This document shows positions 1-64,000 of a stretch of 64,000 nt of DNA, in pieces. Both the position numbers and the translations under genes were made by a program. Source of the DNA: Boothiomyces macroporosus (Eukaryota > Chytridiomycota > Chytridiomycetes > Rhizophydiales > Terramycetaceae). The first letter of the stretch is position 1. Every line of letters starts with the position of its first letter. Under the pieces are notes generated by a model. The model saw nothing but the letters and a program-made list of their open reading frames with translations. It was not told the DNA's origin and ran no database searches. Where the stretch lies: positions 310,001 through 374,000 of the forward strand of contig JADGKB010000001.1 of assembly GCA_027604185.1 (NCBI GenBank), in the 5' to 3' direction.

Positions 1-8
1 TAGAATGT

Positions 9-3000
9 ATGAATTACAATATTAGCGAATCCCAAGTACTGCATGGTTATCGTATTGTTGGAGAATGTCCAAGTGAGATGCATGTTAAAGTGGTCGCAGC
101 TGATCAACCGATAACTGCATTTGCCATTCATCCAAAGGAAAATACCATCGCTTACTCTGAAAGACATTCAAAATGCATAAAGATAGTAAAATGGTCCCAA
201 GTTTCTGGAATAGTGACGAATATCGCGAGATTAGAATGTAAGGATGTACTAACACAGCACCTGCTGATTTATCAATCTGTCTTCTTAGTTTCTCTGCAGA
301 CGGCTTATATTTGGCAGCAGCAGGCGATATACCATCACATCAGATTAATGTGTGGGACTGGCGAGCTCAAAAACTTCTCGCTTCAAAGGAAAATGGTGGA
401 CCTGCCAATTTCCTTTCTTTCAATCCTCTAGATTCAAAGCAATTCTGTACCTCAGGGGGCAATGGAGATATTAGATTTTGGAAAATCAAAATTGGATTCA
501 AGAAATATGTTTTGACAAATATGTAAGCAGCAAGCTAATCAAAGTGAAGGAAAAAAGAATCCAAATCCTTCGTTTGGGTCTGAAAGTTATCAATCAAGAT
601 TTAACCAAGTATCATGGACAGATAATAGTGTTGCTGAGCTCAGCGAAGATTTATCCTTCAAGATTTCGCAACATGTTTGGGCTCCAGAAAAAAAGGTATA
701 CTGCAGTGAAATATCTGGCGGAATATTATACAAATACAGCGCTGATACTGGAAGCTATGAAACTGTCTTTGATGTTGAAAGGCTAGCTGCCTTGTATCCG
801 AAAGAAAATTTCAATAGTTCCATCCTTAAAAATATAGCAATATACTCCAAAGGTATAATAACTGGGGGAACAGTATTTATGTTTTAATGCCAGGATGGCT
901 ATCTTTATTATTTCAGCTTCAAAGGAGATTTTGTTAAAAGCGTCAAAGTTACCAATGGAAATCCAATTTTAGCAATAACCAACTCGCCTGATTACTCCAG
1001 ATTACTAATTGAAGTATCTGACGGTAAGCTTCTGCTCCACCAAATTGCAAATGAAACTACAATAATGGTAGCCTTCTTTAATGTTAGGCAAGACACAACA
1101 ACTACGAGGGAATCAATGGCTTCGGAATATTCAATATAGAACCAATCATGGTCTCTACTCACCATAACGGAGTGGTATATTTGAGAGATATTGAAAAGAA
1201 CACTATTATCCAAAGTTTAGCTACCAATACTGTAATAACTGCAATGGCAACATCCTTGGTTTCAATGCTTTTTGCATTGGGATCCAATGCCGGTGTAGTG
1301 AGGATTTATTCGGTAAACCCTCAGGGAAAAGAGCCAAAACTGATCTACCGGAAAAAAGTCCATAAAAATGCTGTAACCAAGGTATATAAATACTAATTAG
1401 CTTTCTTTCGACGGGACAGGAAAGTTTTTGGCATCTGGATCTGATGATCGCCAAATTTGGATTTTTGAAGTTGCAAGCAGTTTTAAAGCAATTGGCTATA
1501 TAAACTACCTCGGAACTTTTAAAAGTTTACGTTGGGAAGTTGTGGAGGAGCTCGAGCAGCAGGTAAGCTTGCTTAATGCTAGTCTTCTAAACTCTTTGTT
1601 CTTACAGAGGAGGGCGATTCCAGCTCAAGCAGCATCACAGTATATGAATTATCTTTTACTTCACCAATCCCAGTATTATCCGAAGAAGATAGTAAAATTC
1701 AACGAAGCGCTATTCCTGTATTTCCATTTTAACATAGCACTGGAGTTTTAAAATTGATGCAGAGGGGCAAGATATATTTGTGGGCTCAAGGTTTCTTGAA
1801 TCTAAAGTAGACAGCTGAACGCTGGAAAGGAAACCATATTGATATTTTGCAAAGACAAAAAAATACGCACCTACAACGCCCTATGTTCAGGACAACAGGC
1901 TGCTGAAAAACTTCTTCTTTCCCCATTGGCAGAAGAGGTAAAAATAGCCATTAATTTAGTACAAGGAACACCAAGGAGATTGTGTTCAATTTTATTCGTC
2001 CTTTAATGGGGATTTCGTAATGACTCTGGGCAGCGATGGGATAGTCACAATGAGGTCAATGCTAGATGCATCAAAATGCTTAAAGATTTTTGCCCATGAC
2101 AATCAGTTAGGAGGTGCTTTTGGGGGTGGCATTACTCCAGATTTGAGGCATGTATTTACGGTTGGCAGAGACGGACTTGTGAAGAGGTGGGATTGGAAAT
2201 ACAATGCCCAAGGTCGAAGAGCAGCAATAGAAACAACAGAGAATTTCGAGAGGTTTTTTTCTGAAAGAAAAGCCCAATCGCAGGCAATAACTGAAAAGAC
2301 GGAAACTTTATCCGAGTATCCTGAAAAGGAAGACCAAGTTGAAGAAGAAATTGTTACTACCGTTCAAGAAGTAGCGCATTCAAATGAAGTTTCCAATGAT
2401 AAAGAAGTAGAACTGTCTAAACATAGATGTATAGAAACTTTATCAGCATCAAATTAAAGGCTATCAGCGAGAAACTGCAAAAACTCATTGCAAAGAATGA
2501 AGGAGCACCATCTATGGAGAAGATTGACCGATCCGAGTTTGTGATCGATTTGAAGGAAAGAGACCGTCTTACTGAAGAAACTGACAAGAAAATCAACAAG
2601 CTCCGGGAGGAACTGGAAATTGAAAATCTAAAGAAAAGAGTTTTGAAAAACAGAATCAAAAAGGAATGCTGGGATTCTATTGAAATAATTGGACAATCCA
2701 TCAAGTCCTTTAAAGTCGATCCTATGCTTGGCAAATTGATTGAAGTAACAAATTATCCAGTAAGACGAAGATCCCCTGCAGAATGTCTTAAGCTTGCTAA
2801 TATCAAGAGGCTCAGAAAAGTTCAAATACTGGTGGATAAAGAGTGCAAGGTATTTCTTAATTAAAAGAGTTATTGAATGATCAAAATAATAATAATAACG
2901 ATCTAGATGAGAATATGGGAGAAACTAAACTCAACTACCATCCAGAAATCCCGAATTCTGTTTTGCTGTATGAAGACATTGACTTGAAAACCAAAGAAAG

Positions 3001-5052
3001 TCGAAGAATCCAAACATTTATTCTTGGCGAATGCATCTTGGATATTAAAGAGTCATTTTTAAAAAAATTCAAGGAAATGTGCAAAATGAAACAAGACGAC
3101 ATTATGAAAATTGAAGAGAAAAATGAAAGAATAGCAGCGATTCTTGCTCAGCTTCAAATTCAAGAAAAGATCTTCCATCCAGAATTCGATGAAGATGAAG
3201 TACCAGAGAGTATAATGGAAGTTAAGGACTCTGAAGTTACGGTGGAAAGAGTAATTACTATTAACTATAGTTTCTGAATGCAGAAGAGTTGAAAAAGCTG
3301 GAGGCTAAAAGGCTCAAGGATGAAGAGTGGAAGCGTTTACAAGGAGAAGATAATTCTCGCCAGCGAGCATTGATGCAGATGATGGGAGGAAAACTAGAAG
3401 ACCGGTAATTATAAATAACGCCAGAAAAGATCAAGAAGAAAAAGAAGAGGTGGTCAAGCCTGAATGGATGAATAAGCCCAAAGAAGAGATGTCGGACGAG
3501 GAGAAAAAACTATTAAAAGAATTCGAAAAGAAAATGGCAATATTCAAGGAGGAGCAAGATAAACATCGTAAAGCATTGGAAACTGAGCTTCGCAAATTAC
3601 AAGGAATGATATCTGACATTCAGGATGGATTTGATTTAAAACTCAGAGACTTTTCCAACTACAAACTGTCTGTGGACAAGACCATCTACGAAAATGAATT
3701 GAAAATGGTAAAACAAACTCAGTACGCCATAATCAGCGCAAATGACGATATTTTAGAAGAGCAAATTTTAAAAAGGATTGAACAGTTGAAAAATGAAAAA
3801 ATCAATTGCACTAATGAGATCCCAGAAATAAAGAAGGAGCTGGAACGCTGCAGGGAAGATTACGATACAGCAATTAAGCGGGATAAAGATATCGACAAAG
3901 CCTTCAAAAAGGAATTTCACACCTACGACTTTTACTATGATACACTGACCAAGCTTTATAAAAGAAGAGGTCCTGGGTTTGATTCATTAGACAAAGAATC
4001 CGAGGATTTGAATCCGTTTACTCCATTTGAAAAGGATGTCCTACAGATAGAAATGAATCCTATTTCACTCACTTCAGCTGACATGCCTGACGGGCTAGCT
4101 CTGGAAGTCTGGAACAAATTTGTGGAAATTAGAGATAAAAAAATTAGTGCAGAGCTAGAAGTATACAACACCTCGAGATATTTTAAAGAAATGCAGGCTT
4201 TGGTCCAGAATGTGCTCGAAGAAAGTGACAAGATTAAAATGGAAACAGAGAAAGTCATGACTGACTTGAATCAATTCCTGGAATATAAATTTAAGAGTAT
4301 ATACAACATTGAGTGCCTGTATCCATTCAAACAAGGTCAAGTGGAAGTGCCACAGGCACCAATTGTAACAAACTATTCTGATGCTGTTCTGCTACACCGC
4401 TCAGTCGTGGAGAACCTTAACGAGCAAGTGCGAAATTTGGGACAATTAAAGGTGGACGCTTTGACAGAGATCAAAGAATATCGTAAAGGAATTCATGCCC
4501 TGGAATGGTAGTCTATAGTTTACTGTAGGGAAATTAAAATGCATGACTTTCAAGCGGAAGATTTGATCATAAGAACTAGAGATATACAGCTTTTACGAGT
4601 TACTAAAGAAATGCAAGAATTCTTGAGAAGTGGAGATATTCATAAGCAAGCCTCTGAAATCGCGAATTTAGAGAAAATATCAGAGCATAGCCAAAAGGTA
4701 GAAATGACTAACAAAGACCCATGTGCACCACCTTGAAGAGAAGATGAGCGTGATTGAAAAGATCAATAAGAAGATTAAAAAGAAGAATCAAGAAAACCTT
4801 GAACTTTCCAAACGAATCGATGACCTCAACATGGCTGTTTTGGATCGCAAAAACATACATGACGTTAAATGTATCTGCGTACTAACAATAGTGACTAAAA
4901 ACATTCCTGCCGCACAGAAAGACACGCACAGAGAATTGTTTACTAGACGCCGTCTGGTGGACTTGGCCAAGTCTCAAGCCCAAGATTTGGCGATTTTGAG
5001 AGAGGAATTGGAACGATTGCGCTTGCGAACTTATCCGGCTTTCAGAATTTAG
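9..5052 (+). CDS. CFAP43: CFAP43-like axonemal protein (WD repeats plus coiled coil)
   Basis: Large flagellar protein of the CFAP43/CFAP44 pair, which tethers the inner dynein f/I1 motor head to the doublet microtubule. About 1571 residues after splicing. Degenerate WD40 blades fill roughly residues 1-650 (for example the INVWDWR and VKRWDWK strands); an acidic linker at 690-740 leads to a long coiled coil to the C-terminus, ending in a family-like RRRLVDLAKSQAQDLAILRE region. Sixteen introns of 19-23 nt interrupt it (e.g. 238-257, 523-544, 873-893, 1068-1087, 1382-1400, 1563-1582, 2407-2426, 2850-2869, 3251-3270, 4871-4891). The total closes to whole codons. The frame is open to the window edge, so the true start may lie upstream. 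CFAP44 is the alternative; length and C-terminus favour CFAP43. Confidence 0.68.
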
Positions 5053-5065
5053 AATAAATTATATA

Positions 5066-6301
5066 TTACTTTTGCATGTTTGAATATTCATAGATATTAT
5101 GTGTAATATCGTCGGTATTCAAGAATGGATTCCTTGATAGTAAAGTCTGAGTAAGTTTTTGACTACCTGTTCAATATTCGGGATTTGCTGCAATACAAAA
5201 CTTTCAAGCGCAGACTTGTCCTGGAATGCCCAACTATTATACCCAGGAATACTACCAAGTTTGGAGAATACTTGGCCAAATAGGTTGTTATTTCCACCCC
5301 TAACATTAACATAGAGTACATGTAAACTACGGTATATGATGTATCCGTGAATGACTTTTCTCTTCCAGTCGGTGTGTAAAAGCTAATCCGTTCTTTAAGG
5401 ATACAATGTGGATACTTTAACGCTTGTTGAAACCACTCTTCACAAAAATCTGATTTTAGGAGGCAGAAGCAAGAGCTGATTTCTCCCGTGATAAATTTTG
5501 TTTCTGCCGCCATAAACCACAGATTTGAAGACGATGTTGGTGGCGAGAGCCAAACATTCCCGTGCCAATGTTGAACTAATCCGTTTTGATACTCGTCGAA
5601 AAAGTGAAGTGCAAGTTTGCCTTCGTGTATGTTATTCGCGTATGTTGTTGAGCAAGGATCTAGATGGAAAACATTTCCAGTTACAACTGACTTTGCGGCG
5701 TTTATGATTGCTTTTGGTGTGTAAAGTTCGTTATTAATATCTGTAAAGTTGATACCAGATTCTACGTTAGGCGAAACTTACCAAACTGTACAGTCACCGC
5801 CAAGACATTATCTTCTGTGATGGTCATTCCTGAATCGATGAGCTGTTTCCATATCAATCGCCTGATTGCGGGTGAGTATTTGTGCAGTGAGCGTATGTGT
5901 GAAATATTTTCTGGAATTGGGAGTGAGGAATCTTGCACGATTGATTCATATACATATCTGAATTAGACCTTTCTTTACGATGAACATATATATGTATTTG
6001 TCATGCGCCTACTGAATGAGAACTTGCGTATTGCATAAGCATATATTGTTTTATCTGGAACTAGATATTACATTTTGCTTACTATATAGCTTTTCCTCGC
6101 TAATGCATCTTAAAGCAGCGGCTGAGTTAAACAAAGATTACCTACTACAAATGCCTTTCCAGACTGCTGGTGCTCTTGAATAGCCTTTTCCATCTCGAGC
6201 AGTTTCTTCTTTTGTTGCTCGCTGAGCGTCTGTTTTGGCAGTTTTTTCTTTGACTTTGATATCTCGGTATTTTCTAGTTTATCTTCTCTATCTGTTTGCA
6301 T
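5066..6301 (-). CDS. Phage Dam-like DNA N6-adenine methyltransferase-family protein
   Basis: About 370 residues after removal of six introns (6122-6141, 6061-6082, 5956-5976, 5762-5781, 5300-5319, 5147-5166; 20-22 nt each). The N-terminus is basic and coiled-coil-like. Residues about 50-150 resemble the helical domain common in phage and plasmid proteins (a KLY..K...AYAIRKFSFSRRMTN stretch, then SLHKYSPAIRRLIWKQL). The C-terminal half resembles phage-type Dam methyltransferases: a VFHLDPCS motif, then HWHGNVWLSPPT where the family has an NPPY-like catalytic tetrad, then an ISFYTPTGR strand. The aromatic after PP is Thr here, so activity is uncertain. It ends 13 nt from the convergent CFAP43 stop. 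A bacterial or phage origin followed by intron gain is my inference. Confidence 0.6.
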
Positions 6302-6667
6302 TTATTAGTTTAAAGTGAAAGTTTGACGCGTGTCCTATTAGTAGACAAACAAACAAAAAGACCCCCAGTGAAAGTTTGGTCCACAAATACAGTGAATACC
6401 TGTACTCTGGTGGTATCCCATAGTTTAATCAGAGAGTTATATGCGCAAATCGTACATTAATTTGAGGAAAGCAAACAGCTGTTGCAATTTTGAAAGTACA
6501 ATGTGGGAGCTGATTCAATCGACTTATTCTGAATGATTGTGCTGCTAGTTCATTGTTAAATGTTTTTTTGCATAGTAGGATTACGGTGACGTATAATTGA
6601 CGTATCCTAGACATTATTAAAAAGACATATAACATTCTGTAATTATTGCTTTATTCTAGTGTATAAA
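6302..6667. other. Intergenic spacer between divergent genes
   Basis: About 366 nt between the methyltransferase start and the next plus-strand start. It presumably holds both promoters. I see no coding-like frame, RNA gene or repeat beyond short A-rich runs. The sequence TTCTAG just before the next gene could be the acceptor of a small 5' UTR intron. Confidence 0.5.
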
Positions 6668-7399
6668 ATGAATTTAGCAGATGTTGGAGCAACTAGAAGA
6701 ATTTTTGAATCGAGCCTTTCTACAACCACTCTGGTGTCTCATGATTCCTGTCAAACCATTCCTGACACTGAAAATAAAAGTGAATCAATAGATAAAGAGT
6801 ACACCTACAACGACCACTGTGATCCCACAGAATCTTCAGTGACTGTTCTAGGTACCTATGAACAGCCTCGCACATACCCAGAAAAAGAACTCTTCAAATA
6901 TGCCTCTGGTTTGGATTTACTCGCAGAATGCGTTGTGGCTATTACAGAACATAGATTGCCCGAAAATGGCATTGTAGTTGAAAAGGCTCCAAAGAAATCT
7001 CAATTTGAATATAGACATGGCATATCTCGTTACTCCCCATATGGAACTCGTTTCGCGGCAATTTTAGCGGATGGAAAACGACACACATCTCACATTGCAG
7101 GGGAGTTATCCCAAAGGTTCCAAATCAGGCCTGGAAAAAGCCATCGAACGGAGCTTATTCTAGTGCCACACGAAGGAGAACTTTTCCAACTGGAGACAGC
7201 ATGGACCTATTTCGAGAACCTTTCAAAGAGAGGAGTAAGACCAGGGCCATCTGAGCTCCTTCATCATCTTAAAGAAATGAATTGTGATTTCGACTATCGA
7301 AAAGGTGATGGATCCAAACTCCTTCAAAGAAACGCGAGCAACTTTTATAAACGAGTTATGGAATACGGGAAAAGGAACTCTCAGGATTTCTATATCTGA
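6668..7399 (+). CDS. Hypothetical protein, single exon
   Basis: 243-residue reading frame without introns; I chose the ATG at 6668 because the upstream in-frame codons lack ATG. Residues 1-75 are Ser/Thr/Glu-rich and probably disordered. The C-terminal two thirds look folded, with conserved-looking segments such as RHGISRYSPYGTRFAAIL and a basic stretch around IRPGKSHRTEL. No signal peptide or membrane segment. I do not recognise the family. It converges on the BMT6-like gene, the stops lying about 35 nt apart. Confidence 0.6.
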   Translation: MNLADVGATRRIFESSLSTTTLVSHDSCQTIPDTENKSESIDKEYTYNDHCDPTESSVTVLGTYEQPRTYPEKELFKYASGLDLLAECVVAITEHRLPENGIVVEKAPKKSQFEYRHGISRYSPYGTRFAAILADGKRHTSHIAGELSQRFQIRPGKSHRTELILVPHEGELFQLETAWTYFENLSKRGVRPGPSELLHHLKEMNCDFDYRKGDGSKLLQRNASNFYKRVMEYGKRNSQDFYI

Positions 7400-7434
7400 A
7401 TAAACTTGTATATTTCTGTGTAATTAGGTTTATT

Positions 7435-8343
7435 CTATATTTTTTGATATAAACGAAGAAAGAATCTCATGTTGCTCAGCTGTAAAGGAAATTCAACTTC
7501 TTTGGGGTACCTATACCAAACAGAATCAAACGAAGCCAAGCATTTGAACCCTTGTATAGCATCCAGCAGTTTGAAAAGCATATAGGACTTGTCAGAAGCT
7601 CCCACTTCAAATTCAGAAAACGATCCGGCGGAATCAACCACCAACAGCATGGAGCCTTTTTTCATTGATTTTACAAGATTCGTTATCAGCAGCACAAAGG
7701 ATTTTTTTGATTGGGTCAGTATTTCGTTCAACAGAAACATTGCAGTAATCAGTCCGTGCTGTTTAAAAATTTTCGAGTATTCCAACACCTTGCTCTCATC
7801 CATCAAGTCTCCTATCAAACTTTCTACTGATAGATTTTCAAGACCATAGGTTTGATGAATTGAGCCGACAAGTGTATCCAAAGTTCCATAGTTTGACAAA
7901 TCCTGGACAGTAAGCTTGACAGGCTGTTCAAAAGTACACATCGCAGCTGATATTCCCAAGACTTCGGCTCCATTTCCTCCGCCTAGAACCATAATATCTC
8001 CTCCTTTTTCTAAAAAATTACAGAGTTCGTTGATTTTCACAAAGATATCCCTGTAACACAACGCTCTTCCAGGCAGATATTCAACAGCGTAAATCGGAAG
8101 AAGAATTGGGTCGGTAAATATTGATTTGAAGTCCCTTTTGATAAATAATTGTTTAATTTGCTTTCGTTTTTCCTTCAATTGAGGATCTGAAAATACATCC
8201 TTGAATACAAGGATCACATCTAGAAGCACCCGCTCTGGACTCTTTTTAAACTTGTCGGCATGCCGTGCGTTCAACTCTTGCGCTTCCAAAGGCTCTGGAA
8301 GAAACCCCATTGTTGATAGAAAAGAATTTTTGCCAAACGCCAA
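7435..8343 (-). CDS. BMT6: BMT6-like 25S rRNA uridine-N3 methyltransferase
   Basis: 302 residues, single exon. Resembles the fungal Bmt6 family (DUF3115/Methyltransf_34), SAM-dependent enzymes that methylate N3 of a uridine in the large-subunit rRNA. Seen in the sequence: a helical N-terminus, the PGRALCYRDIF segment, a SAM-binding glycine loop at about residue 117 (VLGGGNGAEVLGI), and an MFLLNEIL strand further on. Length is close to the family. The first ATG is only 2 nt from the divergent APSES gene start; the second Met (about residue 12) is an alternative start that would leave more promoter room. Confidence 0.65.
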   Translation of the reverse strand: MAFGKNSFLSTMGFLPEPLEAQELNARHADKFKKSPERVLLDVILVFKDVFSDPQLKEKRKQIKQLFIKRDFKSIFTDPILLPIYAVEYLPGRALCYRDIFVKINELCNFLEKGGDIMVLGGGNGAEVLGISAAMCTFEQPVKLTVQDLSNYGTLDTLVGSIHQTYGLENLSVESLIGDLMDESKVLEYSKIFKQHGLITAMFLLNEILTQSKKSFVLLITNLVKSMKKGSMLLVVDSAGSFSEFEVGASDKSYMLFKLLDAIQGFKCLASFDSVWYRYPKEVEFPLQLSNMRFFLRLYQKI

Positions 8344-8345
8344 AC

Positions 8346-9052
8346 ATGATCAGTGCCAGAGACGAAGATATCTACGTGGACTCGCTCTATTCAAACTACC
8401 ACGTTCAGTTTAGCAGCGAAGAACTACTGCTACCGCTATTAACACCACCGCCTGACCTATATCCAACAGTATTAAATAAACCATCTGGACTAGTCACCCA
8501 CATGGAGAGCAAATCTCCTGAAAAAACAGAAACGGAACAGCCAACTAATATTCCTAATGTACAGCCTGTAAATTATCCATTTCACCCTTCAAATTTCCTT
8601 TCTGTTGCGTTCAACAAACGAGCACCTCTAGTTCAAGAAACTCCAAAGAAGCTCCGTCCTTCGGCATCAGTGCCTAGGGTACTATCATCTATAGCACCGC
8701 CAGGCGCTAACTTATATGAAGCTACATACGCTGGTGTAGAAGTCTACGAGCTTATCGTGGGAAATAATTCCGTTATGCGAAGACGGGATGATACTATGGT
8801 TAATGCTACTCATCTTTTAAAGGTAGACGCCTATTGACACAGGTTGCTGGTATAGAGAAAGGACGACGAACAAAGATTTTAGAAAAAGAAGTTTTAAATA
8901 CTAAACATGAGAAAATCCAAGGTGGTTATGGCAAGTACCAAGGGACCTGGTATTTATCTGTTGATTGTAGGGTTACTCTGGAACAAGCGAGAGAGCTGGC
9001 CCATCAGTTTAATGTGTACGAGTATTGCCGTGCGATTCTAGACTTTCCTTAA
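8346..9052 (+). CDS. APSES/KilA-N transcription factor (MBP1/SWI4-type DNA-binding domain)
   Basis: 228 residues with one 20-nt intron (8823-8842). The N-terminal half is Pro/Ser-rich. The C-terminal half is an APSES domain with hallmark segments EVYELIVGNNSVMRRRDD, MVNATHLLKVAGIEKGRRT and KIQGGYGKYQGTWYL, ending NVYEYCRAILDFP. Mbp1/Swi4-class factors bind MluI cell-cycle box or SCB sites at G1/S and usually carry ankyrin repeats; this one stops straight after the APSES fold, closer in architecture to StuA or Xbp1 forms. Its start lies 2 nt from the start of the divergent BMT6-like gene. Confidence 0.88.
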
Positions 9053-9112
9053 TATTATTATAAAGACTCTAATTTTTAATAGCTTGGGCCATAATTTTTT
9101 TCATTTAATTTG

Positions 9113-10451
9113 ATGGCACGCAGAAGAGTTGTCGTAACTGGTTTGGGACTAGTGACCCCGCTAGGAATAAATGTAAAGACGAATTGGAGTAAATTGATTG
9201 CCGGTGCCTGTGGGATTACAGAGATGCCTCAGTCATTCGGCCCTACCAATAGTAGAGTTGCAGGATTCGTTCACAAAGACTTTCAAACTTCTTCCTTCTT
9301 CAGCAAATCAGTACATTTATAATTTATTATAGGATGAGAAATTGTTATCGCTGTTCATGCAGTATGCTCTCGTTGCTGCGGATGAAGCTATCAAAGATGC
9401 AAATTACACACCAGCTACAGAACTGGAGAGAGAAATGACAGGTGTTTGCATCGGATCAGGGATTGGCTCGTTGCAGGATATCACTGATGGTTACAGTTCG
9501 TTTCAAGCTCACGTATGCATTAATTAATCTAGGGGTTAAGGAAAGTTAGCCCTTATTTTGTGCCTAAATTGCTGCTAAACATGGCAGGTAATGATCATTA
9601 ATCTAGCGGGACACGTAAGTATGAAGTACGGATTTAAAGGGCCAAATCATTCCGTTACTACCGCTTGCGCAACCGGAGCACATTCTATCGGAGATGCCTC
9701 TAGATTTATAGAATACGGAGATGCAGATGTGATGATTGCAGGTGGTTCAGAGGCAAGCATTACGCCTTTAGCTGTTGCTGGATTTTCCAAGCTACGGGCA
9801 CTTTCAACAAATTTCAACGATTCGCCAGAACTAGCTTCAAGACCATTCGATAAAGATAGAGATGGATTTGTTATCGGAGAAGGTGCTGGGGTTGTAGTTT
9901 TGGAAGAGTATAATCACGCAGTAAACAGAGGTGCAAATATTTATTGCGAGTTAACAGGTTACGGACTGTCTGGCGACTCTTATCATATTACTTCCCCTCC
10001 TGACGACGGATCTGGTGCAGCAAGAGCAATGAGAAGGGCTTTAGCACATTCAAAAGCTGACCCTGGGGAAATTGACTATATAAATGCTCACGCTACTTCT
10101 ACTCCTTTGGGAGATTTGGTAGAAACTAGGGCAATCAAGAGTATATTTGGAGACAGTGTCGCAGTTTCGTCTACTAAAGGAGCTATCGGACACTTATTGG
10201 GGGCTGCAGGGGCTGTCGAAGCTATTTACGCAATATTGGCTGTAAAGAACAATGTTATTCCACCGACTATAAATCTGAATGCTTTTGAATCTGAAGAGTT
10301 TTCTCTAGATTATGTTGCTAATGTTGGACGAGATGTGTCAACCACGCAAAGACGAAGCGCTAGTGGTACAGGCGTGAAATATGCAATGTCCAATAGTTTT
10401 GGATTTGGTGGTACTAACTGCTCACTATGTTTCAAGAAAGTAGATAACTGA
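9113..10451 (+). CDS. CEM1: 3-oxoacyl-[acyl-carrier-protein] synthase (KAS II, CEM1/OXSM type)
   Basis: 425 residues after three introns (9311-9332, 9513-9532, 9588-9606). Condensing enzyme of type II fatty acid synthesis, elongating acyl-ACP with malonyl-ACP; in fungi it works in mitochondria. The catalytic Cys lies in [14 protein letters not shown], with active-site His in [11 protein letters not shown] and GHLLGAAGA, and the C-terminal FGFGGTN motif is present. The protein begins directly with [12 protein letters not shown], as in bacterial FabF, with little room for a targeting presequence. ATG 9113 is the only ATG near the conserved start. Confidence 0.93.
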
Positions 10452-10524
10452 TAGTAAAATACATGGTTTCAATGATGTAATGCCGATTTTTTGAATTCGC
10501 GAGTCTTTTATAAAATAATATTCA

Positions 10525-13239
10525 ATGGCATCCAACATAATGTCAAAAGGCAGCATTGCCGACTATCAGGCACTAATTACAGCAAAATTAGAGCAATTGG
10601 ACCAATGGACAGCTCGAGCTGCGGAACAGGAGAAAATGGGCCAAGCAATACTCGACGAAATAGAAGACGACGATAATCTTGAAAAATTCAGAACAGAGTA
10701 TGCAAAGCTACTGAAAGTTATAAAAAGATCCAGTAAAAATGCAATGAAACTGAAAGCAAAGAGTGAAGATGTAGTTAAGGAAATTACGATTGTGGAGCAG
10801 CAGGCAGTCGACTCTTCAAAGCTAGGACAGGATGCTCAAACGCTGAAAACCCTAAAGAACCAGATCATTCGCGCCGAAGCACTTTTGGAATCAAGCAATA
10901 AGAGAGAAGAGCTTGCAAGAATGGAAATTCGACAGCTAAGACAAGATATCGCAAACTTGAATAGCACTATTAAGCAAGGGGTTGGTCTTAGTGCGGCACA
11001 GGAGAGAGTCATCAATGACCTGATTGCTGCAAAAGAACAGTACACTAAAGATTTAGAAAACGAGTTGGAAAGAATCGTTAGTCTCCGCAACGGTCTAACA
11101 ACAATCTCTGAAAGAATAGATACTGCAGAAGTTGAGCGTAAGAATATCGACAAGGAGATTTACTTGCTCAAGGACAAGAACACCCAAAAAAAGCTTGAAA
11201 TTGATATGGAAATGAAAAACAAGGAAAGGATGGAAAGAGATTTAAGGGAATTACGAGTGGTGGTGACTATAAAATCTCAAGAAGCCATTTCCAAACAAAC
11301 TGCTGTGAATAGAGCAACTGAAGAGATCGCCAATATCGAGAATCAGATTAAAACTCAAAAGAATATGATTGAAAAATTGATTAGAGACCAAGAATCGCTG
11401 GGGTCGCGAACCGTAAAACTGCAGCAGGACTATGACGAACAAATGATTTTAACTAGGGAACTCTTGGCTGAAAATGAAATAACCAACTCAGAGCTGAAAA
11501 TGAAAGAACGAGAGCTGCACAATCACAAGTCTGAAGTGAAAAAAGTAATGAGAATCAAAGACGGGTTGGTAAAGAAAATTAGAAACTTGGAGGAGCAAAA
11601 AATGCAGGCAGAGATTGAACGCAAAGTTCACCGATCGACTAATGATGAGATGGTGGCAAAAATCGAAGCCCTGAAGCGCCAGGTTGATGTAATCAAGAAA
11701 AACATTGACGATCTGGCTAGGGAAAAGGATATTCTTGAATCTAGTTTGAAAAAGACCAGAAACGAGACCACAAAGATTGAATCCATGCTGCAGCTTCAAA
11801 AGCAGCAAAAGGCTACCATAGAATTGGAAAACGCCAGAATATTAAAAGATATTGCGGAAAACAAAAAGTTGCAAAAGCAGCTTGCGGATGAAAGAGATGC
11901 CTATATAGAAGAAGCCAACAAACATAGTAACCAAGCAATAGCAATTATCGCAGAGATGAAGGAAAAGGAGATGAAAATATTTGATTACAAGAGGCAAACT
12001 TTCCAAGCAGAAAACAAGTTGAAATATCAACAAAACCTTTATGAAGCCATTCAATCTGACAGAAAATTGCACTCTAAACAGCTTGTAGAGTCTCAAACAG
12101 AAATAAATGAAATGAAACGAAGACTAAAGATCATGAATTTCCAAATCAATGGTTTCAAGGAAGACGTGAATTCCAAAGAAGCGATGCTGGTCAAAGAAAA
12201 TGCAGATTATGTTAAACTTGCCAAGGATTCTGAACTCATCAGCGAAGAAATTAAGACCTTGAAAGGACAAAATGAACTCGCTATGGCATACATCAAGTCA
12301 CAGATGGTTGAAGAGTTTAAACTGGATCAATTTGTCAAAGAAGCAGATGTAGAACGTACCAGACAACAAACCGCATTGAATCTGATTGTAGCTGAAAGAG
12401 ATAACCTTTCATCCCAGTTATTACGCCGCAATCAAGAATTGACAGAGGTGTATGATCAAATGAAAACCCAGTCCCTCAATTTACTTCGGGGCGAAATTGA
12501 ATACAATGAAAAGATGAAAACCATAAGAAAACTTCGAAAGGAAATCGTGGCCAACAAAATACTGGTAGCGGATATGAGCGATGAAACGGCTGCGATTCCC
12601 CAAATGAAGCGACAGATTATCCAACTGCAAAATGCGATTATTACTGAAGAAAAAAAGATTAAAGCCTTGGAAGAAGAATTAGAGAACCCAATCAATGTGC
12701 ACCGGTGGAGAAAATTAGAAGGTAGCCAACCACAGGCTTACAACTTGATTCTGCTCCAGCATACACTACAAAAAAAGTTGATTGTAATGAACAAGGAACT
12801 AGCTCAAAAAGATCAAGCTATCGAAGTTAAAGAGAAACTGTATTTGCATTTAAAAACCATTTTGGCAAAGCAAGCTGGTCCAGAGGCAGCACAGCAGTAT
12901 GCAGAGTTTATGAAGATTTTAAAGGACAAAAAGAAGCAGCTTCGTCATATGGATACGGAATTGAACATGTACAAATCGCAAGTTGAAGAGTACAAGTATA
13001 CTATTAGCCAGCTTGATGCTGGGCTGCGCGACTGTAAAAAGAAGTTTTTGAAAATGTACAAAGAGAGGGTCGAAGAGATGAAGACTGGTGCAGAACCAAA
13101 GGATTTACCTCCATTGCCTTCGGTACCTTTTGGGGAAGTAATACCAGAGGAAGAGGAGGAAGAGCCTATCGAAGAAGAGTTTGACAACCGGGAAGAGCAG
13201 GAGCCAGAACAAGTCCCAGAAAATATTCAGCCAGAATAA
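10525..13239 (+). CDS. CFAP58: CFAP58 (CCDC147) flagellar coiled-coil protein
   Basis: 904 residues, single exon, almost entirely heptad-rich coiled coil from about residue 60 to 850. The region near residue 720 (ENPINVHRWRKLEGSQP, then QAGPEAAQQY and LNMYKSQVEEYKY) matches the most conserved part of CFAP58, a cilium- and flagellum-associated protein needed for axoneme and manchette organisation in animals. The acidic, Pro-rich tail is probably disordered. Full family length. It has no introns, although the shorter neighbouring KAS gene has three. Confidence 0.92.
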   Translation: MASNIMSKGSIADYQALITAKLEQLDQWTARAAEQEKMGQAILDEIEDDDNLEKFRTEYAKLLKVIKRSSKNAMKLKAKSEDVVKEITIVEQQAVDSSKLGQDAQTLKTLKNQIIRAEALLESSNKREELARMEIRQLRQDIANLNSTIKQGVGLSAAQERVINDLIAAKEQYTKDLENELERIVSLRNGLTTISERIDTAEVERKNIDKEIYLLKDKNTQKKLEIDMEMKNKERMERDLRELRVVVTIKSQEAISKQTAVNRATEEIANIENQIKTQKNMIEKLIRDQESLGSRTVKLQQDYDEQMILTRELLAENEITNSELKMKERELHNHKSEVKKVMRIKDGLVKKIRNLEEQKMQAEIERKVHRSTNDEMVAKIEALKRQVDVIKKNIDDLAREKDILESSLKKTRNETTKIESMLQLQKQQKATIELENARILKDIAENKKLQKQLADERDAYIEEANKHSNQAIAIIAEMKEKEMKIFDYKRQTFQAENKLKYQQNLYEAIQSDRKLHSKQLVESQTEINEMKRRLKIMNFQINGFKEDVNSKEAMLVKENADYVKLAKDSELISEEIKTLKGQNELAMAYIKSQMVEEFKLDQFVKEADVERTRQQTALNLIVAERDNLSSQLLRRNQELTEVYDQMKTQSLNLLRGEIEYNEKMKTIRKLRKEIVANKILVADMSDETAAIPQMKRQIIQLQNAIITEEKKIKALEEELENPINVHRWRKLEGSQPQAYNLILLQHTLQKKLIVMNKELAQKDQAIEVKEKLYLHLKTILAKQAGPEAAQQYAEFMKILKDKKKQLRHMDTELNMYKSQVEEYKYTISQLDAGLRDCKKKFLKMYKERVEEMKTGAEPKDLPPLPSVPFGEVIPEEEEEEPIEEEFDNREEQEPEQVPENIQPE

Positions 13240-13314
13240 ATGTATTCCAATCTGTTTCAAAAAACATTAGTGTTTTATTGATGTAAAAAGAGTGTATTAC
13301 CCTATACTACAAAT

Positions 13315-13789
13315 TTATTGGCGTGGTGCTCCACGACCGACTCCACCGCGCTAGAATTAACTAATAATAACTTACGAATTCAGGTTTGAAATCTGCTCCA
13401 GCACCAACTTTCTTTTCACCATCCCCACGTCTACGGTATTCATCACCACGTGGACGATCTTCTCTTGGTTGTCTTTCAGATTGTGGGCGAGCACCTACAG
13501 CCTTAGCAGTCTTCAAGAAAGTTCTTGGGACAATTTCTGCTGGCAAGTGAAGGTATGCACGAAGGTATTCAATTCCTTCGGCAGTGAGGGTGTAGTAATA
13601 GTATTGCCATGAAAATTGAGTCTTGACATATCCACGGGAGTTGAGTGATTGTAAAGCCTTGATAACTTCAAGGTTGCGGACCTTGATTTCAGGGTGTAAT
13701 GGAAGGTTGTAGTCTTTTTGGGCGACTAATACACCTTCTTGGAAAAGATATTGATAAATTTGCTTACGGTTGTCTTTTGAAATGAGCAT
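13315..13789 (-). CDS. RPS10: Small ribosomal subunit protein eS10
   Basis: 149 residues with one 25-nt intron (13351-13375), the longest ordinary intron outside the BET gene. Plectin/S10 domain: [20 protein letters not shown], then [27 protein letters not shown]. The C-terminus is Arg/Gly-rich ([12 protein letters not shown]) and appears only after splicing. I use the ATG at 13789, which gives the family-typical MLISK start. A CCAAT-like box (agccaatcaa, near 13921) lies upstream. Confidence 0.95.
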
Positions 13790-14288
13790 GCTGGGCAACT
13801 ATTATTAAACTGTTCTTTGTGTATCCAGTCTGTGATTTCTTACCTACTAAGCTTGAAAAGTAAAAAATTCAGTTCAAGTCTTGCAATTTTTTTCTCTCCT
13901 AAAAATTCTCCGGCTACATTCAGCCAATCAAAATAAAATAAAAATATGCGGCTGGTGGTGGCTGGACTAACCTTCTTGGTTAGAGTTGTTAAATGCAAAC
14001 GCATTATTCAGATGATTACGTAATCCAAGAAGATTTCATATTTTCATTACTAGGAATACTATTTTATTGATAGAATAGTCAATATAGCTACAAGCTCACT
14101 ATAAAAAGATAAATTATATGGATCTCAAAGGATAATTCCGACTTTCACCTTGCCAAATATTATCTTCCCAAATTAAATATAAAATTCTGTAGCCTTCCAG
14201 AATATCCGCTGGCATAGTACCCAGAAGCTTAAAATCTTGTGATGTGTGTGGAATGTTCTGTTTTGAATTTCTTTTTTCTGATCTTAAA
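13790..14288. other. Intergenic region between eS10 and U2AF35
   Basis: About 500 nt between two divergent genes, AT-rich, with a CCAAT-like box near 13921 and a GT/GG-rich patch near 13950-13985. A minus-strand open stretch at 14114-14299 has a fairly protein-like composition but no ATG near its beginning, and it would overlap the first U2AF35 codons. I see no RNA gene. Confidence 0.4.
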
Positions 14289-15108
14289 ATGGCAGGCAAG
14301 TAAATTATTAACCAAGATCATTTAGCTTCCATCTACGGTACCGAAAAGGACAAAGTCAATTGCTCCTTTTATTTCAAAATAGGCGCTTGTCGTCATGGTG
14401 AAAAAGTAAGTGTTAGCTAACCAGTGTTCCCGTAAACATGTAAAACCCAACTTTTCCCAAACGCTATTGCTTCCAAATTTATATCAGAATCCAGGGAATT
14501 TAATTGGATGCAGAATGAATCCTTACGAACTACAAAACGATTTCGATTTGTTTTACGAGGATATTTTTATGGAGTTGGCCAAGTACGGAGAAATTGAAGA
14601 AATGAATATATGCGATAATGTCGGAGATCACCTAGTTGGAAGTACTTGCTACTAATATAGATGTTTATATAAGATTCAAATACGAAGAAGATGCTGGGAA
14701 AGCATGCGATTCCCTAAATTCTCGATTTTACGCTGGAAGACCATTGTACGCAGAGTTATCCCCTGTAACAGACTTTAATGAAGGTAATATGTATTAATAT
14801 AAGCTTGCTGTAGACAGTACGAAAACGCAGAGTGTACCAGAGGAGGATTTTGCAATTTTATGCATTTAAAACAAGTTACCAAAGAACTGAAAAGAGAACT
14901 CTTTCAAGCGCAAAAGTTGTCTATTCAAATATTGAATCCTAGACCGGAAGAAGCAGCTAGGGCTTCCAAGCCAAGAGAATATCGTGAACGAGATTATGAA
15001 CGAAGGGACGAAAGAAGAGAAGAACGTAGAGACAGATACGATGACAGGAGAGATCATAGGGGCAGAGATCGTAGGGACGACAAACGAAGAGACTATGATC
15101 GATACTAA
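14289..15108 (+). CDS. U2AF1: U2 snRNP auxiliary factor small subunit (U2AF35)
   Basis: 246 residues, four introns: 14296-14316 (21 nt, GC-AG donor gcaagt), 14406-14424, 14642-14660 and 14784-14803. U2AF35 recognises the 3' splice-site AG. Seen: [18 protein letters not shown] start, first CCCH finger ([19 protein letters not shown]), central UHM domain (about 55-145) with NVGDHLVG, and second CCCH finger ([21 protein letters not shown]). The tail is an alternating Arg/Asp/Glu domain with almost no serine, instead of a classic RS domain. The family match across every junction gives independent proof that introns of 19-21 nt are removed here. Confidence 0.95.
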
Positions 15109-15289
15109 AATAAAAATTTTCGCGTAAATTTTCAATGAACTTGAGACTTGTGATAGTTATCGCTGTTGCATATGCCTGGGTAATTCCTCTCTAACTAGAA
15201 TATCTTTGATGCGATTTCAACGCAGCTAAAATTGCAAGATGAAGGCAACTGAATAAAGAAACTTTTTTTTTGATTTTTTCAATATTCAA

Positions 15290-17115
15290 ATGCAGTTTCC
15301 ACATGAAATACAGCTCAGGATTCTTTCGTTTATTGAACGACCCAGTTATATTTTACCAACCCGGAACTCAACAGAGAACCATCCACATGCCCATACCCTC
15401 AACAAACTGTGTAGAATAAAGAGTTGGAATAAAACGGCAACAGAAGAACTGTACAAATATGTGTTCCTAGACAACCGCAATATTATAAATTTTATTTATG
15501 GGATACTGCTAAGTTGCGGTAGTTTGCAGTTGGATGATTTTCTATTAGAAGTGGGTCCTCAGTTACCAATCGAACAACCAGAAATATTGGAAGAAGACCC
15601 TATTCACTTTGACGATATGAGAATTGGAACAAAGGAATTTGAACGGAGACTAAACTTGGCAGTATCGGAAGCGGAACAAAGGATAATGAACCCAATAACA
15701 ACAAAGATAATTAAAGGGAACGGGTACTTTGTGAAGCAATTGATCTTGCCAAGCTGGGATCAGCATATGCTGCTGATCCGGTATCTTTTGCCATGGATTC
15801 CTAATTGTATAAAGTATTTATTACTAATTCAGTATTAAACTAAACCATCCGTCTCATGGCCCGGATTTTTTGCCTACAGTATCTCCAAGGATGGTAACTC
15901 AATTGACTCCGTACTTTCCACAACTGCAAAGTTTCAGTGTAAATGATATAGACAAGAAAAGTTGGCCTTTTTTGTTGCATGCTCTGAAAACTGCAGGATA
16001 TAATCTCAAAGTACTGTCGTTAGAAGCATGTTCTGAACTCGACACTTTTACTTCCCAAACAGGGCTATCCACTATATTCCCGTCATTAAGGAATCTAGAA
16101 TGCTTAAGACTAGATGGACTCCCTGTAAATTCCTTTGATTTCACATGGGGTGGTGATTTCGATATACTGATACTTGCTACTCTCTGCCCAAATTTAACGG
16201 CAGTTGCTCTCGATTATTGTGACCTAACCATGGAGTCATTTTTTACATTATGGAATACCTGTACAAACTTGGAATTCCTTGGACTGGTGGGTTTAACCGA
16301 TGAATCAGATTCGATCCCCCCTCTTAAAGTAAAAGAAAGGTTGACTACACTTAGGTTTGTGGATTGCCAGATCAATGATTCAATGGTAATTATAACTAAT
16401 GATAGCTCGAAGCGGCCTTTAGTTCGTGTCCAAACTTGAATCTCCTACGAATAGTTTTTGAATTTCCAACGCAGTTCAACCATAATCAAACGTGGGATGT
16501 GAATTCCGCGTTTTCTGATAGATCTCTATGGTCTTTATCAAAGTATTGCAAAAATTTAAAGACGCTGGCTATATCAAGGACCTCCAAGATGTCCAGTGCA
16601 GGCTTCAAGTCCGTACTAGAGAGTTGCCCGGTTGAAACACTAGATTTTCATTGGTATTTCATCACTAACTAAGCAATAGTCAACGTGATAATGGAACTAT
16701 AGGAGTTCTTGATGAAGAATTTCTTACTCAGTTGATACCAGTTTTAAAGACAGTCAAAGTGCTTAATCTATATGAACAAACTCAAATACCCGAAAATTTA
16801 TTCATAAGGCTTATCAGTTCGAACCCTCAGTTAACTGCGCTTTGTCTTTCTGGATGTGTGTTGACAACTAATTTCCTCAGTCAATTTATAGAAGTTTCTA
16901 CTTCAATCAAGCTTCTTAGCATCGCCACAGACGGCTTTACCAAAGAAGACTATGGATGGTTTGTCGGTGAATTGAGGGCAAGAGGGAAGAATCTGGACAA
17001 AATCTACACTAATCTCCCTGGGGTTGAAGGAATCCTTGTTTACCCAGACACCTGGTTTAACGACCAGCGACTCGATATCTTTTCCCTATGGCATATTGCA
17101 ACAAGCAAGCATTAA
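15290..17115 (+). CDS. F-box/leucine-rich-repeat protein
   Basis: 588 residues after three introns (15814-15832, 16386-16405, 16654-16673). The N-terminal 60 residues look like an F-box (FPHEIQLRILSFIE, then LNKLCRIKSWNKTATEELYKYVF). The remainder carries irregular leucine-rich repeats (LKVLSLEACSEL, LECLRLDGLP, LEFLGLVGLT, LKTLAISRTS, LTALCLSGC). Such proteins usually act as substrate receptors in SCF ubiquitin ligases. I cannot assign an orthologue or substrate. Confidence 0.75.
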
Positions 17116-17163
17116 TAATTGTACAATTAAAAAAAGTAATGCAAACATTTTTTCACTTTTTTA

Positions 17164-18171
17164 ATGACACGACTACTATCAGATCTCAGTACTGCTTCGT
17201 TCAGACTACCATCCATTGTGTCACTGGGTAAAGAACGATCTGCATATTCTAGACCAAAGGAAATCTGTCACTTTTCATTCGACGAGAACCGTAATTTATT
17301 GCTAGCAAGTAATGCCGCGCTCTCAAAGTACTACCCCCAAGAACTACCCTACAATCTCCACCAAGGGTACCCTGATGATTATACACAGCGAAATGACGAG
17401 GAAGAGTATTTGGATGCCCTGTTGAACGCTATCCAGAATGAAAAGCTGGAAAAGAAACCCTCGTTTGTAACTTGGAGAGGGATTATGACTCTTATCGTGT
17501 GTACACCCTACCAGCAAAGGGACGACTGGGAGTTAAAAGCATCGCTAGTTGAAGGAACCATTTATTTGATGCAGGTAAAACAGCCCCAGGCGGAACAAGA
17601 TCCAGTGAATACATATTACGGTTACAAATTTGAAGCTAGTTTTACTGGCCCAATAGACGGTCCATCTTCTGAACCACCGGTTGTAAACACAAATATACAG
17701 TACTGTAGCGTGTTTCAAGCCAAACTATCCAGACATAACCTTATTTTAGGTGGAGAAGTAGATTGTATCCACAATGATCAATATTGTGAACTAAAGACTC
17801 ATAAAGTGATTGAAAATGATAGGATGGAAAGCTCACTTCGCAAGTATAAAATGCTAAAGACTTATATTCAGTCTCACCTTGCTGGTGTGGCTTATATGAT
17901 TTTTGGATTCAAGAAAGATCAAGAGATTGTAGCTGTTAAAGAATACAAGACCAGTCAGATACCGGTCATGTGTGCGGATCATTGGAATAGACACGTTTGT
18001 TTCAACTTTGGAAGCAAGGTATTAGATTTTATTGCTGAACACGTCACAATAGATGACCGAAATACAGTCTTTAGAGTGCGCTACAATTCCAGGGAAAGAA
18101 CAATTGAAATAAGTCCGCCAGAAGAAGATCAATTTGTGTGGGATTGGTTTTCGTTAAATAAAGATGATTAA
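17164..18171 (+). CDS. RAI1: RAI1/DXO-family decapping nuclease
   Basis: 335 residues, single exon. RAI1/DXO proteins remove incomplete or NAD 5' caps and, in fungi, stabilise the exonuclease Rat1. Metal-binding signatures are present: GGEVDC followed by QYCELKTHK, and an SRPKEICHFSFD start typical of the family. The stop TAA (18169-18171) interlocks with the stop of the convergent CCDC174 gene; the two share TTAA at 18168-18171. Assignment to RAI1 rather than DXO3-type activity cannot be made from sequence. Confidence 0.88.
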   Translation: MTRLLSDLSTASFRLPSIVSLGKERSAYSRPKEICHFSFDENRNLLLASNAALSKYYPQELPYNLHQGYPDDYTQRNDEEEYLDALLNAIQNEKLEKKPSFVTWRGIMTLIVCTPYQQRDDWELKASLVEGTIYLMQVKQPQAEQDPVNTYYGYKFEASFTGPIDGPSSEPPVVNTNIQYCSVFQAKLSRHNLILGGEVDCIHNDQYCELKTHKVIENDRMESSLRKYKMLKTYIQSHLAGVAYMIFGFKKDQEIVAVKEYKTSQIPVMCADHWNRHVCFNFGSKVLDFIAEHVTIDDRNTVFRVRYNSRERTIEISPPEEDQFVWDWFSLNKDD

Positions 18172-18866
18172 ATGAAACTGCTGAGCAAACTATCCACTTG
18201 CATTTTAGTTTTAGCTTCCTTTCTCTTTCTATTGCGAAGTCTGACTAATTCCAATCGCTCGTTAATTGCTTTTTGCCGATCATTTCTAGATTTCTGTATT
18301 CTGTATTTAACAGCTTCAGTTTCTTTTGACATTTGTACCAGCTCATCCATCTGTTTCTTTCGCACATCATCATCCTGTGATAGCGTATAATGAACTACCC
18401 CTAAATTGCGGTGTTCGTAATTTACATTAAAATGGGCAAAGGAATTCGTTTGAATTACTGGAGTGTCGTTTTTGGGCTGTTCCAGTTGATGAATTTCATC
18501 CTTCTTTACTAATCTTGTTCTGCCAAACTCGTCAGTTACCTGAACCCAGTTACTCGTATCGATTTCACCTGCTGACTCTTTCATTTGGAAATCAACCAGC
18601 CCTTCATCATCAGAATCTTGGTCCCGCTGTTTCTGTTCATAGAGTTGCGCTTTACGGGATAACGCAACAAAGCTGGCTTCCAATTTACTCTTTTCCTCGT
18701 CATCCATATCCAGCTTTGGTTTCTTTACAATTTTCGATACATTCTTCAGTCTGGTTGTGACTACTGCTGGATTGGACTTTTGTTTTACTTGCGCTTCTTT
18801 TTTTGACAGTTCAGCTTTTAAATCTAGGACGGAAGAGGCACTTATTTTGATTTCTTTTTGTCCCAT
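18168..18866 (-). CDS. CCDC174: CCDC174-like protein (DUF4078)
   Basis: 232 residues, single exon. Matches CCDC174, a nuclear protein linked to the exon-junction complex and spliceosome. Seen: an N-terminal SSVLDLKAELSKKEAQ segment, acidic SDDEGLVDF, then a WVQVTDEFGRTRLVKKDEI core typical of DUF4078, and a basic helical C-terminus (RLRNRKRKEAKTKMQVD). Its stop overlaps that of RAI1. With U2AF35 and PRP38 it is one of three splicing-related genes in 11 kb. Confidence 0.8.
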   Translation of the reverse strand: MGQKEIKISASSVLDLKAELSKKEAQVKQKSNPAVVTTRLKNVSKIVKKPKLDMDDEEKSKLEASFVALSRKAQLYEQKQRDQDSDDEGLVDFQMKESAGEIDTSNWVQVTDEFGRTRLVKKDEIHQLEQPKNDTPVIQTNSFAHFNVNYEHRNLGVVHYTLSQDDDVRKKQMDELVQMSKETEAVKYRIQKSRNDRQKAINERLELVRLRNRKRKEAKTKMQVDSLLSSFI

Positions 18867-18925
18867 TTTTAGATTTGAAAAAATGATTTGTTCTAAAAGA
18901 TTAAAAAATTAAACGACAATAGAGT

Positions 18926-20539
18926 TTATTCGTCAGTGATTTCGATCTCTTGCTCTGCTTGGCCATTCACTGTTTCATTGATCTGTTCAACAATATCTCC
19001 ATTGGTCAAGTGGTTTCCATTAATATCTTCTTCAATCTCTAGATTATCAATTTGAACTTCTGAGACTCGTTGAACACCGTGTGCGATTGCGGTTTCTTTT
19101 AAATCGCTCAGCATATTCGAAATTGATGAATAATCTGTCGCTGCACCGTCAAGCACTTTATCCAACCCTGCTACTACAGCAGGTAATAGTCCATCTACAA
19201 ATATCCAAGAAATAATTTCAGAGTCTCTAGGGTTCTTTGGATGATATTCCAGAATCTTTTGACCAATAAAAGTCAAAGATTCAATGAAGGCTTTGGACAG
19301 TTCAGGGTGGAGCGACTTGCATGGGAAATACCTTAATTGGTTCAAGATAGTCATGTACTTGTTGTATGTTACTGCTATAGTTGAGCTTTTCATAAGAAAA
19401 TCTTGGCTATTCATATCCTTGGTTGGCCGTTCAACTTTGGCTTCTGAAATTTGAAACGATTTGTTGATCTCTTGAAGCATTTCAAGCACTATGCGCCTTG
19501 TGGTATTTTCAAACTTTGATACTACAATCGGCCTAAAATCAAGACCTGCTCTTCCAAGTGACATTCCATAATACATTACTTGTGTGTTGATTGATGGTAA
19601 TAGAGATATATCCTGAGCTTTGATTAAAAAGTCACCCAAAATAGATAGTAATTTAGATATAGCAAAAGATGTAAAAGAGCACAAGATGGGACATTCTTGC
19701 AGGGTATTTGTAGTGTTTGGAAAGATTGCCTTGTAATGAGTTACTAAATCAAGCAAGCATTCTCTTTGAGTTTCTATCCATCTTCGCACATAATCATTGG
19801 GCTGATTTTCCTTTACAAGAGCCAACAAGCTATTCAAATGATCGTGTCTTAGGGTCAAAAAAACAATTTTCAAAGTCTTTTCCTTGATCCCCATTCTTTT
19901 CAAGTACCCTATTACTCTAATACAAAGCGGGAGTTTCGCCGGTCCTCTAAGCATTGATAGCAATTGAAACAACATTGTTTGAGAACTATTTCTGCTAACC
20001 GCCAAGTCTTCGAAAAAGGGTACATTAGGATATCGTATCGGTAATCTTTGAGTAAACAATTGAAGCTCCATTGCTTCTTCATAATGGCCATTTCTAATTA
20101 GCGTGTCAAATAGAGTAGGGATCTCCAGAATGGGTTCCAAGTTGTCCAACTGGCTTGAAATCAAATGCAGATTCTTTCTAGTAGCAACATTCTCCAAATG
20201 ACACTTTTCTGTATCTTTCAGCAATTTTTCAATACTGGGAATATGCTCTTCCACTTTATCCAATATCCCAGGGAGCACCCTGAATTGCTTGGTGACTTGT
20301 TCAAAATGCTCATTTGCTTCGATGAATGCCTTGTACTCTGTGCAAGTAATTTCTGTCCACTGTTTCTCCAACCTTTGTCGCTCCTGTTTCAACTCTTCTG
20401 GTTCCTTGTTCAAATCCTCCAGATTCGACGCCGTGATATGATTTAAATAATCTTGAATTGATTGTCGTTCGAAAATCGCGGGGCTGAGATTACTACTCTG
20501 TGTGAGCAATTCAATCAGTTTCGCATGTTCAGATTGCAT
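18926..20539 (-). CDS. COG8: Conserved oligomeric Golgi complex subunit 8
   Basis: 537 residues, single exon, slightly shorter than the human protein. COG8 (Dor1 family) belongs to lobe B of the COG tether that captures vesicles in intra-Golgi retrograde traffic. Seen: YLNHITASNLEDLNKEPEEL near the start, the helical NLEPILEIPTLFDTLIRNGHYEEAMEL segment typical of Dor1, and LCIRVIGYLKRMGIKEKTL, followed by the VTHYKAIFPN region. The acidic tail is probably disordered. Confidence 0.9.
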   Translation of the reverse strand: MQSEHAKLIELLTQSSNLSPAIFERQSIQDYLNHITASNLEDLNKEPEELKQERQRLEKQWTEITCTEYKAFIEANEHFEQVTKQFRVLPGILDKVEEHIPSIEKLLKDTEKCHLENVATRKNLHLISSQLDNLEPILEIPTLFDTLIRNGHYEEAMELQLFTQRLPIRYPNVPFFEDLAVSRNSSQTMLFQLLSMLRGPAKLPLCIRVIGYLKRMGIKEKTLKIVFLTLRHDHLNSLLALVKENQPNDYVRRWIETQRECLLDLVTHYKAIFPNTTNTLQECPILCSFTSFAISKLLSILGDFLIKAQDISLLPSINTQVMYYGMSLGRAGLDFRPIVVSKFENTTRRIVLEMLQEINKSFQISEAKVERPTKDMNSQDFLMKSSTIAVTYNKYMTILNQLRYFPCKSLHPELSKAFIESLTFIGQKILEYHPKNPRDSEIISWIFVDGLLPAVVAGLDKVLDGAATDYSSISNMLSDLKETAIAHGVQRVSEVQIDNLEIEEDINGNHLTNGDIVEQINETVNGQAEQEIEITDE

Positions 20540-20664
20540 CTTTGCTTTTTCAAAAAAAACTTGGAAACTTTATTTTAAAAGTTTAAAATAATCTTTACGA
20601 TCAACGATTGACTGCTCGATGCTCTTTTGGAAATCGACCATCTGCAGTTTATAATTTTGCTAAA

Positions 20665-21607
20665 TTAATCTGCAATTACTCTTCGCTCCCTGCTCTTCTC
20701 AATCATCTCTTGGATTCTCGTCTTGTACAATAATTCCGCATCAATTTCATCAATTTCAGGATCAATAGCTGCGTCATTTTCTTCGTCAATCTCAAAGAAC
20801 GAGTCAATATTCAGTCTAGGTTAGATAGATCTACTCTAGCTCCATTCTCTTGTTGGCAATTCGCTTTTCCAAATTACTGACTTGAATTTCATCCAATTCT
20901 ATAATATTTGGGAATTTTGAAATTGTTTGGATTCTGTAGTCGATTTGCTCGCAGCATTTGTTTCCTCGCAAGATAAAGTATTCTAATGATTCAGGTAGAG
21001 TAATATTTTCAATTTGATTAAACAAGTTGCCCTCCAGATCGACTAGATTCAACTTACATTTAGTTAGCTTCAAATGTTCTAGTTTGTTGTACGAGAGAAT
21101 CAAAAAATCTAAATTTGGGAGATCCAAATCTGGAAATTCAGAGATATTGTTGTGTTGCAAGTATAAATGAGTTAAATTTGTTAGTATACTCAGTCCTGTC
21201 ACGTCGGCAATGTTTTGTCGATCCAATCTTACTCTTTTCAAATTAGAAATTTCTTCTGGTTTGATATTATTCTTTGATACTATTTTGGCAGCAGTTACTT
21301 TGTCTTCTTTCAATTCTTTAGATTTAACATTTAATTTTGATGGCGTTTCTTTGCTGGTCTTGGCTGATGAAACCCTGCTTGATACTCTGGAATTTGCACT
21401 TGAAATTGTCTTTCCCATGGATAAGCGAGAGTTGGATCTTGAACTCAAGCTGGTGGTACTTGGTTTGCTATTTGTCTCTTGTTCAATCTTTGTCGTAGAC
21501 TTTGCCACTTGTGCCGTCCTACTCATAGATTTCGTACCATGTACCGTCCTTTCCAAGGCTTTTTTCAACTCTTCTTTTGATTTCTGAATTCTATCTTTTG
21601 AAAACAT
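20665..21607 (-). CDS. LRRC46-like leucine-rich-repeat protein
   Basis: 307 residues with one 19-nt intron (20816-20834). The N-terminus (1-110) is Ser/Lys-rich and disordered. Then four to five leucine-rich repeats start with the KRVRLDRQNIADVTGLSIL segment that recalls LRRC46 (VRLDRE.I), and close with a cap containing LRGNKCCEQIDYRIQTISKFPN. An acidic helix ends the protein. LRRC46 is a ciliary/sperm-tail protein, which would fit the other axonemal genes here; another SDS22-like LRR protein is possible. Confidence 0.6.
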
Positions 21608-21648
21608 GATAATCGCGTAAATAGTAAAGAATTAAAATAGTGATATAT

Positions 21649-22134
21649 TTACATTGCGTATTCTTTAGTGTAGTACCGAACCAAACTTTCATAGCCTCTC
21701 TTATCCCCTATTCTAAGCAAGTTGGCTGCATCGCAATTCAAAGGCGAACTTATCTCTGGTTCATTCAAGAGTAAACCCACTGCCATTACAGTGGAATGCA
21801 GGGTCCATGTTGGAGACCATTGTGAAGTTAGTAAATCCAAACATACGTTTCCGGTTTTGAAATCTATATTTGGATGGCATATTGGAGTCTTGAATCTAAG
21901 CTTGGGAGCCACAGAGGGATACTCTGAAGGTACGTTAATTTCAATTTTCCAAGTTCCGTCTTTGTACGGCGAATCTGGATGGCCTTTGATTCTAGCTTCC
22001 CAAAGCACAAAATCATCAGATATCGGTTCCAGTTCTATATCTGACTTTGTTTTTTGTAAATCTTTGTATTCTTTCATTAGCCTTTTCATGTTCATCCTAA
22101 AAAAAGCGGAGAAACCGAAACGCAAAATTTTCAT
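21649..22134 (-). CDS. PEX4: E2 ubiquitin-conjugating enzyme, PEX4-like
   Basis: 161 residues, single exon. UBC fold with active-site Cys in the HPNIDFKTGNVCLDLL segment. The C-terminal signature (EPEISSPLNCDAANLLRIGD, then SLVRYYTKEYA) resembles PEX4, the peroxisomal E2 that mono-ubiquitinates the PEX5 import receptor for recycling. Translation may begin at the second or third Met (residues 14-16), which would remove a short leader lacking counterparts in E2s. Other E2 classes remain possible. Confidence 0.7.
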   Translation of the reverse strand: MKILRFGFSAFFRMNMKRLMKEYKDLQKTKSDIELEPISDDFVLWEARIKGHPDSPYKDGTWKIEINVPSEYPSVAPKLRFKTPICHPNIDFKTGNVCLDLLTSQWSPTWTLHSTVMAVGLLLNEPEISSPLNCDAANLLRIGDKRGYESLVRYYTKEYAM

Positions 22135-22145
22135 TTTGGACCTGT

Positions 22146-23469
22146 TTATTCCATTTGTATGATGCTCTTTTCGCCATTCTCATTATAAATGTAGAGCTCT
22201 TCATCAGAGTCCAACCGGTCTATCGTGGACAGGTATTTTACAGATTCGACTGGTGAGTTACTTACATTCCAAGGTTCGATGTCATCATCTTGGAAAAGCT
22301 CTGCTGCAGGTGCAATATTTGGTTTCAGTTTACGCTGGGCTTGAATTATTCCCGTAGAATTAGAGGAAGACACGATGAAATCACAAGTTGTGTTGACTTC
22401 TAGTTTAGCAAACTTTTCCTGTAATTCTTTTGAAAACTTTTCAGTGTATGGATCAATCAATGGCAGAGCATCTACGTTGGCTGCCTCTTGGATTTCTATT
22501 ACATCTCTTTCTTGGATAGGCTCGATTTCTTTCTCTGATGATTTTGGCTTGAGCTGAATAATTGGCGGTAGCTCAGGAATATCACTTTCTGACACTGCAG
22601 ATTCAAGCGGATTGTCTTTTCTTTTTGATTCTTCGCCCAATTCTACTTGAAGAGGCTCCTTCTTTTTCAAAGGCTTGTATTTGGGAGTTTGCCTTTGAGC
22701 ACTAGTCTTGGGTTTAACTATCTTAGAATACTTTTACTTTTAATAGATTCAGTAATAAGCGGCGAAGAAACTAAGCTATCTGCGTCTGCTAATGCAATGA
22801 ACGTGGAATAATCAACTCCTGGCGGATACGACACTGCTTTTGGAATTTCCTCTGCGTATTGAAATATATCCCGCGATTGAAGATACAGCATCTGTTTCAT
22901 GGTAAATATCTTTCGCAGTCTGAACGTTCCACTGATATTAATTCTACTTAATGATCGGAAAATGCTTGATCTGAAATTATCTGATACCAATTTTGACATG
23001 TTGAAACATAAATTCACCCACTGTAATGAGATAATGTTACCTGTCCTTTGGGAATATTCGGAAATGGAATTGAAGCATGTAGAGCAGTAATTTTGATTTC
23101 TTTAGTTGGATTTGAAATTAGGAATCTTCTATTATTCATTGTAAGATCTGTGATACACAACTCGATAGACATTTGATTTCCAAGTCCTAAATACACTTGA
23201 AACACCAAATATGGTTGAAATAATACAACTTTGTCAATCGATATTACCTGATTTATCATTCTTTGGTAATTGTAGCTTACCATCTATATTAAATACGAGT
23301 ACTCTCTAACGTGTAGCAGTATCCTTTTAAATCCGGCGCAAATGTTCGTTTAACTGCAGATTTTTGCAATTTCCATTCATTGATCAACGGACTAATATTG
23401 CTGGTGAAAATTTCGAAAATTGGTCCTCCCTATATTAACTTGTATTACTTGATAGCTGTTTTCAAACAT
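22146..23469 (-). CDS. CFAP20DC: CFAP20 domain-containing protein (CFAP20DC/C3orf67-like)
   Basis: 408 residues after five introns (23430-23448, 23284-23302, 23229-23247, 23021-23040, 22718-22737). The N-terminal CFAP20/DUF667 domain starts MFENSYQGGPIFEIF and continues through FQPYLVFQVYLGLGNQMS, CITDLTMNNRRFLIS, and FRLRKIFTMK, matching CFAP20DC order. The C-terminal half is acidic and low complexity. CFAP20 proteins bind the inner junction of doublet microtubules; the role of CFAP20DC is less well defined. The first three exons are too short to appear as open frames on their own. Confidence 0.82.
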
Positions 23470-23505
23470 GAACGCGAAAACAAAAAATCTAGTCGAGAAT
23501 TAGGT

Positions 23506-24269
23506 TTATTTAGTGGTTACTGGTTTTAATTCCAGATCCTCTAATCTGGCTTCCATTCTATTCTTGGCGATTCTTTCTCTGATTTTAATCAAGAAAAGGG
23601 TGAGGAAAAAGAATACTGTTATGCATACAAAGACGAATGCGCAGAATCCCAACATTGGACCCCATTTGATTCCATTTTCGCCACCATTTAATGATACCAA
23701 GAAGGAGTATGGCCAATGGGTGTTGTCAAACTGATGGATAATTACCACAAAGATAGGGTAGAGAACCACTATAACAAATGGAAACAGAATATGAGTCTTG
23801 CGCAATTCATAGGTAGACAAGAATAATTCAACCAAAGGGAATGCCAAGTTGAATATGTGTGAGATTGGCCCAGTAATCAATGCAAAAGTAGAGGAGTTTG
23901 GATTGGAAAAAAGTCCTGGAGCTAACAGAGTCCAGAACACTACCGACACTAGCCAGGCCACAGGTTGCATAGCAGCAAACATGGCAAATTGCAAGTTTTC
24001 ATGAAAACCAGACACTTTTCTTTCCTTTGAAAGAATATAGTACTTGATAGTGTTGGATATGAAATACAAATTGATTAAAATCCAGTTCCAGTCTACTATT
24101 AGTTGAAACTATTACCAGTTAGGAAAATGAAATAGTGAGCACCACTAGGAATCAAGTTCATCAAAGTGTATCCAAATATAAGCACTGCGATGACCGCATT
24201 GACAACAAAATATGCATCATCGGAAATGAAATGACTGTTTGGCCTGCTAGGTTCAAGAACAAATTGCAT
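23506..24269 (-). CDS. Multi-pass membrane protein, FAR-17a/AIG1 or rolling-stone-like
   Basis: 247 residues, one intron (24096-24115, 20 nt). About six hydrophobic segments: AYFVVNAVIAVLIFGYTLM, HYFIFLTVDWNWILINLYFIS, AMQPVAWLVSVVFWTLLAP, FALITGPISHIFNLAFPLVEL, FPFVIVVLYPIFVVII, and a last one near MLGFCAFVFVCITVFFFL. The NW.L..LYF pattern, the mid-membrane His and the NTHWPYSFL loop recall FAR-17a/AIG1 and rolling-stone proteins. The basic cytoplasmic tail ends PVTTK. I chose the ATG at 24269, where the conserved-looking region begins. Family assignment is tentative. Confidence 0.5.
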
Positions 24270-24930
24270 ATGGAAGAAGTTTTTTGGGTCACTAGAGCAA
24301 ATTGCTCTTTGGGATCTCGCTCCTTTTTGAGAATCTGAAGGTTTCAGATCCGAAAACGGACCGCAAATGGAAACATCTCATCATTGAAATTAATAGGGGA
24401 GATGTTCTTTCAAGCAGCTGGAATTTCTGGTTTCATTCATCCATTACGGTGAACTAGAATGAGAGATTCACGTTGAGCGTGCCTTGGTAATTTATCCCTT
24501 GATTTTTTACTTTGCCTACACCGCATACATTTTTAACGAGATAAATGAATTGCAGGAGATGATTTTGACATTAAACATAAATAAATTGCAGAAGATGATT
24601 TTGACATTAAACATAAATGAATTGCAGAAGATGATATTGACATTAAACATAAATAAATTGCAGAAGATGATGTTGAAGTTAAACGTTGACCTTTGTAAAG
24701 AATGTCCGCAACCCTACCTTAATATCAAGGGATTCCCCAAGTGCTCCTTAATTTCAACCAGCAAAAGTACAGAGCTGTGAAACCAATCAGTGCATGGGAA
24801 TACATGTTCCAAATCCTCATAATTCACCACTCTTTAGAACGGTTCTTGGAGTGGAGTAACATTACGTCCAATTCAGGAAATCATTTTAATTCAAACTTGA
24901 AAGAATTTTTGTTTTTTTGAAAATCAGAGA
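24270..24930. other. Gene-poor spacer with a minisatellite
   Basis: About 660 nt between divergent genes. It contains the 36-nt tandem repeat listed separately. A plus-strand frame runs through the repeat (about 24463-24780) but has no ATG before the repeats. It could be a decayed or very short gene; I do not annotate a CDS. Confidence 0.45.
24541..24684 (+). repeat. 36-nt tandem repeat, four copies
   Basis: Exactly 144 nt made of four 36-nt units that start ataaat(g/a)aattgcag and end with ttaaac. Copies 1 and 3 carry ataaatg, copies 2 and 4 ataaata, which suggests a dimer was duplicated. In one frame each unit would encode a 12-residue leucine-rich peptide (INELQKMILTLN-like). The units contain no GT donor and are not tandem introns. 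Confidence 0.9.
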
Positions 24931-25764
24931 ATGCAAAACTATGGGACAATTGGACATCAGCGAACAGCAGTCAGAGGGAGTGATCCCATCACATTGGTTG
25001 AAAAGATTATCAGAGAGCGTATATTTGCAAGTGTATATTTTAAACAGAAACTGTTTGGAGCCACGGCAGAGATTATGGTAGATCGAGGAATCGATTTACT
25101 AGCAATTGGAGGCCAATATGGGCTGCAAAGACCTACAGAGTTCCTTTGTTGCACCCTCAAACTGTTGCAACTGCAACCGGAAATGGAGATTATTCAGTTA
25201 TATATCCAAGATGAATTTAAATACCTTACAGCTCTAGGAGCCTTTTACTTGCGTTTAACAGGATCATCAGTTGAAGTTTACAAGAATCTGGAACCTTTGT
25301 TGTTGGACAAGAGGAAATTAAGAAAGAGAATGCCAGATGGAACATACGAAATCACACATATGGACGAATTCATCGATGAGCTCTTGACAGCTGAACGATC
25401 TTGTGATATCATTTTGCCAAGGTTGACTAAGCGGTACGTTCTAGAAGATCTAGGTGAGCTCGAACCTAGAATATCGCCATTAGAAGATGAACTGGATGGA
25501 TACGAAGAACCAGAGCAGGAAGAAGTGGAAGAAGAGCTTGTTGAAGAGCCGCAGGTTGAAATACCGCTAGAGGAAATAGATCCATTGCACAAGAAAAAGA
25601 AAAAGTTTTCAAACAAAAAGGTTAAAGGATTGTTCAAGAAGGAAAAGAAAAAGGAAGCCAAGGAAGAAGAGGAAGATAAAGTAGATCATGGGTACGAACA
25701 CACGCTGTCTATTGCCGAAACGAATAGGATTAGGGCTAGTTATGGGTTAAGTGAACTTCAATAA
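24931..25764 (+). CDS. PRP38: Pre-mRNA-splicing factor 38
   Basis: 277 residues, single exon. PRP38 is a B-complex tri-snRNP protein required to activate the spliceosome. The N-terminal fold is clear: NPLIEKIIRERI-like segment (here DPITLVEKIIRERIF), the YFKQKLFG motif, GGQYGLQRPTEFLCC, and YLTALGAFYLRLTGSS. The C-terminal third is acidic then Lys-rich, as in other PRP38A proteins. ATG 24931 gives a family-typical start. Confidence 0.94.
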   Translation: MQNYGTIGHQRTAVRGSDPITLVEKIIRERIFASVYFKQKLFGATAEIMVDRGIDLLAIGGQYGLQRPTEFLCCTLKLLQLQPEMEIIQLYIQDEFKYLTALGAFYLRLTGSSVEVYKNLEPLLLDKRKLRKRMPDGTYEITHMDEFIDELLTAERSCDIILPRLTKRYVLEDLGELEPRISPLEDELDGYEEPEQEEVEEELVEEPQVEIPLEEIDPLHKKKKKFSNKKVKGLFKKEKKKEAKEEEEDKVDHGYEHTLSIAETNRIRASYGLSELQ

Positions 25765-25803
25765 ATAATCATTTGAATGGTTTTATTTTACCACGTAGAA
25801 GAG

Positions 25804-27005
25804 TTATACTCTGTGGTAGTTTGCAGGAACAAATGGCATCTTGGTAACTACTGCCTTTTGCATCTTGTTTCTGACTTTGACTTGTAATTCAGTTCCAGAC
25901 TTGTGGAATCCGTTTTGGACATACCCCATGGCAATGTTCTTTTTGAGGGTAGGGGATGGACAGCCACTAGTAATTTCTCCAATCTTTTTACCATCTGCAT
26001 AGATTTCAGTATGTTCTATTGTTAAAATAAAGTACCTCTTGCTGGTGCTCCTTCTACAATCAAACCAATTCTTCTTTTTGATACTCCTCCTTTGATTTGT
26101 GGGAGAATCTTTTCAGCTCCCAAGAATCCACCTTCCTTTCTTCTTCTTTGGCCAATGGTCCAGGTTAAGGCACCTTCTACAGGAGTAATTTCTTCATTCA
26201 AATCATGGCCATAAAGACACAATCCAGCTTCAAGTCTTAAACTATCCCTAGCACCCAAGCCAGCTAATTCAACATCAGGATGGCTTAATAAGGTCTCTGT
26301 TAGTTCAACAACTTTTTCATGTGGAACAGAAATCTAAGTTACAAACAAGGTACTTCAAAGCCATCTTCGCCAGTGTAGCCGCATCTGGAAACATAACAAG
26401 GAATTCCGGCCAATTCAAGCTTTTTAGCAGTCATAAATGCGAATTTGTCGAGATTGGTTTTTGCTAATCCTTCAACAACTTTTGCAGCACTTGGTCCTTG
26501 AATAGCAACTAAAGAAACATGATCCAAAACATCTACATTTACGTCACCTCCATTCTTTTTGAAAATTGCCAATTGCTCTCTGATATGTGCTAGATCTTTA
26601 TCTGCACATCCGGCATTAGAAACTACATAGAATGCATCTTCACTTTCCTTGTTGATAACTGTATCATCAATGATACCACCGTTTTCATTGGTGAATACTG
26701 ACAATGTAGAAGATCCCACTGGTAAATTTACCAAATCAGCAACAACCAGAGATTCAAGGAATTTGACATGATCTTTTCCAGTCCATCTATATTAGCCAAG
26801 AATACTTTGTTTGAAGCATATGGGAAACGTCAAACACAGACGCCTTTTGTCTAGTCCAGTTGTGTGAAGCGAGTGCACCTAAATTCGAGTAACTGACAGG
26901 CATGTCCCAGCCAGCGAAATCAACCATCTTCCCGCCATTCTTTACATGAAAGTCGTACAATTTCGTTTGTTTAAATAAATTGGCTGCTGAAGAAAATCGT
27001 CTCAT
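25804..27005 (-). CDS. GCVT: Aminomethyltransferase, glycine cleavage T protein
   Basis: 380 residues after three introns (26787-26805, 26334-26353, 26016-26035). T protein transfers the methylene group to tetrahydrofolate and releases ammonia in the mitochondrial glycine cleavage system. The start [20 protein letters not shown] combines a short presequence with the conserved LYDFHV. Further landmarks: [57 protein letters not shown] and [10 protein letters not shown]. Yeast calls it GCV1. Confidence 0.95.
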
Positions 27006-27081
27006 GATTGCGATTAGTTAAGCAAAAATCAAAAAGGAAATTTTCAAACAAATTGGTTTTGGCAGCTGATTTTTACTATTT

Positions 27082-28173
27082 TTAAAATTCAATGTCTTGT
27101 TCGAGGAATGCAGAGATGTCCGCCAAGTCCATTTCTTGGTTTTCGCTCGTCGCTATTGCACTTAGGTTTACAGGTGGGATAAAGCTGATATCTGGTGAAT
27201 CTGGATTGGATTCCTGTGGCATCTGGGAAAAGACTTGGATAATGTGATCTGAATTGTCGTCAGTGATCTTTTCGCTATGATTCGCGTTTGTATCTTTGTC
27301 TATACTTTCTTCATTGACAGTCTCTTGTACACGCTCTCTTGTAGCTTCTTGTAATTCATTCGAGTTGATATTCCCCTCGTGATCATCAGGCACTGTTATC
27401 TCTGTGGGGTTATTTGTTTCTTGATCTTTTAGGGCTGGTAGTTGAATATTAAAATCCGTATTGGTTGGTTCCACTTGGTCAGGGCGCCTTATAACTTCCC
27501 GCGGATTCTCTTCCATAGTAATTTCATTCTTTGTTTTTAGTTTCTTTGCTTTCGGGGCTTTAGGAGCCTTTTTCCTCTTCTTTAGTCCTTTTTGTGGTTT
27601 TGATATTTTGATACTTTGTTGTAAAGGCTCAATGACTGGTGTTTCTTCAACCGATTGTTGAACCATTTCTTCAGATTGTGGTTGCGACGGATCTTCATGG
27701 TCGATACAATCATTTGAAATCTCTTTAGGAATGTTTTCAATTTCATTCGTTACCTCTTTGCTGGATATTTTTAAATCCTCATGGATTAACTCTTTACTGG
27801 AAATATTCGTATTATCCACAGGGGTATATTTATCCAGCGTTGAATGAACTCTAGGACCTTCATCCACAGAGAGGTTGTCATCCCGCAGGTCTTTTGAGGG
27901 TATCCTGTTGGTGGTATCAATAGTGGGTTTCTCCACTTGCACTGTTTGGGAATCTAATACTTCTGTTTGCTGGGGATCTGCTATCCGATCCTTGGCGTCT
28001 AAATGAATCTTGTCCAACACCCTCCTCTCTTTACTTTGTTCCATCAAATCCAAAATCTCTTCAAATATTTCAGAGTACCTTCCAAAGCCATAGTCATTCG
28101 TTCTGCTTATGTACACGTGCTCCTTGTTCTTGAACTGGTGCTTGTAGACATCAATCAACTCTATCAACTCCAT
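27082..28173 (-). CDS. Hypothetical low-complexity protein
   Basis: 363 residues, single exon. The first 60 residues (MELIELIDVYKHQFKNKEHV) look helical and possibly folded. The rest is acidic and Asn/Ser/Glu-rich with one strongly basic patch near residues 195-215 (KGLKKRKKAPKAPKAKKLK), which could serve as a nuclear localisation signal. A hydrophobic-acidic motif closes the protein (DLADISAFLEQDIEF). I do not recognise the family. Its start lies only 27 nt from that of the divergent ELMOD gene, so they must share a promoter. Confidence 0.6.
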   Translation of the reverse strand: MELIELIDVYKHQFKNKEHVYISRTNDYGFGRYSEIFEEILDLMEQSKERRVLDKIHLDAKDRIADPQQTEVLDSQTVQVEKPTIDTTNRIPSKDLRDDNLSVDEGPRVHSTLDKYTPVDNTNISSKELIHEDLKISSKEVTNEIENIPKEISNDCIDHEDPSQPQSEEMVQQSVEETPVIEPLQQSIKISKPQKGLKKRKKAPKAPKAKKLKTKNEITMEENPREVIRRPDQVEPTNTDFNIQLPALKDQETNNPTEITVPDDHEGNINSNELQEATRERVQETVNEESIDKDTNANHSEKITDDNSDHIIQVFSQMPQESNPDSPDISFIPPVNLSAIATSENQEMDLADISAFLEQDIEF

Positions 28174-28200
28174 GATTAATTTTTCACAAAAAAGAATCTC

Positions 28201-29378
28201 ATGTTTTACAAACCTTTTGGGTTGGACTATGCGACATGGTGGTCAAACCTCATAATGCAGCAGATTTACCAATCGGCAATCTTTACATTTATCTACAACA
28301 CGGCTAAATTAATTTACGGGTACATTACTGGTACTACGGAAATATACAGGATTTGCGATTCCATTGTCCGAATAAACAATATCCAACCGTTTAAATATCA
28401 AGACTTGAACGAAATAATCAACGAGCAAAAGCGGATTATTTTGTCACCAGAGGAGCTTTACAGGTTGGACCAGTGTATCCTTCACTCTTCGAAATTAGAT
28501 GATTTCCGCCGTCCATTTGAATCTTGGTTTAGTCAAGTGGAAATTGAACCGAATGATATTGTTGAACCCGGACACGGAACAAAGTTTGAAGAGCTATTTC
28601 AATTGCTAGCGAAAATCAAAAAGTTTCCAAAGAAAGAAGGAGAGATTAGGTACCTTTGATTAATGCAGTTCGCAAATGCTTGTATTACGGCAAGGAATGA
28701 CTGAAATATTCAGCACTTTTCAGTTATTGCATGAATTGAACGCCAGAGCAGGTAGATATTGTTAACTATAGGTAAATAAAGTTGACAATAGGAACTAGAT
28801 ATGACATTACTGTTCCAGCCAATGAAAAGAAATTAAAGAGTTTGTGGACAATGTTGATGGATGAGCCACTAACGTCCCGATTTACATCTCAATGGCAAAA
28901 GATTGGATTCCAAGTAAAAAAAATTAATGCAGGGAAAAGACCCATCAACAGACTTCAGAGCAATGGGATTACTAGCCTTGGATAATCTGGTCTATTTTTG
29001 TCAAAACTATATTGATATAGCTAAACGTATTCTCAATACCAGCCACCATCCTGTATCTTGGTTTTCATTCGCCCTTTGCGGCATCAACATCACCGCCTAT
29101 TGTTTGCGTCTAGTTAGAACTAGGCAGTTGCAGTTCACATTTTACAGCTATGGCATCCACAAGGATACGTTTAATGAAATCTATTGTACTACTGCCTAAT
29201 CCTAGGTTTTATATTCGATGCCTTTGAAAAATATTGGACTAATCAAAAGAAACCGCCAAGTGTGCTTGATTTTGAAAACTTGTTTAGAAAATTCCAGATG
29301 GACTATGAAATGTTGCTCCTAACGCGACAGAATGTGTTTTTGAAACCAAGAATGAAATTAAAGTACAAGAGAGAATAA
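28201..29378 (+). CDS. ELMO/CED-12 domain protein (ELMOD-like Arf/Arl GAP)
   Basis: 359 residues. ELMOD proteins are GTPase-activating proteins for Arl2 and Arf. The ELMO domain is clear from about residue 170 on: SLWTMLMDEP, the signature WQKIGFQGKDPSTDFRAMGLLALDNLVYF containing the conserved Arg finger region, and a C-terminal FIFDAFEKYW segment. Introns: 28650-28668, a 40-nt interruption at 28752-28791 that reads as two abutting 20-nt introns, 28914-28932, and 29186-29205. Only removal of all 40 nt restores the frame (ARAGTRYDIT). I chose the first ATG. Confidence 0.88.
28752..28791 (+). other. Two back-to-back 20-nt introns
   Basis: Unit A (28752-28771) begins gtagat and ends ttaactatag. 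Unit B (28772-28791) begins gtaaat and ends ttgacaatag. Each unit alone has a GTA donor, a branch-like TTAAC or TTGAC and a TAG acceptor, and the junction is a perfect AG|GTAA. There is no exon nucleotide between them. The alternative is a single 40-nt intron. Confidence 0.7.
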
Positions 29379-29450
29379 AGTGCTTCTTTACAATTCAACT
29401 GATCCACAGGAATTACAATCCTAGTCATGCACAATCAATTCGCAATCTCT

Positions 29451-29760
29451 TTATTTTGAAGCCAAACTGTTGATTTTTGATTCAACTTGTTTTTCATCCA
29501 ACCCTTCCAATAAAACACTCTGTTCAACTCCGTGACCTAAATAAGATACTCTATTACTGAATCGTGCATAAACTACAGATTTGATATTCTTTGATTCACG
29601 AACCAAGACTGGTAACTGTGGAAATGACTGTTTAATTGATGAGTAATTGTTTAGTAAGAATTGTCTTGTTAGCGATTGCGTACCTTGCGCCGGCTGATTG
29701 CGGAGTGTGAGATAAGTGGATTCGAAGCTCTTTTAGTTTTGAAAAGTTGAATTTCGACAT
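29451..29760 (-). CDS. NDUFA2: Complex I subunit NDUFA2 (B8)
   Basis: 96 residues with one 19-nt intron (29665-29683); both exons are short. Accessory subunit of mitochondrial NADH:ubiquinone oxidoreductase with a thioredoxin-like L51/S25/CI-B8 fold. Landmarks: KLKELRIHLSHTPQSAGARQF at the start, SYPQ-like FPQLPVLVRESKN, then ARFSNRVSYLGHGVEQSVLLEGL. Length agrees with the family (about 99 residues in human). Its presence indicates an oxidative respiratory chain. Confidence 0.88.
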
Positions 29761-29936
29761 TTTTCTGATTGGAATTTTTTTGTGAAAATCAAATTTCAAA
29801 AGATTTTTTATCTTTGACGAGGAAATTCAAGTGTATTTATAGCCAAAGTTTGTGTGTTTGTTGGATATTTCTATGGTGAGGATTCTTTAAACACATTTGA
29901 TTTTAACCGATTTAAAAGTTTGTCAAATTTTCTCAC

Positions 29937-30694
29937 ATGACCAAGCCTACTGCTCTTGTTACTGGTGGATTATCAGGTAGGATAATGTTAACAAGGGTTG
30001 GGTAAAGCCCTGGCTATTAGATTAGCGCCAACTCATAACCTCATACTGTGTGATCTCAATCCAGATCCTGCATTCATGAAATCGCTCCCATCAGCCATCT
30101 TTGTGAAAGCAAATGTTGCTGATTACAAGGAATTTGAACAGGTATTCAAAGCAGGAATTGAAAAGTATGGAGAAATCAATATACTAGTAAATAATGCTGG
30201 AATTACTGAGTCTGTTCCATTTCCTACCAGTAACGAAGAAGATTGGAAAAGAGTTGTGGATGTGGACTTGAACGGAGTTATAATTGGATGTAGATTAGCA
30301 TTGGACTACTTGAGCAACGGAGTTGTAATCAATGTTGCAAGTGTTGCTGGATTAACTGGCTTTGCATTTCAACAGCCAATCTACACTGCAGTAAAATGGG
30401 GAGTACTTTTCATTAACATAGGTTGTGGGGCTCAGCAAATCAATGGTGCTATTTTGCAAAAGAAAAGGACTAAGAGTGAACTGTATCTGCCCTGGGTTTG
30501 TGCGTACCCCATTAGTTACTGCGTCTGAAAAGAAAGGGTACAAAACAACTGGGAATTTGGTGGACATTAACCTGGTCGTTGATGGATTCATCAAGATTAT
30601 CAATGGAAAAATGACTGGGCAAGTCTATTCTGTTACCAAAGACGGTATTTCACTTCATGCGTTTAACGAGAAGGAATTGATTGCCAAAATATGA
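29937..30694 (+). CDS. Short-chain dehydrogenase/reductase
   Basis: 239 residues after two 19-nt introns (29977-29995 and 30403-30421). Classical SDR: Rossmann glycine motif TGGLSGLGKALA, acidic D in ILCDLNPD that favours NAD, NNAG (LVNNAGI), catalytic Ser in INVASVAGL and the YTAVK catalytic Tyr/Lys pair, then PGFVRTP. It resembles 15-hydroxyprostaglandin dehydrogenase-like enzymes. The substrate cannot be told from sequence. Confidence 0.85.
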
Positions 30695-31121
30695 AATAAA
30701 GAATATGTCTATTCGGTATCTGATTGCTGACAATTCCAGTAAGTGTCCATTGGTCTTTGGTTCCACGAAATTGCTCATCTGACATACTGGACTTGCCAGA
30801 ATAACACCTGATTGTATTCACATTGGTGGAAAGGATTTAATGAAATGAATCAAAGCACAATCCTAGATTATACTTGCAGTAATCTATATTCAACCAAACA
30901 CTAAGATTATAAAGAACTCATTGAACGAAATCAAGGAATAAGGGTCCGCCAACGAGATGTGAATCAATTTAACGGATTCAGGATTATACCAAAGTTACTA
31001 TTGTGATTACTTTTTTCGCCGAGTTCCTCAAAAAAACCGCGTGGTTTTGGCTATGCGAAGTTTTACCGAAGTCACGCCGGTCCCTTTTAAGTACCTTCAT
31101 TCATTTTTGCTGTTTTCAAAA
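30695..31121. other. Intergenic region upstream of the aminopeptidase pair
   Basis: About 427 nt. A 40-codon minus-strand frame (30663-30785) starts with ATG and reads somewhat like protein but overlaps the end of the SDR gene; not annotated. An in-frame ATG at 31053 could extend the aminopeptidase by 23 residues. Nothing else seen. Confidence 0.35.
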
Positions 31122-33958
31122 ATGACTGCTACAAGACGTTTGCTTCCAGCCTATGCCAAACCAACACATTACAACCTGACTCTAGTTCCAGGATTGGATA
31201 CCGGTAAATTCACTGGTCAAGTGTCAATCAGTTTAACTGTTACTGAAACTACTAAAAAACTAGTTGCCAATGCAAAAGACTTGGAAGTCGTCAAAGCTTC
31301 TGCTGTTGTATTCAGAGTAAACCCTGGTGGCTTGCCTAGAGTGAATGCATGGCCAAAAGACCCAAAGACTCACCGCGCTACACAACCAGCAGCCTCAATC
31401 ACACTAGATAAAGAAGAGGAAACTGTAACTTTTGAATTTGAACATGAAATCCCTGCTACATCCAACATCATTCTGCATGTCGAATTTAATGGAACCCACT
31501 TTGATGATATGAAAGGATTCTATCGCTCGTCATACCTTGCTGAAGATGGATCAAAGAAATACCTTGTCACAACCCAATTCGAAGCAGCAGATGCAAGAAG
31601 AGCTTTCCCATGTTGGGATGAACCTAACCGCAAAGCTACTTTTGATGTCCAACTTTTGGTTCCTCAAGACTTGGTTGCGTTGTCCAACATGAACATTGTT
31701 GAAGAAAAAGATGTCGAATTTGGATCAAAGACATTCAGATCGTACAAGTATGCTACTACCCCAATCATGTCATCTTATCTGTTGGCATTCTGCGTTGGTG
31801 ATTTTGAATATATCGAAGGTGTTGCAAACCCAAAGGCTCCAGCTGATGCGGAACCAATTACCTGCAGAGTATATACCTTGAAAGGAAAGAAGGAGCAAGG
31901 CAGATTTGCTTTAGGTGTTGGTATCAAAACATTGGAGTTCTTTTCAGAATACTTTGATATCAAGTATCCATTACCAAAGATGGATCAAATTGCTATTCCA
32001 GACTTTTCTGCCGGTGCTATGGAAAACTGGGGGCTCGTTACCTATAGAGACGTAGCTCTTTTAGTTGATGGGGACAAGACCAGTATTGCCACCAGAAGAA
32101 GAGTCGCTGAAGGTAAATATTAATTTATTTGAGTTGTATGTCACGAATTTGCTCATCAATGGTTCGGCAACTTGGTAACCATGGACTGGTGGAAAGAACT
32201 CTGGCTCAATGAAGGATTTGCCACTTATGTTGGTATTTTCGCTGTGGACAAGAACTTTCCAGACTGGAAAACTTTTGATGAATTTGTAGGTGAGAACATG
32301 GTAATGGCGTTTTCACTTGATGGTCTTCGTTCCAGTCACCCAATTGAAGTAGAAGTAAACACACCAAAAGATATTGATCAAATCTTTGATGGGATTTCCT
32401 ACGCAAAGGGCGCCTCTGTCATTAGATTAATCAGCTCTTATCTTGGTGCTGAAACCTTTATGAATGGTGTCCGCTTGTACTTGAAGAAGTTTGCATACAA
32501 AAACGCTACAACTATTGATTTATGGAATGCCTGCTCTGAAGCATCTGGGAAAGACATTGCAAAAATTATGAAAGAATGGATTACTGATGTTGGTTATCCA
32601 ATGGTTACTATCACTGGCGAAGAATATAACTCTGAAACCAAGCAGCTTACTCTTACTTTGCAGCAAAAGAGATTTTTGGCAACTGGTGACTTGACTGAAG
32701 AGGAAGAGGCCAATGGATCAATTTGGTCTATCCCAGTTTCTGTCTTGACCCACAATGGTGTAGTCTCTGAAACCTTCTTGTTTACTGAAAAAGCAGGACA
32801 AATCACCTTTGACTACGATCTTGTTGATGGTGCGTTCTGGAAACTCAACAGTTCCTGCCAATCATTAATTAGAATCAACTATAGTGGGGAACAATTGGCA
32901 TCAATCAGCCAAGCTTTGAAATCTAAACCTGAATTGTTTGCAGTAACTGATAGATTGGAAATCTTGATGGACGTATTTTCATTTGCCGAAGGAGGTCTCA
33001 TTGCTACCACTGGTGCTTTGGAAATTTTGAAGGGATACTCTGAAGAAACTGATTTGAGGTAACAAAACTTTAACGAAACAGAGTTTTGGAAAGAATCCAT
33101 GCTAGCTGCTCCAAACTCAGACGTGCATGGTCTGCTGACAAGAAAGTTGTAGAAGGTATTGACGCATTGCTCTTGTCCATCTTCTCTTCAAAAGTAGAAC
33201 AACTTGGGTATGACTATCCTGAAGGAGAAGATGAAACTGTTTCTTCAATCAGAACATTGGCTATCGAAGTTTCGGTAGAGGCTGAAGATGAAAAAGTTAA
33301 AGCTGAACTCAAGGAGCGTTACCTAAAGTTCAGAAACGGCGATGAAAATGCTTTCCATTCAAATATTAGAGGACTAGTATTTGCTTGCGGCCACGCTGGC
33401 TCAGATAGCCCACAACAAGACTTTGATTTCTTGTACAACTTGTATTTGACTGGTGCCAACCCTGGAATTAAGACTGCTGCTCTCACTTCACTGGCAAAAA
33501 CTAATGATATTACTTTGGCAAAGAAGTTGCTGGAAGAGTATGTCTTTGATTCCGATAAAGTCAAGCCTCAAGATTTCTTTGGCCCATACTTGACTCTGGT
33601 AATGAATCCTGCTCCAGGTCTCAAAGCCGAACTAACACCATATACTAAAGAATGGGTATTTGCAAACTGGAATTTGATTTACTCAAAGTTTGAATCTCAA
33701 GCAGCCAGACTAAGCTACGTCCCAATCATCCACATCTATGCCAACTTGTCTTGGGAAATGATTGGATTTGTTGAAAAGTGGGCTGCTGGAGAAGGACTGC
33801 CTGAAGAAGAAGCACAACTACGCAAGAAACAGGTAGCTAGCTTCATCAGATCATTGAACCAAAGTTTGGAAACTTTAAAGAGCTCCGCAACATGGGTTGA
33901 TAGAGAAAAGGACTCTGTTCGTGAATGGTTTGTCCAAAATGGATTCACAACCTTGTAA
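31122..33958 (+). CDS. M1-family zinc aminopeptidase, copy A (AAP1/puromycin-sensitive type)
   Basis: 930 residues, two introns (32113-32133, 33059-33081). Gluzincin aminopeptidase removing N-terminal residues from peptides, in yeast Aap1/Ape2 a cytosolic to periplasmic enzyme. Exopeptidase motif GAMENWGLVTYR and zinc site HEFAHQWFGNLVTMDWWKELWLNE (HExxH-18-E) are intact; the first intron lies just before the zinc motif. C-terminal ERAP1-like helical domain is complete. Start chosen at MTATRRLLPAYAKPTHYNL; an in-frame ATG lies 69 nt upstream. Tandem paralogue follows at 34229. Confidence 0.94.
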
Positions 33959-34228
33959 TAAAGACTTTGTGCTCGGTAACATTTAGTGAGTCATTTGCTG
34001 ACCGTTAACGCAGAATTCTTTATTTTACAGCTTTCCTATTCCCGGCAAGTACCACAAGTTGTACGGTACCAGACAGTATGCGGTACTTATACTTTGTGCC
34101 AGCAATCAAACTGGAAATTCGTTCAAACATCCTTTGATTTGAAAATTTTCGGAAGCCTTTACCCGATTTGAAACCGGGTTACACAAATGGATCAAAAACT
34201 ATAAAAGCAAAGGAAAATCTATTCCGAT

Positions 34229-37036
34229 ATGCCTGGGAAAAGTCGACTCTTACCTCAAAATGCGCAGCCAACTCATTACAATTTAACTCTGGTTCCTGGA
34301 CTCGACACAGCAAAGTTTACTGGCCAGGTCTCTATTAGCTTAACTGTATCGGAAGCTACACGAGTTCTAGTTGCTAATGTAAGAGATTTATCAGTTACCA
34401 AAGCGTCAGTGGCAGTACTGCGTGTCAGTCCTGGTGGTTTGGACAGAGTGCAAAGCTGGCCAAAAGATCCTACAACTCATAGAGCAACTCAAGATTCATC
34501 TTCCATTGCTATAGATAACGGTAATGAAACCGTCGCAATTGAATTCCAGCATGAAATTCCAGCAATCTCAAAGGTAGTGCTGCATTTGGAATTTGCAGGC
34601 ACTCACTTTGAGGATCTTCGCAGTTTTTATCGATCATCATACTTGGCAGACGACGGATCAAAAAAGTATATTGTTACGACACAGTTCCAAGCTGCAGATG
34701 CAAGAAGATGTTTCCCATGTTGGGACGAACCAAATTTGAAAGCGACTTTTGATGTTCAACTGATTGTACCAAAAGGATTGATAGCACTGTCCAATACGGA
34801 AGTTGTTGAGCAAGAAGATCTTGTTATTGGAAACAAGGAAATGCGTCTATTTAAATTCGCCACCACACCAATTATGTGCACCTATCTTTTAGCTTTTTGT
34901 GTGGGCGAATTCGACTATATCGAAGGAGTAGCCCATCCTAAATCACCAGCAGACGCAAAGCCAGTTACATGCAGGGTTTATACTGTTCCTGGAAAGAGGG
35001 AACAAGGCCGATTTGCACTCGATGTTGGAATCAAAACTTTGGAATTCTTTTCCGAGTATTTCGATATTGCCTACTCAATTCCAAAGTTGGACCAAATTGC
35101 CGTTCCAGAAATGTTGGGAGCCATGGAAAATTGGGGTTTGGTCATCTATGAGGAAGGTGCACTCCTTGTTGACCCTGAAAAGTCGAGTGCTAACAGTAAA
35201 AAAATGGTTGCTTCTGGTACTATGATCCTAATGTAGTGATTTGTCATGAGCTTGCCCATCAATGGTTTGGGAATTTGGTAACCATGGATTGGTGGAAAGA
35301 GCTTTGGCTGAATGAAGGGTTTGCTACCTATGTGGGGACCTTTGCTGTTGACTATCTCTTTCCAGAATGGAAAAGCTTTGACAAATTTATTTTGAATAGC
35401 ATGAACAGAGCGTTGGTTTTAGACGGTCTTCGGTCCAGCCATCCAATAGAAGTTGAAGTCAATACTCCAAAGGATATTGATCAAATATTCGACGGTATCT
35501 CTTACGCCAAAGGAGCATCAATTATCAGACTCATTAGCTCGTATTTGGGCCCTGAAGTTTTCATGAATGGAGTTAGAATTTACTTGAAGAGATTTGCCTT
35601 CAAAAACGCAACTACCATTGATTTATGGAACGCTTGTTCAGAAGCATCTGGGAAAGACATTGCAAAAATTATGAAAGAATGGACTGAAGTTATGGGCTAT
35701 CCGATGGTGACGATTTTAGATGAAGAATACGACGAAACTGCCAAAAAGCTTACCCTCACTCTCGAGCAAAAGCGCTTCTTATCAACCGGGGACTTGACGG
35801 AAGAGGAAAACACTAATGGTGCATTATGGTCTATACCGTTTTCAGTTTTAACCCAGGAAGGAGAGTATAGTGAATCATTTTTGTTGGATCAAAAAGTGGG
35901 CAAAATAACCTTTGACTATGAAGAAAGATCAAATTCTTTTTGGAAATTAAACAGTTCTTGCCATACTCTGTTCCGTGTAAATTATAGCGATGCTCAACTG
36001 CGTAGAATCATCCGTGTTTTGTCCTCTAACAGACATGTGTTTACCGTTGCAGATAGATTAGAGCTTTTAATGGACGTTTTCGCTTTTGCTGAAGCTGGTT
36101 TAAGTTCTACTTTGAATGCACTAAACTTGTTAAAGGAATTTTCTAACGAAACAGACATTACGTAAGATGGATCTTAATTTTAGCGTATTGCAAAAGATCA
36201 GGGAATATACCGACACAATCAAGAAAGTGTGGGTATCAAACAAGTCAGTTTGCGATGGAATTGATCGCTTAGCTTCATCTATATTTTACGGAAAAGTTTT
36301 GGAGCTGGGATACGAATTTAAGGATGAAACCCAGGACTCTCTTCGAACACTCGCAATTAGTGTAACTGCTGGTGCTAAAGTAAAGCCGGTCTTGGAAGAA
36401 TTACATTCAAGATATTTGAAATTCCGTAGTGGAGAGGAAAACGCATTCCATCCAAATATTTGCGACTTGGTCTTTAATGCAGGCAGCACACTATCTCAAA
36501 CGCCTATGCGAGATTTTGAATTTTTGTACAATATTTACCTGACTGGTGCTACACCAGCGATTAAGGTTGATGCATTGCGCGCTATAGGCAACACCAACGA
36601 CTTTGAAATTGCAAAGTTGTTGGTGGAGAAATACTTGTTTGATTCAGATAAAGTGAAATCTGGCGATGTAATGTACTTGGCTAGAGCATTGATAGGAAAC
36701 AATGCAGACTTTTCTAACAACCTCCTTGCATACATTCAGAATTATGTTGTAACCAACTGGACCAAGCTGTATGAGCTGTACAAGACTCAACCATACACTC
36801 TTTCCTCCATATTAGTGGGATTACTACTCGCAAATCTCAATAGACCTATGGTTGAATTCATGGAAGGCTTTGTTAACGGCACAGGCTTGCCAGACAACCA
36901 AGCTTTGCAAAGACGAAAAGAAACAGAAGGAATTTCTAGAGCATTGGCCCAAAATATCGAAAAAGCAAAGACTTCTCTCAATTGGCTTGAAAGAGAGAAT
37001 GAAAAGGTTGAGCGTTGGTTCAACCAGAATAAATAA
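34229..37036 (+). CDS. M1-family zinc aminopeptidase, copy B (tandem paralogue)
   Basis: 921 residues, two introns (35217-35236, 36162-36183) at the same protein positions and phases as in copy A. Catalytic motifs intact: GAMENWGLVIYE and HELAHQWFGNLVTMDWWKELWLNE. The residues before GAMEN differ (EML in place of FSA). The N-terminal half is similar to copy A throughout, the C-terminal half more diverged. A 43-nt block is identical to copy A (about 35641-35683) within diverged sequence. Different N-terminus (MPGKSRLLPQNAQ), no signal peptide. Confidence 0.93.
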
Positions 37037-37138
37037 ATCGTATCACACTCAGTAACTCTGATTTCCTTTTTGAGCGGCCATTCAGTTCGTGAAACAGAGC
37101 CCACTTGTTTAAATCTTTCCCCTGATATTTGCAGCAGT

Positions 37139-37456
37139 ATGAAATTCAACTTTGCAGTACTAGCAATTGCCGCTTCAGCAACTTCTACCATCACCTCTTC
37201 AGCACCTGCAACTACTTCTCTTGCAACCACCAATGCAACCACTACTACCGCATCTTCAAACTCTACATTAACTAGCACAATTGCAAATAGCACTACCACT
37301 ACTGTTCAATCAACTGTTTACACAAACAATGCACCAGCAACCACAGCTCCTAACTACGGCACTACTACCAAAGCTTACTATCCAACTCTCGCTTCTGATG
37401 CAAACTCACTAACTTTCAGCATGTTTGGAATTTTGTTTGCTGCATTACAATTGTAA
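37139..37456 (+). CDS. Small mucin-like, probably GPI-anchored surface protein
   Basis: 105 residues, single exon. Begins with a short signal peptide (MKFNFAVLAIAASA), followed by about 70 residues that are more than half Thr, Ser, Ala and Asn (runs such as TTNATTTTASSNST), typical of heavily O-glycosylated wall or coat proteins. The C-terminus is hydrophobic (LTFSMFGILFAALQL) after a small-residue site, as in GPI-anchor signals. No homologue recognised. Start at the ATG at 37139 directly before the hydrophobic core. Confidence 0.65.
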   Translation: MKFNFAVLAIAASATSTITSSAPATTSLATTNATTTTASSNSTLTSTIANSTTTTVQSTVYTNNAPATTAPNYGTTTKAYYPTLASDANSLTFSMFGILFAALQL

Positions 37457-37693
37457 TGTTTTACTTGTAATAAATCCACTACCCAAATAACCCAATACCA
37501 TTATTCTGATCGTCCATTCCGATTTGTTCTAATCAATATCCCTGATTTCAGCCGATCGCTTCCGAATTGCTTTGATATTGTGTTCACTTTTGTACAGTTT
37601 TCATTCGCCGATTTCTTCACACCCGATGATTACCCGCGTTTACCCGTCTTGTTTGTTGCAGGATAAAAAGTCTGAAACGAAAAAGAAAATTCA

Positions 37694-38155
37694 ATGGGTC
37701 CAGCGAATACAAGTTATTTACATTCGCATGACAGCGATTCGCCACTTTCAAACATATGTACAGATACCAGTTGCACCCAGTACAGCGAAGACGACTTTGA
37801 AGTGCTAATGACGGCAAAAGTTTCCCAGTTTACAAACACAGGGTTGTACGCAGAGCAAATTAAAGGCATAGAAAACATAAGGAACTATTTAAATCCAAAA
37901 CCTGTAAAAAAATATTCCCTGGAGAAGCAAATGTTTCTAAATTTAATGTCAAAAAGCGACGACGATTTCCTAAGGAGGCCCAAGATGAAGAAGCGGTGCA
38001 GTAAAAAGTATAGGGACTCCAAAGTCTTTAATTTCCAGCTTCCCAACGAAAACTCGGAATCTAAATTCTCCAAGAAGGAAATCGAACGCCTAACCAATGC
38101 CGGTGTGGAAGTCGACGTAGATCCAGAGAATAGGAAATTGACTGTGTTTTTATGA
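37694..38155 (+). CDS. Hypothetical protein
   Basis: 153 residues, single exon. Ser/Asp-rich N-terminus, a central helical segment (EDDFEVLMTAKVSQF, then LYAEQIKGIENIRNYL), a basic middle (RRPKMKKRCSKKYRDSK), and a short C-terminal beta-like part (VEVDVDPENRKLTVFL). No signal or membrane segment. Family not recognised; composition suggests a soluble, possibly nuclear protein. Confidence 0.55.
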   Translation: MGPANTSYLHSHDSDSPLSNICTDTSCTQYSEDDFEVLMTAKVSQFTNTGLYAEQIKGIENIRNYLNPKPVKKYSLEKQMFLNLMSKSDDDFLRRPKMKKRCSKKYRDSKVFNFQLPNENSESKFSKKEIERLTNAGVEVDVDPENRKLTVFL

Positions 38156-38328
38156 ATAAAATGGTCCATCTAGAATATATTCAAAGCGTTCAGTTAGGAA
38201 GCAGTAAATTGTGCACAGTGTTGTAGTTGATTGTATGCGCTACTGAGGGAGCTGCTCTCCATAGGCTGATTAATTTCTAATGGCGATTTTCATCTTTCAT
38301 CTCTAAAATTTTTAGTGAAAAAAGTTGC

Positions 38329-39477
<1,149 letters not shown>

Positions 39478-39552
39478 TAAAATCCATTCACTGTTTCATT
39501 TCTGTGCACTAACACTGACGCACGAGAAAAATGTCAGTGTTCGTGATTTATT

Positions 39553-39960
39553 CTAAACAAGGATACTATTTTCAGCAGCAATATCCTTTAATAGTTGATC
39601 ATCCATGTCCAAATTATCTTGATTATATGCTGATTTAGCATACGCTGCGAAATCCTTTGCATCACCTTGATCAACTAATAGTTACCAATCAGCTGGCCAC
39701 TATCATACCACACTAACTGGTCCAAACCATCCGGATTCTTTATATTTCTGTCTCTAGCAACTCTATTTCCCCATCCATTCGATTTAAACTGACCGTCAAC
39801 AAACTCTTTCCAATTACTCTCATTTTTAAACATAACAGTGACTTTAAAATCAGGCAAATTCTTTTCCAAGTAATACCCAAGCATTTCCGCCTACATTAGC
39901 ACCAAATACCTTTACAAACTCTGTATCGTGTGTTTTTCCTGAAATGATGATGTGCACCAT
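39553..39960 (-). CDS. Stand-alone MDH1B-type N-terminal domain protein
   Basis: 122 residues after two introns (39891-39909, 39666-39685). The protein (MVHIIISGKTHDTEF, AEMLGYYLEKNLPDFKV, WKEFVDGQFKSNGWG, LVWYDSGQLIGDAKDFAAYA) resembles only the N-terminal domain of MDH1B, an animal malate-dehydrogenase-like protein found in cilia and testis. The dehydrogenase part is absent, and the gene ends with a normal stop. Thioredoxin-like fold is likely. Function unknown; a flagellar link is an inference. Confidence 0.65.
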
Positions 39961-40374
39961 TTAACCGTGGAGATTTTAAAAAAATTGAAAAACTTGCACA
40001 TAAACAATAATTTTGAATTGCAAGTATGGTATATGGTTTATTTTGTGTTTGGTGCATGCGTTTTGGGTGTACGAAAGTGAATGTCCGAACGAGATTTTGG
40101 AATTTTGAAAGATTTTTTTTCAAGTTTTGCAAAGCCCTAGAATGAAACTCGGAGTGTTGAGGTGAAAAGCCGGCGGCACCAACATCCCTTTGGTGGATAA
40201 TTACTAGGAATAAACCCATCATGCATACCTGCCGTAGCTCCATGGAAATCTGCTGCATTTCATGCTTATGCAGGATACAATGCGGATAAAATGCATTCAA
40301 TTATGAGTTTTAAGTTTGCAATTTATTTATAAAAAAAGAAGGTATTAATAGGAAAGTAAGCATATTTTTCCTTG
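39961..40374. other. Unresolved spacer with coding-like patch
   Basis: About 414 nt between two minus-strand genes. The stretch 40140-40310 has higher GC than normal spacer and open readings on both strands (for example a plus-strand APWKSAAFHAYAGYNADK segment at about 40225-40290), but I could not build a gene with a start codon and standard introns. It may hold a very small gene or exon. Confidence 0.3.
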
Positions 40375-41002
40375 TTAATTTTCCTTGTTTTCGTGGTCAT
40401 TAAAATCTCTATAAATGGTTAGATTGTTTTGTTGGATAAGCACCACTCGTTTCGAACGCTTAGCGACTCTGTTAGACTTTCTTTTTGGCTTTTTGATTGG
40501 CTCCCAATCGGAATCCTCGTCTTGATTTTCAACGAGTTCTTGTAGTGGTTTTTGTTTTTTCATGATCGGGGAGTATTCAGCGTATTCTCCTCGATTATCA
40601 TAAGAGAGAGAATAGTCTACCTGGCCAAATGGCAACCAATTGCTTTCAGGAGACGTGGAGGATAGATCCATTCCTATAGCGAAAGGAGATCCCAGGTTTA
40701 GTGGTTGATTATAACACATGACAGGATTAATATCCAGAGGATTAACGGTTTTAACTTCATCAGGAGAGCTGTAGTCAAAGTTGGGATTCCAAGGAGTAGA
40801 TAACAGCGAAGGTAGAGAGCCAGATATATCTTGGTATGATATATTTATAGGAGAGTAATCTTCTTTTGGTTTCAGAACAGAAGTATCAATGTATGGATTG
40901 GTATCGTACCTAGTAGGATCGTGAGCATATTCTTGCAGCCTAGATAACTATGGTTAAATATTAACTTACTAAATCGTTAGAATTAAATGTCCTCTTTTCC
41001 AT
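40375..41002 (-). CDS. Hypothetical protein with basic C-terminal patch
   Basis: 201 residues with one 22-nt intron (40948-40969). Start MEKRTFNSNDLLSRLQEYAHDPTRYDTNPYIDT-type region; the middle is Pro/Ser/Asn/Tyr-rich and probably disordered. The C-terminal 45 residues are charged: acidic DEDSDWEPIKKPKRK, then RVAKRSKRVV, a likely nuclear localisation signal. It could be a transcription regulator, but no DNA-binding fold is visible. Family not recognised. Confidence 0.55.
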
Positions 41003-41247
41003 TCTGCCTCGTTGAACCGCTAAATGAAAAGAAAATTTTCAAAATCAAAAAAGTAAACGCGGAGGAAAGCCACTTTTGAAGTTACTCTAATGTAAGTAGG
41101 AAAGTTACTTTTTGCATTCTAGATCAAAAATGCGAGTTTTGATTGGCTGGCTACTGTGCCACTGAAAATTTTGAAAAAATGATTGGTTGAAAGCAAGAAG
41201 GATTAGGAGTGAAAAAAAAGTTACACGCGGTAGATCACAAGGTGAAA

Positions 41248-42139
41248 ATGATAATCATCAGAGGGCTAGCAAACAAATTTAGGTCAATGAATGCGGTAAG
41301 AGTAGGATTGAATTCGCATTATGGGTTCAGTCCGCTATATTCACTAAAAAGGTGGTATTCGGAAGAGAAACTTGAATCAGTGGTGTTTCAAGGGGAGAGT
41401 GTTCAACAGGAATACACTGGAGTATCTCAAGAAGGATTCAGTCCGGAAATACTCTCGATATTAAATGCACCAATCAGGGAGGAAGATATTGAAGTCACGC
41501 CAGACGGACATTTGTATCTACCGGGAATAAAGTATTAGTTGCTAATAATAGGTATCGCAGAATATTGAACCAGTCATTTGGTCCAGGTGGATGGGCGTTG
41601 GTTTGTTGTGATTAATCCAAGGTATATTTATTTTAATTTAGGTAACTGTAATTTGAGATAGGTAAGTGTAATTTGAGATAGGTAACTGTAAATTGAGATA
41701 GGTAAGTGTAATTTGAGATAGGTAAGTGTAATTTGAGATAGGTAAGTGTGATGTAACAAGGTAAGTAAAAGTAACAAAGGTGCCACGCGGTCCACATACA
41801 ACAATCAACAAGACTCTATCAAGAGAATATGCTCTATATGCCCATGGAAGATTTATCGCCCAAGCAAGAGGAGAACAAGCTTATTTTTCAGATGAAGGAA
41901 TCCCAACTGCCACCGAAGGATGCAAATCAAATGCACTAACACGTTGCTGCAAAGATCTCGGAATAGCATTTGAACTCTGGGATCCTCGCTTTATTCGGAA
42001 ATTCAAGAGTGAAAATGTAGTTATGGTACAAGGGGTGCATGTGCGCACTGGGCAATCAAAGTGGTTGTACAAGCTCAAGAATGATACTCTTGAATACCCT
42101 TACAAGGAAAAGGAACAACCAAAAACTTTTAAAAAATAA
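41248..42139 (+). CDS. MGM101: MGM101, mitochondrial DNA annealing and repair protein
   Basis: 230 residues. Rad52-related single-strand annealing protein of the mitochondrial nucleoid. The N-terminus ([20 protein letters not shown]) is a plausible presequence. The core matches the family closely: [63 protein letters not shown], and [23 protein letters not shown]. Introns: 41532-41551 (20 nt) and the 179-nt interruption at 41601-41779. Deleting exactly 179 nt rejoins GGWAL to VPRG in frame, and the total is a whole number of codons. Confidence 0.93.
41601..41779 (+). repeat. Tandem array of nine 19-21-nt intron units inside MGM101
   Basis: The 179-nt interruption divides without remainder into nine units, each beginning GT and ending AG: 41601-41621, 41622-41641, 41642-41661, 41662-41681, 41682-41701, 41702-41721, 41722-41741, 41742-41760 and 41761-41779. 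Units 4, 6 and 7 are identical (gtaagtgtaatttgagatag). Unit 3 differs from them at one base and unit 5 at two. Units 1, 2, 8 and 9 are diverged. Unit length equals the modal intron length of the window. An alternative is one 179-nt intron with a 20-nt minisatellite. Confidence 0.8.
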
Positions 42140-42157
42140 AAAAAAGTTTTACCTGAA

Positions 42158-42745
42158 ATGACAACCCTGAGGAGATTCGTAGCCACAGACTTGTTCAAAT
42201 TCAACAGCATTAATCTGGATCCTTTGACTGAAACTTACTCGATTTCTTCTTATTTACAGTACCTGGCTCAGTGGCCAGATTATTTTGTCGTTGCGGAAAG
42301 CTCCAACAAAGCACTGATGGGATATGGTAACAATATCTTAACCTGGTTATGGGCAAAGCGGAAGGAGATGATGAGCTATGGCATGGACATGTTACAGCAG
42401 TCACAGTTTCGCCAGATTTCAGAAGAATTGGATTGGCAAATCAACTGATGGATATCTTGGAACAAGTCTCTGAAAAAATGTAGAATTGATTTGATGTAGT
42501 TACAATACCTATTTTGTGGATCTGTTTGTAAGAGTGAGCAATTTGGTTGCTATCGGAATGTATGAGGGATTTGGGTACTCTGTCTATAGGCGAGTGCTGG
42601 GATATTATACTGGACCTGATGGCGAGGATGCTTTTGGTAATATTTCACTAACTCTGATATGCGGAAAGCTTTACCCAGAGACGTACACAAAAAGAGTATA
42701 ATCCCTTTGAAGCATCCGATAACACCTGATCAACTAGAATGGTAA
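42158..42745 (+). CDS. NAA20: N-terminal acetyltransferase B catalytic subunit
   Basis: 175 residues if three 20-nt introns are removed (42327-42346, 42480-42499, 42637-42656). NatB acetylates Met-Asp/Glu/Asn N-termini. Strong match from MTTLRRFVATDLFKFNSINLDPLTETY through FVDLFVRVSNLVAIGMYE and YSVYRRVLGYY to the HPITPDQLEW end. The first and third introns lack an AG at the 20-nt point; conserved residues (VMGK, DMRK) return only if they end at ...CTGG and ...CTG. In both, the next AG lies 32 nt from the donor and would delete exactly four conserved residues in frame. Confidence 0.9.
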
Positions 42746-42800
42746 TTAATTGGATAACCGCAGGAGTTAATATAATTTTTTGTTTTCTAAATTTCTGATC

Positions 42801-44199
42801 ATGCAGCCGTTTGAAACAAGCGCGCAACTGCTTTACTTTAGTATATTCAATCCGAAATTAAGAGGAAAGTCGGAATCAACCGCCGACATGCTTCGACAAG
42901 TATTGTACTTTTATCCACCTACATCTGCGGATGAAGTTACTCGTCAAGTAGGATTAGCTCAAGGAATGGAATCATTTACAGCAAAGTTTACTAAATCAAA
43001 CTATAATATATTCAGAACCGGAAAGACGATCTCTATTCTGTATAAAACGGATGAATTCCATTATTTGATCAAGTTACGGATGGCTGCTAGTGCTTACACA
43101 AAAGGAAACAAGAAATATGCGGAATATTTCACTTCAGATGAAGCAGTGATCTCGTTAGCGAGGAAATCGCATTCGAGGTACTGTTTATTCAATGATACGG
43201 AAGAGTTCAAGTTCTTGTACAAAGTAGATACAAAGGGAAAGGGGAGATTAAAAGATTCAGAGCCTTTAAATACAGATGAACAATCAGTACGTGGAGCACT
43301 AGCGAATTTTGACGAGCATTTAGATAGATACAAGCAAAAATTAGAGTCATTCTTTACTTGCTACGTTCAAAGCATTGATTTCAAAAACTTGGAAGTTGCA
43401 GCTTTGGAAGGAATACTAGGATACAACCTGCATCGATCTGTTTATTCAATAATCAACAAAATATCGATAATTACTACCACTAATGTTACCTTACTGTATA
43501 AAAACGCGTTGGTGTATAGTGGATTAGAAAAGTACGAGTATATATATGATCTTTATGATTATTTAGTGGATTCTGAAAGCGGTAAATATGATGACTTTAT
43601 CATCAATCAAGTGAAAAATAAAGGAGAGGTAAAAGTTCCTGACATAGGCTGCAATTTCAGCAAGAATGTATACATTCCTTCACTCTGCTGGCTCTCCGGT
43701 TGGTACACCGTTTACAGGATTTCTAATAGGTCCAGAAACACTTGATCAAATGGAGCAGAAAGTTGTTCCAAAAATAATATACTTTGGAAAGGTGCCGCAT
43801 ATTATTATTACTTATCAACTACATGAACTGCTCACAATTACTTTCACATCAAAGCAAATTGATTTGGAAAAGTTCCACCAGCTATCTTACTATGCATTCC
43901 TCCAAAGCTGCATTCATGAACTATTCACCCCTCTGCTGAATATTCCAGAACGATCTAATTCTGCAATGTATTATTGTACAGTTCAAAACAAGAATACACA
44001 TAACATACAAATTGGAAGCAGTAACAATAGGATAAAACACAAGATTAAAAAAATGTTTTTACAAAAGAATCATGATTTAGAGAGTTATACCAATGTCGAA
44101 GATGGATGGTTGTGTGTGATCAAAGATGGGGACAGGGATATCACTGTATATGTAGATAAGGAGGTTGGATTAGATCGTATCCAAGGTATTTTTGATTAA
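42801..44199 (+). CDS. CCZ1: CCZ1-like subunit of the Rab7 exchange factor
   Basis: 459 residues with one 19-nt intron (43629-43647). Mon1-Ccz1 is the GEF that loads Rab7/Ypt7 on late endosomes and vacuoles. The N-terminal longin domain reads LLYFSIFNPKL, then VLYFYPPTSADEVTRQVGLAQGMESF and KTISILYKTDEFHYLIKLR, a pattern typical of CCZ1. The C-terminal half has two further longin-like beta-sheet parts, with a family-like HSAGSPVGTPFTGFLIGP segment. HPS4-type relatives are less likely. Confidence 0.78.
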
Positions 44200-44612
44200 C
44201 ATAGATGAGTTGAATTGGTTTAAAATGTCACTTGAATAATCTAGCCATTCTAATAAAAACTGAATGTAAATGGCGTTTCTGTCAAATGATTTAGAGTAAT
44301 CTTCCGTGACTCATCTGCTGAGTTAGTCATGGAAATAAGCACAGGACTGGATGTTTCAGGATCTTGCTTCATAATTGACCAACTTGCTTGCCATGCTGGT
44401 CGCGTTTATACTGCAAGTTAACGGACAATCGTTATAGGATTAAAATCCGCTTTGAATAGTTAAGTTGCAGTGTAGAACAATACCAATTGTATTATTCTGT
44501 AAAATACTGTCAGGTGGGAATCACAATGCTTCCAGTTTCACTTTCCATTGTCTGAATTTCAGCTGACGCTTGCCTCGCCTGAATAAATATGAACCAATTT
44601 CAGTAACTACCA
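44200..44612. other. Spacer with a coding-like minus-strand stretch
   Basis: About 413 nt. On the minus strand an open stretch near 44255-44410 encodes a protein-like sequence ending in LNHLTETPFTFSFY and a stop, and another near 44455-44530 encodes ILQNNTIGIVLHCNLTIQSGF-like sequence. They could be exons of one small gene, but I could not join them with confident splice sites. Left unannotated. Confidence 0.3.
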
Positions 44613-45329
44613 ATGCTACCATTAGATTTATCTACCTTAATCAAAGAAATCCGTAACGAATTCAAGGAAAACGATATTACACAGACAGATGTTGAAAAAC
44701 TAAAGGTGCTGATGTCGTCTTACAAATCAAACCGATTGGACTACGCCAAATACGCTCTTTTTGATTCAAAGAAATATACTCGCAACTTGATCGATGATGG
44801 CAATGGCAAGTACAACTTGATTGCACTCTGTTGGGGACCTGGACAAACATCACCAATCCACAATCATGCAAATTCACATTGTATTTTTAAAGTGCTTGAA
44901 GGGCAGTTGACTGAAGTCCTTTACCCAAGCGAACAAGGCCGTTTACCAAAAATATCAAAGTATACTGAAAACCAAGTGAATTATATGCACGACAAGATTG
45001 GCACGCATAGAGTAGGAAATGATTCAAGTGAGCCCGCCATCTCACTACACTTATACTCGCCTCCAATTGAATATTGCAAGATCTATGATGAAAAAGGGAA
45101 CGAAAGTTTATCTGGCAAGACAACATTCTATTCTGTGAACGGAGTCAGGGTGGATGCTGCTGCTCATTTAAAGTCAAAATATCAATCGGAACCAGCCAAT
45201 CCTCCTAGTCGTACCAGATTACCTAAATTATCAGGCGTTAAAGGAGTGCAGCCATCTCTTCCAACTCCACTTAGCCCCACAGCGTTACCCAAAGAATTTG
45301 AATACTTTTCTGGATTCCCAATTACCTAA
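44613..45329 (+). CDS. CDO1: Cysteine dioxygenase
   Basis: 238 residues, single exon. Cupin-type Fe(II) enzyme oxidising cysteine to cysteine sulfinate. Metal-binding His are in the PIHNHANSHC motif with the third His in the GTHRVGN segment; GQLTEVLY and AISLHLYSPPIEYCKIYD are family landmarks. The C-terminal 50 residues are Pro/Ser-rich and extend beyond the cupin fold, as in some fungal homologues. Start is the first ATG in frame. Confidence 0.92.
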   Translation: MLPLDLSTLIKEIRNEFKENDITQTDVEKLKVLMSSYKSNRLDYAKYALFDSKKYTRNLIDDGNGKYNLIALCWGPGQTSPIHNHANSHCIFKVLEGQLTEVLYPSEQGRLPKISKYTENQVNYMHDKIGTHRVGNDSSEPAISLHLYSPPIEYCKIYDEKGNESLSGKTTFYSVNGVRVDAAAHLKSKYQSEPANPPSRTRLPKLSGVKGVQPSLPTPLSPTALPKEFEYFSGFPIT

Positions 45330-45370
45330 ACACAACCGTAATAAACCCGTTTCTAATGATTTTATTTGCA

Positions 45371-47337
45371 TCATACAATTATTTGCATTGGATCAGATCT
45401 CCACACTCTGATGGTGGAATCCATGCCACCACTAACAATACGTCCACCTTTCAGCTTAACTGCGCGAACACTCTTAGAGTGACCTTCCAATTCGACTACA
45501 TTGCCTGAAGTACGGTGGTATACGTTAATAGATTTAGTTGAACATGCAATTGCAATGCGGGAAAAATCAAATGACAAGTCCGTAATATTTCCAGCAGTAT
45601 TTAGTGAATGAGTATAATCTCCCATTCTCAAATCCCACAACTAAATTAGCAAATTGTTACCTTAATAGTCTTATCCATTGAGCCGGAAATGATAACATTA
45701 TCATCAAAGTTTACAGTGGTAACTGCACCAAAGTGTCCTTTGAGTTCACGATGGCAACTTCCACTACGCAAGTCAAATAACCGAATAACACCATCACCAT
45801 AACCGGCGGCTAAAGCATGCTGCCAAAAGTGCAATCCACCAACATGTCCTCCAATATTATAGATTTTCTTTTGTACTTTTTCAACAGGTTTATCAAAATC
45901 ATCCCAGCCAGTTTGCTCTGCAACAAGTATAGCTGGACTAGCAACTTCGTTTGCGTACAATGCTTGATCTAGGGGGTTATCCAAAGTATCAACAGAAACT
46001 TCACTTCGAAGAACTGCCAAGGTTGAGCCAGTTTCAATATCCCACTGGCAGATAGTCTTGTCGATAGACCCAGTTAAAAGAGTTGTATCGTTGAATTGAA
46101 GGCATGAAATACCACCAGTATGACCAGAGAAGGTTTTAACTAATGGGGTGTAGCTATCATCGCCAGCATCAACTAATTGGGTAGCAGGATTAGTGTCTAA
46201 TCCAGAAATGTCCCACATATTCACTGTATGATCTCCGCTACCACTCATTACTGTGTATCCAGACATTTGCACGGTTCTTACCCAACCTACATTAAAGAAT
46301 GTTACCTGTGTGTCCTTCCAATACTCCCAAGCATTTGTGACTAGACATGTCCCAAACTCTTAGAGTCTTGTCGGCAGATCCAGTAACCAAGTGCCCAAAA
46401 GGACTTTCAAAGTCAAGACATTCAATAGTATCCATGTGGCCGAAATAAGTCTTAATACAAGTATTAGGTTCTTCAGATTCTTCATCATCTTCAATCATAC
46501 AAGGTTCTCCTTTTATGCTACGCACTTGCTTTTCAACTTTTACAGTGTGGTCACCAATAGTATTGATTCTATCGTCAACATTTTCCACTAAATTAAAGAC
46601 AACTTACATAATTGAGCAATGCGGTCTTCTCTTTTGATGATGCGGTTGATTTCTTTAGTCAACTCCTTTTTCCTTTCGTTGAATTTGGTTAATATATCTT
46701 CAACTTGACGTAATTCATCTTCTGCTGTTTGCTAACAGTCAATAATAACACTTACTCTATCAACCTCCAATGTATCACTCTCGGTGAGCAATTTATCCCT
46801 TTCGTTCAGCAGTTCATTGAATAACTTTGCGATATTATTGATTGCGATTGCTTGATGCCTCGCCTTTGCAGGGAGTCTGCTGGACTTTGAGTTTGTGGAA
46901 TTCTGCGATAGTGTAGATGCAATTGAATCCCTGCGCTTTTCAACCACTGGTACAGGGATGACAGGCTTCAATGGCTGCGGCTTGTGAAAATTCATGGACA
47001 TTCTTGGATTGGCAGCTCTGAATCCTTGGAAAAAAGTGGTGCTTTCTTGGACCTGTTCATCTGGTTCGATATTTAGTTGCTGTTTCAACAATTCTTGTTG
47101 TTGCTCAACATATATAATTGTTGAAGAATTGCTTTGGGGTGACGAATCATCCTCTGGTTTCTCCATTGGAAGCTCCTCTTGTTCAGGCTGCTCTTCATAC
47201 TGCTCATATTGTTCGTAGAGCTCTGGAACTGTTTGAGAGTCCTCAGTCATGACATCCAAACCATCATCACCAATTTTACCCCACGGATTCTATTGTTAGA
47301 TAACAAATACAAAGTTGAGATTGCTGGTTGAATTCAT
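45371..47337 (-). CDS. MDV1: MDV1/CAF4-like mitochondrial fission adaptor
   Basis: 620 residues after five introns (47290-47310, 46732-46755, 46588-46607, 46287-46305, 45641-45660). In fungi Mdv1/Caf4 bridge Fis1 on the outer membrane to the dynamin Dnm1. Architecture matches: disordered acidic N-terminus, a coiled coil at about 150-230 (LFNELLNERDKLLTES, QVEDILTKFNERKKELTKEINR), then seven WD40 blades (SADKTLRVWDMSSHKCLGVLEGH, SIDKTICQWDIETG, SMDKTIKLWDLRMGDY). The start exon encodes only nine residues. Confidence 0.85.
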
Positions 47338-47963
47338 TTTCCTAACACTCTTGGAAAACTGAAAGCTTTCAGACATTTCTTGCAAAGAATTTTGCTGCAA
47401 GTTTTTTGAGTGGCAACAGCACTTCGGAGTATTTTCAAGTTTCAAACTTGTCTGCAGACAATACTAGGGAGGTATAGATTTTTGTAGAGCGTTTCGAATC
47501 AGGAAGCGGAGCTTTTCATTCTAGAATTTATAGTAAATCTCTCCGTTTCAACATTATTTTCTTTTCGCGCCGCTCTTTGGTGATTGTTGTTCCAGTCAAC
47601 CACTGCAGTCATCGAGGTGACTCATGCCTTGGAAATCAACTAATGACAGGAAAACTGGCCGATTTGCAATTAAATATTCTGATCTTTTAGTATTCATTCG
47701 TAATTTTGGGGATTTGAATTTCGGTGCGGCAAATCTCATGTGAAAATGTTATCAGCATTCAAATTGAAATTTGATTTAAATTGATTACTTTTGAGACTGT
47801 AGCAGTACATATGAGCAACCCAATGCTGGTGAATGACGTCATGCAAAACTTGCTATCCGAAAAGTGATCAACCATCAGAAGCGGACAGTCCTCGATACCC
47901 AGTCGATCATTTTTGATGGTAGCTGTCAGTTGTCACCCAACAATTTTTTCACTTTTTTCTGCA
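47338..47963. other. Intergenic region between MDV1 and FMC1
   Basis: About 626 nt between divergent genes. AT-rich with poly-T and CT runs near 47550-47570. I found no frame with protein-like composition, no tRNA-like arms and no repeat. The end of this region contains a frame overlapping the FMC1 start in another phase, a shadow. Confidence 0.45.
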
Positions 47964-48248
47964 ATGAATGGAAGGACGCTATACAAAAATATTTTAAGAG
48001 AAATTCAACGATTCCCAAACCCAGATTACTACAAGCAGCATTTCAGAGAGCAATTCAGAATCAAAAGTGATTTACAGGGAGCAAAGAACGTCTACGACTT
48101 GTTGTTGGCCAATAGAACACATACAGAAATGATGGAAAGGTACTGGCCAGCTTCACAGCTTTCTGATGGAGAAAAGCTGCAACGAACTGCAAACAAGGTT
48201 GGATTTAATTTACCTCAAACGTTTAACGAAACTGCAAATAATAAATAG
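47964..48248 (+). CDS. FMC1: FMC1-like LYR-family ATP synthase assembly factor
   Basis: 94 residues, single exon. LYR-type helical protein: RTLYKNILREIQRFPNPDYY at the start (LYK in the LYR position), then FREQFRIKSDL. The C-terminal part (HTEMMERYWPASQLSDGEKLQRTANKVGFNLPQ) resembles yeast Fmc1 closely in order (RYNP...LTQDEKVKRTANVVGL). Fmc1 assists Atp12 in F1-ATPase assembly. Other LYRM proteins are possible. Confidence 0.7.
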   Translation: MNGRTLYKNILREIQRFPNPDYYKQHFREQFRIKSDLQGAKNVYDLLLANRTHTEMMERYWPASQLSDGEKLQRTANKVGFNLPQTFNETANNK

Positions 48249-48262
48249 TTTTTACACAGAGT

Positions 48263-50968
48263 TTATTCACTGCCTCCGATACTGTTCGCTTTCCTATTCA
48301 GAATAACTCTTCCACGCTGCGGCTCATTAATTTTGATTCCAGCATCCTTCAAGTTCCGGCCTTCTGGTGTAGTTTCTTCAGTTCTAGCTCCAATGGTAAT
48401 CAAACCGCTGCCTTTGCGGTAATGATACCCATACCGTCCTAATTCTTCAAAAATTACAGAAACCATTGTTACCACCAATCCTGTTATCATCAGATTTAAT
48501 TCTCCAATGTCAAAGAATGCTATAGGTACAAAAAGCACACCAAACAAAAATCTACTCTTGATTCTAGTGTTTCTGTTGATTAGTGGTAACCTGAGCGGCT
48601 TAACTATTTCCTTGTGCGTGATTCCCATCAATCCAAGAGTAAAATAGACTCCAACGAAAGCAAAACAGAATACGTAACGAAGACAGTTCTCTGATGGCCC
48701 AACTTGGACGAAAACATTGGATATAATAGGATGGGGATCGTTTGTCCCAGGATCTAGTGAGCTACCAGCATCTGATTCCAACGAATTCTGTTGTAGATTC
48801 TTTAGAATCTGTGAATTTGCTGCCCCTAAAGCGACAATCGCTATTGAAAATGGAATATGAACGAATTTCCAGATAATTGGCCAAACAGCAGCTTTTCGAT
48901 GCAGCGCATGAATGAAATACTTTGCACCTTCAACTCGAAAGTACAGCAAAAAGATATTGATTGAGATCACGAATGAACACGCAACGTACAAGAGATACTT
49001 TGTAAGTTTGGAATTTGTGTAGTCGGTCAGTAAATTCACTACTATTTCACCTACATTTAATGACATATTTACCCATCACAAACAGTACGAAACAGCCAAC
49101 TCTTTCTTTTAAATGTTCGGCATGTATCCCGATTCTAGTTTGTTTGTAGTATGACTTGTAGATATCTGTTCCAGAAAAGGTAATCAACTCGAATAAAAGA
49201 CCAATAGTCCAGATCCACTGTCGAAAAGTCAGCCTGTCTTCGGTGCCATCAGCAGGGAAAAAGTACATTGCAAAGTATATGCCAGATTGGAATAATACCC
49301 AAAATAAGTTTGTGTAAGCACCAATCCCAATGTTTGGGATTGACCTTTTAGCTGCACGTGCGATATAGGATTCCATCAGAATTATTGTTGCGACATGGAA
49401 AGCTACAAACACTCCGCTAGTATTTGTACTGCTTTCTAAATCAAAAGCATTATGGACAGATATTCCCATATAGATTAGTACCAGCATAAACGCACATGTG
49501 AAAACCTTTCTAAACATTCCATTGTGATGAATTGAATTGTTTAGGGCTGCTAAATAGTTCCAGTGAAAGATTAATGGTGTCAAAATCAGCGCAAACCTCC
49601 AGATTGCCGTTGGGGTGAACTCATAATGTTCAATAACTTTTCCAGCCTTACTGATTGCACCGACGTACAGCAGATCCAAGAATAATTCAAACCACTTTAC
49701 TTTGATGTGACCAGGAAGTTGATATAGTGTATCTTTGACATAGAATTGTCTGACTCTTGCACCTCTGAGCTTCTTTAGATTATGCCTGATATCAACTTCA
49801 GTTTTGACTTTGGATTTACCCATTTTAAGATCATCGTATTCTGTTTCTTCTTCCCCAACTAGCAATCCATCATCATCTTGATCTTCACTAGATTGATTTC
49901 TAGTCAATGATGCAGTTTCTGAATCTTCAGTTTCAGATTCAACGTCAGCTTCTTCAAGTAATGTATCTATAACTCTTTTCTTATCTTGAAGAGCGTTTCT
50001 AAAATTCTCGAGAGCCGATGCAGGAACAGTGCCTGTACTCTCCAGCATTTTATAAGTTTCTTCCAGCTGTTTAAATGATGCATCTAGGTCTTGAGCATCT
50101 TTCAGCTTTAGCTTTGGAGTGTTGTAATTCATAATATCCTCTGTACAAGAAGAAACAATTTCTTTTCCTTTTGTGACAATCATATCTTGATAAATTCCAT
50201 CCTTGCGCGTTGCCCGCTTTGCCCTTTGTGCACGAGTTGACTGTTGGTTTGGTATTGATGGTTGAGAAGGAATAGCTGGGACAGCTGGCACGGGAGGTAC
50301 AGCAGGAATTGAGCTCGAAGGCTCAGATTCTGCCGCTCCGGCAAACCTATTGAAGCTCGTTCTTTCCCCAAAACTTAGGTTTCCGGACTCTATAACAGGC
50401 TTTGGAAATGGCGTGAATTTTTTATGCTCTTCTCGAGCATTTGCCATCATTTCCCTAGCATTCACAAAATCTTGATTGGCCTTTTTCAGTTGAATATTCG
50501 CTTCAGCTATTTTAGATTTCGCATTAGCAATTGAAGAGTCTAAATTAGCATACTAGTACTCATTTGGTCTTTGGCTTGGTCAATCTTTTTGGCTGCATCC
50601 GAAACTGATTGCTCTGTGATAGAAACGGCTTCTTGCACTTGCACTGATGCACTATCTTGAGCTTGAACTAGTGTATCATGGGCTTGGACAATATTATCGT
50701 GAGCTTGAACCATTTGTTGCTGCACTGCATTCTGGTTTTGCTGTAATACTTGTTGGGCATTCGCAAGCTGGTTACTAGCATTTTCAAATTGCTTTCTTGC
50801 ATTTCCAAAAGCACTAAATATCATTGCTGCTGTGCTGTCACTTTGCTCCAAATTACTATGAAATCCATCAGCTGAATCTTCAAAATCGCTCTCCTCTGAA
50901 TCAGAGCTGATTGAATTTTGACTGGTGAATTCCTCCTCTAATTCTTTTCTAATTCTATTTGCGTCCAT
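48263..50968 (-). CDS. LtrA-like (low temperature requirement A) multi-pass membrane protein
   Basis: 887 residues with two introns (50540-50559, 49051-49072). Residues 1-150 are acidic then a Gln/Ala/His-rich coiled coil with near-repeats (AHDNIVQAHDTLVQAQDS). A disordered Pro/Val/Ile-rich region follows. The membrane half starts with KWFELFLDLLYVGAISKAG, the LtrA family signature, followed by about ten to twelve hydrophobic segments. LtrA proteins occur in bacteria and fungi; their function is not known. The long cytosolic N-terminus is not a usual part of the family. Confidence 0.75.
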
Positions 50969-51086
50969 TTTAGGTTTCGGAAAAAGCAGATAAACACCGA
51001 AAATTTCAAATGACCAAAAGGATAATTCACAATAATATATTTTGTATTCTAATTTACTAGCGTGCGAATATTTCTGATGACGAATT

Positions 51087-51623
51087 ATGACTCATCATCA
51101 TTATAAAGCAAACAGACCTGAAATTTCAATAATGGAAGTTGAAAACACAGAAATCGTAAATGCCAGTCAAGACAATTTCACTCCAAAGCGAACAGTATTA
51201 TGCGCAGTAGACAACTCTGACTGTTCTCCGAATGTTGTAGAGTGGGCTAAAAAGAACCTCATACCAACCAGCGATTTGATTGTCCTGGTTAATGCATACA
51301 AGAAAGCCAGACCATTGGTTGGAACACCAGTGCTATCTTACCTGGAAGTAGTGCACAAGTTGGAGGAACAAGCACAAAAACAAGCAGTTAAAACGATATC
51401 CTTTTATGCACAGAGATTGACCAATGCTGGATACTACGTTAAAGGAGTAATTGCATGCGGAGATCCCAGATCGCTGATTGATCAACAAATAACAATTCAG
51501 AAACCAGATTTAGTCGTCGTTGGCTCCAGAGGATTAAGAGGATCTGTGCAGCGATTCGTCCTAGGTTCAGTCAGCCAGCACGTAGTTCAAAGTTCTCCCG
51601 TACCTGTAGTAGTTGTCCCATAA
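51087..51623 (+). CDS. Universal stress protein (UspA fold)
   Basis: 178 residues, single exon. UspA domain: RTVLCAVDNSDCSPNVVEWA at the first strand, DLIVLVNAYKKAR, and the ATP-binding loop VVVGSRGLRGSVQRFVLGSVSQ (G-x2-G-x9-GS), ending SSPVPVVVVP. A 30-residue His/Asn-rich leader precedes the fold. Such proteins occur in zoosporic fungi and plants; role not deducible. A later ATG (MEVENTE) is an alternative start. Confidence 0.88.
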   Translation: MTHHHYKANRPEISIMEVENTEIVNASQDNFTPKRTVLCAVDNSDCSPNVVEWAKKNLIPTSDLIVLVNAYKKARPLVGTPVLSYLEVVHKLEEQAQKQAVKTISFYAQRLTNAGYYVKGVIACGDPRSLIDQQITIQKPDLVVVGSRGLRGSVQRFVLGSVSQHVVQSSPVPVVVVP

Positions 51624-51710
51624 ACATTTTAATTTTTACGTTCAGTCTTGTTTAGTTTCGAATGAGCCCTCCTTGGCTGTTAAAACCTTTACTTGAAAGG
51701 GAAAAAGTTG

Positions 51711-52710
51711 ATGTTACAGATTGAAGAGTTTTCACTAGTATTATATACATCTGCGCTCTTGGGAATCGCAGGGTCTTTTTGGATACTACAAGAGGATAGA
51801 CTCCCACAGAATGTATTTGCCAAATTACTCTATGCGCTTGCAAGAGTGGACATCCTAATTGGAGGTAATTGCTACTAACATAGTAACTGCTGCTGTATTT
51901 GGATACCTTGCTGTCAATTACAAGCATCTGCTTGCGAATGAAAATTTTGAATACGGGCTCTTTGTAGTATTCTTGTTCCTGGCATACTTGTATTATTTGA
52001 TTGGCTTTTGTATAGCCTTTGTGCCAGTGTATATCATATTATTCAAAGGAACTGTTGGGACACTAAACAAGTTCCCTATGGTAACGATATGCGTAGTTGG
52101 TTCAGTAACGTGGACCACCATCATAGTACTAACTGACTATACGTCTGCGAGTTGGGTGGCTACGGTTGGAATATTGTTCTTGTTTGGAATGTTTAGTTCA
52201 ATGTGTTTTTGTTTTGGTATCTGTTGGAAAGAGTTGAATGCAGACAAGACAAAGAGAAAGAATGTACAGTCAATTTACTCTTTTGAACAAAAGGAATACT
52301 ATTTAAAACAAGCCAGTACAAAGATGACTCGCTTCACTGGTAACTTTGCTCTGGTACAGCTGCTGTTGATTCTGCCATTCTTGGCTTTTGCAGCAGTGAT
52401 AATCTTGAATGCAACTCTGTTCAAATCGCAGAGCGTAATCTTGGGCGGTATATCTGATGTGCTATTTTGTATAGTGACTATATCCATCTCTGGCAGTGGT
52501 TTCTTTCACTGTCTAGCGGTACATTTCAGTCTGTTCTACAGGATCAAGAAACAGACCATGACACATGCTCCGTTAAAGCAAGACTTGAAAAAACTAGAGA
52601 CGAGTACTTTTGTAGATGGAGTACCTATAAAGCCAGATTTGGTGCATTTATTCACTGGACAAAAGTTGCAATTAAAGCAAATGGATACCATCGACTTGAT
52701 TAAAGGCTAA
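51711..52710 (+). CDS. Seven-TM receptor-like membrane protein, paralogue 1 of 3
   Basis: 326 residues, one 19-nt intron (51865-51883). Seven hydrophobic segments with a very short N-terminus: TM1 LVLYTSALLGIAGSFWIL, TM2 around AAVFGYLAV, TM3 LFVVFLFLAYLYYLIGFCIA, TM4 MVTICVVGSVTWTTIIVL, TM5 TVGILFLFGMFSSMCFCFGI, TM6 FALVQLLLILPFLAFAAVI and TM7 FCIVTISISGSGFFHCLAV. Shared cytosolic motif WKELNADKTKRKNVQS after TM5 and a conserved tail (LVHLFTGQ...DTIDLIKG). Topology is GPCR-like, but no class signature recognised. First of three tandem paralogues. Confidence 0.7.
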
Positions 52711-52872
52711 GATAATAAATTATTTGATTTAGTATTACTTTCAATCTCAACAATAGTATTCCTTGTGGGTAGAGTAAAATATTCTGTTTGATGGTCGTTC
52801 TCGGCAACAAATTTTGTGGAACAGCTCTGCTTGGTGAGCCCAACTTTGTTTAGCTCTTTTTTCCCAGAAAGA

Positions 52873-53866
52873 ATGGAATACCATCAACTATCAATTGTGC
52901 TGTACATTACGAGTATATTTGGAATAGTGGGGTCGATATGGATCCTATTAGAAAAACGATTGCCAAACAATATCTTTGCGCATTTGATTTATACTCTTGG
53001 AAAACTTGACCTTGTAATATCAAGTAAATCTTTACTAACCAGTCACCTTGATTATATTCGGTATTGTAACTAGCAATTACCAACAAGATTTCCAAGATAA
53101 TTGTGGGATAGGATTATCCATTTTCCTGCTATTCCTGGCATTCTTTTACTATTTTGTAAATTTCAGCCTATCATTCATCCCTATTTACATCACATTATTG
53201 AAAGGTACGGTGCGGACACTCAACAAAATACCATTGGTTTTACTGTCGTTTGTTGGTTCAATTATCTGGACATTAATTATTGCAATTGCAACTATTCAAG
53301 AGCAGTACGTGTTTACAGTGCTTGGCTTTGTATTTCTCTATGCCATGTTTGCATCTTCCTGTTTCTGTTTTTCAATATGCTGGAAAGAGCTGAATTCAGA
53401 CAAGATCAAGAGGCAGCATGTACAGTCACTTCGGAACTTTGACGAAAGAGAATTCTATTCCAAACAAGCGAGCGTAAAAATGGCCCGGTTTTCCGGTAAC
53501 TTTGCTCTTGTTCAATTGGTGCTAATTCTCCCATTTGTACTGTCAAATATCCTGAATTCAGTCACTGGAATATTGCCAATTCTTGATAGTATGGCAATAG
53601 CCGCTCAAGATATTTCGCAATACATAATGGTAGTGTCGTTCTCTGCTGCTGGGTTTTTTCATGCACTGGCAATTCATTTCAGTTTGTTTTACGTGTACAA
53701 GAAAAGAAAGAGCACAGCTATTCCATTGATGGAGAGGGTTGCTAATCCAGAATCATCGACATTGCTGGATAGAGAGATAATCAACAAGCCAGAGATGGTG
53801 CATCTGTTTACTGGTCAAGCGAGGACACTGAAGGCTCAAGATACCATAGAGCTAATTAAAGCATAA
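52873..53866 (+). CDS. Seven-TM receptor-like membrane protein, paralogue 2 of 3
   Basis: 324 residues, one 19-nt intron (53024-53042) at the same position as in paralogue 1. Same seven-segment layout: VLYITSIFGIVGSIWILLEKRLP, FLLFLAFFYYFVNFSLSF, VLLSFVGSIIWTLIIAI, FVFLYAMFASSCFCFSICWKELNSDK, and the C-terminal MVHLFTGQARTLKAQDTIELIKA. The most diverged loops are those between TM2-TM3 and TM6-TM7, which would be outside the cell if the N-terminus is outside. Function unknown. Confidence 0.7.
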
Positions 53867-54070
53867 TAATAATTGATTAAACCTTAAACTTTCCATCAGG
53901 CGACTTGTAATTTGACTATAAATACCAAAGATTTCATTTACTTTCCAATCAAATTCATCCTCCAAGACTTAACTTGCGCAATATCAATTAACAGTTGATT
54001 ATAATCTCACTCAATCAAATAACTTACTCTTTGCTACCTCCAAATTAAAAACTTGAAACATTTTCAAAAA

Positions 54071-55098
54071 ATGCAAGCACAAGACTGGACTCTGGTGCTA
54101 TACCTATCGTCGCTACTAGGGATACTAGGTTCTTTTTGGATATTGCAAGAGAAAAGGCTTCCTCAGAACGTATTCAAAACCTTGATTCATACTCTTGCAA
54201 TAGTTGACGCAATGGTTGCTGGTATAATGCAGTTAATATAGTGGCACTAGCAGTATTTGGATATCTCTTTACAGCATTACATGATGAAATTTCTAGTCAG
54301 GATGCATCCATTCAACCAATTATCAGTGTGTTACTTGTCGCTGTTGTGTTTCTAGCTTATTTATATTATTTCGTTGGATTCTGTATCGCTTTTATTCCAG
54401 TTTATATTATAGTATTTAAGGGAACAGTAAATGCTCTCAACAGACTACCACTAGTTTCCATATGCTTGGTTGGAGCAGTATCCTGGACAGTTATAATTGC
54501 AATTGGATTATTCAGTTCTAATTATGTCAGAGTTGTTAGTGGACTTGTATTTCTATTTGCCATGTTTGCGCTAATGTGGATATGTTTTTATATTTGTTGG
54601 AAAGAGTTGAATGCAGATAAAACCCAGAGAAAGAATGTCCAAACTTTACAGAATTTCAACGAACGAGAGTTTTATTCTAAACAAGCCAGTGTCAAGATGA
54701 CTAGATTCACTGGAAGTTTTGCTCTGATTCAATTAACTTTAATCTTGCCTGCATTATTGTTGGGTGTATTAATGTTATTGAACATTGCGATATTTCAAGG
54801 TGATAATGGAACGATATCTGAAATTATATCAATCAGTATACTAGCTATCCTTGTGTCATTTTCAGCTAGTGGGCTCTTTCATTCATTAGCTGTCAAGTTT
54901 AGTTTGTTTTACAAGTACAGGAAATGGAAGTTCTTACAGCAAAGGCAGCAATTACCCAGAGCTTTACCAAAACATAAATTGGCTACTACTACTTTTAAAG
55001 AGGCGGATTTACCACATAGACCAGATATGGTGCATCTATTTACAGGACAGCGGCCGACTTTGATACAGCCAGATACCATTGAATTAATAAAAGGATAA
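54071..55098 (+). CDS. Seven-TM receptor-like membrane protein, paralogue 3 of 3
   Basis: 335 residues, one 20-nt intron (54222-54241), again at the same place. The ATG at 54071 gives MQAQDWTLVLYLSSLLGILGSFW, collinear with the other two. Conserved features: LYYFVGFCIAFIPVYIIVFKGTVNALN, WKELNADKTQRKNVQTLQ, REFYSKQASVKMTRFTGSFAL, and MVHLFTGQRPTLIQPDTIELIKG. The third copy has a longer Gln/Leu-rich segment before the tail. The three genes arose by tandem duplication after intron gain (inference from shared intron site). Confidence 0.7.
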
Positions 55099-55457
55099 AT
55101 GGTGTTGTGGTCCACTTTTTGATGCTGTAAGGTTTACGAAAACAGGAGTCAAATAACTTGTATTAATTAGTGGTTTTCGAGTTTATGGTCACTCCAAGGT
55201 TATATGCCAATTTTTGAACATCAAAGTGAAACTTGTTCCAACGTTGGATTTCAACCTTCACTTTTAACTTGTTCTATGGCAATCCTTGCATTTTCCCCAC
55301 GTTACCAATGAATTGTTTGAGGAGGGACGCTTGAAAGTTCCAATCTTTTGATAAACCTGCTACACGCTCATGTACCTTTTCAAGGTAACCACTTGGGCTG
55401 TTGTCGTTTGAACAGCTTGCTCAAGTTTGTCTACACTGTATTCAAGATATTTGGTCA
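55099..55457. other. Spacer upstream of the lipase gene
   Basis: About 359 nt, mostly AT-rich. The lipase frame is open from 55401 without an ATG before 55458. I see no other coding-like stretch, RNA gene or repeat. Confidence 0.4.
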
Positions 55458-57380
55458 ATGAAATTATTTTTCGCCTCTTTTTCATTATTGCTCTCTTGTG
55501 TTCTAATTGACCCATTTTTTGAATGTTGTATCATCGTGTCAAAGTGTTGGGTCTCCGCCCGCAAAAGTATCACCTTTGCAATGAAAAAATCAACAACAGT
55601 AAAGAAAAGAAACTCTTCAAAAACCTATCATACTGGCGTCAATAGAACTCAATACTTAATATCCTACTCTTACTACATTGTCAAAATCCCAATTCTAGTA
55701 ATTTTTTTCTAAGCTAGATATACGCTGCTGTTAATATCCTTCGCACCTTGCTTATATACTCTGTGGCTAGAGTAGTGGTAAAGATATTTGAATATATTTC
55801 AGATTCGACTTCCAAAAGCAGTGATTTGAAGCAGCGGATGAGTAAAGCTAACAGTTATAGCGAATGGACAGATTATGCTGTCGAATTGGATCAAATGCTG
55901 GAGCTGGATGTGTGGAAAACTTCAAATACACCAGAAACAATATTTGACGAACCGCTACTAATTAAAATCACCAATAGAATGCACAGATTTCAGGTTTCAA
56001 AGGCTACCAATCAATTGTGTGACATATTGGAGTACAGCGCTTGCAAGAATGACTTGGCAGGTGTAGAACATGAAGCCCTTTACTCTCGGTGTTATTTTGG
56101 GACTAAAGACACTGTCAACGAGTATGTCACACAGGTCTTGGATTCTTTAAACTATCTTGATGGATGCAAGGATCTTGACACTCTACAAAAGTCTGTTTTG
56201 TTTAAAAGATTATCCATGTCGTACGGTAGAACGGCTCTGTGTTTATCAGGTGGTGCTACACTTGGCTATTTTCATCTTGGAGTGCTGAAATCATTATGGG
56301 AACAAAAACTACTACCGGATATAATTAGCGGAACTAGTGCTGGTTCGATGATGGCAGCAATGGTTTGCTGTAGAACAGACGAAGAGTTAAAGAGAGATAT
56401 CTTTGTTCCTGAGCTAGCAAAGAGGATCAACTGCTGCAAGCTTAGTATTTATGTAAATTATATTGATATTAGGAACGACTCAATAATTTCATGAAGTATC
56501 ATACCTTGTTTACTGCAGAACATTTTAGAGAAGCAGCTCGTTGGTTTTGCAAAGAGGATATGACTTTTTTGGAGGCATACAAGCTTACAGGAAAGATTTT
56601 GAATATTACTGTAATGTCAAACGAGCCACATTCAAAATTAAAGGTTTGTTTAACTAATATAGTTGCTCAACTACATCAACACTCCCCACATAACGATTGC
56701 ATCGGCCACAGTTGCTTCTTCAGCAGTTCCGGGTGTCCTTCCACCATGTGAATTATTTAGAAAGACTGCTGACGGTAAAATTGTACCGTATAGAGATGAT
56801 GGAAAGCTGTGGAGAGATGGTAGTATGAAAAGTGATATTCCTGAAAAGGAGCTCCAGCAGCAATTTAGAGTACGGCACATAATAGTATCTCAAGTCAATC
56901 CACATGTATTTCTATTCTTTTTCCATGCCAAAGGATCAGCAGGAGCACCACCATCCCATCGAGATGGAAAAGGATGGTAAGCAAAATTAATATAGGCGCG
57001 GAGGTTACATTGCATCCTCAATAGTAAAATACCACAAGTTGGAACTGCTAAAATGGGTGACATTCATTAGAGATGCCGACTTGTTTCCGTACTTTTTCGA
57101 CGCTGATTTTTCAAATTTATGGGTTCAAGGATTTGAAGGAAACACTACGATTACAATGGATACGCCGTCATTCAACAACCTGTTTAATTTGATTTACGAT
57201 CCGGATGTCAATACTCTTCGTGATTATATGAAGAGAGGCGAACGACAAACGTGGCCTAAGCTTGTAATGATTAGAAATCGGCTGTCGATAGAGGAGACTA
57301 TTATCCGACTATTGAAAAAGTATAATCCCAAAAAAGACATTAATATCGTCGATTCCCAGGAAAACTTGATTGATATTTAA
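55458..57380 (+). CDS. Patatin-domain lipase (TGL3/4/5, SDP1 type)
   Basis: Up to 614 residues with four introns (55698-55717, 56453-56472, 56644-56662, 56977-56995). Triacylglycerol lipase or acyltransferase family of lipid droplets. Landmarks: DUF3336 region (MSKANSYSEWTDYAVELDQML), oxyanion loop CLSGGATLGYFHLGVL, nucleophile GTSAGS (about residue 284), NTPHITIASATVASSAVPGVLPP, catalytic Asp in WRDGSMKSDIP, and the C-terminal LLKWVTFIRDADLFPYF with TWP..IRNRLSIEE. An ATG at 55581 is an alternative start. One donor is GTTTGT instead of GTA. Confidence 0.85.
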
Positions 57381-57398
57381 AACTATTATGCTTATATA

Positions 57399-58870
57399 TT
57401 ATAAATTTGATCCAGGACTTTTTGAGAATTTCGTTTTGTCTGTCATATGATCAAACTCTAGTTTTCTAATTTGGTGGGTTCCAATTGATGACATTACACT
57501 CGACAAGCGCTTTAGGGTAGAGTCTATTGGGTTTTGACCGAATTCGTCCTCTGGTGGATATAAGGAATTCCTTCTAGGAGTTCTTCTTGGAGATGAATTG
57601 GTGATTGATGGTGCAGCAGCACTGTGGGATCTAAGAGAGTTGGGTAGCAGAGGTGTATCTTCAATATGTATAGCTTGTGAAGGATTATTCAAATTGAATA
57701 AATCTCCCGTAGGAACACTGGTGGCTTGAGCACTGGCATTTGTGGGAGAGTTCCAGCTTGATGGAGGATTCCACAGAGCGTTATTTTCCCTATTCCATTC
57801 ATTATAAGCAGCCCAATCCTGTGAGGCAGTTTGGTGATGTTCAACATCTGGTATGGCTGAATACTGGTCCTCTGATTTCGATGTTATCAGGAATACGCCC
57901 ATAAACATTGATACTACCCCAAGCAATGCTATAGGGTTGGTTCTGGATAAATCGTGGTACATTATCGACGATCCAATAATGCTTGAGGTTGTGAATAAAA
58001 CAAAATTGGTCGGTATCACTTGCGTAGAGTCAAAAGATGACAATGCCTTGTTCAGAAAGTGGATTTGGGACTAAGTTTAATCAATTCGTACCACGGCAGT
58101 GCTTGCAAGCACAAATAGCATCAAATACGACACCCAATGAGTAAACATATTGTAAAATTCAAGGTTCAACAAGCTAGAAACAGCCTTGATTGACAATACG
58201 GTATATCCGCCTAATGTAAGCTTTAAAATACCCATGATGGATGCAATCAAAAGATCAATAAAGATAAACTGCTTTCCGGCCTCTGTATTTGATAGCTTTA
58301 CTAGGAATACGAACAGGCCCATGGTGACAATAACATAGACTACAAATGAAAGTTGAAATAGTGCATTTACAATGTCTTCCGGCGAAAGAGAAGGTTCTGA
58401 AGTGCTAGTACTAACCTATTCATTATCTATAGAGTACTGCCAAGATAACCAATGTTCCAGCAATTGACAACCCAATACCAATCATATCTCTGATCCTGAA
58501 CCTTTCCCCAAGAAATAAAGGCGCAATTATTGCATTGCTAATCTACATTAATCCAAGCCGTACTAAAGCGACGGTTCCAAGTGGAGCAACAAGAACAGCT
58601 GGTGCAAAACCATAAGCTGCAAAGTTACCAAGCTCCCCCAAAGTCATGATAGCCATTCCTAGCCACCACAACTTCACCTTTAAATATGCTTTCGAGTCTG
58701 GTTCTGCACCTTCCCTTGCGGATCTTTGCAACAGAACATTATGCACCTGCTTCTGGATGTTCAGTGCTAAAGATATAAAGATATTCCCCACTAGTATTAA
58801 GGGATTTTATACCAATCGCTACACCTACGCCTATAATGCTGGCAGATATTCGTTCTTCGTCCAGTGTCAT
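57399..58870 (-). CDS. NIPA-like magnesium transporter
   Basis: 461 residues after four introns (58791-58812, 58543-58563, 58416-58437, 58071-58091; 21-22 nt). Start [29 protein letters not shown] leads into the first membrane helix. The family signature [36 protein letters not shown] is intact; about nine hydrophobic segments in all. NIPA proteins carry Mg2+ across plasma and endosomal membranes. The C-terminal 150 residues are Ser/Asn/Pro-rich and cytosolic. Confidence 0.85.
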
Positions 58871-59023
58871 TCCAAAAGAAAAGAAAACCTGTGCCTCATG
58901 ATTTTTCCTAAAAAGTGATTTAGTCTAATTGAGCACCGGATATGCATAAAAATAAGCGGAACAGAGCCATTTAGGAATATTGATTAATTGGAATCTCCAA
59001 AGTCGCGTTTAACTAATATAAAC

Positions 59024-59725
59024 ATGCCTCCAAAGAAACCTAAAAAGTCGAAAACTGCCCCTGAAGCAGGTAAGAATAAATCTAACGAATCAGTCGATGC
59101 TGCAGAGCTTGCGCTCCAAGAAAATTATACGAAATGCCTGGTGGAGAAGGAATCTCTTCAACATGAGCTTGGTTCGTGTTGCTAACCTTTAGAGCACAAG
59201 AATGAAATCAACGCCCGATTGAGACAGACTATTCAGGATCAAAAACTCCGGATCGAGCATTTGGAAACCATTTTGGAAATGCGAACTCAAGACAGACTGG
59301 ATTTGACGTCAGACATGTCCAGACAGTACAAAACAATGCAGAGCGAACTGATTTCAGAGGTAAACCGACTAGAAACTGCTTCATTTGAGCTCCATACGAA
59401 GCTAGAAATGATCCAAACTGCCTTCACTGAAGCGAAAAAGAGCCATGCTGATGAGTTGGCTACAAAGGAAGCACAGTTGGAAGAACAAAACTTGAAAATG
59501 GCTTACATGACAGCTGAATTTGAGAATATGCTTAAAGTAAATTGGGGCTGATTAAAGGAAACGCTCAACAAGATTACCCACAAGTTGGAAAATGTTTCAA
59601 CAAGATGGAAAGAGAATGATCAGGTAGTATTATCTGAAGCAAATTGCCGCAGGCTAGAAGATTTCCAATTGACTAGACTGGTACTGTATTGTTTATTGTA
59701 GGCATTGGGTAAGATTGAACATTAG
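59024..59725 (+). CDS. DRC12: Dynein regulatory complex subunit 12-like (CCDC153)
   Basis: 212 residues with three 21-nt introns (59172-59192, 59537-59557, 59681-59701). Begins MPPKKPKKSKTAPEAGKNKS, the Lys/Pro-rich leader typical of DRC12/CCDC153, followed by a continuous coiled coil (TKCLVEKESLQHELEHKNEINARLRQT, LELEAASFELHTKLEMI-like region). DRC12 is part of the nexin-dynein regulatory complex of motile axonemes. The stop TAG (59723-59725) overlaps the stop of the convergent TFIIIC gene. Confidence 0.7.
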
Positions 59726-61621
59726 CTCAAGTCTAACTTTGATTTGGTAAATGGCGATTGGCAATATAAGCACTTTGCTGTTGGTAATATTAAATTTAAT
59801 GTTGAGTTTTGAAGATTTCTTAATTTGGCAGGGCAAGTGCTGCAGGCAAAGTTATCTGGGAAATCTATAGTGGTTTTGGTTACTGAGCATCTTGAAAAAT
59901 AATGTCCATTTACACACTGAGCGTCATTGTAGACAGAGAACGGAATCGATCCGCCGCAAATGGCACACTTGTCATCTGTTGGTCGAGAGTTGATGGTAAT
60001 ATTTGGAACGTGCTTTTGAAGCTTCTTGATCATTGTTTTGTCTTCACACTGAGCAACCATGTTTTCCAGTATTTTGTAATCAAAGTCTATCAGTTTAGAA
60101 ATGAAAAACCTTGTAAATCTATTGCTTCAATTTTAAATTTCTGAAGCAGCTTTTCCAAAATACTCGAGGCTGCTACTTTACTTGCTTTGACTTCTATATT
60201 TGAAAGCAATGCCCTGTACTGCTCGCTCATTAACGTATTTTCCCAAACTTTTTCAGAGGCATTGAGGAAATAATAAGTCAGATTGAGAATTTGGGGTTCA
60301 TCCTTTGATTCACTTTGTTTAATATGAAAATACCAGCTCGATAATAGAGTTACAACACTATCTATGATATTTATATCAAGATTCTCCCTCTTTTCTGGAC
60401 AAAAGAATAGATCATACAGTAATTTTGCAGGAATCAGGCTTTGTTTCTTTAAATTTCCATGCTGAATATCATTTCGCAAAAGATCAATCATTGGATAAAT
60501 GGAGGGGAATGTATACTCGGATCGGTGGACCACAATCTTACTTTCTGTCCTATTTGCGTTTGAAAATGGTTCAAATTGTTCAAACACAATAAAATCCAAC
60601 AAGTTGTGCTGAGAACTAACAATACCATCTATGCAGAATTCTTCATAGCCTCCTTCCGAGCCTGCATCACTCGTATCATCTGCTCCGGTATCGACACTGG
60701 ATGATAAATGCGATCTAAGAGAATTTGTTTCTTCCATGACATTTATTATTGCTGAATGGTGCAAGTCAATCTCCAAATTGTAGAGCTCAGCATCTGCAGT
60801 GTATACTCTTAGCGTATGGTAATCAGCGCTCTTCTCACCCCAAACAAGTCCAACTATTGAACAGACTGGGAAAACTTTGGTAGTTCGGTTTGGTAATCCA
60901 ATTTGAGAGACAATCACAACGTTGCATTTGGCTAAAGAAACAAATACATTTTCTCCAAAATTTTTAAATTCGAATGCTGTACAGATTCTGTAATCCTTTT
61001 CTGAAACTATTTCTACCAATTCCACTTGATTCAATTTAGTGTTGTACTTCCACAAGCTAACTGCTCCTTCGCAGCTGCCAGTACCGATGTAGAGTATATC
61101 GCCAATCCTGGTTGAAGTTGAGATCCTTTAATTAGAACTATTTACATAGCTATCCAGTTTTCATGAGCATCAAAGATACACCTCGACACCAGATTTTGGG
61201 AATTCCGGTCAAACTCTAGTATCGCCGCTTTTCCAGTATCATTTCCTACAAATATGTAATTCACTCCAACGCACTCCAAGACTTTGATCTCTTTGATAAC
61301 TCCGATATCTTCCAATAAGTCATTCACTGTACACACTTCGCGTTCCAAAACTGTATCATACAGTACCAATCTTCCATACGTGGTTAATATCAGCAGATAT
61401 AAATCGCAATATGCAGTTTTCCTTATCCGCTCAAATGTCCAATTCTGAAGCGAGAGAACATCATCTTTTGGGAGCCTAGGTCGCAACTCCAATCTGATAA
61501 TATTGACCGATTTGGTATCAAGACTAGTTATATATATCAATTCTGAAGTAGGGATAGCCAGCTGATTATTTGCCGATAAAGATATCGCATTATTTGCTAT
61601 TGGTTTTCCCTTTAACCACAT
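59722..61621 (-). CDS. TFIIIC subunit with zf-TFIIIC domain (GTF3C4/sfc9-like)
   Basis: 618 residues after two introns (61126-61145, 60087-60109). Subunit of the RNA polymerase III factor TFIIIC. The first 330 residues form a divergent WD40-like propeller (YIFVGNDTGKAAILEFD, LYIGTGSCEGAVSLWKYN). The C-terminal 100 residues are the putative zinc finger: CAICGGSIPFSVYNDAQCVNGHYFSRC, then CSTC and CLYCQSP, supplying the Cys/His ligands. The gene shares three bases with the stop of DRC12. Orthology to human GTF3C4 or fission yeast sfc9 is likely. Confidence 0.8.
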
Positions 61622-61972
61622 TTTTTTTTCTAAAAAACCCTTGAGCTCTATTCAAGAGCTTTTCCTACCAAACTCTACTCTGCAATGATGAACTGGTAGT
61701 AGTCTTATACCCCAACGTAACACCAAAAGCCCTCAACCAAATTTCTCAAAGCCGAAAATGGCAGGGATAGGTTCGCTTGAGATCTGATAGCAGATCTACC
61801 CCTTACTTATAGGTCGAACCGAATCTTTAATTTCATTCAATTCCGTTATCGCAAAAAGTATTCTTCCGCCTTTAATTCTTACCCCCCGGCAGAACCACGT
61901 GATTTCTTGGACATTACGCCACTTGAATGTATGCTCCAACAGACAATTTCAGGTTTTTTCTTTTTTAATCGA
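61622..61972. other. Intergenic region between TFIIIC subunit and BET gene
   Basis: About 351 nt between divergent genes. Contains a CCACGTG-like E-box (gaaccacgtgatt, near 61896-61906) and CT-rich tracts. No coding-like stretch, tRNA arms or repeat seen. Confidence 0.4.
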
Positions 61973-63751
61973 ATGACTGTTGAGCTCAAGCAAGAGCAAG
62001 CGTAATTTTCAAAATTAATCTCAGACCTGAAATTTCAAAGAAGGAACCTGTTTTTCAACAGGAAGTTAAAGAGGAAGAGATATCTCAAGTAACTGAATCA
62101 TATACCCAACAAGAGGAAGAACAGGCAAACGATCTGTTAATATTAGACTGTAGATCAACAGGAGCAACCAGAGCAAGATCCTTTATTGATCAAAGAGCAA
62201 CTTAAATGGATTGGGACGATGATCAAGAACATGAAGCGACGCAAGGGATCCCACATCTTTCATAACCCGGTGGATCCTGTTGCTCTTAATATTCCGACAT
62301 ATTTCGATGTTATCAAGAACCCAATGGATATTTCAACAATCGAAAAGAAACTCTCAACTTACAACAGTGCCAAGGAGTGTTTTGATGATTTTGAATTAAT
62401 GTTCAATAACTGCTATACCTTTAACGGCCAGAGCTCAGCTGTTGGAATCATGTCCATGGAATTACAGAAATGGTTCGAGAAAGAATGGGAAAAACTTCCA
62501 AAGAGTTTGGAACAAGTGGAAGCCAAGAAGAAGCGCAAGTCAGATATTGGACTGGTAAGTACTTTATGCCGTAAATGAGCATTACGTATTGTAATTCTGA
62601 TCTACGCGACCAAAGAACCCGCTAATCACAGGGGTTAAGAGAAGTTCCTACTGACACTCGTCCAAGAAGAGAAGCAGCTCATGAGGACGGAAAGAAAAGG
62701 CTATTATCAAAGAAATCACTCCTCGACATGAAATTTTGTAATCATATACACCGCGAGGTTACACGCAAACAATATAATCATTTCGTTTGGCCATTTTTGA
62801 CACCAGTTGATCCGGAAGCTATGGGGATCCCACAGTATCGTACAATTGTTACACATCCTATGGATCTATCAACAATCAAAAAGAAGCTGGATTCTTCCGA
62901 GTACTTGTCTGCCGAAGACTATGAAGAAGATTTCCGTCTAATGCTCAATAACTGTTTTGCATTTAACGCTGTTGGAACGGAGGTATATAACTACGGAAAG
63001 CAACTGGAATCACTGTTTAATTTAAAATGGGCCGAAAAGACAACCTTCTTACTGCAACACGGTGAATCAAAAGTCAGAAAGATGTCTGGGCTTGACGAGA
63101 CTTCTGATGAAGATGACGATGGTGCATTTGATTTAACACTAGATGAGGATGCAAGACATATCCAGATGTTGAAATCTCAGTTAGTACTCTTAAATCAGCA
63201 ATTGCAAATGCTCACAGAAAAACGTGCCAAAAAGAAGAAGAGAAAGTCCATCAGCGGACCCGCTGGAGTTGGTTCCGGGGTTGCAGCACCTGGTCTTGCA
63301 TCTGTAAAGAAAAAGTCCAAATCTAAATCTGGGGATAAGAAGAGCAACAAAAAGAAGAGGCCACACAACGACACCGATGATGAAAAAATGCCAGAAACCG
63401 ATATTACTTATGAACAAAAGCGAGAACTCTCGGATAATATTAATATTTTACCACCAGAAAAGCTACCACAAGTGTTTGAAATTATTAAAGAAAACACTCA
63501 ACTGCAGGTAGTTTGTTGCTTATTCTAGGCTGCTGAAGATGAAGAGATCGAGTTGGATATTGATTCATTAGACAAAGCCGTCTTGTGGAAACTCTATCTT
63601 TTTGTGAAGAAGCATACTCGCCCACCAAAGAAGGCCAAATACGACGATGAAAATGGCACAGCAACAGGCGCAGGTATTTTTTTCATTAACGCAAGCTGCC
63701 TCCAGTTCTTCTGAATCGGATGATGATGATTCAGGTAGTGCTAGCGACTAG
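61973..63751 (+). CDS. BDF1: BET-family double bromodomain protein (BDF1-like)
   Basis: 537 residues. Two bromodomains bind acetyl-lysine on histones: BD1 about 55-150 (FHNPVDPVALNIPTYFDVIKNPMD, FNNCYTFNGQ with the key Asn) and BD2 about 212-310 (FLTPVDPEAMGIPQYRTIVTHPMD, LNNCFAFNAVG). A NET domain follows at about 433-510 (DITYEQKRELSDNINILPPEKL, then EIELDIDSLDKAVLWKLYLFVKK), and a Ser/Asp tail. Introns: 62002-62024, 62125-62146 (GC-AG donor), 62555-62631 (77 nt), 63508-63528, 63674-63695. Acts as chromatin reader with TFIID. Confidence 0.93.
62555..62631 (+). other. Only long simple intron in the window (77 nt)
   Basis: Donor gtaagt, branch-like gctaatcacag. Removal of 77 nt rejoins the linker between the two bromodomains in frame (DIGL to GLREVPT). 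It does not divide into clean GT...AG units without leftover bases, so it differs from the MGM101 array. The linker is not conserved, so the exact borders are less certain than elsewhere. Confidence 0.65.
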
Positions 63752-64000
63752 AATAATATGTTGATGGAGGTTATTTTATAAACTCTATAAATAGCCATGA
63801 ACCCATCAGCTTTCAATGCCAATCGTACTTTTTTTAATGTGAATCACCTACCCTGTTTTGCCCTTTTTTATTACCGATCCTAAAGAATGAAAAGCGTTTG
63901 AGAGTTTTTGGTATTAGTGGTTAAGAGTTTATAAAATATTTTAAACCCCTATATTATTCTTTTTATATTTACAGATACTAATTCTTTAGACGTGTACCAT

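Follow-up and report, generated by a model that had tools for sequence, protein, structure and literature searches.

Tandem arrays of putative complete micro-introns with zero-length exons in a chytrid fungus

The MGM101 gene of this chytrid fungus is interrupted at 41601-41779 (+ strand) by 179 nt that consist of nine head-to-tail GT..AG units. Similar arrays recur across the genome, their units carry splice signals of their own, and the reading frame is intact once all units have been removed. The explanation that we favour, and to which we give a probability of about three in four, is that the 179 nt are nine complete spliceosomal micro-introns with zero-length exons between them, which would each be excised separately and would have multiplied partly by tandem duplication. 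Separate excision, freedom of order and an origin by slippage are what we infer from the sequence. The array lies in the window, the whole 64,000-nt stretch of DNA that was analysed (C1:310001-374000, from a genome of 15,203,306 bases in 216 contigs), and positions given here without a contig name refer to this window.

Anatomy of the MGM101 array and of a second array in the window

The MGM101 gene occupies 41248..42139 on the + strand, as delimited by a gene parse, by the Pfam match and by the homologue. Its first intron (41532..41551, +; GTATTAGTTGCTAATAATAG) is an ordinary single intron of 20 nt, after whose removal the spliced protein fits its homologues. The array that follows stands in phase 0. 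In order, its units measure 21, 20, 20, 20, 20, 20, 20, 19 and 19 nt, and each of the eight joints between them reads AG|GT. Three units (4, 6 and 7) have the same sequence, from which unit 3 is one base off and unit 5 two bases off. An earlier note on this DNA had divided the interruption into nine GT..AG units with AG|GT joints, and this division was confirmed exactly, including the lengths and the unit identities. When the array was shuffled 20,000 times with its dinucleotides preserved, no shuffle could be tiled fully by GT..AG units of 18-24 nt. TRF reported a 20-nt unit in 5.6 copies at 41639-41749, and the near-identical tandem repeats are confined to units 3-7; the outer units 1, 2, 8 and 9 have diverged from this core and have kept the tiling. 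A genome search found the array repeat at its own locus only.

The nine units, all on the + strand, differ in how they score against the single introns of this genome. Unit 1 (41601..41621, 21 nt, branch TTAAT) scores at the 8th percentile and has a weak donor, GTTTGT, at the 5th, whereas the seven internal donors that include those of units 3-7 stand at the 78-82nd. Unit 2 (41622..41641, 20 nt, branch TTAAT) reaches the 71st percentile. The near-identical 20-nt units 3-7 (41642..41741) have the candidate branch TTGAG, a motif below average, and each of these five core units lies at the 13th percentile. Unit 8 (41742..41760, 19 nt), with the weak branch GTAAC, is at the 2nd percentile with a null tail of 0.079, and unit 9 (41761..41779, 19 nt, branch GTAAC) is at the 13th.

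The 179 nt are not divisible by 3, and their removal joins the flanking exons as GGWAL|VPRG, as in other MGM101 proteins. After removal of intron 1 and the array the product has 230 aa, and residues 53-220, with the junction at residue 111 among them, belong to the Pfam domain Mgm101p (E 5e-73). The nearest protein comes from Boothiomyces sp. JEL0838 and shares 98% identity along the whole 230 aa, so that the exon boundaries which MGM101 homology was earlier said to fix are borne out both by this identity and by the domain across the junction. In a protein alignment, seven other sequences span the junction, and six of them (P0001, P0004, P0006, P0008, P0013 and P0016, the last counted by allowing GM-KP) have GGWAL|VPRG without interruption. 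The exception is Boothiomyces sp. JEL0866 (P0002), whose annotated MGM101 carries 12 extra residues exactly at the junction. This insert corresponds to 36 nt in frame, starts with V and ends with K, as GT..AAG would, and it is presumably intron sequence that was not recognised as such in annotation. By codon logic the 36 nt cannot be two units joined at AG|GT, and the site therefore differs from that of the present strain. The Terramyces annotation (P0003) is without the stretch on both sides of the junction and is uninformative there.

The earlier note described the MGM101 array correctly and overlooked a second array in the same window. It lies in a gene of the ELMO/CED-12 family (28255..29378, +; PF04727, E 2e-43) and consists of two units of 20 nt each, GTAGATATTGTTAACTATAG at 28752..28771 and GTAAATAAAGTTGACAATAG at 28772..28791 (both +), which score at the 56th and the 52nd percentile of single introns. 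The nearest protein to the ELMO product is again from Boothiomyces sp. JEL0838, with 98% identity, and the two JEL0838 homologues carry the close locus tags HDV04_003584 and HDV04_003590. The present chytrid is thus a near relative of JEL0838.

Intron size in the genome

Introns were surveyed in 264 kb (C1:1-200000 and the window) with a home-made gene finder based on codon usage. The first parse demanded only GT..AG ends and a length of 15-150 nt and used neither a splice-site profile nor a length preference. It gave 155 introns, 93 of which were of 18-23 nt while the remainder was spread thinly over all lengths, and the length peak at 19-22 nt was present already before any training. After training on its own output of the first parse, the refined gene finder placed 377 introns of 18-23 nt in the 264 kb, 168 of them exactly 20 nt long. 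The 363 single introns begin with the donor GTA, followed by A or another base at +4, and end mostly in a YAG acceptor. Their branch motif is YTNAY (mostly YTAAY). In about 90% of them it starts 9 or 10 nt before the intron ends; the usual distance of the branch A is 6-7 nt. It is in itself unusual that a chytrid fungus should have introns with a length mode of 20 nt throughout the genome and a branch A so near the end. The introns of Cryptococcus neoformans, with a mean of 63 bp, are termed relatively short (PMC8476143).

Array units compared with single introns

The GT donor, the branch motif and the AG acceptor occur in array units at the usual distances of this organism. Among the 55 units of 15 curated arrays, 52 scored at or above the 5th percentile of the 363 single introns (49 of the 52 distinct unit strings reached the single-intron range). 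The curated units gave p=0.25 against single introns and p=1e-35 against random GT..AG stretches, in a set of arrays found partly by patterns that required AG|GT and, in some, the first branch motif. A fibrillarin-like array at C9:146967 was excluded from the 55 units, as two parses of it disagree. The WD40 gene has one unit at the 0th percentile, and a different parse takes a 21-nt unit of this gene for exon.

Two further comparisons were less exposed to this selection. One used searches in which the branch motif was required in the first unit only. Four of them gave 70 matches (30+8+22+10), and 66 were scored, leaving out C100:7993, C216:367 and C20:111709 as duplicates and one of the overlapping matches C13:91392/91395. 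The second unit scored as a real intron in 35 of the 66 matches, which represent 27 loci; such a score was reached by 4.7% of 379 GTA..YAG stretches from exons and by 8.8% of random ones (p=5e-20 with the pairs treated as independent, which overlapping pairs of one array are not). The first unit was below the threshold in three of these 35. The other used a pattern that required no branch motif at all; 35 of its 49 distinct units carried one, compared with a chance rate of 14.9% and a rate of 97.5% among single introns. In a shuffle test of five arrays, 0 of 20,000 shuffles tiled for each. Chance as the origin of the arrays is ruled out by the shuffles together with the second-unit test, and the earlier view of the units as complete introns agrees with a splice-signal profile that matches the stand-alone 20-nt introns of the genome.

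Arrays elsewhere in the genome

The searches differed in what they could find. A chain pattern with GTRNGT donors matched MGM101 only (three matches, one in the control). A looser pattern with three junctions gave 36 matches versus 7 with the reversed pattern, and two further searches also contrasted strongly with their reversed-pattern control (30 vs 2 and 22 vs 3), while the contrast was weak in others (24 vs 15, 12 vs 5, 10 vs 5 and 8 vs 3). The pattern searches yielded 27 further candidate loci, with about five expected by chance. Together with MGM101, ELMO, C8:114395, C8:114759, C9:146967, C163:22335 and C68:73139, the candidates number about 34, of which some five are perhaps due to chance. 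Some possible donors and branch spacings fall outside the patterns, and the true number of arrays should therefore be higher. The genome-wide search that the earlier note had suggested thus found other arrays beyond chance expectation, with units of unrelated sequence. A minisatellite and nothing more is rejected as the general explanation, since the units in most other arrays are dissimilar.

Eight arrays, with 34 units, lie inside Pfam domains, and these domains are continuous only with all units removed. Besides the MGM101 and ELMO arrays (179 and 40 nt), they are found in a USP7-like gene with MATH and UCH (4 units, 82 nt), a glycogen debranching enzyme (6 units, 133 nt), a PEX1-like gene (3 units, 64 nt), an ING-like gene on C92 (5 units, 101 nt), a ubiquitin-conjugating-like gene (3 units, 64 nt) and a GH63 glucosidase (2 units, 43 nt). 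All eight totals leave a remainder on division by 3; two other arrays have the divisible totals 57 and 63 nt. Further arrays are present in an unnamed gene on C22 (2 units), in a C99 gene without a Pfam match (3 units), in one C8 gene with two arrays of 3 units each, in the WD40 gene (arrays of 5 and 2 units) and in a gene on C27 (3 units), which from reading alone we take to be channel-like.

The unselected 264 kb contained two clean arrays, those of MGM101 and ELMO. Two further close pairs there, one of 19+35 nt abutting and one of 21+167 nt two bases apart, both sit in one repeat-bearing gene (C1:7594-8147) and were regarded as parse errors. The matches on C16 (C16:143923-144032 and C16:137511-137557) were counted as false, as they belong to a 21-bp minisatellite, GTGTTCAACGGAGGGATGTAG, with AG|GT spacing but no branch motif. 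Identical two-unit matches were seen at C20:66642 and C20:111709 and again at C49:6398 and C100:7993, which indicates either that array-bearing segments have been duplicated or that the assembly holds alleles.

Removal and origin of the units

For the genome as a whole, we consider it likely that splicing is serial: self-contained introns of about 20 nt would multiply almost neutrally into arrays of up to at least nine and would be removed in any order, by intron definition alone and with no cryptic exons. A stretch of about 20 nt with GTA, a YTNAY branch near its end and YAG would be a sufficient intron in this organism, and each unit would be recognised whole. On removal of any unit its neighbours would rejoin without a scar, and the process would repeat until none is left. 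Because every junction is AG|GT, the units should be removable independently and in any order with the same product, and the anatomy does not call for the stepwise, ratchet-like removal that the earlier note considered. A retained unit would add 19-23 nt and mostly shift the frame, so that each unit must keep its own signals. Signals that are kept in every unit while the rest drifts are expected if each unit is used, and not if the whole array is removed in one step.

A variant that we hold to be less probable than not is mixed removal, in which some donors skip to later acceptors, so that larger bites are taken along with single units and AG|GT acts as a dual-specific or ratchet site. All AG|GT pairings would yield the same mRNA, longer introns seem possible in this genome, and dual-specific AGGT sites are described for human (PMC10809524). 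However, the dominant intron mode of 19-22 nt suggests a strong preference for sites about 20 nt apart, and nucleomorph introns are stated to be less efficient from 21-27 nt on (PMC5014332).

As for the origin of the units, we propose that exact tandem duplication of a unit is at least one way in which arrays begin and lengthen, after which the units drift in sequence, and the AG-G(T) at both ends of many introns may serve as a natural direct repeat for slippage. The tandem duplication put forward in the earlier note fits the MGM101 core, C8:114395 and the ING array on C92, which contain clear head-to-tail copies. On average, the similarity between adjacent units exceeds that between random introns (0.538 vs 0.408; 0.494 without MGM101, p=0.002). 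Taken singly, 5 of the 32 adjacent pairs outside MGM101 exceed the random 95% level and 27 do not, and duplication is thus either old or not the sole route. Among the MGM101 units, the comparison of spacers comprises only 2-3 positions per pair and is uninformative.

It is conceivable, though in our view unlikely, that the main source of the units was not tandem duplication but new micro-introns that inserted at AG|GT through reverse splicing or an introner-like process. Such an origin would suit the 27 pairs without detectable similarity, and also a mild and weakly controlled excess of near-identical single introns (19 pairs with at most two mismatches vs about 6 in column shuffles, which break correlations within introns). 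The clear copies at the three loci named above speak against insertion as the main source, as does the fact that similarity fades fast in very short diverged sequences.

One rival takes the 179 nt as one ordinary intron that runs from the initial GT to the final AG and is removed in one step, with the 20-nt periodicity as a functionless minisatellite or relic of duplication. The five near-identical repeat units in MGM101 and the weakness of some internal branch motifs would fit such an intron. A few longer introns that cannot be tiled also appear to exist in the genome, so that a longer intron can probably be removed in one step and the rival keeps some weight. On the other hand, the dissimilar units of other arrays still keep donor, branch, acceptor and a length of 19-23 nt, for which one-step removal offers no reason, and in MGM101 the diverged units 1, 2, 8 and 9 tile as well. 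Moreover, seven of the eight internal donors in MGM101 are stronger than the outer one, and a weak outer donor with strong internal ones is the reverse of what a one-step intron of 179 nt would need. We therefore judge this rival to be improbable. Removal other than by splicing, through translational bypass or DNA elimination, was raised on account of the small size, but nothing was found for it, and given the GT..AG ends, the positioned YTNAY branch and the same signals in single introns it is hardly credible.

Comparison with known systems and significance

Splicing is usually described as the joining of exons. If separate excision of every unit is true, the spliceosome here meets as many as nine complete introns in direct contact, near the lower size limit of known introns. 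A close likeness is to recursive splicing in Drosophila, which also has a juxtaposed AG|GT, an apparent zero-nucleotide exon and removal in parts, while its ratchet points are stated to depend on a cryptic RS-exon downstream and are found chiefly in long introns (PMC8605326). The AG|GT juxtaposition inside an interruption is present in this fungus, eight times in MGM101 and also in further arrays. By contrast with Drosophila, the units are of about 20 nt, stand up to nine in a row and need not be removed in a fixed order; the next AG|GT is only 19-21 nt away, which leaves no room for an RS-exon. The arrays thus seem best explained, as far as their sequence goes, as working like recursive splicing at AG|GT but without the cryptic exon of the Drosophila form.

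Stwintrons of fungi share with the arrays a complex interruption that takes more than one standard splicing reaction, but their inner intron interrupts a splice element of the outer one and must be removed first (PMC7138796, PMC9024468). The MGM101 array divides fully into complete units placed end to end, with nothing nested, and is therefore not a stwintron. Dual-specific AGGT splice sites in tandem repeats, as in human UBC, likewise combine tandem AG|GT sites that can serve as donor or acceptor with a link to repeat expansion; there the repeat unit is coding and splicing varies the copy number in the protein (PMC10809524), whereas in the chytrid the repeat unit is the intron. The introns of ciliates (about 25 nt) and nucleomorphs (18-20 nt) resemble the chytrid ones in tiny size, tight range and intron definition, but the host here is a fungus, and the word 'tandem' is absent from the paper on these ultra-short introns (PMC5014332). 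In Cryptococcus, expansion of an intron-containing repeat is similar in that duplicated intron-bearing DNA makes new introns. The accessible part of that account describes several separate near-identical introns of one gene, two of them gains, and contains no zero-length exons (PMC2395259). Within the titles and abstract beginnings of the open-access literature, we found no report of tandem complete micro-introns or of 20-nt introns in chytrids.

If our explanation is right, introns in this fungal lineage would still be gained, lost and lengthened through the arrays, and the range of units from identical to unrelated could be a natural record of the birth and ageing of introns. They would make it possible to test how splice partners are chosen among donors and acceptors that are all equivalent, whether exon definition is needed for an exon of zero length, and how introns multiply. 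Gene predictors may misread genes with arrays; the MGM101 annotations of JEL0866 and Terramyces both deviate at the position of the array.

Longer introns and further observations

The gene parse proposed 47 introns longer than 24 nt in the 264 kb, in a run that allowed chains, so that arrays are excluded from this number. Twelve of the 47 had a regional gain of at least 10, the gains being common to the introns of one gene. Support for individual introns, tested by forbidding one intron, did not discriminate among them, as nearby alternatives compensated. A few non-tileable introns of 45-122 nt are probably genuine, and a strict upper limit on intron size is unsupported. Some of the longer introns are artefacts, such as that at C1:149204, which fuses two genes and by our own reading loses a conserved stretch of an E2-like enzyme. 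In the window, candidates with moderate support were proposed at 62555-62631 (77 nt) and 62089-62146 (58 nt), and the earlier statement that all other introns but one measure 19-25 nt has to be qualified by these longer single introns.

The largest regional gain, 59.5, belongs to a non-tileable intron of 45 nt at C1:109915-109959. Excision of its inner GT..AG stretch of 22 nt would leave a good micro-intron of 23 nt, and judging by this arrangement the intron may be nested like a stwintron. A likely intron of 122 nt at C1:49892-50013 lies in a gene that we take to encode ribosomal protein L7. It contains TGATGA, similar to a C box, and CTGA, similar to a D box; this makes it snoRNA-like by our own reading only, and a possible snoRNA host. 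Rfam scans gave no match, either at this locus, at whose end the intron is cut, or in the whole window. The 77-nt candidate at 62555-62631, in what is presumably a gene for a bromodomain protein, ends in a good branch motif, GCTAATCACAG. A tandem repeat of 36 bp, with four copies and 92% matches by TRF, is also present in the window at 24541-24684.
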